Part shown: positions 1 through 47,322 of the stretch, in pieces
Layout: each line of letters starts with the position of its first letter
How positions within the stretch are numbered: the stretch's first letter is position 1
Source of the DNA: Methanobacteriota archaeon
GTDB taxonomy: Archaea; Thermoplasmatota; Poseidoniia; Poseidoniales; Poseidoniaceae
DNA: 47,322 nt
Direction: 5' to 3'
Assembly (NCBI GenBank): GCA_002710015.1
Contig: PAOW01000009.1
Coordinates: 1-47,322, forward strand
Program-made: the position numbers and the translations under genes
The notes under the pieces: generated by a model
Database searches by the model: none
The model's input: the letters and a program-made list of their open reading frames with translations, nothing else
Told to the model about the DNA's origin: nothing

Positions 1-1254
1 GTCTTTTAGATAATAATCAAACCATTCAAGTAAATCTTGCATCCAGTCGAATCTAATCATTTCTGGAAAAGCTTCTCCTCCTCTGCCGCCTAAATCAGAT
101 CGTTCATCCAACTGCGTAGGTCTATCCGGATAGTCATGGTCCCACTGTCCAAACAATCCTTTGGCTTCTATGCCATTATCGATGAGCCGGTTGATTGTCG
201 GTACAGCCATATGGGGATCAACGTTCCAATCATGCATACCTTGAATCAAGTAAACTGACCCTCGATAATTTTCAATCACTCTATCTAAGAAGTATCTTTC
301 AGCCCAATAATCACCAGCAACTTCAGAACCCCACATCCATGCTGAAACACCCGTTCCCGGACCTATTATGTAATCAGGACAAACGTTACCATAATCTTCT
401 TCGTCACCATCTATACCATATGAGCCGTAAACGCCATTGTGCATGATTGGAGCCCTTGCTTCGGATGAACCGTTCTTCCACATTAATTCCTTGACACCTA
501 TCAGGCCAGATATAGGAACAATTGTCTCTAGATATTCATTTCCAAACATAGCGGCTTGCCAAGGTGTTGAACCATCATATGATTTACCGATCATTGCAAC
601 ATTACCGTTCGACCAATCCTGACTTCCCAACCAACTGACCGCTGCATCATTGCCTAGTTGCTCGGCTGTCCCCATGAGATCCATGCAGTGGTTAGAACGG
701 CCAGTCCCTGTTACAGAAACCTGTGCGAAGGCATAGCCATGTGGTAATAATTGGTCGATAATCATCTGACCTAACCAGGTCCCAGGGACTTCAATTGTCG
801 GTGTTTGAACACTTGGCTCTTGGAAATATGGTCCGAATTCTGCAATAACTGGGACTTTTGTCCCTGGAGGAACATCTGGACGCCAATATGCGAGTGATAT
901 CTTACCGTTTGGTGCAGCCCCTCCTTCCTCTATCGGTAAATCGTATTCGACGAATACATGGGTAGAATTCCACTCATTATCTGTTGGCCATATATCGTAG
1001 TTTCCAGTTTCCATAACAAAACCATTTTCTTGATCAGTTATGTAATTTAGAGTGCCTCTTTCCCAAACCGGCACTCGAATCTCATCACTGGATGCATTCT
1101 CTTGGTTCAACAAACTACCATGACTGTCTCCAACTGTTATGGCTATCATAAGGAAAGCAAGGGACACTGCAACTGTTGCCCCTGCAAGTCCATTAAGTAA
1201 CGAAGAGTCACGTGACGCATCCGCTAGTTCTGCTTCAAAGACCTCCTCGTCCAT
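1..1254 (-). CDS. Membrane-anchored CocE/X-Pro dipeptidyl-peptidase (S15-type) hydrolase, 3' end cut by window
   Basis: The frame is open for 418 codons from an ATG at 1254 to the window edge, so the C-terminus is missing. Residues about 20-42 form one hydrophobic segment, so the protein is probably anchored with the catalytic domain outside. The alpha/beta-hydrolase core of the CocE/NonD/S15 family is clear: nucleophile Ser225 in GKSYDGS, candidate Asp342 in GMHDWNV and candidate His373 in GQWDHD, the usual Ser-Asp-His order. Known members cleave Xaa-Pro dipeptides or hydrolyse acyl esters; the substrate cannot be read here. The C-terminal jelly-roll domain of the family would lie beyond the edge. 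The gene is divergent from hutU. It may serve peptide scavenging, which is inference. Confident in the superfamily, not in the substrate. Confidence 0.85.
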   Translation of the reverse strand, partial: MDEEVFEAELADASRDSSLLNGLAGATVAVSLAFLMIAITVGDSHGSLLNQENASSDEIRVPVWERGTLNYITDQENGFVMETGNYDIWPTDNEWNSTHVFVEYDLPIEEGGAAPNGKISLAYWRPDVPPGTKVPVIAEFGPYFQEPSVQTPTIEVPGTWLGQMIIDQLLPHGYAFAQVSVTGTGRSNHCMDLMGTAEQLGNDAAVSWLGSQDWSNGNVAMIGKSYDGSTPWQAAMFGNEYLETIVPISGLIGVKELMWKNGSSEARAPIMHNGVYGSYGIDGDEEDYGNVCPDYIIGPGTGVSAWMWGSEVAGDYWAERYFLDRVIENYRGSVYLIQGMHDWNVDPHMAVPTINRLIDNGIEAKGLFGQWDHDYPDRPTQLDERSDLGGRGGEAFPEMIRFDWMQDLLEWFDYYLKD

Positions 1255-1297
1255 AGACCGCCGGAGAAGTTTCTCCTCATAGAAATGACGATTGCTT

Positions 1298-1308
1298 ACA
1301 ATATTCAA
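1298..1308 (+). promoter_or_regulatory. Possible TATA box of hutU
   Basis: An AT-rich element (acaatattcaa) is centred about 30 bases before the ATG at 1334. Archaeal TATA boxes sit about 25-30 bases before the transcription start, so a leaderless or very short-leader hutU mRNA would follow. This also favours the ATG at 1334 over the TTG at 1292, which would lie before or inside the TATA box. Confidence 0.4.
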
Positions 1309-1333
1309 TAAGGGAATCACTGCTGGCACAAGC

Positions 1334-3376
1334 ATGCAGGATAACATCGATGCTATGCGGAAGTATCTAGCCGAAGGCATTCCTTCCACGTTACCACCAA
1401 ATCCGCAAAATGATAGTGATGTTGATCATGCACCAAAACGGAAGCAGATTTTGAATAATCAAGAAAAAAAATTAGCACTTCATAATGCACTGCGTTATTT
1501 CCCCGAAAATATGCATGAAGATTTAGCTCTAGAGTTCTCTGAAGAGTTAGAATCCTATGGTAGAATATGGATGATGCGATTTAGGCCAACACAATATGAA
1601 ATAAAGGCCTATCCAATAGATACCTACCCCACAAAGTCACGTGAAGCTGCGGCTATTATACTGATGATTCACAACAACTTAGACAAAGAAATAGCTCAAT
1701 TTCCACACGAATTGATTACTTACGGAGGGAATGGTGCTGTGTTCCAAAACTGGGCACAATACAGATTGGTAATGAAGTATCTATGTGAGATGGAAGAAGA
1801 TCAAACTTTAGTGGTTTACTCAGGACACCCAATGGGATTATTCCCTTCATCTAAAGATGCTCCCAGAGTTGTTGTCACAAATGGTATGGTTATACCTAAC
1901 TATTCAAAACAATCTGATTATGATAGGATGAATGCACTCGGCGTAAGCCAATTTGGACAAATGACCGCTGGTTCATACATGTATATTGGACCGCAAGGCA
2001 TTGTTCATGGGACAACAATAACTATTCTTAACGCTGCTCGAATGCACAGGAATGTCTCAGATTCACTTCAGGGTATCACATTTGTTACCTCTGGCTTAGG
2101 TGGGATGAGCGGAGCTCAAGCTAAAGCTGCCGTAATTGCTGGTGCATCTTGTATAGTCAGCGAAATGAACCCCCATGCAGCCGAAAAAAGGCATAAACAA
2201 GGTTGGCTCACAACAATAGCTGATTCAACAGATCATGCCATTGATTTAATGATAGAATCTCGTGACAGGGGAAACCCAATTTCTGTTGGGCATGTCGGTA
2301 ATATTGTCGATTTGCTAGAAAGGTTGGTTCAAAGAAAAGTAAAAATTGACCTTTTGTCTGACCAGACTAGTCTACACAATCCATGGCAAGGTGGTTACTA
2401 TCCTGTAACAATGTCTTTTCAAGATGCGAATCACATGATGTCAAAAAATCCTGATAAATTCAAACTTGAAGTAGAAAAAACACTCAGAAGACATGCCGCT
2501 GCTATTAACTCACTCGTTGATGATGGGACATATTTCTGGGACTATGGTAATGCATTCCTACTTGAGGCATCCCGAGCAGGAGCGGATGTAATGTCTGAGG
2601 ATGGCGATTCTTTCCGTTATCCTAGTTATGTTGAAGACATAATGGGTCCTATGTGCTTTGATTACGGATTTGGTCCATTTAGGTGGGTATGTGCATCTGG
2701 TTTGCAGTCAGATTTGCGAATAACTGATGAAATTGCAAGCCGAGTATTAAGAGAGATGGCCAAGAATTCACCTCCTGAAATACAAGAACAACTAGCTGAT
2801 AACATTCGATGGATTGAAACTGCTGAATCAAATTCAATGGTTGTTGGGAGTCAAGCAAGAATTTTATATGCCGACACCCAAGGTAGAAAAGAAATTGCAA
2901 AAGCATTCAATGATGCAATTCGTGTTGGAGAGATATCTGGCCCAATTATACTTGGAAGAGACCACCATGATGTTGCAGGAACGGACTCTCCATACAGGGA
3001 AACTGCTAACATAAAAGATGGTTCAATGTTCACTGCAGATATGGCGGTTCAGAATTTTGTCGGTGATGCGTTTCGTGGGGCAACGTGGGTTAGTTTACAT
3101 AACGGCGGAGGAGTAGGCTGGGGCGAGGTAATCAATGGAGGCTTCGGCATGCTAATAGACGGCTCAGTATCAAGTGAAAAGAAACTTCTTTCAATGCTTG
3201 ATTGGGATGTAAATAATGGTATATCTAGACGCGCTTGGGCAAGGAACCCTGGTGCAATATTTGCCATAGAGCGTGCTATGCAAAGGAATACTAAATTGAG
3301 GGTTACTCTGCCACACTTCGCAAAGGATAGTATCATTGACTCTATCTATCCTGAGGGTAATGATAGGGATGATTAA
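1334..3376 (+). CDS. hutU: Urocanate hydratase (urocanase)
   Basis: Second step of histidine degradation: urocanate plus water to 4-imidazolone-5-propionate, with tightly bound NAD+, in the cytoplasm. The family signature IMGPMCFDYGFGPFRWV is present with its cysteine, as are the glycine-rich NAD-binding stretch (TSGLGGMSGAQAKAA) and the C-terminal SLHNGGGVGWGE motif. With the ATG at 1334 the protein has 680 residues, like the longer urocanase type rather than the roughly 555-residue form. A frame-extending TTG at 1292 lies at the putative TATA box and is rejected. hutH starts 8 bases before this stop, so the two are translationally coupled; hutI lies about 5.5 kb further on the other strand. 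Confidence 0.96.
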   Translation: MQDNIDAMRKYLAEGIPSTLPPNPQNDSDVDHAPKRKQILNNQEKKLALHNALRYFPENMHEDLALEFSEELESYGRIWMMRFRPTQYEIKAYPIDTYPTKSREAAAIILMIHNNLDKEIAQFPHELITYGGNGAVFQNWAQYRLVMKYLCEMEEDQTLVVYSGHPMGLFPSSKDAPRVVVTNGMVIPNYSKQSDYDRMNALGVSQFGQMTAGSYMYIGPQGIVHGTTITILNAARMHRNVSDSLQGITFVTSGLGGMSGAQAKAAVIAGASCIVSEMNPHAAEKRHKQGWLTTIADSTDHAIDLMIESRDRGNPISVGHVGNIVDLLERLVQRKVKIDLLSDQTSLHNPWQGGYYPVTMSFQDANHMMSKNPDKFKLEVEKTLRRHAAAINSLVDDGTYFWDYGNAFLLEASRAGADVMSEDGDSFRYPSYVEDIMGPMCFDYGFGPFRWVCASGLQSDLRITDEIASRVLREMAKNSPPEIQEQLADNIRWIETAESNSMVVGSQARILYADTQGRKEIAKAFNDAIRVGEISGPIILGRDHHDVAGTDSPYRETANIKDGSMFTADMAVQNFVGDAFRGATWVSLHNGGGVGWGEVINGGFGMLIDGSVSSEKKLLSMLDWDVNNGISRRAWARNPGAIFAIERAMQRNTKLRVTLPHFAKDSIIDSIYPEGNDRDD

Positions 3377-4904
3377 TCTCGATGGCAGAACACTTACTTC
3401 ATCTGAGGTTCGACTTGTAGCAAGAGGAGAAAAGGTCTCAGTTGCTGTTGATGCATGGCTCAATGTCGATAAATCTAGGGCAGTGGTCGAGGATATAATT
3501 GAACAGGACGAGACAGTCTACGGAATAAATACTGGATTTGGAGCCCTTGCCAACCAGACTATATCCAAAGACGATTTATCTCTATTGCAGATCAATCTGA
3601 TTAGATCACATGCGTGTGCTATTGGGGAGCGTATGTCCAAAGAAGATACAAGAGCAATGATGTGTATTCGCGCTAATTCTCTTGTAAAAGGATATTCAGG
3701 CGTCCAACGATCTGTAATCAACCAATTGGTGACATATCTAAACGAAGATATAGTCCCCGTAATTCCACGTTTAGGTTCGCTTGGTGCATCTGGAGACTTG
3801 GCACCTTTGAGCCACATGGCTTTATCATTAATCGGTGAAGGAGAGGTCTGGGATAACGATACCCCTGTATCTACACAGGAAGTATTGAAAATTCGAGGCT
3901 TCATCGGTCTTGAATTGGGGGCTAAAGACGGTTTATCTCTAATCAATGGAACTAGTCAAATGTGTTCGTTCCTAAGTAAGTCTGAAGAGGCATTGAGTAA
4001 TTTGCTACCCATTGCAGATTTAATCGCTTGTGCTACTATGGAAAGTCGAAAGTGTTCCATAAAACCTATGGATTCAAGAGTACAAGAAGTCAGACCTCAC
4101 AATGGTCAGGTGACGGTTGCAGAGCGGATTAGAAAAATATTGAGTAATTCTCAAATTATTGACGCTCACAAAAATCAGACAAGAGTACAAGATGCATACT
4201 CGTTTAGATGTATACCACAAGTACACGGCGCTGTGCATCAGATATTTACTCAACTCCAAGGTATTTTAGAAATAGAAATTAATAGTGCCACGGATAATCC
4301 TTTGATATTCCCTGATGCGGGCATCACATTGAAAGATCAAGTCGTTAGTCAGGGTAATTTTCATGGTGAAATATTGGGCCTTATTGCAGACAGTATGTCA
4401 CACTCTATTTTTGAACTAGCTAATATCAGTGAAAGACGTATCGACCAAGTTGTTGATCCCACCAGAAGTAACTTACCAGCATTCCTTGCGAAAAATTCAG
4501 GTCTTGAATCTGGATTGATGATTGTCCATTATGTTGCAGCGGCTGCATTATCTGAATTGCATGCGGGCTCCATGCCTCGATCAGCATTTTCCACACCTAC
4601 ATCTGGCGGTCAGGAGGATTTTGTTTCAATGGGTGCAACGTCGTGTTGGAACCTAACCAAGTCCTGTGAATTGCTGTCACAAGTCCTAGCTTGTGAATTA
4701 CTGATAGCGTGCGAAGCACTAGAATATACTAACTTGAAACCCTCGCCGCATGTAGAATGTCTCTATAAGCTGGTTCGTAAAGTCGCAGAACCACTAGTTA
4801 GTGACCGTTCAACAGCATCCGAAATTGAGAAGATTTCGAACGAATTGTATGCTGGAGGATGGTTAGCAAGGATTGAAGCTGAATGTGGAATATTACCTAG
4901 ATAA
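3369..4904 (+). CDS. hutH: Histidine ammonia-lyase
   Basis: First step of histidine catabolism: L-histidine to trans-urocanate and ammonia. The Ala-Ser-Gly triad that cyclises into the MIO electrophile lies in GSLGASGDLAPLSH; other aromatic-lyase landmarks are YGINTGFG, the QDAYSFRCIPQVHG stretch and GNFHGE. The frame extends to 3336, but the ATG at 3369 (MINLDGRTLT) gives 511 residues, the usual family length, and overlaps the hutU stop by 8 bases. It follows GAGGGT and therefore looks like the true, coupled start. The 3' end overlaps the convergent DUF835 gene by 8 bases. No FTCD, HutF or HutG gene, which would finish the pathway, lies in this window. Confidence 0.96.
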   Translation: MINLDGRTLTSSEVRLVARGEKVSVAVDAWLNVDKSRAVVEDIIEQDETVYGINTGFGALANQTISKDDLSLLQINLIRSHACAIGERMSKEDTRAMMCIRANSLVKGYSGVQRSVINQLVTYLNEDIVPVIPRLGSLGASGDLAPLSHMALSLIGEGEVWDNDTPVSTQEVLKIRGFIGLELGAKDGLSLINGTSQMCSFLSKSEEALSNLLPIADLIACATMESRKCSIKPMDSRVQEVRPHNGQVTVAERIRKILSNSQIIDAHKNQTRVQDAYSFRCIPQVHGAVHQIFTQLQGILEIEINSATDNPLIFPDAGITLKDQVVSQGNFHGEILGLIADSMSHSIFELANISERRIDQVVDPTRSNLPAFLAKNSGLESGLMIVHYVAAAALSELHAGSMPRSAFSTPTSGGQEDFVSMGATSCWNLTKSCELLSQVLACELLIACEALEYTNLKPSPHVECLYKLVRKVAEPLVSDRSTASEIEKISNELYAGGWLARIEAECGILPR

Positions 4905-5769
4905 TTTCGTCTATCTCTTTTTCAACCTCATTTAGTCCCGTTAATTGTCTAACTCTGAACCTCATTTTTGTAACCTTAGTTCCATGACCTCGCTCTTCGA
5001 GCAAATCAAGTCTATTATCTAGTTCAATTGCTTTGCGAACTGCATTCTCTACTTTTTTGTATGTAGCAAAACTCTTGTCATCGTCTGATTGATACAAAGC
5101 TGGTTCAGCAGCTGAAACTTCTAACCCCATTCGCCTCCAAAGAAGAATTCGCTTACGAGCAATTTCCTTGGTATAACCCTCTCTAGGAATTCTTGTTAAC
5201 ATCGAAAGACTACGCTGATTTTCTATTTCTTCAGACTGAATTTCATCTATATTAGATAGTTCAGTAGTAGTCAGAGCGTCAAAATCCTCCATGTCAATTA
5301 ACTGCTCCACCGGAACTTTCCAATCTGGAGATTCTCTATACCATTTTGCCCTCTGAATTTCATCAAATATCTGATCTGCAAAGACGAAAATAACAGACCA
5401 TGGTCTTCTGTGTAGATTGTCTTTTATCCGCATTGACATGTTTAAAATCTCTGAATATTCGTTGTTTGAATAGAGTAATTCAATTCCTTCCACTATTATA
5501 GTCCCTTTGTGGTTTGAAACACGATTCAGAATTAGTTCTTCTAACTGCTCTATTGAAGGCATGATAGAACCTTTAACAATTTGATTTGTAATCCAATATG
5601 TTTCTACTTTTTCAATATCGATATGGGTGTAAAGTTGGTTTTGCGGAGTACGAGAAATTAGCACTGTGTGCGTTTCATTAATCGTCGACAGTTTGTCTAC
5701 AAATCCTAATATTTCATCATAAGAACCCAAATTATAGGTATACGTATTTCCCGAAATCAAACCATCCAT
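4897..5769 (-). CDS. DUF835-family protein
   Basis: A 290-residue protein with no signal peptide or membrane segment. Residues about 20-165 resemble archaeal DUF835: a strand ending in SRTP, then YWITN (the usual R.P...WLT pattern), a helix, and TIIVEGIELLYSNNEY (the family's vvlLDGleYLi..N.F), followed by the final strand VIFVFAD. This RecA-like domain is common in Thermoplasmata-related and methanogen genomes; its function is not established and it is often coupled to signalling domains. The C-terminal 120 residues are charged and helical. The gene is convergent with hutH (8-base overlap) and divergent from the zinc-ribbon/EF-hand gene. I infer no function beyond the fold. Confidence 0.6.
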   Translation of the reverse strand: MDGLISGNTYTYNLGSYDEILGFVDKLSTINETHTVLISRTPQNQLYTHIDIEKVETYWITNQIVKGSIMPSIEQLEELILNRVSNHKGTIIVEGIELLYSNNEYSEILNMSMRIKDNLHRRPWSVIFVFADQIFDEIQRAKWYRESPDWKVPVEQLIDMEDFDALTTTELSNIDEIQSEEIENQRSLSMLTRIPREGYTKEIARKRILLWRRMGLEVSAAEPALYQSDDDKSFATYKKVENAVRKAIELDNRLDLLEERGHGTKVTKMRFRVRQLTGLNEVEKEIDEII

Positions 5770-5856
5770 AGCGTTCCCTCTACCACTTCGAGTATGTGGT
5801 CCTTAGAGCATCAAGTCCATGAATGATTATATTGTTTGAGGCTGTGGGAATAAGTA

Positions 5857-7704
5857 GTGGCACCAATGTCGGATGACGATAACCAAGATGTGGCAATGGC
5901 TCAATGTGGAGCGTGTGATTCAATTATTCCCTTAGACAGTGAAGTATGTCAAGATTGTGGGATACGCATTGGTGGGATATCAGAAGAAGTTCTTGGTGAG
6001 TGTGGAGCCTGTGGAGTGCTTCTGCCGGTCGATAGCATATCTTGCAATAAGTGTGGAGTGTTTTTTGTCGATATTAACGATAAAGCAGAAATCACCAGTG
6101 ATAATGACGAAACGGATTTGAGTGATCCAGTTGAAATTACAGATTCCGATGAAATCACAATTGAGTCAGACCATATCGACGAAGTTGAGGATGATGTCAC
6201 AGAAACAGAAATTGAAACTCATGTTGAATATGAAAGCGACGATGTAATCGAGACTGAGGTTGCTGTTGAGGAAATTCAGGAAGACACGGAAGACCATGTT
6301 GAGGAAGAAGAATCAACAGACGGACAAGAAACTGCAGATGTGTCTACTGAAAAAGCGGAGTTATCTGAAGATGAAGAAGATGTAGTTGAAGAAGAGCAAT
6401 ATATTGAAACTACAAGCGAGGATATCGAAGAAGGTTCCGTAGAAGAAGGCAATGAAAGCTCCCCTGAAGACGAAGAAGAAGCTAGCATTGAAGAATCGTT
6501 AGAAGAAGAACAAGTTCAAGACTCAACAGAAGATGATGTAGAAGAGAGCGAAATTGAAACCGAGGAACAGGATGGTGTCGATGAAGCTGTAGTTAAGATC
6601 GCATTTGAAAATCTAGCATTGGCAATAGCCGAGCAAAACATGACCGCTGCGGAGGCTTTCATGCAAATTGATACCAGTGACGATAACAAAATTGATGCCC
6701 CTGAACTTCAAAAAGGAATACAAAATATCGCCGGGGAAAAACTTACTCCAAAAGAAATTACAGCGATATTAGATTATCTAGATGCTGATAGTAATAGAAG
6801 AATCGATTCTTCAGAATTCTTTACAAAAATTGACGAATTACGAATAGGAATCAGTCAAGGAAAACTGCCAAAGGTAAAGCAATTCCCCTCACCAACTCAG
6901 AAGTTCTTGATGGGTAAGAAGGCTAATGACATATTCTATCCAATTATGTATTTCTTGATGGCGGCCTTTGTCGGACTGTGGGTAGTTAACGGCATGGGAT
7001 TATTAGTAGATGGCACTGGAGGAAATGTCGTTTACGAAGGTCACACCGATGCCAATGGAGATGAGTTAGAGTCCGGATTCTGGGATATTTGCAATGAAGA
7101 CATAGATAATATTCCAGAGGAATGTAGTGGCACTGTTAGGTTGAATGAAGTGTACCCTTGTGATCCAAAACTTGATTCAAATGATTGTGCCAATTCACTA
7201 ACACCTTTCAGTGGTGAAAATGGCGCAAGCAGTATGCCTGCAGGTTTCTACACCGATGGATATATTTTCATAGGTTTAGGCGTTGCAGGGCTTTTGTTGA
7301 CATTCTATCTGCATAAAATGTATGCTCCTAAGCTCAGAAAGATTGCCAAGGGAGACAATGATTCACCAGAAGAAGAAGATTCCGAAATCGAGGATGATGA
7401 CTCTGAAGATGCTGACGAACAGAACGACGAAGCGGAAGAACAATCAGAGCAAGAAGATGAAGAACTAGAAGAAGACTCTGATGAAGATGAGGAGTATGAC
7501 GACGAAGATTATGATGACGAAGACTATGAAGACGACGATGAAATTGATGTCGGAAGTTGGATCGGATTGGAGATTGATGGAGAGGAATACTTCGGGGAAA
7601 TATTAGAATTTAATGACGATAAGGGAACTGTAACAATCGAGACAGAAGAAGGCGAAGAAATTACTGGCGATCAAGATGACATGTTCCTCGAAGATGACGA
7701 GTGA
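5857..7704 (+). CDS. Very acidic membrane protein with two zinc ribbons, an EF-hand pair and a C-terminal small beta domain
   Basis: A 615-residue protein. Residues 17-34 and 49-66 form two CxxC...CxxC zinc ribbons. A Glu/Asp-rich low-complexity stretch covers about 75-245. Two consecutive canonical EF-hand loops follow at 272-283 (DTSDDNKIDAPE) and 309-320 (DADSNRRIDSSE). Hydrophobic segments lie at about 362-383 and 468-488 with a Cys-containing loop between, then a second acidic run and a small beta domain (about 562-610, Tudor/KOW-like). Zinc ribbons and EF-hands appear to be on the same side of the membrane. The start is GTG at 5857 (TATA-like gattatattg centred 27 bases upstream) or ATG at 5866. 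The next gene, also a zinc ribbon, follows after 4 bases. Function unknown; calcium binding is inferred from the loops. Confidence 0.75.
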   Translation: MAPMSDDDNQDVAMAQCGACDSIIPLDSEVCQDCGIRIGGISEEVLGECGACGVLLPVDSISCNKCGVFFVDINDKAEITSDNDETDLSDPVEITDSDEITIESDHIDEVEDDVTETEIETHVEYESDDVIETEVAVEEIQEDTEDHVEEEESTDGQETADVSTEKAELSEDEEDVVEEEQYIETTSEDIEEGSVEEGNESSPEDEEEASIEESLEEEQVQDSTEDDVEESEIETEEQDGVDEAVVKIAFENLALAIAEQNMTAAEAFMQIDTSDDNKIDAPELQKGIQNIAGEKLTPKEITAILDYLDADSNRRIDSSEFFTKIDELRIGISQGKLPKVKQFPSPTQKFLMGKKANDIFYPIMYFLMAAFVGLWVVNGMGLLVDGTGGNVVYEGHTDANGDELESGFWDICNEDIDNIPEECSGTVRLNEVYPCDPKLDSNDCANSLTPFSGENGASSMPAGFYTDGYIFIGLGVAGLLLTFYLHKMYAPKLRKIAKGDNDSPEEEDSEIEDDDSEDADEQNDEAEEQSEQEDEELEEDSDEDEEYDDEDYDDEDYEDDDEIDVGSWIGLEIDGEEYFGEILEFNDDKGTVTIETEEGEEITGDQDDMFLEDDE

Positions 7705-7708
7705 TTGA

Positions 7709-8065
7709 ATGGTTGACAAGTTAGACTGCCTAGCAGGAAAAGAAGCATGTCCTGTATGTGGAAGCATTGCAGCAATAGGAACTGCAAGATGTCCAGAGTG
7801 TGGCACATTCCACTCAGGAGTGCACTTAGAGGAAAGACAACCCCCTCCTCCTGAAGAAAGACCGACTGAGCGGGATATTAACCCAACCGATTACTCAATC
7901 GATCCTTCATCGGCTATTGCAGTGGAGGAATTTGATTCTGATGATTCAAGTGTGAAAAAATGGAGTGGGGGCTCGAGTGACTTTTCATTCGAAGATGAGG
8001 ATGGGAATAAGCCTGGTAAACTTGACCAGGTTATTCCAGAATCTGAAATAATTTCTGCGGATTGA
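7709..8065 (+). CDS. Small zinc-ribbon protein with acidic tail
   Basis: 118 residues. The N-terminus has a treble-clef-type zinc ribbon with Cys14, Cys17, Cys28 and Cys31 (CPVC and CPECG), resembling the ribbons in the preceding gene. The rest is proline- and acid-rich and probably disordered, without membrane segments. The ATG lies 4 bases after the stop of the 615-residue zinc-ribbon protein, so the two are likely one transcript and may be partners. The family is not recognised and no enzymatic motif is visible. Confidence 0.7.
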   Translation: MVDKLDCLAGKEACPVCGSIAAIGTARCPECGTFHSGVHLEERQPPPPEERPTERDINPTDYSIDPSSAIAVEEFDSDDSSVKKWSGGSSDFSFEDEDGNKPGKLDQVIPESEIISAD

Positions 8066-8121
8066 TTTCACAATAATTGCTTTTGAGCCAGGCAATAGTG
8101 ATAAATCATTATTTTGCAAGG

Positions 8122-8194
8122 TGGGCTCGGCCAGAATTGAACTGGCGATCTTTGCCATGTCAAGGCAACGTCATAACCCCTAGACCACGAGCCC
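8122..8194 (-). tRNA. tRNA-Val, anticodon GAC
   Basis: Folded by hand on the minus strand. The acceptor stem GGGCTCG pairs with CGAGCCC and the discriminator is A73. The D arm has A14, G15 and G18-G19. The anticodon stem TTGCC/GGCAA encloses loop TTGACAT, giving anticodon GAC. The T arm GCCAG/CTGGC encloses TTCAATT. The total is 73 nucleotides without intron, and the bases after A73 are CCT, so CCA is not encoded. G15 with C48 forms a Levitt pair, so this tRNA is a possible substrate for archaeosine, whose precursor pathway is encoded at 17-20 kb. Confidence 0.95.
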
Positions 8195-8217
8195 TTGCGG
8201 TTCTTCCAGAAAGATTC

Positions 8218-8227
8218 GGTATATATC
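8218..8227 (-). promoter_or_regulatory. TATA box of the tRNA-Val gene
   Basis: On the minus strand the sequence reads TTCGATATATACCG; the TATATA core is centred about 28 bases before the first tRNA nucleotide. That is the spacing expected for an archaeal TBP site directing transcription from the mature 5' end or just upstream. It lies in the 47-base gap after the DUF5679 gene, so the tRNA has its own promoter. Confidence 0.7.
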
Positions 8228-8241
8228 GAAATCGGTTTATC

Positions 8242-8394
8242 TCAAGAAACAATTTTTGAGATTTTGCCACTACATCCTGGTTGTGAGCAGAATCCAGCAT
8301 ACCTCGTTCGACCGTTGTCCATTTTTACTAAATTTCCATTCTTGATTAAACCGTACTTCTTGCACTTCAAACAGAAACCTTGTATTCCTTCCAT
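8242..8394 (-). CDS. DUF5679-like small zinc-ribbon protein
   Basis: A 50-residue reading frame starting at ATG 8394 and ending at TGA 8244-8242. It begins MEGIQGFCLKCKKYG and has a second cysteine pair CSQPGC, giving CxxC...CxxxxC with a Lys/Arg-rich middle. This matches the plan of archaeal DUF5679 proteins (M-E-G-x-C-x-K-C-K, then N-G-R, then C-P-x-C), although the second pair is spaced by four residues instead of two. Such proteins are thought to be nucleic-acid-associated zinc ribbons; the role is unproven. It lies directly upstream of tRNA-Val on the same strand. Confidence 0.75.
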   Translation of the reverse strand: MEGIQGFCLKCKKYGLIKNGNLVKMDNGRTRYAGFCSQPGCSGKISKIVS

Positions 8395-8570
8395 TGGGAC
8401 CGTTTGGCCCTACATTACCATAGTAATGAAATCTATCATTCTAAAACTCCAAAAATCTAGTTTTTCCTACTCAGAACCCCCCCTCTAAGGTGTAAAATTG
8501 GAATTTCTTGGTATTTTTTTAACAAAACGCTATACTGCGAGACATAATAGGTATCGGATTTTAAGTCCTT

Positions 8571-8594
8571 GTCGCATAATCTACGTTATGCGAC
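8571..8594. other. Strong inverted repeat (9-bp perfect stem, 6-base loop)
   Basis: GTCGCATAA at 8571-8579 is the exact reverse complement of TTATGCGAC at 8586-8594, with loop TCTACG; a G-T pair could extend the stem to 10. It lies 15 bases beyond the stop of the minus-strand gene at 8609-8935, in the only gap above 200 bases of the window. It could be a transcript-end hairpin, a protein-binding palindrome or part of a small RNA. No U-run follows it directly on the minus strand, so it is not a classical intrinsic terminator. Confidence 0.5.
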
Positions 8595-8608
8595 ATTACC
8601 ATGCACTC

Positions 8609-8935
8609 CTAATCAAGATTTTCTGAATTAAGAGCAAAAATTCCTACAAGTGGAGGTCCACTCAAGAGTGATTCAATTCCGCCATCCCTAGGATCTAATT
8701 CCTCTGACACTTTTTTTGAAGCTGCATGCCATGATTCCTCAGAATCATAGATTGCTTGTAAAAGAAACATCGGTTGACCATCCATTGAACGCGCCACCCA
8801 TGCTTTCTTGCAACCGTCAGTTCTTCGCCTCATCTCTTGACGAACCTCTAGTAATCTGGCAAGCCGAGCATCAACTCCCTTTCGTGCTGAGCAAACAACA
8901 GTTTCCATCCAATATATTGATTTCACAGATTTCAT
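8609..8935 (-). CDS. Small protein, possibly a dimeric alpha/beta-barrel (ABM-like) domain
   Basis: 108 residues, no signal peptide, not firmly recognised. The pattern beta (WMETVVCSARKG), a helix with LARLLEVRQEMRRR, beta (CKKAWVARS), beta (QPMFLLQAIYDSEESWHAASK) resembles antibiotic-biosynthesis-monooxygenase-like or stress-responsive small domains. It starts 14 bases after the hutI stop on the same strand, so it is probably cotranscribed with hutI. The start is ATG 8935; an internal Met at 8908 begins the conserved-looking part. No catalytic role is claimed. Confidence 0.55.
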   Translation of the reverse strand: MKSVKSIYWMETVVCSARKGVDARLARLLEVRQEMRRRTDGCKKAWVARSMDGQPMFLLQAIYDSEESWHAASKKVSEELDPRDGGIESLLSGPPLVGIFALNSENLD

Positions 8936-8949
8936 CTCCAGAATAGTGT

Positions 8950-10191
8950 TTAATGATAAATCATCTGACCTTCAAGTATTGTCGCCTTAAACGGAGAATG
9001 TCCTGGCTTGAGGCACCAAGACTCTAACCATGGACTATCCAGAACATTCAGATTCGCAATTGAACCTTCAACAATAGATCCGTGAGCTAAGCCAGATGGG
9101 TGCGGAGTTGTTGCTGCTGAATTTACAGTACACGCTGCTAGAGCAGAAATTGGTGAGATATCATTTCTCTGAACAAGGATGCTCCCAATGAAAGGTAAGC
9201 TGAGGGTTTGACAATTTGGGTTAAAATCACTGGCTATTGACCACAAAATCTCATTTTCTAGGCAGTAATCGAATGGTGGAAATTTGTCACCCATTGTATA
9301 TGGCGTTCCAGGCAAAAAAGCAGTGTTAACACCAGAATCATTCATTGCATGTCGTGCATTATCATTAGAATAATGTGCATGATCAGCCGTTTGTACCTTT
9401 AACTCAGATGCCAAATCACCACCTCCGCCATCTGTGAACTCATCGATATGCATTCGAAGGTCTAATCCATTTTTTCGACTTTGTTTCAAAATCTCTTCTG
9501 ATTGTTCGACAGAGAACCAACCAGGCTCACAAAAAACATCTGCACTCCTTGCGTAACCTTGCTCAGTTATCTTTGGTAGTTGTTCAGACAGTAATACTTC
9601 AACATAAGCATCTAAGCTTAGCTCAGGTGGGGCCGCATGAGCACCAAGCCATGTCAAATCTAGACTAGGCATTCCTTCAACCTTAGCGATGGACTCCGCA
9701 ACAGAAAGAAGCCTCAACTCTGATTGTGTATCGAGACCATATCCGGATTTTACTTCTAGATGGGTTGTTCCATTCCTCAAGGATTTTGCCATCCGATTTA
9801 ATCCAAGTTTTGCCAATGCTTCGTTAGAACTCTCTCTTGTTGGCATAACAGTAGCGGATATACCGCCACCCCTATCAGCAATTTCCTTGTAAGATAAACC
9901 ACTTTGTTTCCATGTTATTTCTCGACTGCGATCACCAGCCCACAATAGATGTGTGTGGGAGTCTACCAAACCTGGTATTACGGCCCTGCCTTCCAAATCA
10001 ACTATCTCTGCGTCACTAAATTCAGCCAATAGAGCCTCAGTTTGATCAATACGCTCTATGATGTAGTCGTTAACCAATATTCCTAATCCAGCCTTGTGAA
10101 TGTATTCACTTTCATCGGTAATATGCCCCCGAATTGGAACACCGCTCGCCATGTGTGCTATGGGGCCCGCATTCACCAATAGCATCCGCAT
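8950..10191 (-). CDS. hutI: Imidazolonepropionase
   Basis: Third step of histidine degradation: hydrolysis of 4-imidazolone-5-propionate to N-formimino-L-glutamate. A 413-residue amidohydrolase with the metal-binding PGLVDSHTHLLWAGDR motif, the substrate-loop RGGGISATV, the conserved MHIDEFTDGGGG stretch, a further histidine in ADHAHYS and the late aspartate in IASDFNPN. The length is normal for HutI. The start is ATG 10191 or the second Met six bases later. The gene is divergent from kae1 and separated from hutU-hutH by the acidic zinc-ribbon genes and tRNA-Val, so the three hut enzymes are split over two transcripts. Confidence 0.95.
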   Translation of the reverse strand: MRMLLVNAGPIAHMASGVPIRGHITDESEYIHKAGLGILVNDYIIERIDQTEALLAEFSDAEIVDLEGRAVIPGLVDSHTHLLWAGDRSREITWKQSGLSYKEIADRGGGISATVMPTRESSNEALAKLGLNRMAKSLRNGTTHLEVKSGYGLDTQSELRLLSVAESIAKVEGMPSLDLTWLGAHAAPPELSLDAYVEVLLSEQLPKITEQGYARSADVFCEPGWFSVEQSEEILKQSRKNGLDLRMHIDEFTDGGGGDLASELKVQTADHAHYSNDNARHAMNDSGVNTAFLPGTPYTMGDKFPPFDYCLENEILWSIASDFNPNCQTLSLPFIGSILVQRNDISPISALAACTVNSAATTPHPSGLAHGSIVEGSIANLNVLDSPWLESWCLKPGHSPFKATILEGQMIYH

Positions 10192-10242
10192 TGTATCGAC
10201 TAAAGTATAACCGTTAGATAGTATATGCGATAGGGCAACACA

Positions 10243-11256
10243 ATGACGGGACGATGGGTCTTAGGAATTGAGTCAACGGCGCATACGCTTTCATTCGGTC
10301 TTGTAGACCAAAATGGAAAACCCAAACCATCAGTTTCCAAAATCATTCGACCTACAACAGGAGGAATCCATCCAAGAGAAGCAGCAGATCACCATGTTGA
10401 ACAATCTAGCGAGATTTTTTCGAGAATTCTGCATGAAAATAATCTAGTTCCAAATGATATAGGTATTGTAGCTTATTCTCAAGGCCCGGGAATGGGTGCA
10501 TGCCTGCGGACTGGTGCGGCAGCCGGTCGTGCAATTTCCAGCCACCTAAATGTTCCATTAATCGGCGTCAATCATTGTGTTGCACATATTGAAATCGGTC
10601 GTGAACAATGTGGCTGTGATGACCCCATTTTGCTATACGTTAGCGGTGGAAATACGCAAGTAATTGCGAGATTAGACGGAAGATATCGGGTTCTAGGCGA
10701 GACACTGGACATAGGAATTGGAAACATGTTAGACAAATTTGCAAGGAAGCATGGCATACCTTTTCCTGGTGGGCCAGTAATCGAGAAAAAAGCACTTGAG
10801 TGGATTACTGAAAATCCAGATTCAACATTAGAAGGATTAGAATTACCATATGCCGTTCACGGCATGGACCTAGCATTTTCTGGTATCATGAGCGCAGCGA
10901 ATAAGTTAGTTTCCGATGGTAAACCATTTGAAGCAGTTTGTTGGTCATTACAAGAGCATGCGTTTGCAGCCTGCGTTGAAGTTGCTGAAAGAGCTCTAGC
11001 GCATACAGGTAAGACAGAAATTGTTCTTGGAGGTGGAGTGGCATGCAATGAACGTATGCGCAATATGTCTAGTATAATGTGCCAAGAACGGGGTGCTACT
11101 AGCTATTGTCCACCAAAAATGTATTGCATTGATAATGGTACTATGATTGCAAGATTGGGATGGCTAGAAACCAATCATGGCAGGGTTACGAAATTAACTC
11201 AATCAGCAATTGATCAAGAGTTACGCACCGACCAAACCCCCATTTCATGGGCGTGA
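10243..11256 (+). CDS. kae1: tRNA N6-threonylcarbamoyladenosine synthase catalytic subunit Kae1
   Basis: 337-residue ASKHA-fold protein of the Kae1/TsaD/OSGEP family, which transfers threonylcarbamoyl from TC-AMP to A37 of ANN-decoding tRNAs within the KEOPS complex. Seen: N-terminal LGIESTAHT, the metal-binding NHCVAHIEIG, LYVSGGNTQV, the GPGMGACLR loop and the late GGGVACNERMR and CIDNGTMIA motifs. Many euryarchaea fuse Kae1 to the kinase Bud32; this gene ends after the Kae1 domain and no Bud32 follows, so Bud32 must be elsewhere. The basic protein gene starts 42 bases downstream on the same strand. Confidence 0.96.
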   Translation: MTGRWVLGIESTAHTLSFGLVDQNGKPKPSVSKIIRPTTGGIHPREAADHHVEQSSEIFSRILHENNLVPNDIGIVAYSQGPGMGACLRTGAAAGRAISSHLNVPLIGVNHCVAHIEIGREQCGCDDPILLYVSGGNTQVIARLDGRYRVLGETLDIGIGNMLDKFARKHGIPFPGGPVIEKKALEWITENPDSTLEGLELPYAVHGMDLAFSGIMSAANKLVSDGKPFEAVCWSLQEHAFAACVEVAERALAHTGKTEIVLGGGVACNERMRNMSSIMCQERGATSYCPPKMYCIDNGTMIARLGWLETNHGRVTKLTQSAIDQELRTDQTPISWA

Positions 11257-11298
11257 TGATATGCCAAGGGTTATGAGAGGCCGTTTAACCGGACAATT

Positions 11299-12156
11299 AT
11301 GAACGGCAGACGACGCAAGGATGAACCCTTTAATCCGTTTGCGCCAAATGCCAGTCAGAAGGCCAGAGATCGCAAAGAAAGGAACCCTCGACCACAAACT
11401 CGACCGAAGCCACCAGAGAAACCAAAACAAGTGAATGATTTGGCTTCAAGGCAGAAGGAAGCCATGGAGGCTCTAAAGCAAAGAGGACAAATAACCGATA
11501 AAACACCGACCAAATCCGATTCACAAACAGCCGTAAAAAAGCATCAAATATCACCACAACCTAAACCTGTTCCCAAAACTTCAGTGAAAAAACCAGATGA
11601 CAGGAAGGATAGGTTAGCCAATTTGAGAGCTAAATCGGCAGCAACGGTTCAGTTTGCCAAGGAAGCAAAAGATTCAGCAATTTTAGAAGAAAAACTTGAG
11701 GAAATTGAACCTGAAATTGAACCTCTTGAAGCTGAGATTAAAGAACCAATCAATATCAAAATAGAAGACGACATTGAGAGAACAGTAAATGACAATTTAA
11801 AATCATCATCGAACGTTTTCAAAACTATCAAAACCCAAGTCAAAAAGACTGACCGGAAAACAAAGAAGCGAAGGTCGAACGACAAAAAAGGAGGCGGACG
11901 ACAACCGCAATCTCGTAAACTCGATCGCAGAAAATATCTGGAATACAAATATGCTGCTCGGGAATTATTGGATAACGAAAGTGTAAGTGAAGAACACCGA
12001 TCGAACATTCTAGGCCAAATCTGGGCCAAGGGAGAGAGAACCGGTGTTGAGGATGCACTATCCTTCATAGCGCAAAAAGAATCTGAGAACATTATTCCTT
12101 CAGATGTGGCGGATGAATTCCGTAATATGATAAGAAAATATACTACAAAGAGATGA
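11299..12156 (+). CDS. Basic, largely disordered protein with C-terminal helical domain, unknown function
   Basis: 285 residues, very rich in Lys, Arg, Pro and Gln in the first 110 positions (RPQTRPKPPEKPK, repeated KPxPxP patterns), then an acidic stretch near 130-160, a Lys/Arg-rich patch (KKTDRKTKKRRSNDKKGGGR) and an ordered-looking C-terminal segment of about 75 residues starting RKYLEYKYAARELL. No enzyme motif, signal or membrane segment. The charge suggests RNA or DNA association, which is inference only. It sits between kae1 and an FKBP gene whose ATG follows the stop by 4 bases. Confidence 0.6.
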   Translation: MNGRRRKDEPFNPFAPNASQKARDRKERNPRPQTRPKPPEKPKQVNDLASRQKEAMEALKQRGQITDKTPTKSDSQTAVKKHQISPQPKPVPKTSVKKPDDRKDRLANLRAKSAATVQFAKEAKDSAILEEKLEEIEPEIEPLEAEIKEPINIKIEDDIERTVNDNLKSSSNVFKTIKTQVKKTDRKTKKRRSNDKKGGGRQPQSRKLDRRKYLEYKYAARELLDNESVSEEHRSNILGQIWAKGERTGVEDALSFIAQKESENIIPSDVADEFRNMIRKYTTKR

Positions 12157-12160
12157 TAAA

Positions 12161-12679
12161 ATGACCACAGTCAGCAAAAATACAGTAGCACGAGTCCACT
12201 ATACTGGGACATTGGCAGAATCTGGTGAGATTTTTGATAGCAGTATTGGTAGAGATCCGTTAGCATTCTTAGTCGGACACAAGAAAATGATTCCAGGGTT
12301 TGAAAGAGAATTGATGGGTGCCAAAGTCGGTGACAACGTGGTATTCACTCTTCCCCCTGAAGATGCATACGGGCCTATTATTCAAGATGCAATCCAAGAA
12401 GTTCCTAGCGATATGTTTGGGCAAATTAACGCTGAACCTGGAATGGTATTAATGAGCGATATTGGACCGTTTAAGGTATTAGAAGTCGGGGAAGGCACAA
12501 TTAAAGTGGACTTCAATCATGCTCTCGCTGGTAAGACGCTTACATTCGACGTCATGGTTGTCGAGGTCAGAGATGCTACCGAAGAAGAGATACTTCATGG
12601 ACATGCACACGGTCCAGGTGGAGTTACACATGATACTCAAAATGAAGATAACTCATGCAAAGGGGATGGTTGCTGTTAG
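12161..12679 (+). CDS. FKBP-type peptidyl-prolyl isomerase, SlyD-like
   Basis: 172 residues. An FKBP domain with an inserted flap: VHYTGTLAESGEIFDSS at the start, GHKKMIPGFERELMGAKVGD, PPEDAYG, the insert domain (about 75-125), then VDFNHALAGKTLTFDVMVVEV closing the fold, exactly the SlyD layout. The C-terminus HGHAHGPGG...CKGDGCC is a His/Cys metal-binding tail of the kind that binds nickel or copper in SlyD proteins. Expected to act as folding helper and isomerase in the cytoplasm. The start is ATG 12161, 4 bases after the basic-protein stop. Confidence 0.92.
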   Translation: MTTVSKNTVARVHYTGTLAESGEIFDSSIGRDPLAFLVGHKKMIPGFERELMGAKVGDNVVFTLPPEDAYGPIIQDAIQEVPSDMFGQINAEPGMVLMSDIGPFKVLEVGEGTIKVDFNHALAGKTLTFDVMVVEVRDATEEEILHGHAHGPGGVTHDTQNEDNSCKGDGCC

Positions 12680-12733
12680 CTTATTGACAAATTAGGTTAA
12701 ACCCAATTTAATCCAATTTACGGAGGAAAAAAT

Positions 12734-14296
12734 ATGCCCGGTCAGCGAAACGAGGACTGGCGAACCCTTGGTGGAATTGAGTTACCAAAAATCGCTGGTC
12801 CCGATACCTCCGGATGTCCTCCTTACACTAGAGGAATCCACGATACAATGTATCGATCAAGGCTGTGGACAATGCGTCAGTATGCAGGTTTTAGTAGTGC
12901 AGAAGAAACCAACGAGAGATTTAAGTTATTATTAGAACGCGGACAAAAGGGTTTGTCTGTTGCATTTGATTTGCCAACTCAATTAGGTCTAGATGCGGAT
13001 GATGAGATGAGCGAAGGTGAGGTTGGAAAAGTAGGAGTATCTATATCCTGCTTAGACGATATGCGAATATTGCTTGAGGGTATACCATTGGATAAGGTAT
13101 CAACATCAATGACAATAAACGCTCCAGCGATGATATTACTTGCGATGTACGTCGTAGTAGCAGAAGAAAATGGAGTTTCAAAATCCCAAATTAAAGGTAC
13201 TATTCAAAATGACATTTTGAAAGAATACATAGCAAGAGGTACTCACATATTTCCGCCAAAAGAATCTATGAGATTAATCACCGACATTTTTGAATTCTGT
13301 TCAGACAGTATACCACTCTGGAATACGATATCAATCTCAGGTTACCATATTCGAGAAGCTGGATCAACAGCGACGCAAGAAGTAGCGTTTACTCTTTCAA
13401 ACGCTTTAGCATACGTTCAAGCAGCAATAGATAAGGGGCTTGAAATTGATTCTTTTGCACCAAGGCTTTCATTCTTTTTCAATTGTCACAATGATTTTTT
13501 TGAGGAAATTAGCAAATTCAGAGCCGCCAGAAAACTATGGCATGACCTTGTAACGGAGAGATTTTCGCCTACAAATCCTAAAAGTTCGATGCTGAGATTC
13601 CACACTCAAGTTGCTGGTGTGTCATTAACAGCTCAACAACCAATTAACAACGTTGCCAGAGTAACTATACAGGCATTGGCCGCTGTGTGTGGTGGAACTC
13701 AGAGCCTACACACAAACTCTTACGATGAAGCCTTAGGTTTGCCAACAGAAGAAAGTGCGACTGTTGCTTTGAGGACTCAACAAATAATCGCAGAAGAAAG
13801 TGGTGTTGCAAGTGTTGTCGACCCATTAGGAGGGTCCCATTTAGTGGAAATGTTGACTAACACGATTTATGATGAAGCAAAATCGAAAATCGAGGAGATT
13901 GAAAATATGGGAGGATCACTGACTGCTATCGAAAATGGATTCCAGCAGCGAGAGATACATGAGGCAGCTTGGGCACACTTGAATCAAGTCGAATCTGGAG
14001 AAAGAAAAATAATCGGAGTAAATCATGGTGTTCTAGAAGAGGAAGAAATGCCGGATTTACTAACACCTGATCCAGATTTATGGAAAAAACAAACCAAAAA
14101 GTTAGAAAATTTAAGAGAAAAAAGGGACAATCATAAGGTTAAACACTCTCTTGAAATGATTGAAAAAATTGCTAAATCAGATGAAAATCTATTCCCATAC
14201 GTCATTGATGCACTTCGAAATGATTGCACTCTTGGTGAAATAATCAATGCAATGAAAAAGGTGTTTGGCACATATATGGCTCCGAGTGGTTTTTAG
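12734..14296 (+). CDS. mcmA1: Methylmalonyl-CoA mutase, large (catalytic) subunit
   Basis: 520 residues corresponding to the TIM-barrel domain of B12-dependent methylmalonyl-CoA mutase (interconversion of (R)-methylmalonyl-CoA and succinyl-CoA). Motifs: MRQYAGFSSAEETN, SVAFDLPTQLGLDAD, the TMTIN-like SMTINAPA, HTQVAGVSLTAQQP and CGGTQSLHTNSYDEAL. It ends before the cobalamin-binding domain, so this is the split archaeal/Chloroflexus-type arrangement; the small B12-binding subunit is not in the window. A strong Shine-Dalgarno GGAGG at 12722-12726 fixes the ATG at 12734. The epimerase follows after 8 bases, supporting propionyl-CoA or 2-oxoacid catabolism. Confidence 0.95.
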   Translation: MPGQRNEDWRTLGGIELPKIAGPDTSGCPPYTRGIHDTMYRSRLWTMRQYAGFSSAEETNERFKLLLERGQKGLSVAFDLPTQLGLDADDEMSEGEVGKVGVSISCLDDMRILLEGIPLDKVSTSMTINAPAMILLAMYVVVAEENGVSKSQIKGTIQNDILKEYIARGTHIFPPKESMRLITDIFEFCSDSIPLWNTISISGYHIREAGSTATQEVAFTLSNALAYVQAAIDKGLEIDSFAPRLSFFFNCHNDFFEEISKFRAARKLWHDLVTERFSPTNPKSSMLRFHTQVAGVSLTAQQPINNVARVTIQALAAVCGGTQSLHTNSYDEALGLPTEESATVALRTQQIIAEESGVASVVDPLGGSHLVEMLTNTIYDEAKSKIEEIENMGGSLTAIENGFQQREIHEAAWAHLNQVESGERKIIGVNHGVLEEEEMPDLLTPDPDLWKKQTKKLENLREKRDNHKVKHSLEMIEKIAKSDENLFPYVIDALRNDCTLGEIINAMKKVFGTYMAPSGF

Positions 14297-14304
14297 GTGG
14301 TAAG

Positions 14305-14718
14305 ATGAAGATTTATTTAGACCATATTGGGATTGCGTGTGAAGATTTTGATGCAGGGACAAAGTTTTGGAATTTACTTGGACTTACTCAAGGTGATGAC
14401 GAGTTGGTTGCTGACCAGGGCGTTGTTACTAGATTCTTTGAGACATCTAAAAATGATGAAAAGTCTCCCCTGATTGAATTATTAAAGCCAACTGGTGACG
14501 ATACAGCGATTGGAAAGTTTCTGGAAAAAAGAGGTCCTGGAATTCAACAAATTTGTTTTCGGGTTGAAGATATTGTGTCTGTTATCGACACACTAAAGCA
14601 GAATGGTATAGCCATGATTAACGAGGTGCCAGAGTTGGGGGCACATGGCGCACTCATTGCGTTTGTCCATCCAAAAAGCACGGGTGGGGTTTTAGTCGAA
14701 CTTGCCCAAAAGCAATGA
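14305..14718 (+). CDS. mce: Methylmalonyl-CoA epimerase
   Basis: 137-residue VOC/glyoxalase-fold protein with the family's opening LDHIGIACEDF, the IELLKPTGDDTAIGKFLEKRGPGIQQICF stretch read in two strands, and the closing FVHPKSTGGVLVELAQ. It converts (S)- to (R)-methylmalonyl-CoA, the substrate of the mutase encoded 8 bases upstream. The GGTGG before the ATG serves as ribosome-binding site. Metal ligands: His at position 7, the HLC-equivalent QICF region and the final Glu are retained in the expected order, although the usual middle His is Gln here. Confidence 0.92.
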   Translation: MKIYLDHIGIACEDFDAGTKFWNLLGLTQGDDELVADQGVVTRFFETSKNDEKSPLIELLKPTGDDTAIGKFLEKRGPGIQQICFRVEDIVSVIDTLKQNGIAMINEVPELGAHGALIAFVHPKSTGGVLVELAQKQ

Positions 14719-14760
14719 TGTTCTTGAGATATACAATTATTGGCCAAAGGTGGTTAGCAA

Positions 14761-15588
14761 ATGGAAAATCAACTGTTGAAGCTGACCGGTGTTGCAAAAT
14801 ACTTTGGAGAGGTTGAAGCATTAAGGTATGTCGATTTAGACATTCAGTCAGGCCAAGTTGTCGGTCTAGTGGGTGGAAATGGAGCCGGCAAAACAACACT
14901 ATTGCGGTTGATGGCTGGTGTGATAGAGCCAACTAGTGGAAGTGTGATGTTTCGCAACTCACCAGTTGCAGGAATGCGTGAGAGATTAGGAGTCGTCCCA
15001 GAGTCAACCGGGCTATATTCAAGACTTACAGCGTGGGAAAATATTCGTTATCACTCCAGAATGTATGGAGTGCCAGATGATATTGCTTGGAAAAGAGTTC
15101 TAAAATTTGCAAAGGAGTTGGAGATAACTGACGCCATGTCGAGACATACAAAAGGATTCAGTCGGGGTATGCGACAAAAAACTGCATTAATTCGTGCCCT
15201 AGCGCATAATCCTGACATTCTCTTGTTAGACGAACCAACAGCTGGATTAGATGTTACAAGTGCTAGAACCGTAAGATCTCTGGTAGGTAATATCAGGGAT
15301 GATGGAGGGACAGTAATTTACAGCACTCACCACTTAGCAGAGGCACAGCAAGTCTGTGACCGTATCATTATAGTCCATAATGGTACAATAAGGGCAGACG
15401 GTACTCCTGACCAACTTCTTGAGGCAACAAAGAAAGAAAACTTAGAAGATGCTTACGTATTCCTAACATCCGATAAGGCAAGACCAAGAGTCGAGAATGA
15501 GAAAAAGGAAGGAAAATTGTCAAAGTGGTGGAGAATATTCCTTACAGGCAAAACACCTAAAATCACGGAGAGTGATGAAGATGAGTAA
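14761..15588 (+). CDS. ABC-2 type transporter ATP-binding protein (NatA-like)
   Basis: 275 residues: Walker A GGNGAGKTT near 38-46, signature FSRGMRQK near 134-141, Walker B ILLLDEPTAGLD and the switch His in STHHLAEA. The DrrA/CcmA/NatA class normally pairs with a 6-TM ABC-2 permease. The downstream permease overlaps this gene's end by 8 bases, so the pair forms one exporter. Exported substrate is unknown; the closest recognised architecture is the Na+ exporter NatAB. The C-terminal 40 residues are basic and extend past the core domain. Confidence 0.93.
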   Translation: MENQLLKLTGVAKYFGEVEALRYVDLDIQSGQVVGLVGGNGAGKTTLLRLMAGVIEPTSGSVMFRNSPVAGMRERLGVVPESTGLYSRLTAWENIRYHSRMYGVPDDIAWKRVLKFAKELEITDAMSRHTKGFSRGMRQKTALIRALAHNPDILLLDEPTAGLDVTSARTVRSLVGNIRDDGGTVIYSTHHLAEAQQVCDRIIIVHNGTIRADGTPDQLLEATKKENLEDAYVFLTSDKARPRVENEKKEGKLSKWWRIFLTGKTPKITESDEDE

Positions 15589-16798
15589 CTCTCTGAAATT
15601 TATCAAAACAATCGCAAAGAAAGAAGTTATTGAATTCGTGCGGGATTGGAGGACATTACTTGCTCTTGTTGTAATTCCGCTACTGATTTTTCCTGCATTA
15701 TTCATCGCACTTCCTTTACTGCTGCAATCCGAAGCCGCAGAATTAGACGCACTGGACCTTGAAATTGTCTGGCAAGGGGACATTGACGATGAGCTAAATG
15801 ATATGTTCAGGAATGAAAGTCTGATAATTGCATATGAGCAATTACCTATGGAAATCAGTAATTTATCTGATATTGGAGAAGATATGTCACGATTAAGAAG
15901 TCAAGATGTTAATGCAATCTTTAGGCTAGTTCAAGAGAATGAATCATGGAGTTTTTCTGTATTGTATCTGTCAACGAGTGAAGCTTCAAATGAGGCTCGA
16001 GAAAGAATACTACTGTCCTTGCAAATATGGGAGAGCAATGTTGTAAACGGGACTCTTGTTGAAGCAGGGCTTGACCCTGAGATAACGCTTGATCCAGTAA
16101 CATGGGATGGAAGTGTCGCTAGTGCTGATGCTGCTACAAAAGGTGAGCAAGCAGGGCTTGCCCTATCACTGTTCATCCCCATGGTGATTGCGATTTGGAC
16201 TGCATCTAGTGCTATTCAGCCATCGATCGATATGACTGCAGGGGAGCGTGAGAGAGGCACACTCGAAGCGTTACTGTGTTTACCATGTACACGAATGCAA
16301 CTGCTGGCTGGAAAGTGGCTAGCTGTTGCAACTATTACTAGTGCGGGTGTAGCTCTACAAATAGGCGGATTATTATTTGCGATTACATTCTTGTCGGCTG
16401 CTTCAATCATAGGCTTGCCATCTATTTCCTTTGCTAGTATTATGCTCCTTACAGGTGCTGTGTTAATATTTGCTGTCATGGTTGTAGCTTTCGAACTTGC
16501 CTTGGCAATGAGGTCTCACAGTGTAAAGGAAGCTGGTTCTCTACTTGGGCCAGCCATACTTTTCATAATATTCCCTGCTCTATTTACACAGGTAATAAAT
16601 CTGGATGGAATAGAATCGTGGTGGTTTTGTATTCCATTAGTGAACATATTATTAGCTATGCGAGAATTGTTATTGGACCGAATTATTTTCGAGCACATTT
16701 TGGTTTGGATAATATCAAGTGTCTTTTATGCAGCATTGGCTGCTTGGTTTGCTGCACGTCAATTCAAACGAGAAGATTTGGTAGCTTCAATTTCATGA
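15581..16798 (+). CDS. ABC-2 type transporter permease (NatB-like)
   Basis: With the ATG at 15581 the protein has 405 residues. The longer frame from 15497 overlaps the ATPase gene by 92 bases and is unlikely; CGGAG precedes 15575/15581. Layout: amphipathic start KTIAKKEVIEFVRDWRT, TM1 about 20-45, a roughly 150-residue extracellular domain, then about five TM helices beginning with GEQAGLALSLFIPMVIAIW. The coupling-helix motif GERERGTLEALLCLP is the hallmark of NatB/YhaP-type permeases. It functions with the ATPase encoded directly upstream. Confidence 0.9.
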   Translation: MSNSLKFIKTIAKKEVIEFVRDWRTLLALVVIPLLIFPALFIALPLLLQSEAAELDALDLEIVWQGDIDDELNDMFRNESLIIAYEQLPMEISNLSDIGEDMSRLRSQDVNAIFRLVQENESWSFSVLYLSTSEASNEARERILLSLQIWESNVVNGTLVEAGLDPEITLDPVTWDGSVASADAATKGEQAGLALSLFIPMVIAIWTASSAIQPSIDMTAGERERGTLEALLCLPCTRMQLLAGKWLAVATITSAGVALQIGGLLFAITFLSAASIIGLPSISFASIMLLTGAVLIFAVMVVAFELALAMRSHSVKEAGSLLGPAILFIIFPALFTQVINLDGIESWWFCIPLVNILLAMRELLLDRIIFEHILVWIISSVFYAALAAWFAARQFKREDLVASIS

Positions 16799-16819
16799 AT
16801 TGCATCAACTCCTGATAAA

Positions 16820-16863
16820 TATTACTGAGATATTACTATACTAATACTCTTATATTATATCAT
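16820..16863 (+). promoter_or_regulatory. 11-bp tandem repeat over the promoter of the RHH-preQ0 operon (possible operator)
   Basis: Four consecutive 11-base units: tattactgaga, tattactatac, taatactctta, tattatatcat. The first seven bases are TATTACT, TATTACT, TAATACT, TATTATA. The last unit includes the likely TATA box (about 16851-16860), centred about 21 bases before the ATG at 16876, so a short or no leader is expected. Ribbon-helix-helix proteins bind tandem short repeats, and the gene behind this element encodes one, so autoregulation is a reasonable inference. AT-rich sequence makes some similarity by chance possible. Confidence 0.45.
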
Positions 16864-16875
16864 AAAGGACCAAAC

Positions 16876-17052
16876 ATGCCGAAGGTTAGTCTGGATATCC
16901 CCAACCAGTTACTCGAAGACATGAGAATACATGTAGGTGATAATGGTAAATTCGTATCTCTTGCTGATGCGATTCGAACAGCTTGCAGAAAAATGCTAGA
17001 CCAATTGGATGAGATAGATGCAAGGCACGGAAGAATTGAGGTGAAAAGATGA
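16876..17052 (+). CDS. Ribbon-helix-helix (CopG/Arc-type) transcriptional regulator
   Basis: 58 residues, too short to stand out in a plain frame search but well supported. It starts MPKVSLDIPNQLLEDM (beta strand plus helix 1) and continues FVSLADAIRTACRKMLDQLDE (helix 2), the standard RHH plan in which the strand Lys/Ser residues contact DNA. Its TGA overlaps the ATG of folE (ATGA), so it is translationally coupled to the preQ0 genes and is the first gene of that operon. It probably regulates them through the repeats at 16820-16863; the effector is unknown. Confidence 0.85.
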   Translation: MPKVSLDIPNQLLEDMRIHVGDNGKFVSLADAIRTACRKMLDQLDEIDARHGRIEVKR

Positions 17053-17618
17053 CTTCTAGAGATGATGCAGAAAAAGCGGTAGAAACTTTGCTGAACTACA
17101 TAGAAGGCTCCGCAACAAGAGAGGGACTACTCGACACTCCAAAGCGAGTTATAGATTCGTATGAAGAGATATTCGCAGGATATGGAATGGACGCCAACGA
17201 AGTTCTTTCTTCAACCTTTAACGCAGAGGGATACGATGGAATTGTGTTACTGCGTGACATAGAATTTCACTCTACTTGTGAACACCACTTGCAGCCATTC
17301 AAAGGCAGAGCACATGTTGCATACATTCCAGTCAAAAGAATTGTAGGAATAAGCAAACTTGCGAGAATCGTTGATCTACATGCAAGACGATTACAAAATC
17401 AAGAAAGGATAACCAGCAGTGTTGCAGATGACTTAGAAGAAAATATCAAACCGCTTGGATGTGCTGTTATATTGGAAGCCTCACATGGTTGCATGCAGTG
17501 TAGGGGTGTTGCAAAACAAAATGCTGTAATGACAACAAGTGCAATGCGAGGAGTATTTTTTGACAAGAGTGAAGCACGTAATGAACTGATGCAACTAATA
17601 CAATCACCGAAACTGTAG
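17049..17618 (+). CDS. folE: GTP cyclohydrolase I (type IA)
   Basis: 189 residues. Converts GTP to 7,8-dihydroneopterin triphosphate, the entry step to preQ0. Zinc ligands are visible: Cys77 and His80 in STCEHHLQPF, and Cys148 in SHGCMQCRGV. Other family motifs: HVAYIPVKRIVGISKLARIVD and the closing TTSAMRGVF. This is the bacterial/eukaryal FolE form. Most archaea use the unrelated-looking GCYH-IB/MptA enzyme, so the gene is likely of bacterial origin. It is coupled to the RHH gene by a 4-base overlap and followed by queE after 15 bases. Confidence 0.96.
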   Translation: MTSRDDAEKAVETLLNYIEGSATREGLLDTPKRVIDSYEEIFAGYGMDANEVLSSTFNAEGYDGIVLLRDIEFHSTCEHHLQPFKGRAHVAYIPVKRIVGISKLARIVDLHARRLQNQERITSSVADDLEENIKPLGCAVILEASHGCMQCRGVAKQNAVMTTSAMRGVFFDKSEARNELMQLIQSPKL

Positions 17619-17633
17619 TGTAGGGATGATTAA

Positions 17634-18230
17634 ATGACAAAGTATCCGGTAGTAGAGATATTTCACTCAGTCCAGGGCGAAGCATTTCATGCTGGAATTC
17701 CACACGTTTTTGTTAGGTTCGGAAATTGTAATTTGCGATGTGAATGGTGTGATACTGACTTTCTAAAGTACACAGAGATGACATTAGAGACTATCATTTC
17801 AAAAGTATTAGCGTTTAATTGCAAACGAGTTATATTTACAGGTGGAGAGCCGTGCCTTCAAGATCTAGACACAATCGGGAAAGAGCTGAAAAAACATGAT
17901 ATCTATCTATCCGTAGAAACTAACGGAACAATACCTGTCCCAGATGTCATCGATTGGATTTGTGTTTCTCCTAAAGATCAACTATATCCGAACTTAAACA
18001 TCAAACAAAGAAGTGGTAACGAACTAAAAGTGGTTTATTGCGGACAGGATTTGTCCTTGTATGATGACATTAAACAGGGATTTGAACATCACTTCCTACA
18101 GCCATGCTTCATGGAGAACGAAACTGTGGAACAAAACGGAAAAAACTTTGCGAAAGTTGAACAGATTGTCAAAAGTTCACCAGGTTGGAGACTATCTCTA
18201 CAAACTCACAAATGGATGGGTGTCGACTAA
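17634..18230 (+). CDS. queE: 7-carboxy-7-deazaguanine synthase (radical SAM)
   Basis: 198 residues. The radical-SAM cysteines Cys32, Cys36 and Cys39 lie in CNLRCEWCD; the opening VEIFHSVQGEA and FTGGEP are typical of QueE. It rearranges 6-carboxy-5,6,7,8-tetrahydropterin to 7-carboxy-7-deazaguanine. The length is at the short end of the family, lacking long insertions. A possible Shine-Dalgarno (TAGGGATG) lies before ATG 17634. Its TAA shares a base with the ATG of the queC-msrB gene. Confidence 0.95.
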   Translation: MTKYPVVEIFHSVQGEAFHAGIPHVFVRFGNCNLRCEWCDTDFLKYTEMTLETIISKVLAFNCKRVIFTGGEPCLQDLDTIGKELKKHDIYLSVETNGTIPVPDVIDWICVSPKDQLYPNLNIKQRSGNELKVVYCGQDLSLYDDIKQGFEHHFLQPCFMENETVEQNGKNFAKVEQIVKSSPGWRLSLQTHKWMGVD

Positions 18231-19318
18231 TGAGAGCTATAATGTCATTAAGCGGAGGCATGGATTCAACATGTCTGTTATTGCGTTTGATTCAAAGTGG
18301 TTACAAAGTTACGTGCATATCTTATGAATATGGACAAAAGCACAGGATTGAGATTGATAAAGCAAAAGCTAATATTCAATATTTACTCGAAAAAGGCTTC
18401 GAGGTAGACCACAAGATAATTGATTTGACATCTGCAATGAGCACATTCAAATCTGCGCTAACCAATGCTGAAACAGATGTTCCAGAAGGATTCTATGAAA
18501 AGGACCAGATGAAATCAACTTTTGTGCCGAATCGGAATGCAATATTTTCTTCAATAATATACGGCTACGCACTTTCAGTCGCAATTGAGGAGAATACGAA
18601 TGTTAAAATCGCACTTGGAGTTCATTCTGGAGACCACGCAATTTACCCAGATTGCAGACCTGAGTTTTACGATGCACTTGAAAACGCATTCGCAGTAGGT
18701 AACTGGGATTCTGACAAAATTTCATTTGAATTGCCTTACATAAACGGCGACAAGGAAACTATATTGCGTGATGCGATTGATAACTGCAGGAAGCTCAATC
18801 TCGATTTCGATTCTGTTCTTGGTAATACACTTACATCATACAATCCCTCTGATTCAGGAATTTCGAGTGGTAAAAGTGGTTCGGATGTTGAACGTATTCT
18901 TGCATTTCATGCAATAGGTCGTAAAGATCCGATAACATACGCGCTTCCTTGGAAAGATGTCCTTGCTAATGCACTTGAGGAGAAACTACGGCACCACGTT
19001 ATGAAAGAAAACGGTACTGAGAGAGCCTTTACAGGAAAATATGACAAACATTTCGAGCCAGGGATTTACAAGTGCGCGGAATGCAATATGACACTGTTTG
19101 AATCAGCCTCTAAATTTGATTCTGGATGTGGCTGGCCTGCTTTCAATAGTGAAGATGAAAATGCAAATATCATCAAACTCGAAGACAGGAGTTATGGAAT
19201 GGTTAGGACTGAAGTTCGATGCTCAGGTTGTGATTCACACTTAGGACATTTATTTCAGGAATTTAGAGGACCAAGGTATTGTATTAATTCAATATGTTTA
19301 GAATTTGAGGGTGATTAA
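18230..19318 (+). CDS. queC: Fusion protein: QueC (7-cyano-7-deazaguanine synthase) plus methionine sulfoxide reductase B
   Basis: 362 residues. Residues 1 to about 235 are QueC: PP-loop SGGMDST (8-14), SYEYGQKHRIE, FVPNRNAIF and YPDCRPEFYDA, with the C-terminal AFHAIGRKDP. QueC makes preQ0 from carboxydeazaguanine, ATP and ammonia. The zinc cluster normally formed by C-Y...C-G-x-C-x-S-C is gone: the equivalent positions are Ser203, Ser213, Ser216 and Asp219. From about 255 a complete MsrB follows: NGTERAFTGKY, zinc pairs Cys282/285 and Cys331/334, KFDSGCGWPAF with Cys300, and the catalytic-type Cys351 in RYCINS. There is no stop or frameshift between the parts. The ATG overlaps the queE TAA; a longer frame from 18185 is rejected. 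queD starts directly after the stop. MsrB reduces methionine-R-sulfoxide; a link to deazaguanine synthesis is unknown. Confidence 0.95.
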   Translation: MRAIMSLSGGMDSTCLLLRLIQSGYKVTCISYEYGQKHRIEIDKAKANIQYLLEKGFEVDHKIIDLTSAMSTFKSALTNAETDVPEGFYEKDQMKSTFVPNRNAIFSSIIYGYALSVAIEENTNVKIALGVHSGDHAIYPDCRPEFYDALENAFAVGNWDSDKISFELPYINGDKETILRDAIDNCRKLNLDFDSVLGNTLTSYNPSDSGISSGKSGSDVERILAFHAIGRKDPITYALPWKDVLANALEEKLRHHVMKENGTERAFTGKYDKHFEPGIYKCAECNMTLFESASKFDSGCGWPAFNSEDENANIIKLEDRSYGMVRTEVRCSGCDSHLGHLFQEFRGPRYCINSICLEFEGD

Positions 19319-19780
19319 ATGACTAAGTTTTTTTCAGTAAAAAAATACGGACACGAAAGAGGATTATCGGCAGCATTTAGACAGTGGAGAGCGGAAAGCC
19401 ACTGCCGTTTTTTACACGGATATTCATTGGAGTTTGAGTTTAAGTTCGGAGCCATACGACTAGATGAAAAAAACTGGGTAGTTGATTTTGGAGGACTCAA
19501 AGAATTAGAGGCATGGTTGCGAGAGACATTTGACCACAAAACTCTGGTAGCCTTAGATGACCCAATGATGGAGACATTTCAGAGGTTGGATGCCGACTCA
19601 ATTATCGATTTGGTTGCAGTTGATGGAACTGGTGCAGAGATGTTTGCGAATATGGCATTGGAATTTTCTAGTGAATTAATAGAAAAACAGTATGGCGCTA
19701 GATGCTGGGTTGAGAGTGTAACCGTTCGAGAGCATGGGGCAAACAGCGCCATTGCTGAAAGATCAAAACTCTCAGATTAA
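19319..19780 (+). CDS. queD: QueD-like 6-carboxytetrahydropterin synthase, variant type
   Basis: 153 residues, PTPS/QueD fold by its position and by GLSAAFRQWRAESHCRFLHG, VVDFGGLKELEAWL, FDHKTLVALDDP and VTVREHGANSA. Canonical QueD binds zinc through the His of SAAH and both His of C-x-x-x-H-G-H. Here the first is Phe20 and the last is Tyr35, leaving His33, His28 and Cys29 nearby. From memory, the FRQWRAESHC type also occurs in marine alphaproteobacteria, suggesting an exchanged subfamily. Expected reaction: dihydroneopterin triphosphate to 6-carboxytetrahydropterin. The ATG comes directly after the queC-msrB stop. Confidence 0.88.
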   Translation: MTKFFSVKKYGHERGLSAAFRQWRAESHCRFLHGYSLEFEFKFGAIRLDEKNWVVDFGGLKELEAWLRETFDHKTLVALDDPMMETFQRLDADSIIDLVAVDGTGAEMFANMALEFSSELIEKQYGARCWVESVTVREHGANSAIAERSKLSD

Positions 19781-19792
19781 TTCAGTAAAAGG

Positions 19793-20617
19793 TTACCTAT
19801 CTGACTGATTATCTGGAGTTACTCTCTTCCGTCGGTCTCGTCTCCATTCTTCATTGCCAGATTGCTTTTGCAATGCTGTAGTTGCTTGAACGAATGCACC
19901 GATCATCCGTTCAGCTTCACTGTCGATTGGAAGACCACGAAGAAGAACCCTCTCAAAAACATCATTGATTAATTCTGATTTATCGCTATCTAAGGACTGA
20001 CAAAAATCATCAATTGATTTGCGCAGTATTAATCGTAAATCTGATGAAATGGCTTTTTGATTTTTTACTCCTTTTACAGTTAATCCGTTAATAATTCGAT
20101 CTCGATGTAATTCGTAGCATAATTGACTAACGGCATGCGACAGGTTAGCTATGGGATAACCCTCCCATGTAGGGAGCGTTACTAGAAAATCGCACAATCC
20201 AAGTTGTGAAGCGGTCAATCCCTTTCCTTCCTCTCCAAAGACCAGAGATACGCGACCATCATAATTCCTCAACTTATCACTCAGTTCCCATGGTAGGAGG
20301 AAATGCCTACGAAGTATTTTGGAACCTACCTCACGTTTGCCACTAGTCCCTATTACTAGGGAGGATTTTTCCACAGCCTCGGATAGTGTTTCACAAATTG
20401 AAGAATTATCTAATATGTATCCTGAATGCTTAGCTCGATTTCTTGCTTCATCGTCATCCACAGAGCAATTTGGATTAACTAATGTCAGTTTGTCAAATCC
20501 ATAATTTAACATCGCTCGAGAGATAGCACCAAGATTCCCTGGATGATTGATACCGACTATTATAATCTCGAGATCATAACTTGAAGCTGGTAGTGGGGCG
20601 TCAATCCTGTCACCCAT
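19793..20617 (-). CDS. trmJ: SpoU/TrmH-family RNA 2'-O-methyltransferase, TrmJ-like
   Basis: 274 residues from ATG 20617. All three SPOUT motifs are visible: motif 1 HPGNLGAISRAM, motif 2 LVFGEEGKGL, motif 3 PIANLSHAVSQLCYEL. The combination LPTWEGYPIANLSHAV is typical of TrmJ, which 2'-O-methylates position 32 of tRNAs with AdoMet. A longer frame reaches 20638, but the ATG at 20617 follows GGAGG with good spacing and overlaps the upstream TAA (TAATG), so it is preferred. It is the last gene of the ribosomal-protein operon on the minus strand; queD is convergent. Confidence 0.9.
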   Translation of the reverse strand: MGDRIDAPLPASSYDLEIIIVGINHPGNLGAISRAMLNYGFDKLTLVNPNCSVDDDEARNRAKHSGYILDNSSICETLSEAVEKSSLVIGTSGKREVGSKILRRHFLLPWELSDKLRNYDGRVSLVFGEEGKGLTASQLGLCDFLVTLPTWEGYPIANLSHAVSQLCYELHRDRIINGLTVKGVKNQKAISSDLRLILRKSIDDFCQSLDSDKSELINDVFERVLLRGLPIDSEAERMIGAFVQATTALQKQSGNEEWRRDRRKRVTPDNQSDR

Positions 20618-20820
20618 TACAATGCCTCCATTATCCAACGAGGATCACATGCAGAATAAAGAAAGAATACGGCTTCTTCATCATTTTCCCTATCCGGCAT
20701 AATCAGCGAGTGCTTGCGGAAATTGTGTTTATTTCTAAGATGCGAAATGATTTTTTCTAAATCACCTTTGCTACCGTGAACGCTGACTGGATTTCGGTCC
20801 CAGGCGACCCTTATCGCCAT
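20617..20820 (-). CDS. Small unknown protein in ribosomal-protein operon
   Basis: 67 residues, MAIRVAWDRNPVSVHG...ACDPRWIMEAL, probably alpha/beta, no cysteine pairs, no membrane segment. Not recognised. It is preceded by a GAGGCG ribosome-binding site, starts 9 bases after the eS17 stop, and its stop overlaps the TrmJ start. The tight coupling on both sides makes it a real gene and suggests a role in translation or tRNA/rRNA modification, which is inference from position only. Confidence 0.65.
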   Translation of the reverse strand: MAIRVAWDRNPVSVHGSKGDLEKIISHLRNKHNFRKHSLIMPDRENDEEAVFFLYSACDPRWIMEAL

Positions 20821-20829
20821 ATTAACGCC

Positions 20830-21021
20830 TCAATCGGTTCTTCGCTGGCGATATCTTGTGACGTATCCAGCAATCCAGTTTCGAAGTTTTTTAGATTCTA
20901 CATCTGTCAATTGCTCTACAACTTTTTTATTGTGATCGAAATCTTCAGTGAATTTTTCACCGTGCTCTTCGCAAAGAATAATCGCACGTAATTTGATAAA
21001 GGTTGGCCTAATATTTCCCAT
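20830..21021 (-). CDS. rps17e: Archaeal ribosomal protein eS17
   Basis: 63 residues. It starts MGNIRPTFIK and contains FTEDFDHNKKVVEQL and SKKLRNWIAGYVTR, the conserved eS17 core (IRptfIK, F..DF..NK..v..., SKklRN.iaGYiTR). Archaeal eS17 is about this size. GGAGGAG lies just before the ATG. It follows eL31 with a 2-base gap. In many euryarchaea the neighbour of eL31 is aIF6; here eS17 takes that place. Confidence 0.92.
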   Translation of the reverse strand: MGNIRPTFIKLRAIILCEEHGEKFTEDFDHNKKVVEQLTDVESKKLRNWIAGYVTRYRQRRTD

Positions 21022-21023
21022 GA

Positions 21024-21299
21024 TTACTCCTCCATTAATTTGACTTCGATTGGTATATCTGGTTCATCGTGTCGTGTGACTTGGAGCCTGATTTTTCTCG
21101 GAGGGTTCTCTATACCTCTTGACCATATAGCCTCATTTACAGCAGGATCAATCCAGACTTCCTCGTCCTCCTTGACTTTCAGATGTCTAACAACTTCATT
21201 TTTGATAATCTGGATAGCCCTAGGCGCTCTCTTGTAACGTGTAATGTTCCATGCATTCCTTAACGGAACGACTAATTCACTAACTGCTCCCCTTGCCAT
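21024..21299 (-). CDS. rpl31e: Ribosomal protein eL31
   Basis: 91 residues. Matches archaeal eL31: VVPLRNAWNITRYKRAPRAI, VRHLKVKEDEEVWIDPAVNE, IWSRGIENPPRKIRLQV. Large-subunit protein near the exit tunnel. The Shine-Dalgarno GAGGTGAAG in front of the ATG includes the stop of eL39, so the two are coupled. Part of the eS19-PDCD5-eL39-eL31 operon conserved in archaea. Confidence 0.96.
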   Translation of the reverse strand: MARGAVSELVVPLRNAWNITRYKRAPRAIQIIKNEVVRHLKVKEDEEVWIDPAVNEAIWSRGIENPPRKIRLQVTRHDEPDIPIEVKLMEE

Positions 21300-21304
21300 C
21301 TACT

Positions 21305-21460
21305 TCACCTCTGTAGTTTACTGCGTCTCCAATGATGTCGTTTTGGATGGGATACAGTATTTCTTGATGTTTTTAACATAACCCATACAGGAACACGACG
21401 ATTTTGTTTACCTGCTTTTAGGAGTCGAATTTTTTTTGCTGCTGGCTTATTTCTGGACAT
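21305..21460 (-). CDS. rpl39e: Ribosomal protein eL39
   Basis: 51 residues from ATG 21460 to TGA 21305-21307, below common length cut-offs. Sequence [20 protein letters not shown], then [11 protein letters not shown] and the [10 protein letters not shown] end are the eL39 signature. A small, very basic protein lining the peptide exit tunnel. It lies between the PDCD5-type gene and eL31, its usual place in archaea. Confidence 0.96.
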
Positions 21461-21470
21461 AAATTTCACC

Positions 21471-21830
21471 TCAAATCCTGCGAATAGTTGTCTCTCTTTT
21501 TCCTTTTGAGAGACCAGATAGTATGTTTTTTAGTTGAGCATCGTTGACTGGAATAGCGATTTGATTGGTCTGAGCAAGTTTAGCAAGATGTGTTTTTACA
21601 CTTGTTGTCAAATCAGGATTTACTAAGTTTAGCCTAGATAATCTCGAACGTGCATCTGGAGTTAGAACTATCTTCATGGATTTATCTAATTCAGCAATTG
21701 CAGCTTGCTTTGCTTCTTCTTCTATCTCTGCCTCTGCTTGTGCTGCAGCCTGTTTCTCTAATTGAGTTTGGATTTCTGCCATACGTTGAGATCGAATGGT
21801 GGCTAACTCATCATCAGATTTTGATGTCAT
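21471..21830 (-). CDS. PDCD5/TFAR19-family DNA-binding protein
   Basis: 119 residues from ATG 21830; a GTG at 21839 could add three residues. The N-terminal charged helix ([21 protein letters not shown]), the coiled alanine/glutamate stretch, and the three-helix core with [19 protein letters not shown] are typical of the archaeal PDCD5 family. Its function in archaea is unclear (nucleic-acid binding). Location between eS19 and eL39 is the conserved archaeal order. Confidence 0.9.
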
Positions 21831-21855
21831 TGTTGCCACGTCCTCTCACTTCCAA

Positions 21856-22347
21856 TTAGTATTTTGACAGACCTGGATACATAGTCTCGGCTTCAGGTCG
21901 AACGGAGTGTGCGACCTCGTCTAGGAGTTTGTGACCGCTAGATGTCAGAGAGCGCCCAGCAAATAATTTTTGATCACCATCGACTGATTGAACAGTTTTT
22001 GTTTCACGCATTTCAACCAAACCAGCATCGGTTAATTGTTGCAGCGCCGTTCGAATAATGTGCCTTGAACCCATTGCAGGAGTATGTGGATTCGAGCCGT
22101 TATCCTTTTTCCCACCATATGCTTGCGCAAGTGCATTTACTCCTATGGGACCTTCACGCCCAACCTTACGGAGAAGAGCTGCGCATCGCAGTTCCCACCA
22201 GTTATTTTGTGAGGGCGGGCGTTCCCTGTGAATACCAGTTTTAACGAAATCAGCCCACTGAGGTCTGTTTATCGATTCGATTTGAGACAACTTTTCAGCT
22301 AATGCTGGATTTAGGAGGTCTGCGGGAACATCGTAAAACGTCGTCAT
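21856..22347 (-). CDS. rps19e: Ribosomal protein eS19
   Basis: 163 residues from ATG 22347; the frame extends to a GTG at 22362, but MTTFYDVPADLL is the classic archaeal eS19 N-terminus. Further landmarks: RPQWADFVKTGIHRERPP, WWELRCAALLRKV, GPIGVNALAQAYGGKK and GSRHIIRTALQQL. Small-subunit head protein. First gene of the minus-strand operon, divergent from a membrane-protein gene. Confidence 0.95.
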   Translation of the reverse strand: MTTFYDVPADLLNPALAEKLSQIESINRPQWADFVKTGIHRERPPSQNNWWELRCAALLRKVGREGPIGVNALAQAYGGKKDNGSNPHTPAMGSRHIIRTALQQLTDAGLVEMRETKTVQSVDGDQKLFAGRSLTSSGHKLLDEVAHSVRPEAETMYPGLSKY

Positions 22348-22456
22348 CGTAACACCAAGCACCTTCCCGACCTAACTCCCCTATATGAATGGAACTGTTA
22401 TTGCAGAGGATTTTTTGACTCAAAATAGGATACTGCGGGCCTAGGTACAAGGATTG

Positions 22457-23287
22457 ATGAATGATTCTTTTTTAGACACCCACATGCGGAAAGCGTTAGC
22501 GCAGAATCCAAACCTGCTTCGGACGCTTATTGGGTTAGGTCTGACGCTAATTCTTCTGCTGGCTTATGCAGTTTATGGGGCAACTATTAACACCGAAATT
22601 TATGTTTATGAATCCAATTCGAATGAAACTGTTGTCAGTTTAGATGATGCCGAACGATATTACAGCCCAGATGATAACACCACTACATGGACGTGGGACG
22701 CCGATTTAAATGGCGTGAACCTAACATGGGTCAATCTAACGGTAGTTTCCTTATCGAGCGGATCGATAATCGCAATCTCCAATGGTGAAGGGCTGTATAG
22801 TCACCCAGACTTGGGTAATCCAGACGCTGATGATTTCTCTTGCACCGAATCGTGTAAAAAAAGAATTGAGCATAGAACCAATTCAACCGGTGAGTCAACT
22901 AGCATAATTTCTCTGACAAATCCAGACCCTGCGATAAGAGGAAAAGGATCTGTTTATGCAGATTCTCAGGAGGAAGCAAGCAAAAAAGCTACTAAAATAT
23001 TGAATTCGACCTTTGAACCAACTAAAGTTCGAATAACCATAATTGAAGAAGGTAACCGAACTGTTAACCCTTCCGTTGAATTAACTCAAGTTAATGAGTC
23101 TCTGTATAATGTAGAAATGTTTGAGGTTGATGCTGCAACCGAATTCCTATGGGCTCTTGCTGCCGTAATTGGATGTTTCAGTATGGTTCTAGTGCCATCA
23201 TTCACTGTATATTTCGCTGCTAGAGCTAAGCAAAAGAAAACTGAGTTGAAATTAGAATCCGCTAGAATAAACATAGAGGAAGAATAG
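22457..23287 (+). CDS. Two-TM membrane protein with extracellular loop, unknown function
   Basis: 276 residues from ATG 22457 (a TTG at 22454 is also in frame). TM1 about 24-45 (LIGLGLTLILLLAYAVYG), a soluble region of about 185 residues with many N-x-S/T sequons and one CTESC pair, TM2 near 226-252 (FLWALAAVIGCFSMVLVPSFTVYF), then a short charged tail. The middle part is probably outside the cell. No family recognised. It lies 44 bases before the large CARDB-type protein gene and may be cotranscribed. Confidence 0.7.
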   Translation: MNDSFLDTHMRKALAQNPNLLRTLIGLGLTLILLLAYAVYGATINTEIYVYESNSNETVVSLDDAERYYSPDDNTTTWTWDADLNGVNLTWVNLTVVSLSSGSIIAISNGEGLYSHPDLGNPDADDFSCTESCKKRIEHRTNSTGESTSIISLTNPDPAIRGKGSVYADSQEEASKKATKILNSTFEPTKVRITIIEEGNRTVNPSVELTQVNESLYNVEMFEVDAATEFLWALAAVIGCFSMVLVPSFTVYFAARAKQKKTELKLESARINIEEE

Positions 23288-23331
23288 CGAAGGTCTGATA
23301 TTGCTTGAGGTCTTGTGTATATCTGAGGCCC

Positions 23332-26300
23332 ATGAAAAAGTGTGTTCAGTTTTTTATCGTCGCGCTACTTCTGTCTCATTGCATTCCGGCGACTAGCGGC
23401 TCTGGGGTTAAAGCAAACAATATCGATCTTTACGTGGAACAAATTTCGATGAACTATCCTGATCCTGCAAACGATTCGCTTTACAAAATGTTTTCATCAA
23501 ATCACCCAATAGCAAATTTTGACAGACCTGCCAATCTGTATGTAACAGATGGAGTTGTTGGGGTTGAATCTGAAATAAATGTTTCAATAGGAAACATTGG
23601 AACCTCTGTTTCAGGTAGTATCGATGTTCAAATACTGATATTACATAATGAATACAAACGCTTTGAATTATTGAATACAACTGTGGCTTCAAATCCCATA
23701 CAACCATCATCTAGTCAATTTATACTCGTGAGATGGACACCTTACTACTCAGGAAACCACACGATCATAGCATCTGTTACCAACACAATTGGCGATGATG
23801 ATAATGCGAATAATCAATTATCTAGGCACCTAACAGTCGCCAGAATTTACGACAATTGTGTGGACATTTCACAGTGGTCGGTTAGTGGTGAATGGAGTAC
23901 TAGTTCTGACGCATTCGTTTCACAATCAAGCGCTTTCCACATGGGAAATGGGCAATTTTCCAGTTACAGCCCCCTACAAACATCAACATTGACTAGCCCT
24001 GTACTGAATCTTTCTGACGATTTGATTAACCATAATGCAGCAATAGGTTATTCCTTCTTCTACACTGGTGGGATTGGCTCTGGCGATGAGATGAAAGGTT
24101 ACGTCAAGGACTCAAACGGAGTGTGGATTGAAATGTTCACCATGCAGGGTGTGGTGGACAATAACCTCATCGACGGTATTAGTTGGCAGACATTTTCAGC
24201 TACTTACAACGGCAGATCTTCACCACTTATCCCTTTGGATAGTTCGCACTTTCATGAAACAACACAATTGAGATTTTCATTTACATCAGACTCTATTGGG
24301 GAAGATATTGGAATATGGATGGATGAACTCGTATTGATTTATGATCAAGCCGCAAAGGAACGTGAATATAGTGTAAACTTACTCGGTAAATCGATTCTTG
24401 GAGGCCTGGCTGGAGAATGGTCTACTACTAGACTTGAAATTACAAACACAGGTAATGTTTCAGAAGAATACACTCCATTTGTTGAAGGTTTGCCCGATGA
24501 TTGGAATCACTATTTTTCATACCCAAGCGGTGTAAGTGTAACAGGAAATGGAATAGAGATATTACCAGGAGAAACAAAAGAGTTCGATATCAAAGTCAAA
24601 ACAAATTCAAATTCAACTCAAGGCAACTATCCAATCAATGTAAGAGTGAACTCAAACACACATGAAGGGATTAATGCCAGTGTTAATACGACCATCAAAA
24701 TATTACCCAGTAGACTGCCAGAAATTCAAGTCCCAGAAGTTTCTCCAAGATGTAATCCTGGTACTAATTGCGATTTTCTTGTACAAGTCAATAACATAGG
24801 AGAAGCGTCTGATGTATTTACTGTGAGTGTTGAGGATAAGGTAATTCCAAATGGCTGGTCTATCGACCTAGCGTGGGATCAGCCATCGAGTATTTTGGTT
24901 AGACCAAATCAGCCTAATTCAGTTAAATTTACTGCGGCTATACCGGCTGATGCAGAGCCCGATGTGACCGCAGAAATTTGGCTAACTGCTATCAGCCAAA
25001 ATGACACAACAAAATTTGATCGCAAGGCAATTTCAATTTCCGCTGCTATGGTGAGTAATGCAAGTGTAGCATTAAGTGAATCGATTGGAAGCGTGGTAAC
25101 GATTGACGCTGGTGGATTCACAGATGTTGAATTCCAAATTTGGAATAACGCTAGTCGTATTGATGTATTTAGCCCACAATTTAATTTTAATGAGGTCACA
25201 GGTTGGAATCTTGAGTTACTCAGTTCTCCTAATATTGCAATAAATCCCGGGCAATCATCCACTTATACTGTGAGAATTTTCGCTCCAGAAAACGCTCAGG
25301 CAAATGATGTTGGTCCTCAAATTACACCAATGGCATTGTCACAAAGGTCTGGTGAAATTATATCTGGTGAGATTTGGCAGGGAGCGGTTGTAAATACCAA
25401 AAACGACCTATCAATAACTGCTGTAAGCACACCACTGAGTTTAAGCCCAGGTGTTCCTACTTTAGTTACGGTTGAAGTCGCAAATAATGGAAATGGAAAT
25501 GATATCGCTTGTATATCTCTTCCCAATACTCCTGCGACATGGCAATGGTGGGCACTAGTGGACCAACAGAACGTCACTCAAGGAATTCCACTCTCTGTAT
25601 CTTATGACCTTGAAAACGTTAAGCTAGTGGACATTTGGATATATCTTCCGCCATTGGAAGCACCTGGTGAATTTCATGAGATAGTGATAGAGGTCCAACC
25701 AAAAAATGGTTCTGATCTATTACAAATTGATAATTTTATAAATTTCGAAAGTGTTACTCAAACCGTAAGAAATCCCAGACTTGATTCAACATTTGAAGAC
25801 AAAACTGTTGCAACTGATACTACTCATATCTTCAACGCAACAGCTTGGAATATCGGTAATGCTGCTGATACTAAGATAAGGGCTAGATTAGTGATTGAAA
25901 CATCACCAAGCACGGATGAAGTAAGTGGTTTTCTGTCTACTGAGGATGGTGTGGTAAAACCTGCTGGAGAGTGGATTAACCTTTATTTGGGGCCAACGGA
26001 ATACAAGAACATTGGAGCTCAATTGATCATCAGCGAAAATTGTAGTCTGAATACTATAGTATCCATATCAATTCAATTGGAGGGAGGTTCTGATGAGAAC
26101 AACATGCCAATACTTGACACAGCAACTTCGGTTCTAATTGTCGCTGAAAGAAGGAATGTGAATGTAGAGAATATCAAAACATCTGTTTTAGATATACCAA
26201 CAAGTAAAAACAGTATCCTATGGGTAAATATTTCATCAACATCTACTCAATCTGAGATATTAGAAATGGAAGCAAATGTCCCGTCAGGATGGGGACTTAT

Positions 26301-26877
26301 ATGCTCCGAGCAACCTGCACACATTGAACTGATAAGAATCGAACTAGCCCAAGGACATGTTACTGAACAAAGGTATAATCTGAGGTGCGAAGTTATGAGA
26401 GAAAATGGTTTACTTGCAGGGAATGTTGAGATATTCTTAAACTCAAGTGATAACGAAGTGAAATACGTTCTTAACCAAGAAATTACATGGAAAACATCCG
26501 ACAGTAATAGTGGTTTTTCACCGGGTATGATCTCACTTTCTTTGGTTATAATTGTCGTATTAATTTTAATCATGTTATTAGTTAGAAAATATAGAGATTC
26601 TAGTGATTATCTAAACGAAGAAGAGGAAAGGGAGACTTCAATAGTGACATTATCTGGTCCGCCAGCGTCATTAATCACGGGTCCACCTGCCTCCTCCAAG
26701 CAAGATGCGGAGACAAACAATCGAGTTACTAATCAATGGAAAGATGAAGTTTATCTCGATCCAATGGAAGAATATAACCGACAGTTGGAAGAATATAATC
26801 GTAAACTAGCAGAGTATGAATCATGGAAATCTCAACAAATTTCTAATGACAATTTGGAAGTGAACGGTCATGAGTAA
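23332..26877 (+). CDS. Large secreted, membrane-anchored protein with CARDB and NEW3-like domains
   Basis: 1181 residues from ATG 23332 (frame begins 27 bases earlier at a non-ATG codon). N-terminal signal peptide (KKCVQFFIVALLLSHCIPATSG). Residues about 55-165 form a CARDB-like adhesion domain ending DDDNANNQLSRHLTV. A jelly-roll-like segment follows, then several NEW3/alpha-galactosidase-type beta-sandwich repeats recognisable by LEITNTGNVSEEY, VQVNNIGEASDVFTV and VEVANNGNGND. One C-terminal TM helix (ISLSLVIIVVLILIMLLV) and a cytosolic tail with tandem EEYNR(Q/K)L(E/A)EY repeats. Probably a surface protein for polymer or cell binding. The next gene overlaps its end by 8 bases. Confidence 0.85.
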   Translation: MKKCVQFFIVALLLSHCIPATSGSGVKANNIDLYVEQISMNYPDPANDSLYKMFSSNHPIANFDRPANLYVTDGVVGVESEINVSIGNIGTSVSGSIDVQILILHNEYKRFELLNTTVASNPIQPSSSQFILVRWTPYYSGNHTIIASVTNTIGDDDNANNQLSRHLTVARIYDNCVDISQWSVSGEWSTSSDAFVSQSSAFHMGNGQFSSYSPLQTSTLTSPVLNLSDDLINHNAAIGYSFFYTGGIGSGDEMKGYVKDSNGVWIEMFTMQGVVDNNLIDGISWQTFSATYNGRSSPLIPLDSSHFHETTQLRFSFTSDSIGEDIGIWMDELVLIYDQAAKEREYSVNLLGKSILGGLAGEWSTTRLEITNTGNVSEEYTPFVEGLPDDWNHYFSYPSGVSVTGNGIEILPGETKEFDIKVKTNSNSTQGNYPINVRVNSNTHEGINASVNTTIKILPSRLPEIQVPEVSPRCNPGTNCDFLVQVNNIGEASDVFTVSVEDKVIPNGWSIDLAWDQPSSILVRPNQPNSVKFTAAIPADAEPDVTAEIWLTAISQNDTTKFDRKAISISAAMVSNASVALSESIGSVVTIDAGGFTDVEFQIWNNASRIDVFSPQFNFNEVTGWNLELLSSPNIAINPGQSSTYTVRIFAPENAQANDVGPQITPMALSQRSGEIISGEIWQGAVVNTKNDLSITAVSTPLSLSPGVPTLVTVEVANNGNGNDIACISLPNTPATWQWWALVDQQNVTQGIPLSVSYDLENVKLVDIWIYLPPLEAPGEFHEIVIEVQPKNGSDLLQIDNFINFESVTQTVRNPRLDSTFEDKTVATDTTHIFNATAWNIGNAADTKIRARLVIETSPSTDEVSGFLSTEDGVVKPAGEWINLYLGPTEYKNIGAQLIISENCSLNTIVSISIQLEGGSDENNMPILDTATSVLIVAERRNVNVENIKTSVLDIPTSKNSILWVNISSTSTQSEILEMEANVPSGWGLICSEQPAHIELIRIELAQGHVTEQRYNLRCEVMRENGLLAGNVEIFLNSSDNEVKYVLNQEITWKTSDSNSGFSPGMISLSLVIIVVLILIMLLVRKYRDSSDYLNEEEERETSIVTLSGPPASLITGPPASSKQDAETNNRVTNQWKDEVYLDPMEEYNRQLEEYNRKLAEYESWKSQQISNDNLEVNGHE

Positions 26878-27049
26878 GTTGCCTAATGCTTGGTTCATAT
26901 TATTGGCTTTAGTATCCATATTTGGTGTAATAACTTGGTATCTAGATAGGTTTTCAAAAAAGGATGAATTAAAGAAAATCACCGGAATATGTGGTGTCAT
27001 TTCTATGCTATCTCTACTCTATGTGACTTACACATCCGAGGGGATATGA
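26870..27049 (+). CDS. Small two-helix membrane protein
   Basis: 59 residues. It starts MSKLPNAWFILLALVSIFGV and has two hydrophobic helices (about 7-24 and 38-54) joined by a charged turn with KKDELKK. The ATG is 8 bases inside the CARDB gene's end and its TGA overlaps the ATG of the PqqD-like gene, so all three are translationally coupled. Unrecognised; possibly an accessory subunit for the surface protein. Confidence 0.65.
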   Translation: MSKLPNAWFILLALVSIFGVITWYLDRFSKKDELKKITGICGVISMLSLLYVTYTSEGI

Positions 27050-27435
27050 GAATGTCGTTTAGTTGGGACAATTACATTCCAGTAAAACTACCAGTAGAGT
27101 GGGAGTTTAGGGGAGATGTTGGTCTACATCCAGAAATTGAAGGCATTACCGGGCGAGAAGTTGTTTTATTGATAGAAAAAAGGTTCAGCAGGTTCGAAAG
27201 GATTTTAGCAAAAATTTTGAAGGCTCCAAAGGTTGTAAGGAGGCCTATGCATTATACACAATCGATGCTGTGGGAATTAATCGACGGAAATCGAACATTC
27301 CTAGATATATGTGATATTATGGAATCCCTTTACCATGAAGATATCGCACCTGTCAAGGACAGAGTGAAAGCATATCTTGAGGTATTTGTGAGACTTAATG
27401 TTGTTACTGTATTCAGGCCTAAAGAAGAAGAGTGA
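27046..27435 (+). CDS. PqqD-like (RRE-fold) protein
   Basis: 129 residues from ATG 27046 (another Met two codons later). The C-terminal 75 residues follow the PqqD pattern: a strand, LWELIDGNRTFLDICDIM (usual ..WeliDG.rTv.eI...), then a winged-helix end with YLEVFVRLNVVTVF. PqqD domains recognise leader peptides for radical-SAM maturases, but no such enzyme or precursor peptide is in the window; stand-alone archaeal versions exist whose role is unknown. The start overlaps the small membrane protein stop (ATGA). The 3' end overlaps the convergent ArsC-like gene by 17 bases. Confidence 0.65.
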   Translation: MRMSFSWDNYIPVKLPVEWEFRGDVGLHPEIEGITGREVVLLIEKRFSRFERILAKILKAPKVVRRPMHYTQSMLWELIDGNRTFLDICDIMESLYHEDIAPVKDRVKAYLEVFVRLNVVTVFRPKEEE

Positions 27436-27742
27436 GTATTTTTTCTGGTGGTCGACCTATAACCGCTTTGTCATCCACAATAAGTATAGGTCGCTGAAGA
27501 TTTTCTGGGTGTTTCTTTAGCTCTTTTTGTATTTGTTCTATTGTAAAATCAGCAAGTTCATGATTCTTGTTTGGCCTGAGTATTCCATGCAGCTTCGACA
27601 GAATTTCGATATCGTCAATGTCAACTCCGATGTTGAGATATCGATAATCTTCGAATTCAATATTCTGATCCATAAGCAACTGGAATGCTTTCCTAGATTT
27701 TGAGCACCGAGGATTATGGTAAAGTCGTATTTTTCTAGTCAT
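27419..27742 (-). CDS. ArsC/Spx-family thioredoxin-fold protein (arsenate reductase-like)
   Basis: 107 residues. LYHNPRCSKSRKAF at the start carries the single catalytic Cys of ArsC/YfgD proteins; RPILIVDDKAVIGRPPEKIL is the conserved end with the cis-Pro and substrate Arg. The YfgD/ArsC glutaredoxin-dependent family has this size. Whether arsenate is the real substrate is unknown. Convergent with the PqqD-like gene and 9 bases after the FGE-like gene on the same strand. Confidence 0.88.
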   Translation of the reverse strand: MTRKIRLYHNPRCSKSRKAFQLLMDQNIEFEDYRYLNIGVDIDDIEILSKLHGILRPNKNHELADFTIEQIQKELKKHPENLQRPILIVDDKAVIGRPPEKILTLLL

Positions 27743-27751
27743 GCATCAACC

Positions 27752-28381
27752 TCATATTGGTGACCAAACCAAGCGCAATCCGATAGCATCACTTTTTTTA
27801 TCCACAGAGATAACCCTACGTGATGAAGAAGTCGTAGATTCTGATTCCATCAACCAACTCCCCCCTTTTGTTATTCGTTTTAATCCGACTTCTGTGCTGG
27901 TCCACTCTGCCACATTTCCATGACAGTCGTAAAGACCCCAAGGATTAGCCTTCTTTTGACCAACTTCTCTTGTTGTCGCCCCCGAATTTCCTCCATGCCA
28001 TGCAACCTCGTCAAGATCTGTATCTTTATCCGAATTATACCATCTTGAACTTGTTCCAGCACGACACGCATATTCCCATTCCATTTCTGATGGAAGACGC
28101 CATACACCAGCTAGTCCTAGACGTAGATTTGTCTCGGCGAGGTTGAGTTTTGATATGTATTCTTGACAATCGAGCCAACTCACACTTTCTACTGGCCGCA
28201 AACCAGCCGACCAACCATCTGTGAATCTTGATGGATTGCTATCCATTACTGATGACCACTCAACTTGTGTTACTGGTCGCGCCCCTATAAAATAAGGTTC
28301 GTAAATTTCCAAATCACCGTTAACCCCTGGTTCGATCAATATGAATGAACCACCGAACTCATTTGAAAAGCTTGGCCGCAC
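27752..28381 (-). CDS. FGE-sulfatase-fold (SUMF1-like) protein lacking the catalytic cysteines
   Basis: 209 residues from a GTG at 28381. SUMF1/EgtB-type fold: PVTQVEWSSVMDSNPSRF, RPVESVSWLDCQEYISKLN, YRLPSEMEWEYACRAG-like WRLPSEMEWEYACRAGTSS, NPWGLYDCHGNVAEW and the end KGGSW...GLRLVW. In formylglycine-generating enzymes two cysteines follow GGSW; here the stretch is GGSWLMESESTTSSSRR, without cysteine, so formylglycine formation is unlikely. The fold is also used for non-catalytic or other modifying roles. It lies upstream of the ArsC-like gene and divergent from the TPR gene. Confidence 0.85.
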   Translation of the reverse strand: MRPSFSNEFGGSFILIEPGVNGDLEIYEPYFIGARPVTQVEWSSVMDSNPSRFTDGWSAGLRPVESVSWLDCQEYISKLNLAETNLRLGLAGVWRLPSEMEWEYACRAGTSSRWYNSDKDTDLDEVAWHGGNSGATTREVGQKKANPWGLYDCHGNVAEWTSTEVGLKRITKGGSWLMESESTTSSSRRVISVDKKSDAIGLRLVWSPI

Positions 28382-28466
28382 AGTTCGCCGACACTTAATT
28401 TGCGTATCAAATAAACGGGAACTGCCACGGAAAATGCTTATCCCTTATGATATTTTGAACCACATT

Positions 28467-30653
28467 ATGTCAGAGCAGGAAAACCACAGTCAGAGCAATT
28501 CAAGTAATGCGGCTGCTGAGATAACCGACGCTATGATGTCATCCCTTGCAGACGTTGTAAAAAACGTCATAACGCCTCAAGATGGAACACAGACTGATGT
28601 GTCTATTGACGATTCTGTCCATGTTGAAAATAACGACGTACAAACCAAGAATTACGACGTTAACGAACTGATTTTAGAGGGTGAAGCCGCACATAGATCT
28701 GGAGATCACAAATCCGCTTTAGACTCATTCAACAAAGCTATCGCTATCGATCCTTCGAATTCAATGGCTTGGTTCAATCGGGGAGTATTACTTGAAGCTC
28801 AACAAGATATGAAAGGTGCAAAGCAATCATTCGTAATTTGTTTAGACCTCAACTCAGAACACGGACCTGCCTTAGCTAACCTAGCAGTATTGCTTGATAG
28901 GTTGGGAGATATTGATGGTGCAGTTGAAATCGCCATGCGTGCACTAGATTACTTCCCCGGACATCCGCATCTGATTAATATCGTAGAGAAAAATAAGGCT
29001 GCTGGTGCAAATGTAACATCGTCTCCCGTAGTAATGCCCCAAACAAAAGAAAAACTAGTCGATCAAAAATTGACCCATGCCGTGGAAATAAGTGATGACC
29101 ATAATACCGTAGATACTGTTCAAGAACCTATGACATCAAAAGAAACTGTTGAGACCATTGATGTAAACGAACATAAAGAGGAGATACAAGATTTTTCACA
29201 GGAACTATCACAAGAAGTTGACGATTTGCCTATTGATTTAGAAAATTTAACCACGCAGGCGGGTGACAAGTTATCGCAAGGAGATGCCAAAGGAGCTCTC
29301 CAAATATTGAAAGAACATTTGCACTCAACTGCTGCTCAACATTTTGATTCCTGGAGAATTTCAGCAGGAGCAATGGCAGCAATGGGACTGGATGACCATG
29401 CAATCGGTGCATATAACCACGCAATATCTCTCAACCAAGATGATTCAAAATGTTATTTTAACTTGGGTGCACTACATGAGAGGAAAGGAAATACTGATGC
29501 TGCATCGAAGTGCTTCGTAAGTGCACTCAGAATTGACCCATCATACGTAAAAGCCGGGCACAGACTGCTAGATTTAGCAGAACAAACTGGTAATGTTGAA
29601 GGACTTCTTCTGGCTAGAAGATCGTTAGTAAGGGAAGAAAATGGTAGAGAACAACTAGCTACCTTACTTGTTGAGTTAGCAGAAGGTGAAGCCAAAATAT
29701 TAGACAACATGCAAGGACTTCCGCCAACCATACCAGAGGGTCCTGAGTTAGCCAAAGAAGCAGTCGAATTATGTGGCGACAACATTACACTCAAAGGTCG
29801 AGCATTGTCTGCATCCGGACAGCACACAGAGGCGGTAAAGTGCTGGAAAAAAATCATCGAAACCGATAAAACCAATCCAGAAAGTTGGATTGGATTGGCT
29901 AGGGCCTTAGAGGCTGCAGGTGATCTTAATACAGCACAAAAATGCCATCAAAAAGCAAGCCTACTCAAAGAACAGAAAACCGCCACTAGACTTCCTGAAC
30001 AACCTACTTCAGTAAATAGTGAGCTACTTGAAAAAACCGTTCCCGACGTTCAAAATTTTGAAAATCAGATTCCAGTAATTCAAGAATCAGCAGTAGGAAA
30101 TAATGTCACACAGGTAGATTATATTGAAACACAACCACAAGACAGCCCAACCACAAATGAGGTAAACCTAGCTGCTGCTGCCTTGGAAGCAACAGCAAAA
30201 ATGAGCAACGTATCTACTATGGAAACCAACTCTAGTTCTGTTGCAAATCAAGACATAGAGTGGTATAACAAAGGAGTGGGTCTAATTGAAGATAAGAAAT
30301 ATCGAGAAGCCCTGTCTTGTTTTGACAGAGCTTTGCCTTCCTTTGCAGGAAATGATGAGATGGTAATCAGGATTCTAAACGGTAGAGGAAATGCTCTCTA
30401 TTATCTTGAAGATTATCCCAAATGTGTGGAATCATATCACAAAGCTATGGTAATTAATCCAAAGGAGGTTCAGGGTAAAACCCTCTACAACATGGGAACA
30501 GCATATGCAGAAATGCAGAGGTTTGGTGATGCCATCAAGTGTTTTGAACAAGCCATACCACGTGGATTGAGTAAGGAACACCAAAAACTTGCTAAAGAGC
30601 AAATTAGGCGATGTAACATACTACAAAAAGAACAACAGAGGAAACTCAGCTAA
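28467..30653 (+). CDS. Tetratricopeptide-repeat protein
   Basis: 728 residues from ATG 28467 (MSEQENHSQSNSS); the frame runs back to 28341 over the start of the divergent FGE-like gene, which makes the longer version improbable. Three TPR blocks: about 65-170 (LEGEAAHRSGDHKSALDSFN, then WFNRGVLLEAQQDMKGAKQ), about 255-510 (ISLNQDDSKCYFNLGALHER and following) and about 605-720 (WYNKGVGLIEDKKYREALS). They are separated by Asn/Gln/Thr-rich linkers. No signal peptide or TM, so a cytoplasmic scaffold is likely; partners unknown. Confidence 0.9.
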   Translation: MSEQENHSQSNSSNAAAEITDAMMSSLADVVKNVITPQDGTQTDVSIDDSVHVENNDVQTKNYDVNELILEGEAAHRSGDHKSALDSFNKAIAIDPSNSMAWFNRGVLLEAQQDMKGAKQSFVICLDLNSEHGPALANLAVLLDRLGDIDGAVEIAMRALDYFPGHPHLINIVEKNKAAGANVTSSPVVMPQTKEKLVDQKLTHAVEISDDHNTVDTVQEPMTSKETVETIDVNEHKEEIQDFSQELSQEVDDLPIDLENLTTQAGDKLSQGDAKGALQILKEHLHSTAAQHFDSWRISAGAMAAMGLDDHAIGAYNHAISLNQDDSKCYFNLGALHERKGNTDAASKCFVSALRIDPSYVKAGHRLLDLAEQTGNVEGLLLARRSLVREENGREQLATLLVELAEGEAKILDNMQGLPPTIPEGPELAKEAVELCGDNITLKGRALSASGQHTEAVKCWKKIIETDKTNPESWIGLARALEAAGDLNTAQKCHQKASLLKEQKTATRLPEQPTSVNSELLEKTVPDVQNFENQIPVIQESAVGNNVTQVDYIETQPQDSPTTNEVNLAAAALEATAKMSNVSTMETNSSSVANQDIEWYNKGVGLIEDKKYREALSCFDRALPSFAGNDEMVIRILNGRGNALYYLEDYPKCVESYHKAMVINPKEVQGKTLYNMGTAYAEMQRFGDAIKCFEQAIPRGLSKEHQKLAKEQIRRCNILQKEQQRKLS

Positions 30654-30743
30654 TTTTGACGCACCTCTATGCGGGTCATAATATACACTAGGGCGCATCA
30701 ATGAACACACAGATTCAAATGGGAACACTCCTAGGCATTAATC

Positions 30744-31124
30744 ATGGACTGCAATACATGTGACACGGCTCCAACCATACTCATTAACGCACCAGAGGTT
30801 GTTGAGGTATCATTGACCATTACCGAAAAGGCAAAGGAAATGCTAGAAGGTGCTTTTGGGGACGACAGGTCTCACGGACTTCTAGTTGGAGTTCTTTCAG
30901 GTGGTTGCTCAGGATATATGTATGATCTGCAAATTGTTGAATCAACTGAGCAAGATTGTCAAGAATTAGATATAGACGGGTTTCGAGTTTTAGTCCCAAA
31001 TGCTTCATCTCATCTCTTAGATGGTATAGAAATTGACTACGTAGACAGAATGATGGGTGGAGGATTCAAGATTAATAATCCAAATGCTTCCAGTTCATGT
31101 GGCTGTGGCGAATCTTTCTCATGA
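30744..31124 (+). CDS. A-type iron-sulfur carrier (IscA/ErpA/HesB family)
   Basis: 126 residues. The three cluster-binding cysteines are Cys55 in GGCSGYMY and Cys119 and Cys121 in SSCGCGESF, the exact A-type pattern. An N-terminal extension of about 22 residues includes Cys3 and Cys6 (MDCNTCD), not usual in the family. It would pass Fe-S clusters to apo-enzymes such as the radical-SAM QueE. A YgfZ-like gene starts 10 bases after the stop, a functionally sensible pair. Confidence 0.93.
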   Translation: MDCNTCDTAPTILINAPEVVEVSLTITEKAKEMLEGAFGDDRSHGLLVGVLSGGCSGYMYDLQIVESTEQDCQELDIDGFRVLVPNASSHLLDGIEIDYVDRMMGGGFKINNPNASSSCGCGESFS

Positions 31125-31134
31125 GTGATGCTAA

Positions 31135-31785
31135 ATGGGTGTCGTTAAACTCGACGCTTACGTGTTAATTGTGAAGGGTAGTGACCGAGTCAAATTTGTG
31201 GATGGCTTATCTACGAACAAGATTGAAGGCTCATGCACGACCGTTTTTACTACAAAAAATGCGAAAATCATTGACATGGTTGATGTAATTGATATGGGTA
31301 ACTTTTTGGCTTTGGTGGGATACAATCCTTACAAATCTAAATTGATTGAACACATTTCTTCAAGAGTATTAGGCCAAGACATTTCAATAACTGATGTAAG
31401 CACTAACAACAATGTTTACCTTTCTACTGATGAATGTAAGGTTGGTAGTGAAGTGACGGTGACCTCGACATTCCGTGGCTTATTGTTGATTGCACCGAAA
31501 AGTTATGAAATTGAAGTTAATATGACTAGAGATCAATTTAATGATTACAGAGTCCAAAACCTAATCCCTCATCAAGGACACGAAATAAGTGAAAAAGTGA
31601 ACCCACTAATATGTGGTTTAGGCCATTTAGTCCATCAATCTAAGGGGTGTTACATCGGACAGGAAATACTTGTTCGCATGCGAAGTAGGGGTCGTATCAA
31701 CAAAAAATTGGTACGAAAAGAAAACCCAGTAGATAGTGCGACAACTGTTGGATCAACCCATTCCTTGAAAATAGAACGAGTTTGA
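31135..31785 (+). CDS. ygfZ: YgfZ/GcvT-like folate-binding protein
   Basis: 216 residues. The diagnostic motif KGCYIGQE (Cys172) of the YgfZ/IBA57 family is present, with the GcvT-like opening YVLIVKGSDRVKFVDGLSTN. YgfZ uses tetrahydrofolate to help maintain or repair Fe-S enzymes. The protein is shorter than the E. coli protein (about 325), ending soon after the motif. Its place right after the IscA-type gene supports a shared Fe-S role. Convergent with the TSP3-repeat gene. Confidence 0.88.
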   Translation: MGVVKLDAYVLIVKGSDRVKFVDGLSTNKIEGSCTTVFTTKNAKIIDMVDVIDMGNFLALVGYNPYKSKLIEHISSRVLGQDISITDVSTNNNVYLSTDECKVGSEVTVTSTFRGLLLIAPKSYEIEVNMTRDQFNDYRVQNLIPHQGHEISEKVNPLICGLGHLVHQSKGCYIGQEILVRMRSRGRINKKLVRKENPVDSATTVGSTHSLKIERV

Positions 31786-31814
31786 TTTGTCTAGTTTGTG
31801 TGGCATAAAATAGC

Positions 31815-34796
31815 TCATGGTTCGTATCTCTGCCAATTCTGTTTTGTGTTCTCATCACGATACCAATGCTTCTTTGAGCCAGCAGGCCATTCTAGCCACT
31901 CATAACCACCGTCATTCTCTCCGGTCATAGAGATTGGTGGTTTTTCTCCCTCACCCCAGTTCAATGCTTGCGAAGGTTGATTAGAGACGTTCGAAAAGAG
32001 ATTATCTGCATCCTCGGGGGACCACTTTCCTAATTTTTCAGGAGTCAATTTTCTGTAAATTAGCAATAGAGATAGCACACAGAAAATTATCGCAGAGATT
32101 GATATGTAAAATACCGTATCATCGAGAGCCTCTGTATTGTCAATCACAATTGATGAAGACTCCTTATCAACAAAGTCATCACAATTGTTACCTTTCAGAA
32201 CTATGATTTCACCACCATCACAGATAGTGTAATTTTCGGAATTATCTGAATCGGGATCTACGATAATATTAGTGACATTGGAAGAATTTTCGGAAGAAGG
32301 AATCTGAATTGATTCAGGACATTGATTTATATTATCGACATACTCAAATGTATCAGGACATATGTATATGATTTTGTAATCCGATTGATTTAGTGTTTGA
32401 TTGTTACTATCAGGTTCCAAGCAGTCAGCTAAGTTTGTAACAACCTCTGAATTGTAAGGACATATGTAGTAAACACCTGATTGACCAGATCCACCCCCAC
32501 AGCAGTCCAAGTCTTCGGTTCCATCTTGACAACCATCCATATCCGCATCGGTGTTAGTGTTGGAAATCCAGTTTGCAATGCCCTTGGGACAACTGTCAAA
32601 CTCATCTAAAACACCATCATTGTCATCATCCATATCCTCTTCTTCATCATGACAACCATCACTATCATGATCGGTTAAGGTTCCTGATAGCCAGTCTGTT
32701 TTTCCTGGGTTGCAAAAGTCTGAACCATCATCAACATTATCGTTGTCGTCATCATTATCTTCGTCATCTTTGCATCCATCACCGTCACTATCCTGTCCAA
32801 TGCCAAGTATACCTTTCGGGCATGCATCCAAGTCGTCAAGAATATTATCGGAATCATCATCCAAATCCTCTCTATCCGCATCCATGCAGCCGTCACTATC
32901 GTGGTCAGTGAACTCAGATGTTATCCATCCCATTACACCCATCTTGCAGTAATCGTATATGTCTGGAACACCGTCACCATCATCATCTCGATCACAGGGA
33001 TCTCCAACACCGTCATCGTCATAATCATACTGGGCTGGGTTGTAATCATCGGGACAATTGTCGCCACTACCTATATCGTCAGCGTCTAAATCAACGCCCC
33101 AAATTTGGAAATAGCGATACCAGGTTCCTTCGAATCGCAAATCATGATGAGTCATAAGATCTCCAGTTGGGCTTATTGCCATCGGATATATCCAGTTCCA
33201 ATCCCATGTAGTAATTGGTTCATAATCTAGCAATTCACCAGTCTGATAACTAACAAAAGCCAGTCCGCCATAGTTTCGTGAACCATCTGGCAAAATTACA
33301 TCATTGGCTCCTCCTCTACCATCCAACCAAATAGCGAGGAAACCACTCTGTCCAATTACAGGCTTAGCGAAATAATCTGAGTCCCAATAATCCACATCGT
33401 AAAAGGCAAATGTGGTATTAGATAGATAATTACCATCCTTGTCGATATTTACAAAGGTTTGGTAAGTTTCTATTGAAATCTGCCCAGCAATTTCAAATTT
33501 CTCATTCTGATAGTATCCACTATCATAAGACTGGAAACTGAATGAAACATCACCATCTGGCTGTATGAATATGTTGCCAAATCCTTCATCATCGCTATCA
33601 AAAAATTCCACTAAGTCGTTATTTGAATCATCAGCTATATCTACATTAAATGCCCATGAACCATCTCGCTGCAACATCGCAACATATGCAGTATACACGC
33701 CATAATCTGAAATAAAACCGCTAAAGTTACTCTGGCCGTTATTCTCCCTTACATGGTCTCTTGTAGTACCTAAGACATACGCTCCCTGCTCACCAACTGC
33801 GAGGTCAACGAATTCCATAGATGTGTACTTTACTTTGGTTTGTGATGATTTTAAACCCTCACTGTCGACACTAAACCATATGTGACATACGTTTTCTTGC
33901 GAATTAGGAGGACAGGATATGGTTTGTGAGTCATATTTTATGTTGGTTTTTGTTGTTATTAACAATTCAGTTTTATTATCATACGTATCAATTAGAACAG
34001 GATAGTTATTTCTAATTGGAGAACCATAGTGTGTTTCAAGTGATCGAGCCCATTTTGCTCCTGTTTCATTGTATGCTCTCAATGTATATTCCTGATATGC
34101 ACCATTATTGTTACCCATCTCAAGAATAATCAAATTTCCCTCATCATCCAACATTTGTTTTTTGATGTAATCAATTGTCCAGCCCCTTGTAGTTGATGCT
34201 TCTGCATAATTCCAGCCGTCTGGACTGTAATAGGCTACTGCGATATTGTGTCCACTGGATGTGAACTCAACTTCATCGCCTACATACCATGTTTGTGTAT
34301 GGTATGTTTGCCACACAAGATAAAATGTGTCGACGTCTACGATGTGCATACCCAACAATTTGCATTCATAGCGATTATAATGATCACAGTCGTTTCTGCT
34401 GTTGGAAATTTTTTCTGTCCAAATTAATTCGCCAGAGGGGCTCAATTTGTGAATATATATACCTCGAGAATTCGTATCGTAAACTTCTGATCCTGTTGAC
34501 AAATCTACATCGTCATCAGTGTAGGCGAAATAGAAGTTACCAACATCGTCATATCCATAGCTCCCATCTATGTATCGTGTTTTATGATCAGAGTGTAGAC
34601 GCAAGTCTTCTGTTACATAAATTCCCCAATCTTCAATCCATGCCGAATGTTGATAGGTGCTGGAATCAGAATTCTTGGAATTATCATCGTTTTCTGCAAG
34701 TTGAAAGTACTCTAATTGGTGATAATTAAAAATACTAGAAAATAACGATATTAGCATTATTCCACAAAGCGCAAGAGCTAATGATATTTTTCTCAT
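31815..34796 (-). CDS. Secreted membrane-anchored protein with beta-propeller-like region and TSP3 calcium repeats
   Basis: 993 residues from ATG 34796. The frame extends to an ATG at 34850, but a TATA-like element lies about 30 bases before 34796, i.e. inside the longer version. N-terminal signal/TM (RKISLALALCGIMLISLFSS), then about 550 residues of repeated beta motifs, probably a propeller-like ectodomain. Thrombospondin-type-3 repeats with DxDxDGxxD loops follow (DDDGVGDPCDRDDDGDGVPD and similar). A TM helix (TVFYISISAIIFCVLSLLLIY) precedes a short cytosolic tail ending with a Trp-rich motif (WLEWPAGSKKHWYRDE). The TSP3 part should bind calcium. Substrate or partner unknown. Confidence 0.85.
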   Translation of the reverse strand: MRKISLALALCGIMLISLFSSIFNYHQLEYFQLAENDDNSKNSDSSTYQHSAWIEDWGIYVTEDLRLHSDHKTRYIDGSYGYDDVGNFYFAYTDDDVDLSTGSEVYDTNSRGIYIHKLSPSGELIWTEKISNSRNDCDHYNRYECKLLGMHIVDVDTFYLVWQTYHTQTWYVGDEVEFTSSGHNIAVAYYSPDGWNYAEASTTRGWTIDYIKKQMLDDEGNLIILEMGNNNGAYQEYTLRAYNETGAKWARSLETHYGSPIRNNYPVLIDTYDNKTELLITTKTNIKYDSQTISCPPNSQENVCHIWFSVDSEGLKSSQTKVKYTSMEFVDLAVGEQGAYVLGTTRDHVRENNGQSNFSGFISDYGVYTAYVAMLQRDGSWAFNVDIADDSNNDLVEFFDSDDEGFGNIFIQPDGDVSFSFQSYDSGYYQNEKFEIAGQISIETYQTFVNIDKDGNYLSNTTFAFYDVDYWDSDYFAKPVIGQSGFLAIWLDGRGGANDVILPDGSRNYGGLAFVSYQTGELLDYEPITTWDWNWIYPMAISPTGDLMTHHDLRFEGTWYRYFQIWGVDLDADDIGSGDNCPDDYNPAQYDYDDDGVGDPCDRDDDGDGVPDIYDYCKMGVMGWITSEFTDHDSDGCMDADREDLDDDSDNILDDLDACPKGILGIGQDSDGDGCKDDEDNDDDNDNVDDGSDFCNPGKTDWLSGTLTDHDSDGCHDEEEDMDDDNDGVLDEFDSCPKGIANWISNTNTDADMDGCQDGTEDLDCCGGGSGQSGVYYICPYNSEVVTNLADCLEPDSNNQTLNQSDYKIIYICPDTFEYVDNINQCPESIQIPSSENSSNVTNIIVDPDSDNSENYTICDGGEIIVLKGNNCDDFVDKESSSIVIDNTEALDDTVFYISISAIIFCVLSLLLIYRKLTPEKLGKWSPEDADNLFSNVSNQPSQALNWGEGEKPPISMTGENDGGYEWLEWPAGSKKHWYRDENTKQNWQRYEP
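32500..33065 (-). repeat. Thrombospondin-type-3-like Asp-rich repeats inside the surface protein gene
   Basis: About four tandem units of roughly 45 codons, each built as C-x-K/P-G...DHDSDGC-x-D, an acidic run and DDDNDG-x-x-D. Cysteine pairs and DxDxDG calcium loops recur in each unit, starting at DNCPDDYN and ending at DLDCCGGG. Similar cassettes occur in many marine group II secreted proteins (family knowledge). Confidence 0.8.
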
Positions 34797-34820
34797 CAGA
34801 AAAATGAAAGAGAACTTTGG

Positions 34821-34832
34821 TTTTAATATTAT
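34821..34832 (-). promoter_or_regulatory. Probable TATA box of the TSP3-repeat gene
   Basis: The minus strand reads ATAATATTAAAA, centred about 30 bases before ATG 34796, the expected archaeal spacing for a leaderless or short-leader transcript. It decides the start of the surface protein against the upstream ATG at 34850. Confidence 0.5.
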
Positions 34833-34915
34833 CTCAGACTCCTTGAACATAACAATTCTGCTAGATCATTTTTGTGTATGAAAGAACTAAATCTCATCAA
34901 ACTTTCCCACCCCCC

Positions 34916-35455
34916 ATGACACGATTGCAAGCTGGAGAACTTGTGGCTGACTTTAATTTACCATCAATATCTGGTTCGATGTTTAACATGTCTGAGACGC
35001 GTGGTAAAAAAGTGATTTTAACATATTTTAGATTCTCATCATGCCCTTTTTGTAACTTACGAATAAGTCAATTAATTAGTAGATGGGATGAATTTTCTAA
35101 TGATATAATTATGGTAGGGATTTTTGATGCCAAGATTGATGACCTCAAAAAAAGAATGAAGCATCATAATGCTCCTTTCAGTATCCTAGCAGACGAAAAT
35201 TATGAATTGTTCACTAAGCATTCTGTTCAAAAATCATTTGTGAGATTCATGATAGGTACACTTTCCGCACCGCTTACTTTGTTAAAAGCAACCATGAGGG
35301 GGTATTTTCCAATGACTTTGTCCATTTCAAAACTTTCAACGATACCTGTTGACATCCTTATTGATGAAAATGGGAAGGTTGTCAAAGCACACTACTGCAA
35401 AAATACGGCCGACCACTTATCAATTGATGAACTGGTTTCTTTTTCAAATAGCTAA
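34916..35455 (+). CDS. Peroxiredoxin-like (AhpC/TSA-type thioredoxin-fold) protein
   Basis: 179 residues from ATG 34916; the frame runs to a GTG at 34874 with no support. Opening LQAGELVADFNLPSISGS is the redoxin domain start. The active site is FSSCPFCNLRISQL, a CxxC arrangement with Cys in the peroxidatic position; AFSILADENYELFTKHSV-like NAPFSILADENYE and IPVDILIDENGKVV follow. Probably a thiol peroxidase or disulfide reductase in the cytoplasm; no signal peptide seen. Divergent from the TSP3 protein, convergent with mdh. Confidence 0.85.
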   Translation: MTRLQAGELVADFNLPSISGSMFNMSETRGKKVILTYFRFSSCPFCNLRISQLISRWDEFSNDIIMVGIFDAKIDDLKKRMKHHNAPFSILADENYELFTKHSVQKSFVRFMIGTLSAPLTLLKATMRGYFPMTLSISKLSTIPVDILIDENGKVVKAHYCKNTADHLSIDELVSFSNS

Positions 35456-35471
35456 TGATATTATTATGGAA

Positions 35472-36410
35472 CTAGTAACCCAATAATTCTTTCAATTGAG
35501 ATTTGTAAAAATTAGCTGATCCTTGTAAAGACTCTAGTTCTGATTCCGTTAAATCAAGTTCGAATATTTTCTCAACTCCGTTTGCTCCGATTACACATGG
35601 AACTCCAATGTAGACATCATCTAATCCGTATTGGCCAGACAAGTAACATGAAGCAGGAATAACCCTGCGGCGGTCATTGATTACAGCCTCAGCCATTATT
35701 GCCGCAGCAGAACCAGGTGCATAAAATGCAGAACCTCTCTCTAGAAGTTTGACTATTTCACCTCCTCCTCCAGCAGTTCTTTCACTTATTGCTTCAATTC
35801 TATCCTGTGAGATCAATTGTGTGATTGGTATTCCACCAACTGTTGTATACCTTGGTAGTGGGACCATTGTATCACCATGACCGCCCAAAACCATTGGAGA
35901 CACGTCTTCTTCTGCGCAATCTAATTCTAGGGCGATAAAGTGTGCCATTCGAGCACTGTCTAACACACCAGCTTGACCAATGATTCTTTGTTTTGGGAAT
36001 CCAGTTACTTTTTGCATGTGGTAGGTCATCAAATCTAGTGGATTGGTGACCATTATGACTGTAGAATTTGGAGCATGTTCTCTAACTCCCTTCCCTACTT
36101 GTGATACAATCTCGGCATTCTTTCCAATTAGATCTTCTCTGGTCATGCCAGGTTTTCGGGGAAAACCTGATGTTACTACAACCACATCTGCGCCTGAAAT
36201 ATCCGCATAATTTGACGTCCCAGAAATTCGACCATCATAGTTCAGGACGTTACTGTTCTGACTCATGTCTAGTGCTTTGCCTTTTGCAAATCCCTCAAAA
36301 ATATCAAGCATTACGACGTCCGCAATTTTCATTTGAGCTAATACGAAAGCACACGTAGCCCCTACATTTCCAGCTCCAATTACTGCAATTTTCCTACGTC
36401 CATTTGCCAC
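35472..36410 (-). CDS. mdh: Malate dehydrogenase (LDH-like type)
   Basis: 312 residues from GTG 36410. The frame is open to 36497, but MANGRRKIAVIGAGNVGATC is the family N-terminus and GGAGTGA lies 5 bases before this GTG, so the longer versions are rejected. NAD-binding GAGNVGATC, the substrate-loop FPRKPGMTREDL with Arg pairs, MVTNPLDLMTYH and the catalytic His in GGHGDTMVP are present. Malate plus NAD+ to oxaloacetate, TCA cycle. The Arg in the loop (RKPGMTR) is the malate-type residue. Divergent from the transhydrogenase operon. Confidence 0.95.
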   Translation of the reverse strand: MANGRRKIAVIGAGNVGATCAFVLAQMKIADVVMLDIFEGFAKGKALDMSQNSNVLNYDGRISGTSNYADISGADVVVVTSGFPRKPGMTREDLIGKNAEIVSQVGKGVREHAPNSTVIMVTNPLDLMTYHMQKVTGFPKQRIIGQAGVLDSARMAHFIALELDCAEEDVSPMVLGGHGDTMVPLPRYTTVGGIPITQLISQDRIEAISERTAGGGGEIVKLLERGSAFYAPGSAAAIMAEAVINDRRRVIPASCYLSGQYGLDDVYIGVPCVIGANGVEKIFELDLTESELESLQGSANFYKSQLKELLGY

Positions 36411-36570
36411 ATTAATCACTCCGATGTTATACCCGAAGTAGACCCCGTCCATAAGGTTAGAAGGTGTGACTTTGAACACTGTAATTTTCATTTTCAACCG
36501 AGTCGTTCAATAACCCTCTCAAACTGCGCCAAAATAGCGAGTGATGAATAATCACAGTCGGGGTGAATTC

Positions 36571-37734
36571 ATGAAAATTGGTATACCATTAGAACCTGAG
36601 GATGAGACGCGAGTTGCCATCGTTCCAGGTAGTATGAAAAAGCTAAGCAAAGCAGGTTTTGAAGTGTATGTTGAAAAAGGCGCTGGGTTGAAAGCTAACT
36701 ACTCAGACTCAGATTATTCTGAATCTGGGGCCAACGTAGTCAACAGAGATTCAGTATTAGATTGTGACATACTTATTTCCATTAGACTACCTGATGTGGA
36801 TGCCCTTAGAAGTGGACAAATTATCGCATGTGTCGCAGATCCATTCAGACATCCTGAAAAAGTAAAATCATGCATCAAAAAAGGAATTACTCTCATGAGT
36901 ATGGACATGATACCTAGAAGGCTATCACGTGCACAATCAATGGATGTAAACTCTAGTCAGGACAACCTGGCAGGATACAAGGCTGTATTGCTTGGTGCTG
37001 CACATGTTCCTCGAGGAATCCCTATGATGACGACTTCTGCGGGAACTGTTCGCCCCGCTAAAGTTGTAATTATGGGTTCAGGAGTTGCAGGTTTGCAAGC
37101 AATAGCAACAGCAAAGCGAATTGGAGCAATTGTTTATGCATCAGACGTGCGTAAATCCGCAGCTGAGCAAATAGAATCTGTTGGAGGCCGATTTATCGAG
37201 GTTGACGGAATGGATGATTTTGAGGACGAAGCCGGATATGCAAAACCATTGACGCCAGAATTCATTCAAAAAGTAAATGATACAGTTTGTGAGGTTGCTA
37301 GCGACGCAGACATCATAGTTACAACAGCTAGGATATTTGGTAGGCCCGCACCCATAACAGTTCCATCAAATGCAGTATCTAATTTCAAATCCGGAGCAGT
37401 CGTTGTTGATATGAATGCTGATGTTGGTGGAAACTGTGAGATGACAAAACAAGGTGAAGTCTACACCACTGACAATGGAGTGATTATTGTTGGAACATCA
37501 AATCTACCCGGAACCTTAGCTAACACAGCATCTATGCTTTATTCTAATAACTTAACCACATTTATTACCAGTTTGGTTGACAAGGAGAATGGTTTCACGA
37601 TTTCAGAGGAAGATGATATACTGGTAGGAGCACCAGAAGGTAACGACTTCCACGTTCCTGGGATGGGTGGTGTCCTAATATGCAAAGACGGAGAATTACA
37701 TCCTAAACAAACCCGTCTAGGGGGTGTTCTTTGA
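36571..37734 (+). CDS. pntAA: Proton-translocating NAD(P)+ transhydrogenase subunit alpha, part 1 (NAD-binding)
   Basis: 387 residues from ATG 36571, placed by the Shine-Dalgarno GGGGTGA; a frame start at 36541 is rejected. AlaDH/PNT family: IGIPLEPEDETRVAIVPGS, the RPAKVVIMGSGVAGLQAIATA nucleotide-binding region (two overlapping motifs), VVVDMNADVGGNCE and VGTSNLPGTLANTAS. It lacks the TM part, which is a separate gene, so this is the three-subunit type as in Rhodospirillum. The stop shares one base with the next ATG. The complex couples hydride transfer between NADH and NADP+ to proton flow. Confidence 0.95.
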   Translation: MKIGIPLEPEDETRVAIVPGSMKKLSKAGFEVYVEKGAGLKANYSDSDYSESGANVVNRDSVLDCDILISIRLPDVDALRSGQIIACVADPFRHPEKVKSCIKKGITLMSMDMIPRRLSRAQSMDVNSSQDNLAGYKAVLLGAAHVPRGIPMMTTSAGTVRPAKVVIMGSGVAGLQAIATAKRIGAIVYASDVRKSAAEQIESVGGRFIEVDGMDDFEDEAGYAKPLTPEFIQKVNDTVCEVASDADIIVTTARIFGRPAPITVPSNAVSNFKSGAVVVDMNADVGGNCEMTKQGEVYTTDNGVIIVGTSNLPGTLANTASMLYSNNLTTFITSLVDKENGFTISEEDDILVGAPEGNDFHVPGMGGVLICKDGELHPKQTRLGGVL

Positions 37735-38054
37735 TGCTTGAAGATTTGGGACCTACTGAACTAATTGGATCAGTTACATTATTTGTTTTAGCGATATTCT
37801 TAGGATTCGAACTAATCACAAAAGTTCCAGCAATGCTTCATACACCGCTTATGAGTGGTGCGAATGCAATATCAGGAATTAGTGTAGTAGGTGCTCTTTT
37901 GGGGGCAAATGTTGCTTATGATGGAGGAGAAACGGAAATATCCGGAATACTTGCATTTGTTGCGCTCGTTCTGGCGATGATCAACGTGGTGGGTGGATTT
38001 GCTGTCACGAATCGAATGCTCAATATGATTGCTGGAAAGAAGAGGAGGGACTAG
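37734..38054 (+). CDS. pntAB: NAD(P)+ transhydrogenase subunit alpha, part 2 (membrane)
   Basis: 106 residues with three to four TM helices: ELIGSVTLFVLAIFLGFEL, SGISVVGALLGANVAY, GILAFVALVLAMINVVGGFAV. The VPAMLHTPLMSGANAISGI stretch is the family signature. The ATG at 37734 overlaps the pntAA stop (TGATG). It forms the membrane channel with PntB. Confidence 0.94.
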   Translation: MLEDLGPTELIGSVTLFVLAIFLGFELITKVPAMLHTPLMSGANAISGISVVGALLGANVAYDGGETEISGILAFVALVLAMINVVGGFAVTNRMLNMIAGKKRRD

Positions 38055-38055
38055 T

Positions 38056-39471
38056 TTGGACTCAGAATGGATAAACATAGGATATCTAATATCAGCCTCT
38101 CTTTTCATATTTGGTCTAAAAAATCTCGGCCACCCTAGGACTGCTCCAAAAGGAAACCAATATGGTATGATGGGTATGGCTGTTGCCGTAATTACAACAA
38201 TAGCTAAAATGCAATTAGGCGAAGGAATACAGTGGGTATTGATTGTCGCAGGGATTGTAATAGGTTCGCTTATCGGATATATTATGGCTGTGAAAGTTGA
38301 GATGACAGGTATGCCAGAAATGGTGGCTATCTTTAACGGATTTGGTGGTGCTGCTTCTGCTCTAGTTGCTCTATCGGAAACCTGGAAATGGATCGACTAT
38401 GGGGCGCCCGACGAAGGCCTTGGTAGAACCGTTGCTGTCGTAGCTGCTGGATTGTCTGCTTTGGTTGGATGGATGACTCTCACGGGATCATTGCTTGCGA
38501 TGTACAAATTAAAGGGTGGAATAGAAATTTTTGGCAAGTGGATAAGGACTCCAACATGGGGACCGGGCTGGCTAAATCCAGTCAAAGCACTTCTGATGAT
38601 TTCCGTTTTTGCTCTCATATTCCTGAGTGTAGAAAGCCCAACCGACAAAAATTACATCGCTGCAATTATAGGAATATCATGCCTTCTTGGGGTAATTTTA
38701 GTTCTCCCAATCGGAGGGGCAGACATGCCTGTTGTGGTAAGTTTGCTTAACTCATTATCTGGAATAGCAGCTGCATTTACTGGTTTCATTATCGGTAACA
38801 GCGTCCTAATCGTTGCTGGCAGTTTAGTTGGTGCATCAGGTTTAATCCTCACAATGATTATGTGCAAAGCAATGAATAGACAGTTATTCGATGTTTTATT
38901 CAAATCGTTTGGAGGTAGTGATAAACAAGAACTAACACGCACAAAGGTCGGTAGTGATGCAGATGAAGTTGCGATGATGGCTGACAGTGCGCAGAAGATA
39001 ATCATCGTTCCAGGCTATGGTATGGCGGTAAGTCAATGTCAACATCAAGTCAAAGAGTTTGCTGACTTGATGACAGAAAAGTTCGACACAGAGGTGAAGT
39101 ATGCTATTCACCCTGTTGCAGGAAGAATGCCGGGGCACATGAACGTTTTACTTGCAGAAGCTAATGTTCCATACGAACAATTAATCGAAATGGATGAGAT
39201 CAATCCAGAGTTCCCTGAGTGTGACATGGCAATTGTCATCGGAGCAAATGATACCTGTAATCCAGCTGCCAGAACGGGAGAAGGACCTCTGGCTGGTATG
39301 CCAATCATTGATGCGGACCAAGCGCGCACTGTTGTAATCATCAAGCGAAGTTTGTCCGTTGGATATGCAGGTGTTGACAATGATTTGTTCTATGAAGACA
39401 AGACCATGATGCTGTTCGGTGATGGTAAGGCAATGATGACTGAACTTAACAACGCAATCAAGGATTTGTAA
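38056..39471 (+). CDS. pntB: NAD(P)+ transhydrogenase subunit beta
   Basis: 471 residues when started at the TTG at 38056, which lies 6-7 bases after GAGGAGGGA and just after the pntAB stop; the upstream frame to 38029 lies inside pntAB. N-terminal half: about eight TM helices with MPEMVAIFNGFGGAASALVAL and IGGADMPVVVSLLNSLSGIAAA. C-terminal half: NADP(H)-binding domain with VPGYGMAVSQCQH, IHPVAGRMPGHMNVLLAEA, VIGANDTCNPAAR and RSLSVGYAGVDNDLFY. Normal family length. It supplies NADPH at the expense of the proton gradient. Confidence 0.95.
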   Translation: MDSEWINIGYLISASLFIFGLKNLGHPRTAPKGNQYGMMGMAVAVITTIAKMQLGEGIQWVLIVAGIVIGSLIGYIMAVKVEMTGMPEMVAIFNGFGGAASALVALSETWKWIDYGAPDEGLGRTVAVVAAGLSALVGWMTLTGSLLAMYKLKGGIEIFGKWIRTPTWGPGWLNPVKALLMISVFALIFLSVESPTDKNYIAAIIGISCLLGVILVLPIGGADMPVVVSLLNSLSGIAAAFTGFIIGNSVLIVAGSLVGASGLILTMIMCKAMNRQLFDVLFKSFGGSDKQELTRTKVGSDADEVAMMADSAQKIIIVPGYGMAVSQCQHQVKEFADLMTEKFDTEVKYAIHPVAGRMPGHMNVLLAEANVPYEQLIEMDEINPEFPECDMAIVIGANDTCNPAARTGEGPLAGMPIIDADQARTVVIIKRSLSVGYAGVDNDLFYEDKTMMLFGDGKAMMTELNNAIKDL

Positions 39472-39487
39472 TCTAATAACAGTTAAT

Positions 39488-39503
39488 CGCCCCTATAGGG
39501 GCG
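39488..39503. other. Perfect 16-bp palindrome after pntB
   Basis: CGCCCCTATAGGGGCG is its own reverse complement. It lies 17 bases after the pntB stop and 48 bases before the start of the CxCH protein. A related, imperfect element CCCTCATAGGG follows at 39532-39542, immediately before the ATG. It could be a hairpin closing the pnt transcript or a dimeric regulator site for the downstream gene. Confidence 0.55.
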
Positions 39504-39550
39504 ACAGAAAGTGACAACGTTCAATAGGGAATCCCTCATAGGGTAAATTG

Positions 39551-40498
39551 ATGTCACGACGACTGACTCTGTTGTTAGTCGGCACACTTGCCTTGCTCTT
39601 GGCTGCTCCTGCTTTTGGAAACTCACAAGGGCCACCATGGTTGCACAACGACAGAATCCTAGTAGAGGAAGGATGTAGTTGTCACGGAGCTGGTGGATCA
39701 CCCTCCTCAGAAATTATCCTATCTGTAACAGGAGTCCCTAGATTCTACAATATTAGCGAAACTTACTCGATGACAATATCTCTTGCACACCAGTCATACA
39801 TTGCAGGAGGATACATGATTTGGGATTATGGAGCTGGAGTCTTCACCCCAGGAGATGGATCTAAGATTGTTCCTGACTCCGGAGGCGCCCTCTCCCATGA
39901 TAATGTCGGTAATGATTGGATTATTGAATGGACTGCACCTGATTCTGACACTGGAGATGTGCACTTTTCATTGGCAGGCAACATAGTCGATGGTAGCGGA
40001 GCACCGGATGCTGGCGACCATTGGAATATACTGACGTTCACCATAAACTCTCCTGAAACCGCAACATCTGACGCTGATGTAAGCACACGAACAATAAGTA
40101 TAGGTAACTACGATTCCTTGTTTGGACAGAAGTCTGATGAAGAAATTGAAGCTGAGAAGCAAGCTGAAATTGCTAACAACTATTTCACACAAGGAAACCT
40201 GTATTTCTGGACCACTTTATCGATCATCATTGTAGCTGCAGTGATTCAAGGAGAATTCTACGAAAGAAGGTTCGGTGGAGGACCCCCTCACCTAGACATG
40301 CGACTTGCTGTTCCTCAAGGAATTCGCAGAGGTGTCATGAGTCTTGGTTTAGCCATAGGATTTGGTTGGGCTATCGATACTGCACTGCCGTGGGGATACA
40401 CTCTAGTTATAGGAATGTGTATGCTATGGGCTATTTTTGGTGTTTACAGAACTGTTGTTCAAGCGAGGGCAGAAAAAGATTCACCGGATATGGTTTGA
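39551..40498 (+). CDS. Surface protein with CxCH motif, reeler-like beta domain and C-terminal membrane helices
   Basis: 315 residues from ATG 39551 (a TTG at 39548 is also in frame). Signal peptide SRRLTLLLVGTLALLLAAPAFG, then EEGCSCHGAGG, a CxCH version of the CxxCH heme motif, leading into a beta-sandwich with YSMTISLAHQSYIAGGYMIWD and VHFSLAGNIVDGSGAPDAGDHW, which resembles Reeler / choice-of-anchor-V domains of bacteria that start with CxxCH. After position 200 three TM helices (FWTTLSIIIVAAVIQ, GVMSLGLAIGFGWAID, GYTLVIGMCMLWAIFGVY). Whether heme is bound is unclear. tatC starts 4 bases after the stop. Confidence 0.75.
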   Translation: MSRRLTLLLVGTLALLLAAPAFGNSQGPPWLHNDRILVEEGCSCHGAGGSPSSEIILSVTGVPRFYNISETYSMTISLAHQSYIAGGYMIWDYGAGVFTPGDGSKIVPDSGGALSHDNVGNDWIIEWTAPDSDTGDVHFSLAGNIVDGSGAPDAGDHWNILTFTINSPETATSDADVSTRTISIGNYDSLFGQKSDEEIEAEKQAEIANNYFTQGNLYFWTTLSIIIVAAVIQGEFYERRFGGGPPHLDMRLAVPQGIRRGVMSLGLAIGFGWAIDTALPWGYTLVIGMCMLWAIFGVYRTVVQARAEKDSPDMV

Positions 40499-40502
40499 TA
40501 GA

Positions 40503-41804
40503 ATGAATGACTTACGTTTACCAAGTGATCAACACGTAAGCGTTCAATCTCATTTAGATGAATTAACAAGAAGATTAACCGCCATAATTATTCTAGTATC
40601 TATTCTCACAGTAATATGGTCTTTCTCTGTTGGAGACCTTCTAAAGTATTCATTGAACCAAATGGATCCATGTTTGAGTTCCTCCCCATGTCTTACGGTT
40701 TTTTCACCTCAAGAATGGGCGGGTATGAAATGGCTTACGGCGGCCTTAATAGGGATCCTGACTGCTGGTCCGTATGCAATAATGCAAATGTATTCATTTG
40801 CCAAGCCAGGTCTCCTTCCCAGTGAACGCAAGACGTTTGTAAGCTGGATGATTGTAATTTGGTCAAGTGCATCTCTTTCCCTTTATTTGATAACGACAAA
40901 ATTTCTGCCATGGCTATATCAAAAAGGCCATGAAATGAATGGTGAATTGGCGCTAAAGCCTGTGTATGATGCCACAGAAATGCTCAAAATTTCAGTGAGT
41001 ATATCTTGGACGCTCGTCTTAATTTTGTCAGCTATTTCTATAATTATACTTGCAAATTTTACAAATTTAATATGGAAGGGTAACGCAGATTGGTGGAGAA
41101 TCCGTGTTTATGCTATTATGCTAATGATGCTATGGATAGCAACACCCACAGAAGTCCCAGGGTTATTCCTAATAATGGCCTTACTAGCCATAGGAAGTGT
41201 TGAACTATTTGGTTGGAAAGCATTCAGTGGACCAATACCTGTTGCACATGGCTTGAGAGAAATTTATGACGTTGATGGTGGAATACATAGGATACTATAT
41301 GCAGATTGTACTTGTTGCGGAACTTCACCACAAATCGATCCACTTCAAGGTATGGGTATAGTGCAGTATGATTCTGTTTGCAGGGATATTCAACAACAAA
41401 ACCATCTATTAGATCAGGTTAAAAAATATCGTATATCCAAAGTGGTATTTTCAGGATGTGTAGTCGATTCATTCTCTAAAGATTACCTTAAGTCATATGA
41501 AATACTAAAATGTGAGGTTGTTAGTTTGAATTTGTGCTACTTGAGTTCTTTGCGAACTATTTCAGACAATGTAGAATGCCGTTTAGCTATGGCAAATCTG
41601 ACTGCCCCATGGAGTGAAATTTCGTCGGCGGAAAGGTCTTTGGAAATAATAAATGAGAACAATTTCACAACGATATATTATGGCAATTCTATACCATTTG
41701 GATTGCACTTACAGAAAGATGAAACTTGGATTACCAATCCAACTAATGCTTTAATGAAAGAGTTAAGAAAATCGGGTTTCTCGTTGATACAATATAGCAA
41801 TTGA
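40503..41804 (+). CDS. tatC: TatC (twin-arginine translocase core) with extra cysteine-rich C-terminal domain
   Basis: 433 residues from ATG 40503 (frame start 40437 lies inside the upstream gene). Residues 1 to about 250 are TatC: QSHLDELTRRL at the N-terminus, VFSPQEW, GPYAIMQMYSFAKPGLLPSERK, SASLSLYLITTKFLPWLY, and the last helices with ATPTEVPGLFLIMALLA. TatC with TatA exports folded proteins carrying twin-Arg signals. From about 262 an added soluble domain of roughly 170 residues contains eight Cys: 269, 271 and 272 in DCTCCG, then singles in SVCRD, SGCVV, LKCEV, NLCYL and VECRL. By TatC topology it is cytoplasmic. No such domain is known to me in standard TatC. The metalloprotease gene follows directly. 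Confidence 0.88.
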   Translation: MNDLRLPSDQHVSVQSHLDELTRRLTAIIILVSILTVIWSFSVGDLLKYSLNQMDPCLSSSPCLTVFSPQEWAGMKWLTAALIGILTAGPYAIMQMYSFAKPGLLPSERKTFVSWMIVIWSSASLSLYLITTKFLPWLYQKGHEMNGELALKPVYDATEMLKISVSISWTLVLILSAISIIILANFTNLIWKGNADWWRIRVYAIMLMMLWIATPTEVPGLFLIMALLAIGSVELFGWKAFSGPIPVAHGLREIYDVDGGIHRILYADCTCCGTSPQIDPLQGMGIVQYDSVCRDIQQQNHLLDQVKKYRISKVVFSGCVVDSFSKDYLKSYEILKCEVVSLNLCYLSSLRTISDNVECRLAMANLTAPWSEISSAERSLEIINENNFTTIYYGNSIPFGLHLQKDETWITNPTNALMKELRKSGFSLIQYSN

Positions 41805-41834
41805 TTGATACCGAATAACATCATCATTCAATCA

Positions 41835-43886
41835 ATGCGACCAGTGATAGGGTGGCCAGTAGCAATAATTCTGGCAACTCTTTGTGTATTTTCGATAGTA
41901 AATGGTGAGGCTGTTAACAACTGGGTTGAAAACCACTCGGTTGATATTTCTCCCCAAGAAAACTATAATTTTGTAGGAATTACTGAAAACGAAGTCTGGT
42001 TAGTAGTATTGATTGATTTCCCAGATCAAAATGAACCCAATGGTTGTGACCAGAATAGGGCATCTGACCTTATTGATGATTCTGCTTTACAGCATATTCA
42101 ACAAGGTATAGGACCGAATTCCACTCTTATGATTGATTATCATAGTAAAATAGTGTCAACTCGAAGTAATATGGTAGATTACGGACATGACGAGAATGGA
42201 AAGAACGACGTGGGTAAAAACGGTGTGAGTCCTAATTCTCTAGCAAGAGAGGTTGTTGAATCAATAAAGAACGAAGTTTCATGGGAAAAATATGATCTTA
42301 ACTCAGATGGGATTGTTGACCGGTTTCTGATACTTCACTGCACTAAGCCACAAGACAACGGTGGATCAGCATCAAGCATCTGGTCACACTTTTCGTGGAT
42401 TGAAGAATCTGTTAAATTACCTGATGGAATGTCAATACACCACTATTCAATTGCTAGCCAACACTCATCCAGTGACTTAGGGACAATAATTCATGAAATG
42501 TATCACCAATTGGGTGCCGCAGATTTGTATGCAGTGGATGATGCCACAGTAACCCAAGTATGGAAGGGAATTGGAAAATGGGACATCATGGCAAGTGGAA
42601 ATCAAAATGGAAATGGTCTATATCCCGCTATCCCAACCAGTCCGAGTATTGAACTGATGGGGATTAACCGGCACTTGGATTTAGAATTAAGTTGGCCTAC
42701 AAATGAAAACTGCGTTGGGCCGCAAATTGAAATGCAAGGAATATCAGAGGGAGGAACTGCATTGAAAATTCCCCTTGGTGACCAAGAGTATATCTGGATA
42801 GAATATCGTAGCGACTCAGGATTTGATTCCCACCTACCAGGTAACGGAATCCTTGTTCTACAACAAGACTTACTTGCAGGGAACCTTGACGATAATAACA
42901 TAAATTCCCACCCTGAAAGAGCTTGGTTAAGAGTTATTGAGGCAGATGGAGAACAAAATATGGTTGCAGGGAACAATGAAGGAGAAGAAACTGATGTTTT
43001 CTGGGATAGTCAGGAATTTGGATATGCAGGTATAGAAATAAGAAATCGTGATGGTGTTCTTGTTGACTGGAAAGCAAAAGTAATTGTTAGCAATAACACT
43101 CCAACCATTGAATTTGAATCTGAATCATGTGGACATTCAACCGATGTAGACTTGCCAAATTATGGATCTGTGCTAACACCCGAAATGAGTATTCCAATCT
43201 ATGCCTCGTGTGAAGGGATAAGATTTGATTTGTCTAGCTCTGATAACAGGGAAATCTCAGTAATTGATGAAGAAATTATTTTCGCTACAAGAGGGACTGT
43301 TGGAGTTGTTGGTCTAATAACTGGCTATGTGTATTGTAATGAGGGGACACCTGTTGATGTCAGACATGAGTTTGAAATTCTTGGTAACATACCACTCGAA
43401 ACAAAATTTGAAGCAACTATCCACGTTACTGAGGAAACCGAATTAGAAATACCGATAGATTTCATAGGTGAAGATAAGCAAACATGGCTTTTAGGGGTTG
43501 ATGGAGCCCTATCTAGAATCGCTGTGGCAGATGATAATCAAGTCCTCAAGCCTGGAGACAGCATAACACTAGACATAAATCCAAATGGACTTTTGGAGGA
43601 TCGAATGTTTGTGCGAGGAAATCTCATATTAGCATCAGATTCGGGACACAGATACGAGATAGAAGTCGTGCTGCAAGCTAGTGACGGAGAAATCTCCACG
43701 ATTGAAGAATGGACCCAGCCGTCTAGATTAGTCCCGATTGCATTAGCGCTTGCAACGCTATGGGTTATACTTGGAATAAATTCACCTTCCAGGAAGGTGG
43801 CGGCTAAAGAGGAGGAAATTCCAACCTCCTTTGAAGATAGCAACCACCCATCCTTTATTGACGCCTTCAGCGAGTCTGACAGATAG
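41835..43886 (+). CDS. Secreted M6-like (immune inhibitor A-type) metalloprotease
   Basis: 683 residues from ATG 41835; a TTG at 41805, next to the tatC stop, is the alternative. N-terminal signal anchor (GWPVAIILATLCVFSIVNG). The zinc site is HEMYHQLGAADLY (His220, Glu221, His224 and a downstream acidic Asp230), as in M6 peptidases (HExxH-x-x-G-x-x-D). Preceding features: VVLIDFPDQ, YDLNSDGIVDRFLILH. The distal part carries beta domains and a C-terminal TM (LVPIALALATLWVILGI) with a short tail. Surface protein degradation is the likely role. The last 105 bases overlap endA on the other strand. Confidence 0.85.
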   Translation: MRPVIGWPVAIILATLCVFSIVNGEAVNNWVENHSVDISPQENYNFVGITENEVWLVVLIDFPDQNEPNGCDQNRASDLIDDSALQHIQQGIGPNSTLMIDYHSKIVSTRSNMVDYGHDENGKNDVGKNGVSPNSLAREVVESIKNEVSWEKYDLNSDGIVDRFLILHCTKPQDNGGSASSIWSHFSWIEESVKLPDGMSIHHYSIASQHSSSDLGTIIHEMYHQLGAADLYAVDDATVTQVWKGIGKWDIMASGNQNGNGLYPAIPTSPSIELMGINRHLDLELSWPTNENCVGPQIEMQGISEGGTALKIPLGDQEYIWIEYRSDSGFDSHLPGNGILVLQQDLLAGNLDDNNINSHPERAWLRVIEADGEQNMVAGNNEGEETDVFWDSQEFGYAGIEIRNRDGVLVDWKAKVIVSNNTPTIEFESESCGHSTDVDLPNYGSVLTPEMSIPIYASCEGIRFDLSSSDNREISVIDEEIIFATRGTVGVVGLITGYVYCNEGTPVDVRHEFEILGNIPLETKFEATIHVTEETELEIPIDFIGEDKQTWLLGVDGALSRIAVADDNQVLKPGDSITLDINPNGLLEDRMFVRGNLILASDSGHRYEIEVVLQASDGEISTIEEWTQPSRLVPIALALATLWVILGINSPSRKVAAKEEEIPTSFEDSNHPSFIDAFSESDR

Positions 43887-44729
43887 ACAAACCCCTTCCC
43901 AATTTTTGGGCGCATCTTCTTCCATTTGCATCAACCAAGGTGCGTGGTCGACATCTACCGGTGTAGAATACACTCTCCATCTGCATCCATACTTGAAACC
44001 GGGTCTCAATAGAAGTCCTCGGGAATTTAGTTCATCAAATAAGTCTGTGACTGAAGTTTGTACTCCATTTATCCAATCATTCTCTTCTTTACGAAGAAAC
44101 TTTCTTGAAAGGTGTTCAATACCTAACAAAGGATAATTATCTCTAGTTGCGGGTTTAAGGTTACCTCTTGGATCTATGATTGATAAGCGATACATAGTTA
44201 CATCCATTTCATCATCCACGATTGCAATTTCTCCTAACAATCCCCTTTCATACAGATTTTTACTCCATTCAAGTAAACTCTCGAGATCTAGCTCATCTTG
44301 TGTTCTCGCCCAGTGTATTGCAGCTAGGGGCTGTCCACGAGAGGGATGGGACTCTCTTGCCCATCGGAGCCATTCCTCACCTACAGGAACGACTTTGTCA
44401 CCTGCATTTCTAACAACGTCGAATGCCACTGATTTATGGGCGAAATTAGGGTTTTCTTCTAAGCGTTCATCAACCCAACCATCTGGTAAAGGAACATGAC
44501 GATGCCAATGGCAGAACATAGCCTCTTCTTCTGTTAGGACTATTCCACCATCAACCGGCTTGCCAATGGCTGATTTTTGATACAAGCGATTTGAGAGAGG
44601 TGTAGCGATAAACCAACCATCATTATGAGGTTCAATCGGAGGGTTTTCTCTGACTGGCCCTCCTGCGTTGGAAACACCAATTGGCCGGGTAGGACGAACC
44701 CGAGGTTTTGACTTTCGCCCATCTGCCAT
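43782..44729 (-). CDS. endA: tRNA-splicing (intron) endonuclease
   Basis: 315 residues from ATG 44729 (TTG at 44735 rejected). The C-terminal nuclease domain shows the three catalytic positions: Tyr in PGFKYGCRWRVYS, His in DVDHAPWLM and Lys292 in EGVNKGWVVAI. The N-terminal half (WFIATPLSNRLYQKS..., FCHWHRHVPLPDGW) is the degenerate repeat of two-domain euryarchaeal EndA proteins, so the enzyme is probably a homodimer. It cuts bulge-helix-bulge introns. After VAIF a 16-residue tail extends into the convergent protease gene; the catalytic Lys codon (43854-43856) is inside the overlap. Divergent from the winged-helix/TerB gene. Confidence 0.9.
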   Translation of the reverse strand: MADGRKSKPRVRPTRPIGVSNAGGPVRENPPIEPHNDGWFIATPLSNRLYQKSAIGKPVDGGIVLTEEEAMFCHWHRHVPLPDGWVDERLEENPNFAHKSVAFDVVRNAGDKVVPVGEEWLRWARESHPSRGQPLAAIHWARTQDELDLESLLEWSKNLYERGLLGEIAIVDDEMDVTMYRLSIIDPRGNLKPATRDNYPLLGIEHLSRKFLRKEENDWINGVQTSVTDLFDELNSRGLLLRPGFKYGCRWRVYSTPVDVDHAPWLMQMEEDAPKNWEGVCLSVRLAEGVNKGWVVAIFKGGWNFLLFSRHLPGR

Positions 44730-44791
44730 ATTCAAACCGAGTATAATCAGTCTTATTTGCCTCCCCCTCTTTCGCCTGACTAGGGACTATT

Positions 44792-45751
44792 ATGGTCGAC
44801 GGTTATCTCGGGACAATGACAACCGAGGAAAGGACGTTGTTACACCTCTTTGATAACCCATTACCAGAGGGACATTGGGAAGCACCAATTGCTATAACCC
44901 AAGCAGGGATTTCTGCGGCAGTTCATGTGCAAAGAAAACACGTACCGAGAACCCTCAAAAGATTAGAAAATAGAGAGGAATTGATTACAGCCCAAAGGCA
45001 CATACCAGGTGCTAGGCAAAGAAGACGAGTGTATGGTTTGACTCCTTCGGGAAGACAGCGAGCAGGGGAATTACGTGAAAGAATTTTATCGATTGAGGTA
45101 TTCAATGGCAAGGATAAAATCAGATTAGGGACGTTACGTTCGGGAGGTCAAATGACTCTTGATTTACTATCCCATGTTGATGAAGGACTTGTTTACTATG
45201 AAGAACCCGTTATCTCGCCAATTTCTAATCCAGAAGGCGTGGCCTCATTAGACGCCCAAGCGGGCGAAAATCTCGTACGCAGGATGTTAGCTCGAGCATG
45301 GGAAGATGGTAAAATTACAAAAGATGAACAACAGCTAATTACAGAAGTTGTTGATTTCCTTGGAATGCATCCAGAAAGAGTTCGCAGAATTTCAGATGAA
45401 GCACGACGACAACAAAACGCGCCCCCGCCAGAGGATGTTTATCGCGATATGCTACGCCAAGCTCTTATTGATGGAGAAATTATTGAAGATGAGATTGCCC
45501 TATTAACAACAATGCGAGAGGCATTTGGCATAGATAAGTCAACGCATGAAAAACTACTTTCTGAAGCGAAGAAAGACCCAATTCTGGACGAAATTACTTC
45601 TACTTACAAGGCAACGTTAGTTACAGCACTGGCTGATGGAATGATCACCGCAGACGAAGATGCAATGTTGAAGACTTTAAGGGATAAATTGGGAATACAT
45701 GATAGTAAACATGCCACTTTACTCGCAGAGCTCCTTGATAGAGATGATTAA
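44792..45751 (+). CDS. Winged-helix DNA-binding protein with TerB-like repeats
   Basis: 319 residues. Residues about 1-95 resemble a MarR/ArsR-type winged helix: ITQAGISAAVHVQRKHVPRTLKRLENREELI (recognition region) and RRRVYGLTPSGRQRA (wing). The rest contains three copies of a helix pair with an acidic turn: AWEDGKITKDEQQLI, ALIDGEIIEDEIALL and ALADGMITADEDAML, each followed by a leucine-rich helix with LGM/FGI/LGI. These look like TerB/tellurite-resistance or EF-hand-like repeats that may bind metal. No signal peptide or TM. Likely a metal- or stress-responsive regulator, as inference. Starts 62 bases from endA on the other strand. Confidence 0.75.
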   Translation: MVDGYLGTMTTEERTLLHLFDNPLPEGHWEAPIAITQAGISAAVHVQRKHVPRTLKRLENREELITAQRHIPGARQRRRVYGLTPSGRQRAGELRERILSIEVFNGKDKIRLGTLRSGGQMTLDLLSHVDEGLVYYEEPVISPISNPEGVASLDAQAGENLVRRMLARAWEDGKITKDEQQLITEVVDFLGMHPERVRRISDEARRQQNAPPPEDVYRDMLRQALIDGEIIEDEIALLTTMREAFGIDKSTHEKLLSEAKKDPILDEITSTYKATLVTALADGMITADEDAMLKTLRDKLGIHDSKHATLLAELLDRDD

Positions 45752-45776
45752 AAAGTTACAAAATTAGGTGAACAAA

Positions 45777-46826
45777 ATGGGAATGAGTGATATCCAACAT
45801 GAAACACACGACAGGCTTGTAAATCTTCAAACTCAAATTAAGAATTTATCTGGTGATGTTGTATTGGTAGGGGATATTATGCTAGATCGGTACATACATG
45901 GGTATGCTAATAATCTAAATTCGAGGGCTCCGGTTCCTGTCCTAAAAGAAACACACAGACACAGTGATGTTGGAGCTGCTGCACACGTTGCTCGAGGATT
46001 AGAAAACATTGGATTGGACGCTATACTGTTTGGAGTTGTTGGAGATGATATGGCAGGAGCTGATATCATCGACGCTCTTGAGGAAGAAGAAGTTGAGTGC
46101 GATGGCATAGCGATAATTGAAAATCGAATTACAACAGTAAAAACCCGTTTGATTGCGGGAAGAGAGTATCTAATATCAAACCAACAATTGGTTCTCAGGT
46201 GGGATATTGAAGACGATGCAGCGATTAGTAGTGAAGCTCATACAGCAATAATTGATCAAGCAGTAAATAGAATCGCTAAGTCAGACGTTGTAGTGATTTC
46301 CGACTATGGGCAGGGAGTTGTGACCGATGAAGGTGCAGCGAGACTAATTCGTGCTGCTAAATTAGCTAACGTCCCGGTGATATGTGATCCAAAACTCACA
46401 GGATTACACAGAACAAAAGGAGCAGACTGGGTAATTTTCCAAACAAGAGGTTTAGACCTAATGGCTAAAAGAATGGCTACCAATGATTCATCTCAAGCAG
46501 CAAAGATGCTTCTTAAGGAAAACGATTGGAAAAACCTGATGGTATTACAAGGAGAAAACGGGGTAACTGTATACACTGAAGAAGAGATTATCTCAGTACC
46601 GTGCACACTATCGGAACCAAGAGGTGTTATCGGCATTATTGATGCAGCAGCCGTTGCTGTTGCAGCAGGTGTTAGGTTGAAACTTGAAGAAACAGACATT
46701 GCACACTTAGCAAATGCCGCTTGTGAGTGCATTATGAGTGGCACCCAGAAATTCACACTTACGAGCGATGATCTAGCAAACAGACTTGGAGAAGTTGCTT
46801 GGAGCTTACAAATTTCACAGAGGTGA
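45777..46826 (+). CDS. PfkB-family sugar kinase-like protein (RfaE1/HldE-like), degenerate active site
   Basis: 349 residues from ATG 45777, 6 bases after the GGTGA ribosome site; a GTG at 45768 is part of that site. Ribokinase-fold: GDIMLDRYIHGYANNLNSRA with the RfaE-type APVPVL, GAAAHVARGLENIGLDAILFGVVGDD, ISDYGQGVVTD, and an end with HLANAACECIMSGTQK. It resembles D-glycero-beta-D-manno-heptose-7-phosphate kinase. The PfkB signature 2 (D-T-x-G-A-G-D) is altered to GVIGIID: the base Asp289 remains but the anion-hole glycines are changed. Activity is uncertain. The archease TTG follows its stop by 4 bases. Confidence 0.75.
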   Translation: MGMSDIQHETHDRLVNLQTQIKNLSGDVVLVGDIMLDRYIHGYANNLNSRAPVPVLKETHRHSDVGAAAHVARGLENIGLDAILFGVVGDDMAGADIIDALEEEEVECDGIAIIENRITTVKTRLIAGREYLISNQQLVLRWDIEDDAAISSEAHTAIIDQAVNRIAKSDVVVISDYGQGVVTDEGAARLIRAAKLANVPVICDPKLTGLHRTKGADWVIFQTRGLDLMAKRMATNDSSQAAKMLLKENDWKNLMVLQGENGVTVYTEEEIISVPCTLSEPRGVIGIIDAAAVAVAAGVRLKLEETDIAHLANAACECIMSGTQKFTLTSDDLANRLGEVAWSLQISQR

Positions 46827-46830
46827 TTTG

Positions 46831-47298
46831 TTGAGTTATTGGGTTCGCCCGACTACAGCTGACATTGGAATTCGAGCATTCGGTAAAGATTCAAATGATC
46901 TACTAAGGGAAATTACCCTAGGCATGCAGTCTATTCTAATCGAGGCTGGACAGGATACAAATTCCCTAATCAGGAAAACAGCTACGTGGAGAGTTAGCCA
47001 TGATGGAGATCCACATATACTCATAATAAAATGGCTTGATGAGGTATTGTATAGGAATGAAGTCAATGATGAATTCCTTATTGATTGCCTTCCAATAATT
47101 CGAGATGGTACGATTGAAAGCCATGTATCCTATGTTGATAAAAATCAACTAAAGATCGAATTAGAGATAAAAGCGGTAACAACACACGATTTCGATTTTA
47201 AAAAAGTGTCAACAGGTGAAATAATCAATTCGGATTATGTCGATATCCCGTCATTCGAGGGCCCCGGTTGGTTTGGAGATGTCGTCTTCGACATCTAG
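46831..47298 (+). CDS. Archease (RtcB activator)
   Basis: 155 residues started at TTG 46831, 4 bases after GAGGTGA, which includes the upstream stop; a TTG at 46828 is too close. Family features: PTTADIGIRAFGKDSNDLLREITLGM (as hTADxgi.a.G....l), IKWLDEVLYRNEV, and the end with IELEIKAVTTHDFDFKK (usual IKAvTyH). Archease activates the RtcB tRNA ligase, the partner of EndA in intron splicing; endA is 2 kb away on the other strand. No RtcB gene in the window. Confidence 0.88.
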   Translation: MSYWVRPTTADIGIRAFGKDSNDLLREITLGMQSILIEAGQDTNSLIRKTATWRVSHDGDPHILIIKWLDEVLYRNEVNDEFLIDCLPIIRDGTIESHVSYVDKNQLKIELEIKAVTTHDFDFKKVSTGEIINSDYVDIPSFEGPGWFGDVVFDI

Positions 47299-47322
47299 AG
47301 TTGTTATTATTCCAAGGATTAG
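47279..47322 (+). CDS. Possible start of another gene, cut by window edge
   Basis: An ATG at 47279 overlapping the archease stop opens a frame (MSSSTSRVVIIPRI) that is still open at the window edge. Overlapping starts are common here, and VVIIPRI looks like a first beta strand, but 14 codons are too few to support a call. Listed so the edge is not read as non-coding. Confidence 0.3.
   Translation, partial: MSSSTSRVVIIPRI

Follow-up and report, generated by a model that had tools for sequence, protein, structure and literature searches.

Four consecutive plus-strand genes of a Poseidoniales archaeon, folE, queE, a queC-msrB fusion and queD, raise the question of whether a QueD that has kept one of its three standard-position zinc histidines can still be a working enzyme, and, if it can, what has become of its metal site. 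The genes lie in a stretch of 47,322 nucleotides (contig PAOW01000009.1 of assembly GCA_002710015.1), analysed as a whole and called the window here, which belongs to a genome of 1.70 Mb that is 81.8% complete. The four genes are arranged as follows:

17049 to 17618, plus strand: folE, GTP cyclohydrolase I of type IA (Pfam GTP_cyclohydroI 1.1e-66; NCBIfam folE above cut-off)
17634 to 18230, plus strand: queE (NCBIfam QueE as best match at 141.5 bits, below the curated cut-off of 240; Pfam Radical_SAM above cut-off; place in the operon)
18185 to 19318, plus strand: queC-msrB fusion, its QueC lacking the zinc cysteines (Pfam QueC 4e-41 over 17-243; SelR 9e-41 over 269-375)
19319 to 19780, plus strand: queD of phage type, phrog_2389 (ORF translation, Pfam, PHROG profile and genome-wide PTPS search)

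The queC-msrB frame opens at a TTG at 18185, with an ATG near 18230 as the more probable start codon.

By its sequence, the 153-residue product of queD is a member of a phage and bacterial family of QueD-like proteins that is also present in some Poseidoniales (MGII). Pfam PF01242 (PTPS) matched it at 61 bits against a gathering cut-off of 22.4, and the QueD-like profile phrog_2389 matched it over nearly its full length (E 2.3e-40, profile positions 5-151 of 158). The FRQ...SHC...HGY signature is common to the window protein and to phages Erebus, R7M, Pan1, RHEph04, HD01 and Iggy, in which the gene has pathway neighbours as it does here; the window copy differs in being archaeal, in being the only PTPS found in its genome and in standing beside a queC-msrB fusion. 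The family is already known in phages as QueD-like, and what the present analysis adds is the ligand pattern described below and the place in Poseidoniales operons. No description of the His12/His28 signature of that pattern was met in the literature searched, which covered listings and passages of text without the main COG0720 paper (PMC3262898).

The AlphaFold2 model, built from 48 sequences with a mean pLDDT of 94.3, has the PTPS/QueD fold of solved structures (Foldseek and VIA). It superposes best on WS1659 of Wolinella succinogenes (3jyg; Z 16.8, rmsd 1.7 over 140 residues), a protein uncharacterized according to its entry, 24% identical to the window QueD and with HGH kept in the aligned stretch; E. 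coli QueD (4ntk) gave Z 14.2 and rmsd 1.6 over 115 residues. The best profile match among solved structures was QueD2 of Acinetobacter baumannii (7v0f; 2.5e-9), likewise a PTPS, which differs in keeping HGH and in being described as the product of an additional gene that accompanies queD; the window gene was found without another copy. The residues on which the argument turns are these:

19352 to 19354, plus strand: His12, proposed substitute metal ligand, in a 3-residue insertion (row counts and a break of strand 1 in the model)
19376 to 19378, plus strand: Phe20, on the His of AAH in E. coli QueD (4ntm profile alignment)
19400 to 19402, plus strand: His28, proposed substitute metal ligand (association of His28 with Phe20)
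19403 to 19405, plus strand: Cys29, cysteine of the CxxxHG motif (HG spacing as in E. coli QueD; Cys in 210 of 210 aligned rows)
19415 to 19423, plus strand: His33-Gly34-Tyr35 in place of His-Gly-His (4ntm profile alignment, with a local alignment agreeing for 33 and 35)
19532 to 19537, plus strand: Asp72-His73 pair (kept in 209 of the 209 rows that reach these columns)
19730 to 19735, plus strand: Glu138-His139 (His139 invariant in the window type)

The sequence-only reading had put Phe20, His33 and Tyr35 at the canonical zinc-ligand positions of QueD, and both the codons and the 4ntm alignment agree with it: His33 (19415-19417) and Tyr35 (19421-19423) align to the first and second histidines of HGH, respectively, while Phe20 holds the position of the first zinc histidine of E. 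coli QueD (His16). It had also named His28 and Cys29, though not His12, as possible substitutes. His28 proved to be a good candidate, being present in all 128 distinct rows with Phe20 versus 15 of the 57 distinct rows with His20; Cys29 was ruled out, as it aligns with the catalytic cysteine of CxxxHGH. With canonical QueD of the PTPS-I type (E. coli, 4ntk/4ntm) the window protein shares the fold, the pathway and the catalytic residues of PTPS-I, all of which are present: Cys29, which we take to be the catalytic cysteine, Asp72-His73, presumably the catalytic pair, and Glu138, presumed to bind the pterin. It differs in having CxxxHGY for CxxxHGH, a phenylalanine for the first zinc histidine, His28, and the 3-residue insertion with His12.

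These replacements recur throughout the relatives. The protein has matches in 284 stretches of viral contigs, and in an alignment with the best 80 of these (82 rows, the window protein being present twice) His12, Phe20, His28, Cys29, His33, Tyr35, Asp72, His73, Glu107, Glu138 and His139 were invariant, which rules out a degenerate or chance queD. At E 1e-5, matches were found in 128 of 50,697 phage records and 12 of 72,556 plasmid records, not all of them of the window type, and a named genome collection held 20 loci with relatives. The seven nearest named relatives, at 69 to 74% identity, come from marine archaeal MAGs or single cells, and among 292 genomes of the phylum, matches below E 1e-60 were confined to eight of the window's order, its own included. 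The group is called Poseidoniales here, or Poseidoniia where a genome of the same class is counted in.

Could a protein of this kind catalyse something other than the QueD reaction? It might belong to another COG0720 subfamily or carry out a new pterin reaction, as its score of 36.9 against the NCBIfam QueD equivalog TIGR03367 (curated cut-off 89.25) could be taken to mean; moreover, CxxxHGH, given as the PTPS-I motif in PMC5041015, is absent, the window protein reading CRFLHGY. Such a change of activity is quite improbable, however, given the genomic context with folE, queE and queC. The gene is the only PTPS match in its 81.8% complete genome, and it stands in a complete preQ0 operon; in relatives, the other genes of this operon are found with canonical QueD. 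Among 61 genomes (its own and 60 relatives, the genomes being incomplete), 53 had exactly one PTPS and eight had none. The 53 include 11 with the window type, one with a third type (G030) and 39 read as canonical, one of these being partial at a contig end; two more (G039 and G056) were called canonical by score alone. If the completeness figures are taken as independent chances, a second PTPS would have gone unseen in every one of the 11 window-type genomes with a probability of about 2e-8.

Furthermore, the order queE-queC(-msrB)-queD is unchanged by the QueD type wherever the locus reaches, with folE upstream in the longer loci (over 1 kb away in one of them, L141). TGT, the user of preQ0, was found in 56 of the 61 genomes, including all ten window-type genomes other than the window's own. 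Neither TGT nor QueF was found in the window's own genome; because 56 of 61 genomes have TGT, the incompleteness of that genome is the simpler reading for TGT, and loss of the pathway's last step was set aside. Since it is the sole PTPS found, in a conserved operon, with TGT in the relatives, the window-type enzyme is most likely a working QueD of the archaeosine pathway. Annotation by the published CxxxHGH motif would overlook this clade.

The remaining question concerns the metal. An alignment of 210 rows with near copies (186 distinct), in which 7 of 13 bacterial loci were included, resolved several states at positions 12, 20, 28, 33 and 35. The window type has H/F/H/H/Y (112 rows), canonical QueD has -/H/K/H/H (39 rows) and the type of phages phi3:1 and phiST has -/F/H/H/Y (39 rows). 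Less frequent were -/H/H/H/Y (15 rows) and -/H/K/H/Y (2 rows), and single rows showed -/H/E/H/Y, -/F/H/H/H (phage JY38) and -/Y/N/H/Y (phage X1). His12 occurs in all 112 rows that have the 3-residue insertion, and the insertion is in none of the 98 other aligned rows; the stretch from 6 to 20 is 15 residues long throughout the window type (112 rows), 13 in X1 and 12 in the remaining 97 rows. In the AlphaFold2 model of the window type, strand 1 is broken at residues 11-16; in that of a phage-type protein with His20 and His28 it runs unbroken as E2-16, with a local pLDDT of about 65.

From this pattern a model is proposed in which the metal site has been rebuilt and not lost: His33 would stay, the missing first histidine would be replaced by His28 and the missing one of HGH by His12, on the insertion in strand 1, while Cys29, Asp72-His73 and Glu138 would be retained for catalysis. 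The window gene would then encode a functional QueD (6-carboxytetrahydropterin synthase) of a phage-type clade that displaced canonical queD at the last place of folE-queE-queC(-msrB)-queD in some Poseidoniales, where it would supply preQ0 for archaeosine in tRNA. To this reading as a whole, namely a working phage-type QueD that took over the operon position with a metal site rebuilt from His12, His28 and His33, we assign a probability of roughly 0.6. That His28 stands in for the first histidine and His12 for the second is suggested by the row counts; the invariance of these two residues could instead come from shared descent or from contact with the substrate.

A competing explanation is that the zinc site was given up, with Cys29, Asp72-His73 and Glu138, together with other residues such as Tyr35 or His139, working metal-free or with a weakly held metal. 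The phi3:1/phiST relatives, which have Phe20 and Tyr35 and none of His12, His20 and His35, retain two of the five candidate histidines, His28 and His33, and thereby qualify the case for ligand exchange; phage X1 keeps His33 only, and His139 does not vary among window-type rows. This explanation is nevertheless rather unlikely for the window type, in which His12 and His28 are both present in 112 of 112 rows, and the tracking of His28 with the loss of His20 is as ligand exchange predicts. A strict rule of "always three histidines" was also considered, and it fails because the related phage group lacks His12 too; X1 likewise breaks it. In the X1 protein itself (Xanthomonas phage, L164:292-798), which has Tyr20, Asn28 and Tyr35, the sequence possibly represents a metal-free or inactive form.

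With the rebuilt site as the preferred reading, a wider proposal can be put forward for the QueD superfamily, held with a little less than even confidence: the catalytic metal site would have been relocated around a fixed His33, with at least four sets of further ligands taken from among positions 12, 20, 28 and 35, the catalytic residues being kept and the versions being interchangeable at one operon position. The proposed ligand sets are H20/H33/H35 in canonical QueD, H12/H28/H33 in the window type, H20/H28/H33 in the type of phage PA5oct and in two Poseidoniia proteins, and H28/H33/H35 in phage JY38, whose QueD found no relative when used as a scan query. If the metal site has truly moved, these proteins form a natural series of ligand rearrangements round one conserved reaction, which would inform the evolution of metal sites. 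The two Poseidoniia proteins constitute a third QueD type with His20, His28, His33 and Tyr35 and without His12; they occur in genomes G030 and G215 and are encoded at the usual operon position (L139:1857-2306 and L279, the latter being the same gene as in L256).

The neighbouring QueC had been described as cysteine-free, and this is real: TSYNP takes the place of the cysteine motif (aligned to the E. coli sequence). The window QueC keeps SGGxDS, YxQxHxxE, VPxRN and YPDC, and TSYN retains the tyrosine of the zinc region. QueC motifs are listed in PMC13329287, in which this tyrosine is reported to be essential. From the two losses the sequence-only reading had drawn a linked change of metal ligands in QueD and QueC, either adapted to low zinc in the open ocean or acquired with a horizontally moved gene set. 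The linkage did not survive a survey of 58 Poseidoniia loci (39 with canonical, 17 with window-type and 2 with third-type QueD). At the 57 where QueC could be read, the window's included, the canonical zinc motif C(x)8CxxCxxC was absent from every one, the accompanying QueD being canonical at 39, of the window type at 16 and of the third type at 2. Conversely, of 12 bacterial genomes that carry window-type QueD, ten have the cysteine motif in their best QueC, one (G061) lacks it there, and one (G063) gave no QueC over the cut-off; bacterial QueC mostly did not adjoin the window-type QueD in these genomes. Window-type QueD and cysteine-free QueC are not linked traits, because Poseidoniia QueC is cysteine-free whatever the QueD type and 10 of 12 such bacterial genomes have a cysteine QueC; a failure of the two variants to occur together is what the sequence-only reading itself had named as refuting its idea.

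The phages give both combinations. A QueC profile run on 80 viral and 13 bacterial loci found one QueC (L092), and the phages were then read from annotated records. QueC with the cysteine motif lies close to window-type QueD in plasmid pSR3, phage R7M and Bradyrhizobium (L092), and cysteine-free QueC in phages Erebus, Pan1, RHEph04, HD01 and Iggy. As the window QueC is closer to cysteine QueC (best 100 bits) than to the cysteine-free QueC of phages (best 81 bits), the cysteine-free forms of archaea and phages may have separate origins. In five phages and one alphaproteobacterial genome (L158, L152, L155, L157, L161, L227), SHT(A/S)YDG.YPPT was observed in place of the QueC zinc motif.

Low-zinc adaptation, in which an open-ocean archaeon would have lost the zinc sites of QueD and QueC jointly, has points in its favour: both losses are real in the window operon, and a phage contig (L013) carries, beside a window-type QueD, a folE2-type GTP cyclohydrolase, which we take to be zinc-independent. 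Nonetheless, the FolE of this operon is still of type IA, and its MsrB domain keeps CxxC...CxxC, presumably a zinc-binding motif; 2 of the 61 genomes yielded a gene of the FUR family, to which Zur belongs, and neither is among the 11 of the window type. Carriers of window-type QueD also include phages from lakes and wetlands and a plasmid of a soil Aminobacter. A zinc requirement of FolE1, QueD, QueC and TGT, and a zinc-regulated paralogue, queD2, predicted under Zur in some bacteria, are described in PMC9508795, and the paralogue could be taken as a precedent for such adaptation. The window gene does not resemble it: no second QueD copy was found in the 61 incomplete genomes (53 with one PTPS, eight with none), nor any FUR/Zur-family regulator in the 11 incomplete window-type genomes, bearing in mind that archaea may use other regulators. 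Contradicted by the QueC co-occurrence, the zinc-type FolE and the range of carriers, low-zinc adaptation can be given hardly any weight, and the zinc-limitation story is to be dropped for this operon.

As to the moved gene set, the part concerning queD held up and the part concerning QueC did not. A QueD tree of 87 rows was built by a quick method with SH-aLRT support and no bootstrap, from 17 window-type and 2 third-type Poseidoniia proteins, 4 of the 39 canonical ones, 15 annotated phage or plasmid proteins, 7 of 13 bacterial ones, 32 of the best 80 viral relatives and 10 of 50 further viral ones. The 17 Poseidoniales window-type proteins formed one clade (SH-aLRT 99) amid phage and bacterial proteins, with eight marine viral contigs as its sister (SH-aLRT 94); thus queD itself looks horizontally acquired. 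Eight changes among the three QueD types are required on a QueC tree (57 rows), and on a FolE+QueE+QueC tree, limited to those loci in which all three genes are present (25 of 58), the window-type group was monophyletic in 0% of 200 bootstrap trees; AU tests against one window-type clade were borderline (p 0.053 and 0.056). The best reading of these trees is that queD alone was replaced within a resident operon, the rest of which seems not to have moved. On this evidence, an archaeal operon can have one of its pathway genes displaced by a phage-type counterpart at the corresponding place.

An archaeal virus was considered as the donor and is not indicated, because the one sister contig examined, L013, looks T4-type: its genes include SbcC/SbcD-like subunits, a peptide deformylase and a 2OG oxygenase, as in a T4-type myophage. 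On this marine T4-like phage contig the folE2-type gene (PF02649) lies at L013:5452-6387, directly after the window-type QueD. Window-type queD adjoins queE, queC or folE in phages Erebus, R7M, RHEph04, HD01 and Iggy and on plasmid pSR3. The QueD of R7M is of the window type, and this phage is predicted to make the dG+ DNA modification (PMC8265664). Complementation of E. coli by the QueD of phage 9g (PMC6884629) was rejected as support for the window type, the 9g protein being canonical.

Two further arrangements were observed in passing. At the 57 Poseidoniia loci with QueC, MsrB was fused to it in 32, encoded by a separate neighbouring msrB in 18 and not seen in 7; this places a methionine sulfoxide reductase within a preQ0 operon, and the main text of a paper on archaeal fusion proteins (PMC11237513) makes no mention of QueC or MsrB. 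Lastly, QueD-like genes on a Streptomyces plasmid (L156:3869-4426) and a Rhizobium rhizogenes plasmid (L159:3941-4447) lie near SDR/MFS and condensation-domain genes, and perhaps serve 7-deazaguanine-derived natural products.

What the first reader, a model, noticed from the sequence alone, without database searches (positions are those of the whole stretch)
41286..41804. TatC with an unknown cysteine-rich cytoplasmic domain
After the last TatC helix about 170 residues follow with DCTCCG and five further single cysteines (SVCRD, SGCVV, LKCEV, NLCYL, VECRL). TatC normally ends shortly after its sixth helix on the cytoplasmic side, so the domain would face incoming cofactor-loaded substrates. 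It could bind a metal or Fe-S cluster and act in quality control of Tat substrates. I recognise no family.
Basis: partly seen in the sequence, partly recalled or inferred. Interest (0 to 1): 0.62.

Follow-up and report, generated by a model that had tools for sequence, protein, structure and literature searches.

The report
Protein-export receptor carrying iron-sulfur-like domain
In the common surface-ocean archaea (Poseidoniales), the part of the folded-protein export machine that recognises cargo signals carries an extra domain inside the cell with four conserved cysteines; it resembles an iron-sulfur domain of a methanogen enzyme, so export could be tied to the cell's redox or iron-sulfur state.

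Summary
The gene at 40503-41804 is one 433-residue open frame: a TatC (residues 16-223) followed by about 180 extra residues with no Pfam, NCBIfam or PDB sequence match. It is not a frameshift artefact: homologues occur in 259 of 293 genomes of the same archaeal order, at a conserved locus, in both families. Of the eight extension cysteines, four are conserved as a set (C269, C271, C293, C319: CxC-x21-C-x24-GC; all four in 73 of 87 homologues). The domain is not familyless. Its AlphaFold model has the HdrA subunit of heterodisulfide reductase as best PDB match, and profile comparison independently places it with HdrA's N-terminal Fe-S domain (score 37.5; 200 permuted controls reach at most 18.5). 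The fused TatC keeps the signal-peptide residues (E. coli F94/E103) in all readable homologues, while the second, plain TatC of these archaea lacks that loop in 25 of 25. So the domain sits on the cargo-recognising half of what looks like a split Tat receptor. Several lineages lost the cysteines or the whole domain but kept the TatC, so it looks accessory: most likely redox or Fe-S-dependent gating. Metal binding and function are untested.

The parts
40503..41804 (+). Fused TatC (called TatC2 here), 433 aa plus stop
   Evidence: Open frame; order-wide homologues
40548..41171 (+). TatC domain (Pfam PF00902, residues 16-223)
   Evidence: E 7e-15; best Foldseek hits are TatC structures (9e01_A, E 4.8e-5, prob 1.00)
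40797..40826 (+). Signal-peptide-binding loop F99...PGLLPSE108, equivalent to E. coli F94 and E103
   Evidence: F in 86 of 86 readable and E in 87 of 87 homologues; alignments to E. coli TatC; F94A/E103A blocks signal-peptide binding in E. coli (PMC5201420)
41262..41552 (+). Core of the extension, about residues 254-350: HdrA-N-like alpha/beta domain
   Evidence: AlphaFold2 mean pLDDT 87 for the extension; Foldseek; profile comparison
41307..41315 (+). CxC motif, C269 and C271
   Evidence: Cys in 77 and 75 of 87
41379..41381 (+). C293
   Evidence: Cys in 75 of 87
41454..41459 (+). GC motif, G318 and C319
   Evidence: C319 in 78 of 87; G and C invariant in the 46-sequence alignment
41553..41801 (+). 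Distal part of the extension, residues 351-433, present in most of family f1 and shortened elsewhere
39548..40498 (+). Conserved gene immediately upstream: probable signal peptide, CxCH motif kept in all homologues seen; likely co-transcribed
   Evidence: Adjacent in all 27 named loci; no Pfam match
41805..43886 (+). Conserved downstream gene, M6-type peptidase
   Evidence: PF05547 E 1.6e-9; synteny

Best explanation
A divergent TatC paralogue of Poseidoniales acquired a cytoplasmic C-terminal domain related to the N-terminal Fe-S domain of HdrA. SHOWN: the fusion, its order-wide presence at a conserved locus, four conserved cysteines, HdrA-N-like fold and profile, retention of the twin-arginine recognition residues in this TatC, and their absence in the plain paralogue. 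INFERRED (about 0.75): the four cysteines bind one Fe-S cluster ([4Fe-4S] or [2Fe-2S]). INFERRED (about 0.8): by six-helix TatC topology the domain lies in the cytoplasm, near where cargo docks. INFERRED (about 0.35, the preferred mechanism): the cluster state (present or absent, oxidised or reduced) changes the domain's shape and so biases cargo docking or TatA recruitment, tying export to the redox or Fe-S supply of the cytoplasm. It is an accessory regulator and not a catalytic part of the pore.
For: Fusion in 259 of 293 order genomes; extension profile found fused to TatC across both families; synteny including Thalassarchaeum. Four conserved Cys, kept even where the extension shrinks to about 90 residues. 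HdrA best PDB fold match (7bkd_A prob 0.99, E 3.8e-3; further HdrA chains from other methanogens in the top 30). Profile comparison 89% probability, score 37.5; permuted controls at most 18.5, reversed 12.6, MvhD 17.6. HdrA's N-terminal domain holds an Fe-S cluster (PMC9012536, PMC12054007). Signal-peptide site kept in TatC2 and missing in 25 of 25 TatC1. Cysteines lost together, usually with shortening of the extension, while the TatC part stays: they behave as one unit, with an accessory role.
Against: No metal or redox measurement. The spacing between CxC and the third Cys is shorter than in HdrA. Two homologues (L113, L114) lack only C271, so four ligands are not always required (HdrA's own N-terminal domain takes one ligand from a partner subunit). 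Lineages without the domain persist, and nothing links the domain to a particular cargo.
Confidence: 0.5

Rival explanations
1. Cargo docking: the domain recruits or checks Fe-S or other cofactor-bearing Tat substrates, acting like a built-in maturation chaperone.
For: The domain is on the TatC that keeps the signal-peptide site and lies on the cytoplasmic side by topology. Tat is known to export folded, often cofactor-bearing proteins (PMC3827258).
Against: No specific cargo found: the one Rieske protein in the genome looks soluble and no Pfam Tat-signal match passes its cut-off. Dedicated docking would not by itself need an Fe-S cluster.
Confidence: 0.2
2. Electron transfer: the cluster passes electrons between a cytoplasmic donor and another membrane component, TatC serving mainly as membrane anchor.
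For: The HdrA N-terminal cluster lies on an electron path (PMC9012536). The neighbouring genes are nicotinamide transhydrogenase subunits and a conserved extracytoplasmic CxCH protein.
Against: No partner redox centre is known in TatC. Transhydrogenase subunits as neighbours may reflect only general gene order. The Tat recognition residues are strictly kept, which a mere anchor would not need.
Confidence: 0.15
3. Structural metal site (for example zinc) stabilising a protein-protein interface between TatC1 and TatC2 or with TatA, without redox function.
For: CxC...C...C can also bind zinc (general knowledge); the domain varies in length and has been lost repeatedly; the two TatCs look complementary.
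Against: Closest fold and profile relative is an Fe-S domain.
Confidence: 0.15

Closest known systems
N-terminal Fe-S domain of HdrA (heterodisulfide reductase subunit A; e.g. PDB 5odc, 7bkd)
   Same: CxCG...(M/L)C...(x)C cysteine order, alpha/beta fold, third-to-fourth Cys distance 25 versus 26 residues; profile probability 89%
   Different: Fused to TatC and not to a flavin domain; shorter stretch between CxC and the third Cys; these archaea showed no HdrA match; an extra distal part in f1
TatC (PF00902)
   Same: Six-helix TatC fold; HLxEL, F94 and E103 equivalents kept
   Different: C-terminal domain added; E170, D211 and Q215 equivalents not kept; far below the NCBIfam TatC cut-offs
FlpD/MvhD (PF02662)
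   Same: Small cysteine-rich electron-transfer domain, itself related to HdrA-N in this comparison (81%)
   Different: Direct comparison with the extension is weak (2.7%)

Membership tests
TatC (PF00902) | Pfam profile match over the curated cut-off | tested here: met
   55.8 bits against 25.1
TatC (PF00902) | TatC three-dimensional fold | tested here: met
   Foldseek 9e01_A and other TatC structures, prob 1.00
TatC (PF00902) | Signal-peptide residues F94 and E103 | tested here: met
   F99 86 of 86 readable, E108 87 of 87
TatC (PF00902) | TM4-TM6 residues E170, D211, Q215 | tested here: not met
   By alignment the positions hold other residues; D211 equivalent variable (E217 in 17 of 87). These are conserved features of bacterial TatC, so membership in the family stands on profile and fold
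TatC (PF00902) | Translocates twin-arginine cargo | not testable with these tools
   Needs complementation
HdrA N-terminal Fe-S domain | Cysteine pattern CxC...C...C | tested here: met
HdrA N-terminal Fe-S domain | Profile and fold similarity above controls | tested here: met
   Score 37.5 against at most 18.5 in 200 permutations; HdrA top fold hit, though E-values are marginal
HdrA N-terminal Fe-S domain | Binds an Fe-S cluster | not testable with these tools
   No spectroscopy
HdrA (whole protein) | FAD-binding thioredoxin-reductase domain follows | tested here: not met
   The extension ends at residue 433
FlpD/MvhD (PF02662) | Profile match | tested here: not met
   No Pfam hit; hhalign 2.7%
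CCG domain (HdrB type, PF02754) | CCG motifs and profile | tested here: not met
   The second Cys of the CC in DCTCCG is Cys in only 8 of 87; no Pfam hit

The most novel reading that the evidence does not exclude
Poseidoniales run a split Tat receptor in which one TatC recognises cargo and the other supplies the conserved TM5/TM6 site, and the recognising half carries an HdrA-type Fe-S cluster that switches folded-protein export on or off with the redox or Fe-S state of the cell: a direct metabolic gate on a protein translocase.
Probability: 0.25. Interest if true: 0.85.

Novelty: new variant of a known kind. Interest (0 to 1): 0.62.

Why it matters
No report of a TatC carrying an Fe-S-type domain was found in the held papers. 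If the domain binds a cluster, it gives a concrete handle on whether Tat translocases sense the state of the cell or of their cofactor-bearing cargo, in one of the most abundant archaeal groups of the surface ocean. The division of conserved TatC features between two paralogues gives a natural separation of signal recognition from the TM5/TM6 site, a long-studied question in Tat mechanism.

Tried and rejected
Frameshift or missed stop: rejected. CCG/HdrB-type site from DCTCCG: rejected, as the second Cys of CC is not conserved. MvhD/FlpD: rejected. Sequence searches of Pfam, NCBIfam and PDB with the extension: nothing significant; weak sub-threshold NCBIfam hits to three HdrA models (0.07-0.13) were a lead only. 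The upstream gene as a dedicated Tat substrate: in this genus its signal starts MSRR or MSRK, but the twin arginine is not kept in other genera, so not adopted. Rieske protein as cargo: looks soluble.

Full report
WHAT IS THERE. The finding lies in a single 433-residue open frame at 40503-41804 on the + strand. Residues 16-223 match Pfam TatC (E 7e-15). About 180 residues follow, with no significant hit in Pfam, NCBIfam or the PDB by sequence. The genome is a 1.7 Mb draft of a Poseidoniales-type archaeon: the closest named records are Candidatus Poseidoniaceae, Poseidoniales and Thalassarchaeaceae genomes.

IT IS REAL AND OLD. Homologues of the whole protein occur in 259 of 293 genomes of the order. 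A profile of the extension alone finds it in 157 of 244 genomes of the class, in frames long enough to be the TatC fusion unless cut by a contig end. The gene order transhydrogenase subunits - CxCH protein - fused TatC - M6 peptidase is kept across the order, including Thalassarchaeum. In family f2 the extension is often only a core of about 105-130 residues; most of f1 has about 170-210.

THE CYSTEINES. In the 46-sequence alignment the invariant extension columns are C269, C271, C293, G318 and C319. In 87 homologues all four cysteines are present in 73; three of the other 14 are unreadable at one position, cut by a contig end, or lack the extension. In a side set two proteins, L113 and L114, lack only C271.

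LOSSES. Proteins at the same syntenic locus have lost the cysteines in separate subclades of genera g2, g3, g4 and g5, and the extension is absent in one further g2 genome and in members of f2 genera g12 and g14. The maximum-likelihood tree of the TatC part places these in different clades, so several independent losses are likely; some deep branches are long and weakly supported. In another g2 subclade the extension shrank to about 90-100 residues and still keeps the four cysteines. The TatC part persists throughout: the domain behaves as a unit and is accessory. A second TatC is present in most of these genomes too.

WHAT THE DOMAIN IS. AlphaFold2 with 25 homologues gives mean pLDDT 87, pTM 0.80. 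The best PDB match is HdrA of the Methanospirillum complex (7bkd_A, prob 0.99, E 3.8e-3), and further HdrA chains (7bkb, 5odi, 5odc, 5odh, 8rvy, 8rvu) rank within the top 30. HdrA chains also appear with the full-length model. E-values are marginal and TM-scores low, so this alone would be weak. Independently, a profile of the core compared with HdrA N-terminal sequences gives probability 89%, score 37.5; 200 column-permuted controls reach at most 18.5, the reversed alignment 12.6, and MvhD 17.6. Both share the order CxCG...(M/L)C...(x)C. HdrA's N-terminal domain binds an Fe-S cluster, one ligand of which comes from the partner HdrA (PMC9012536; also PMC12054007). No HdrA match was found in the Poseidoniales genomes listed in the HdrA survey.

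A SPLIT RECEPTOR. These archaea have a second, plain TatC. In 87 fused proteins the equivalents of E. coli F94 and E103 are kept wherever readable; mutating both blocks signal-peptide binding in E. coli (PMC5201420). In 25 of 25 plain TatCs of the order the loop is missing, whereas the PPD motif (D211 region, a TatA/TatB contact listed in PMC3827258) is kept in 25 of 25; the fused protein of the window has TPTE there, and the position is variable in its homologues. Inference: the two TatCs work together, the fused one recognising cargo. Relatives of the same class outside the order (family f3) show both TatC types, and the TatC2-like protein read there lacks the extension.

MECHANISM. Shown: fusion, conservation, HdrA-N-like fold and profile, retained recognition site. 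Inferred: cytoplasmic position, one Fe-S cluster, and gating of export by its state. Rivals: cargo docking, electron transfer, structural zinc site.

LIMITS. No metal measurement; coordinates of models were not available to measure cysteine distances; genomes are incomplete drafts; cargo not surveyed genome-wide. Searches of the held papers found no description of this fusion, but most subscription papers are not held.

Noticed in passing
Loci L253-L257, L259-L278 (plain TatC): The plain TatC of the order lacks the F94...E103 signal-peptide loop in 25 of 25 but keeps PPD: the two TatCs look complementary.
   Followed up: yes
window 40671-40691: C57 and C63 in the first extracytoplasmic loop of the fused TatC: each Cys in 54 of 56 family f1 proteins, absent in f2; possible disulfide.
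   Followed up: partly
window 39548-40498: Conserved upstream protein with signal peptide and a CxCH motif kept in all homologues seen, no Pfam match; twin-arginine-like start in this genus only.
   Followed up: partly
window 43782-43886: M6 peptidase gene and the convergent gene overlap at their 3' ends by about 105 bases; similar overlap in close relatives.
   Followed up: no
L008 (G220): A genome of family f2 carries a g1-type copy beside an f2-type copy; probably contamination of the draft genome.
   Followed up: no
L235: The one TatA found in the genome lies next to a MoaD-like small protein gene.
   Followed up: no
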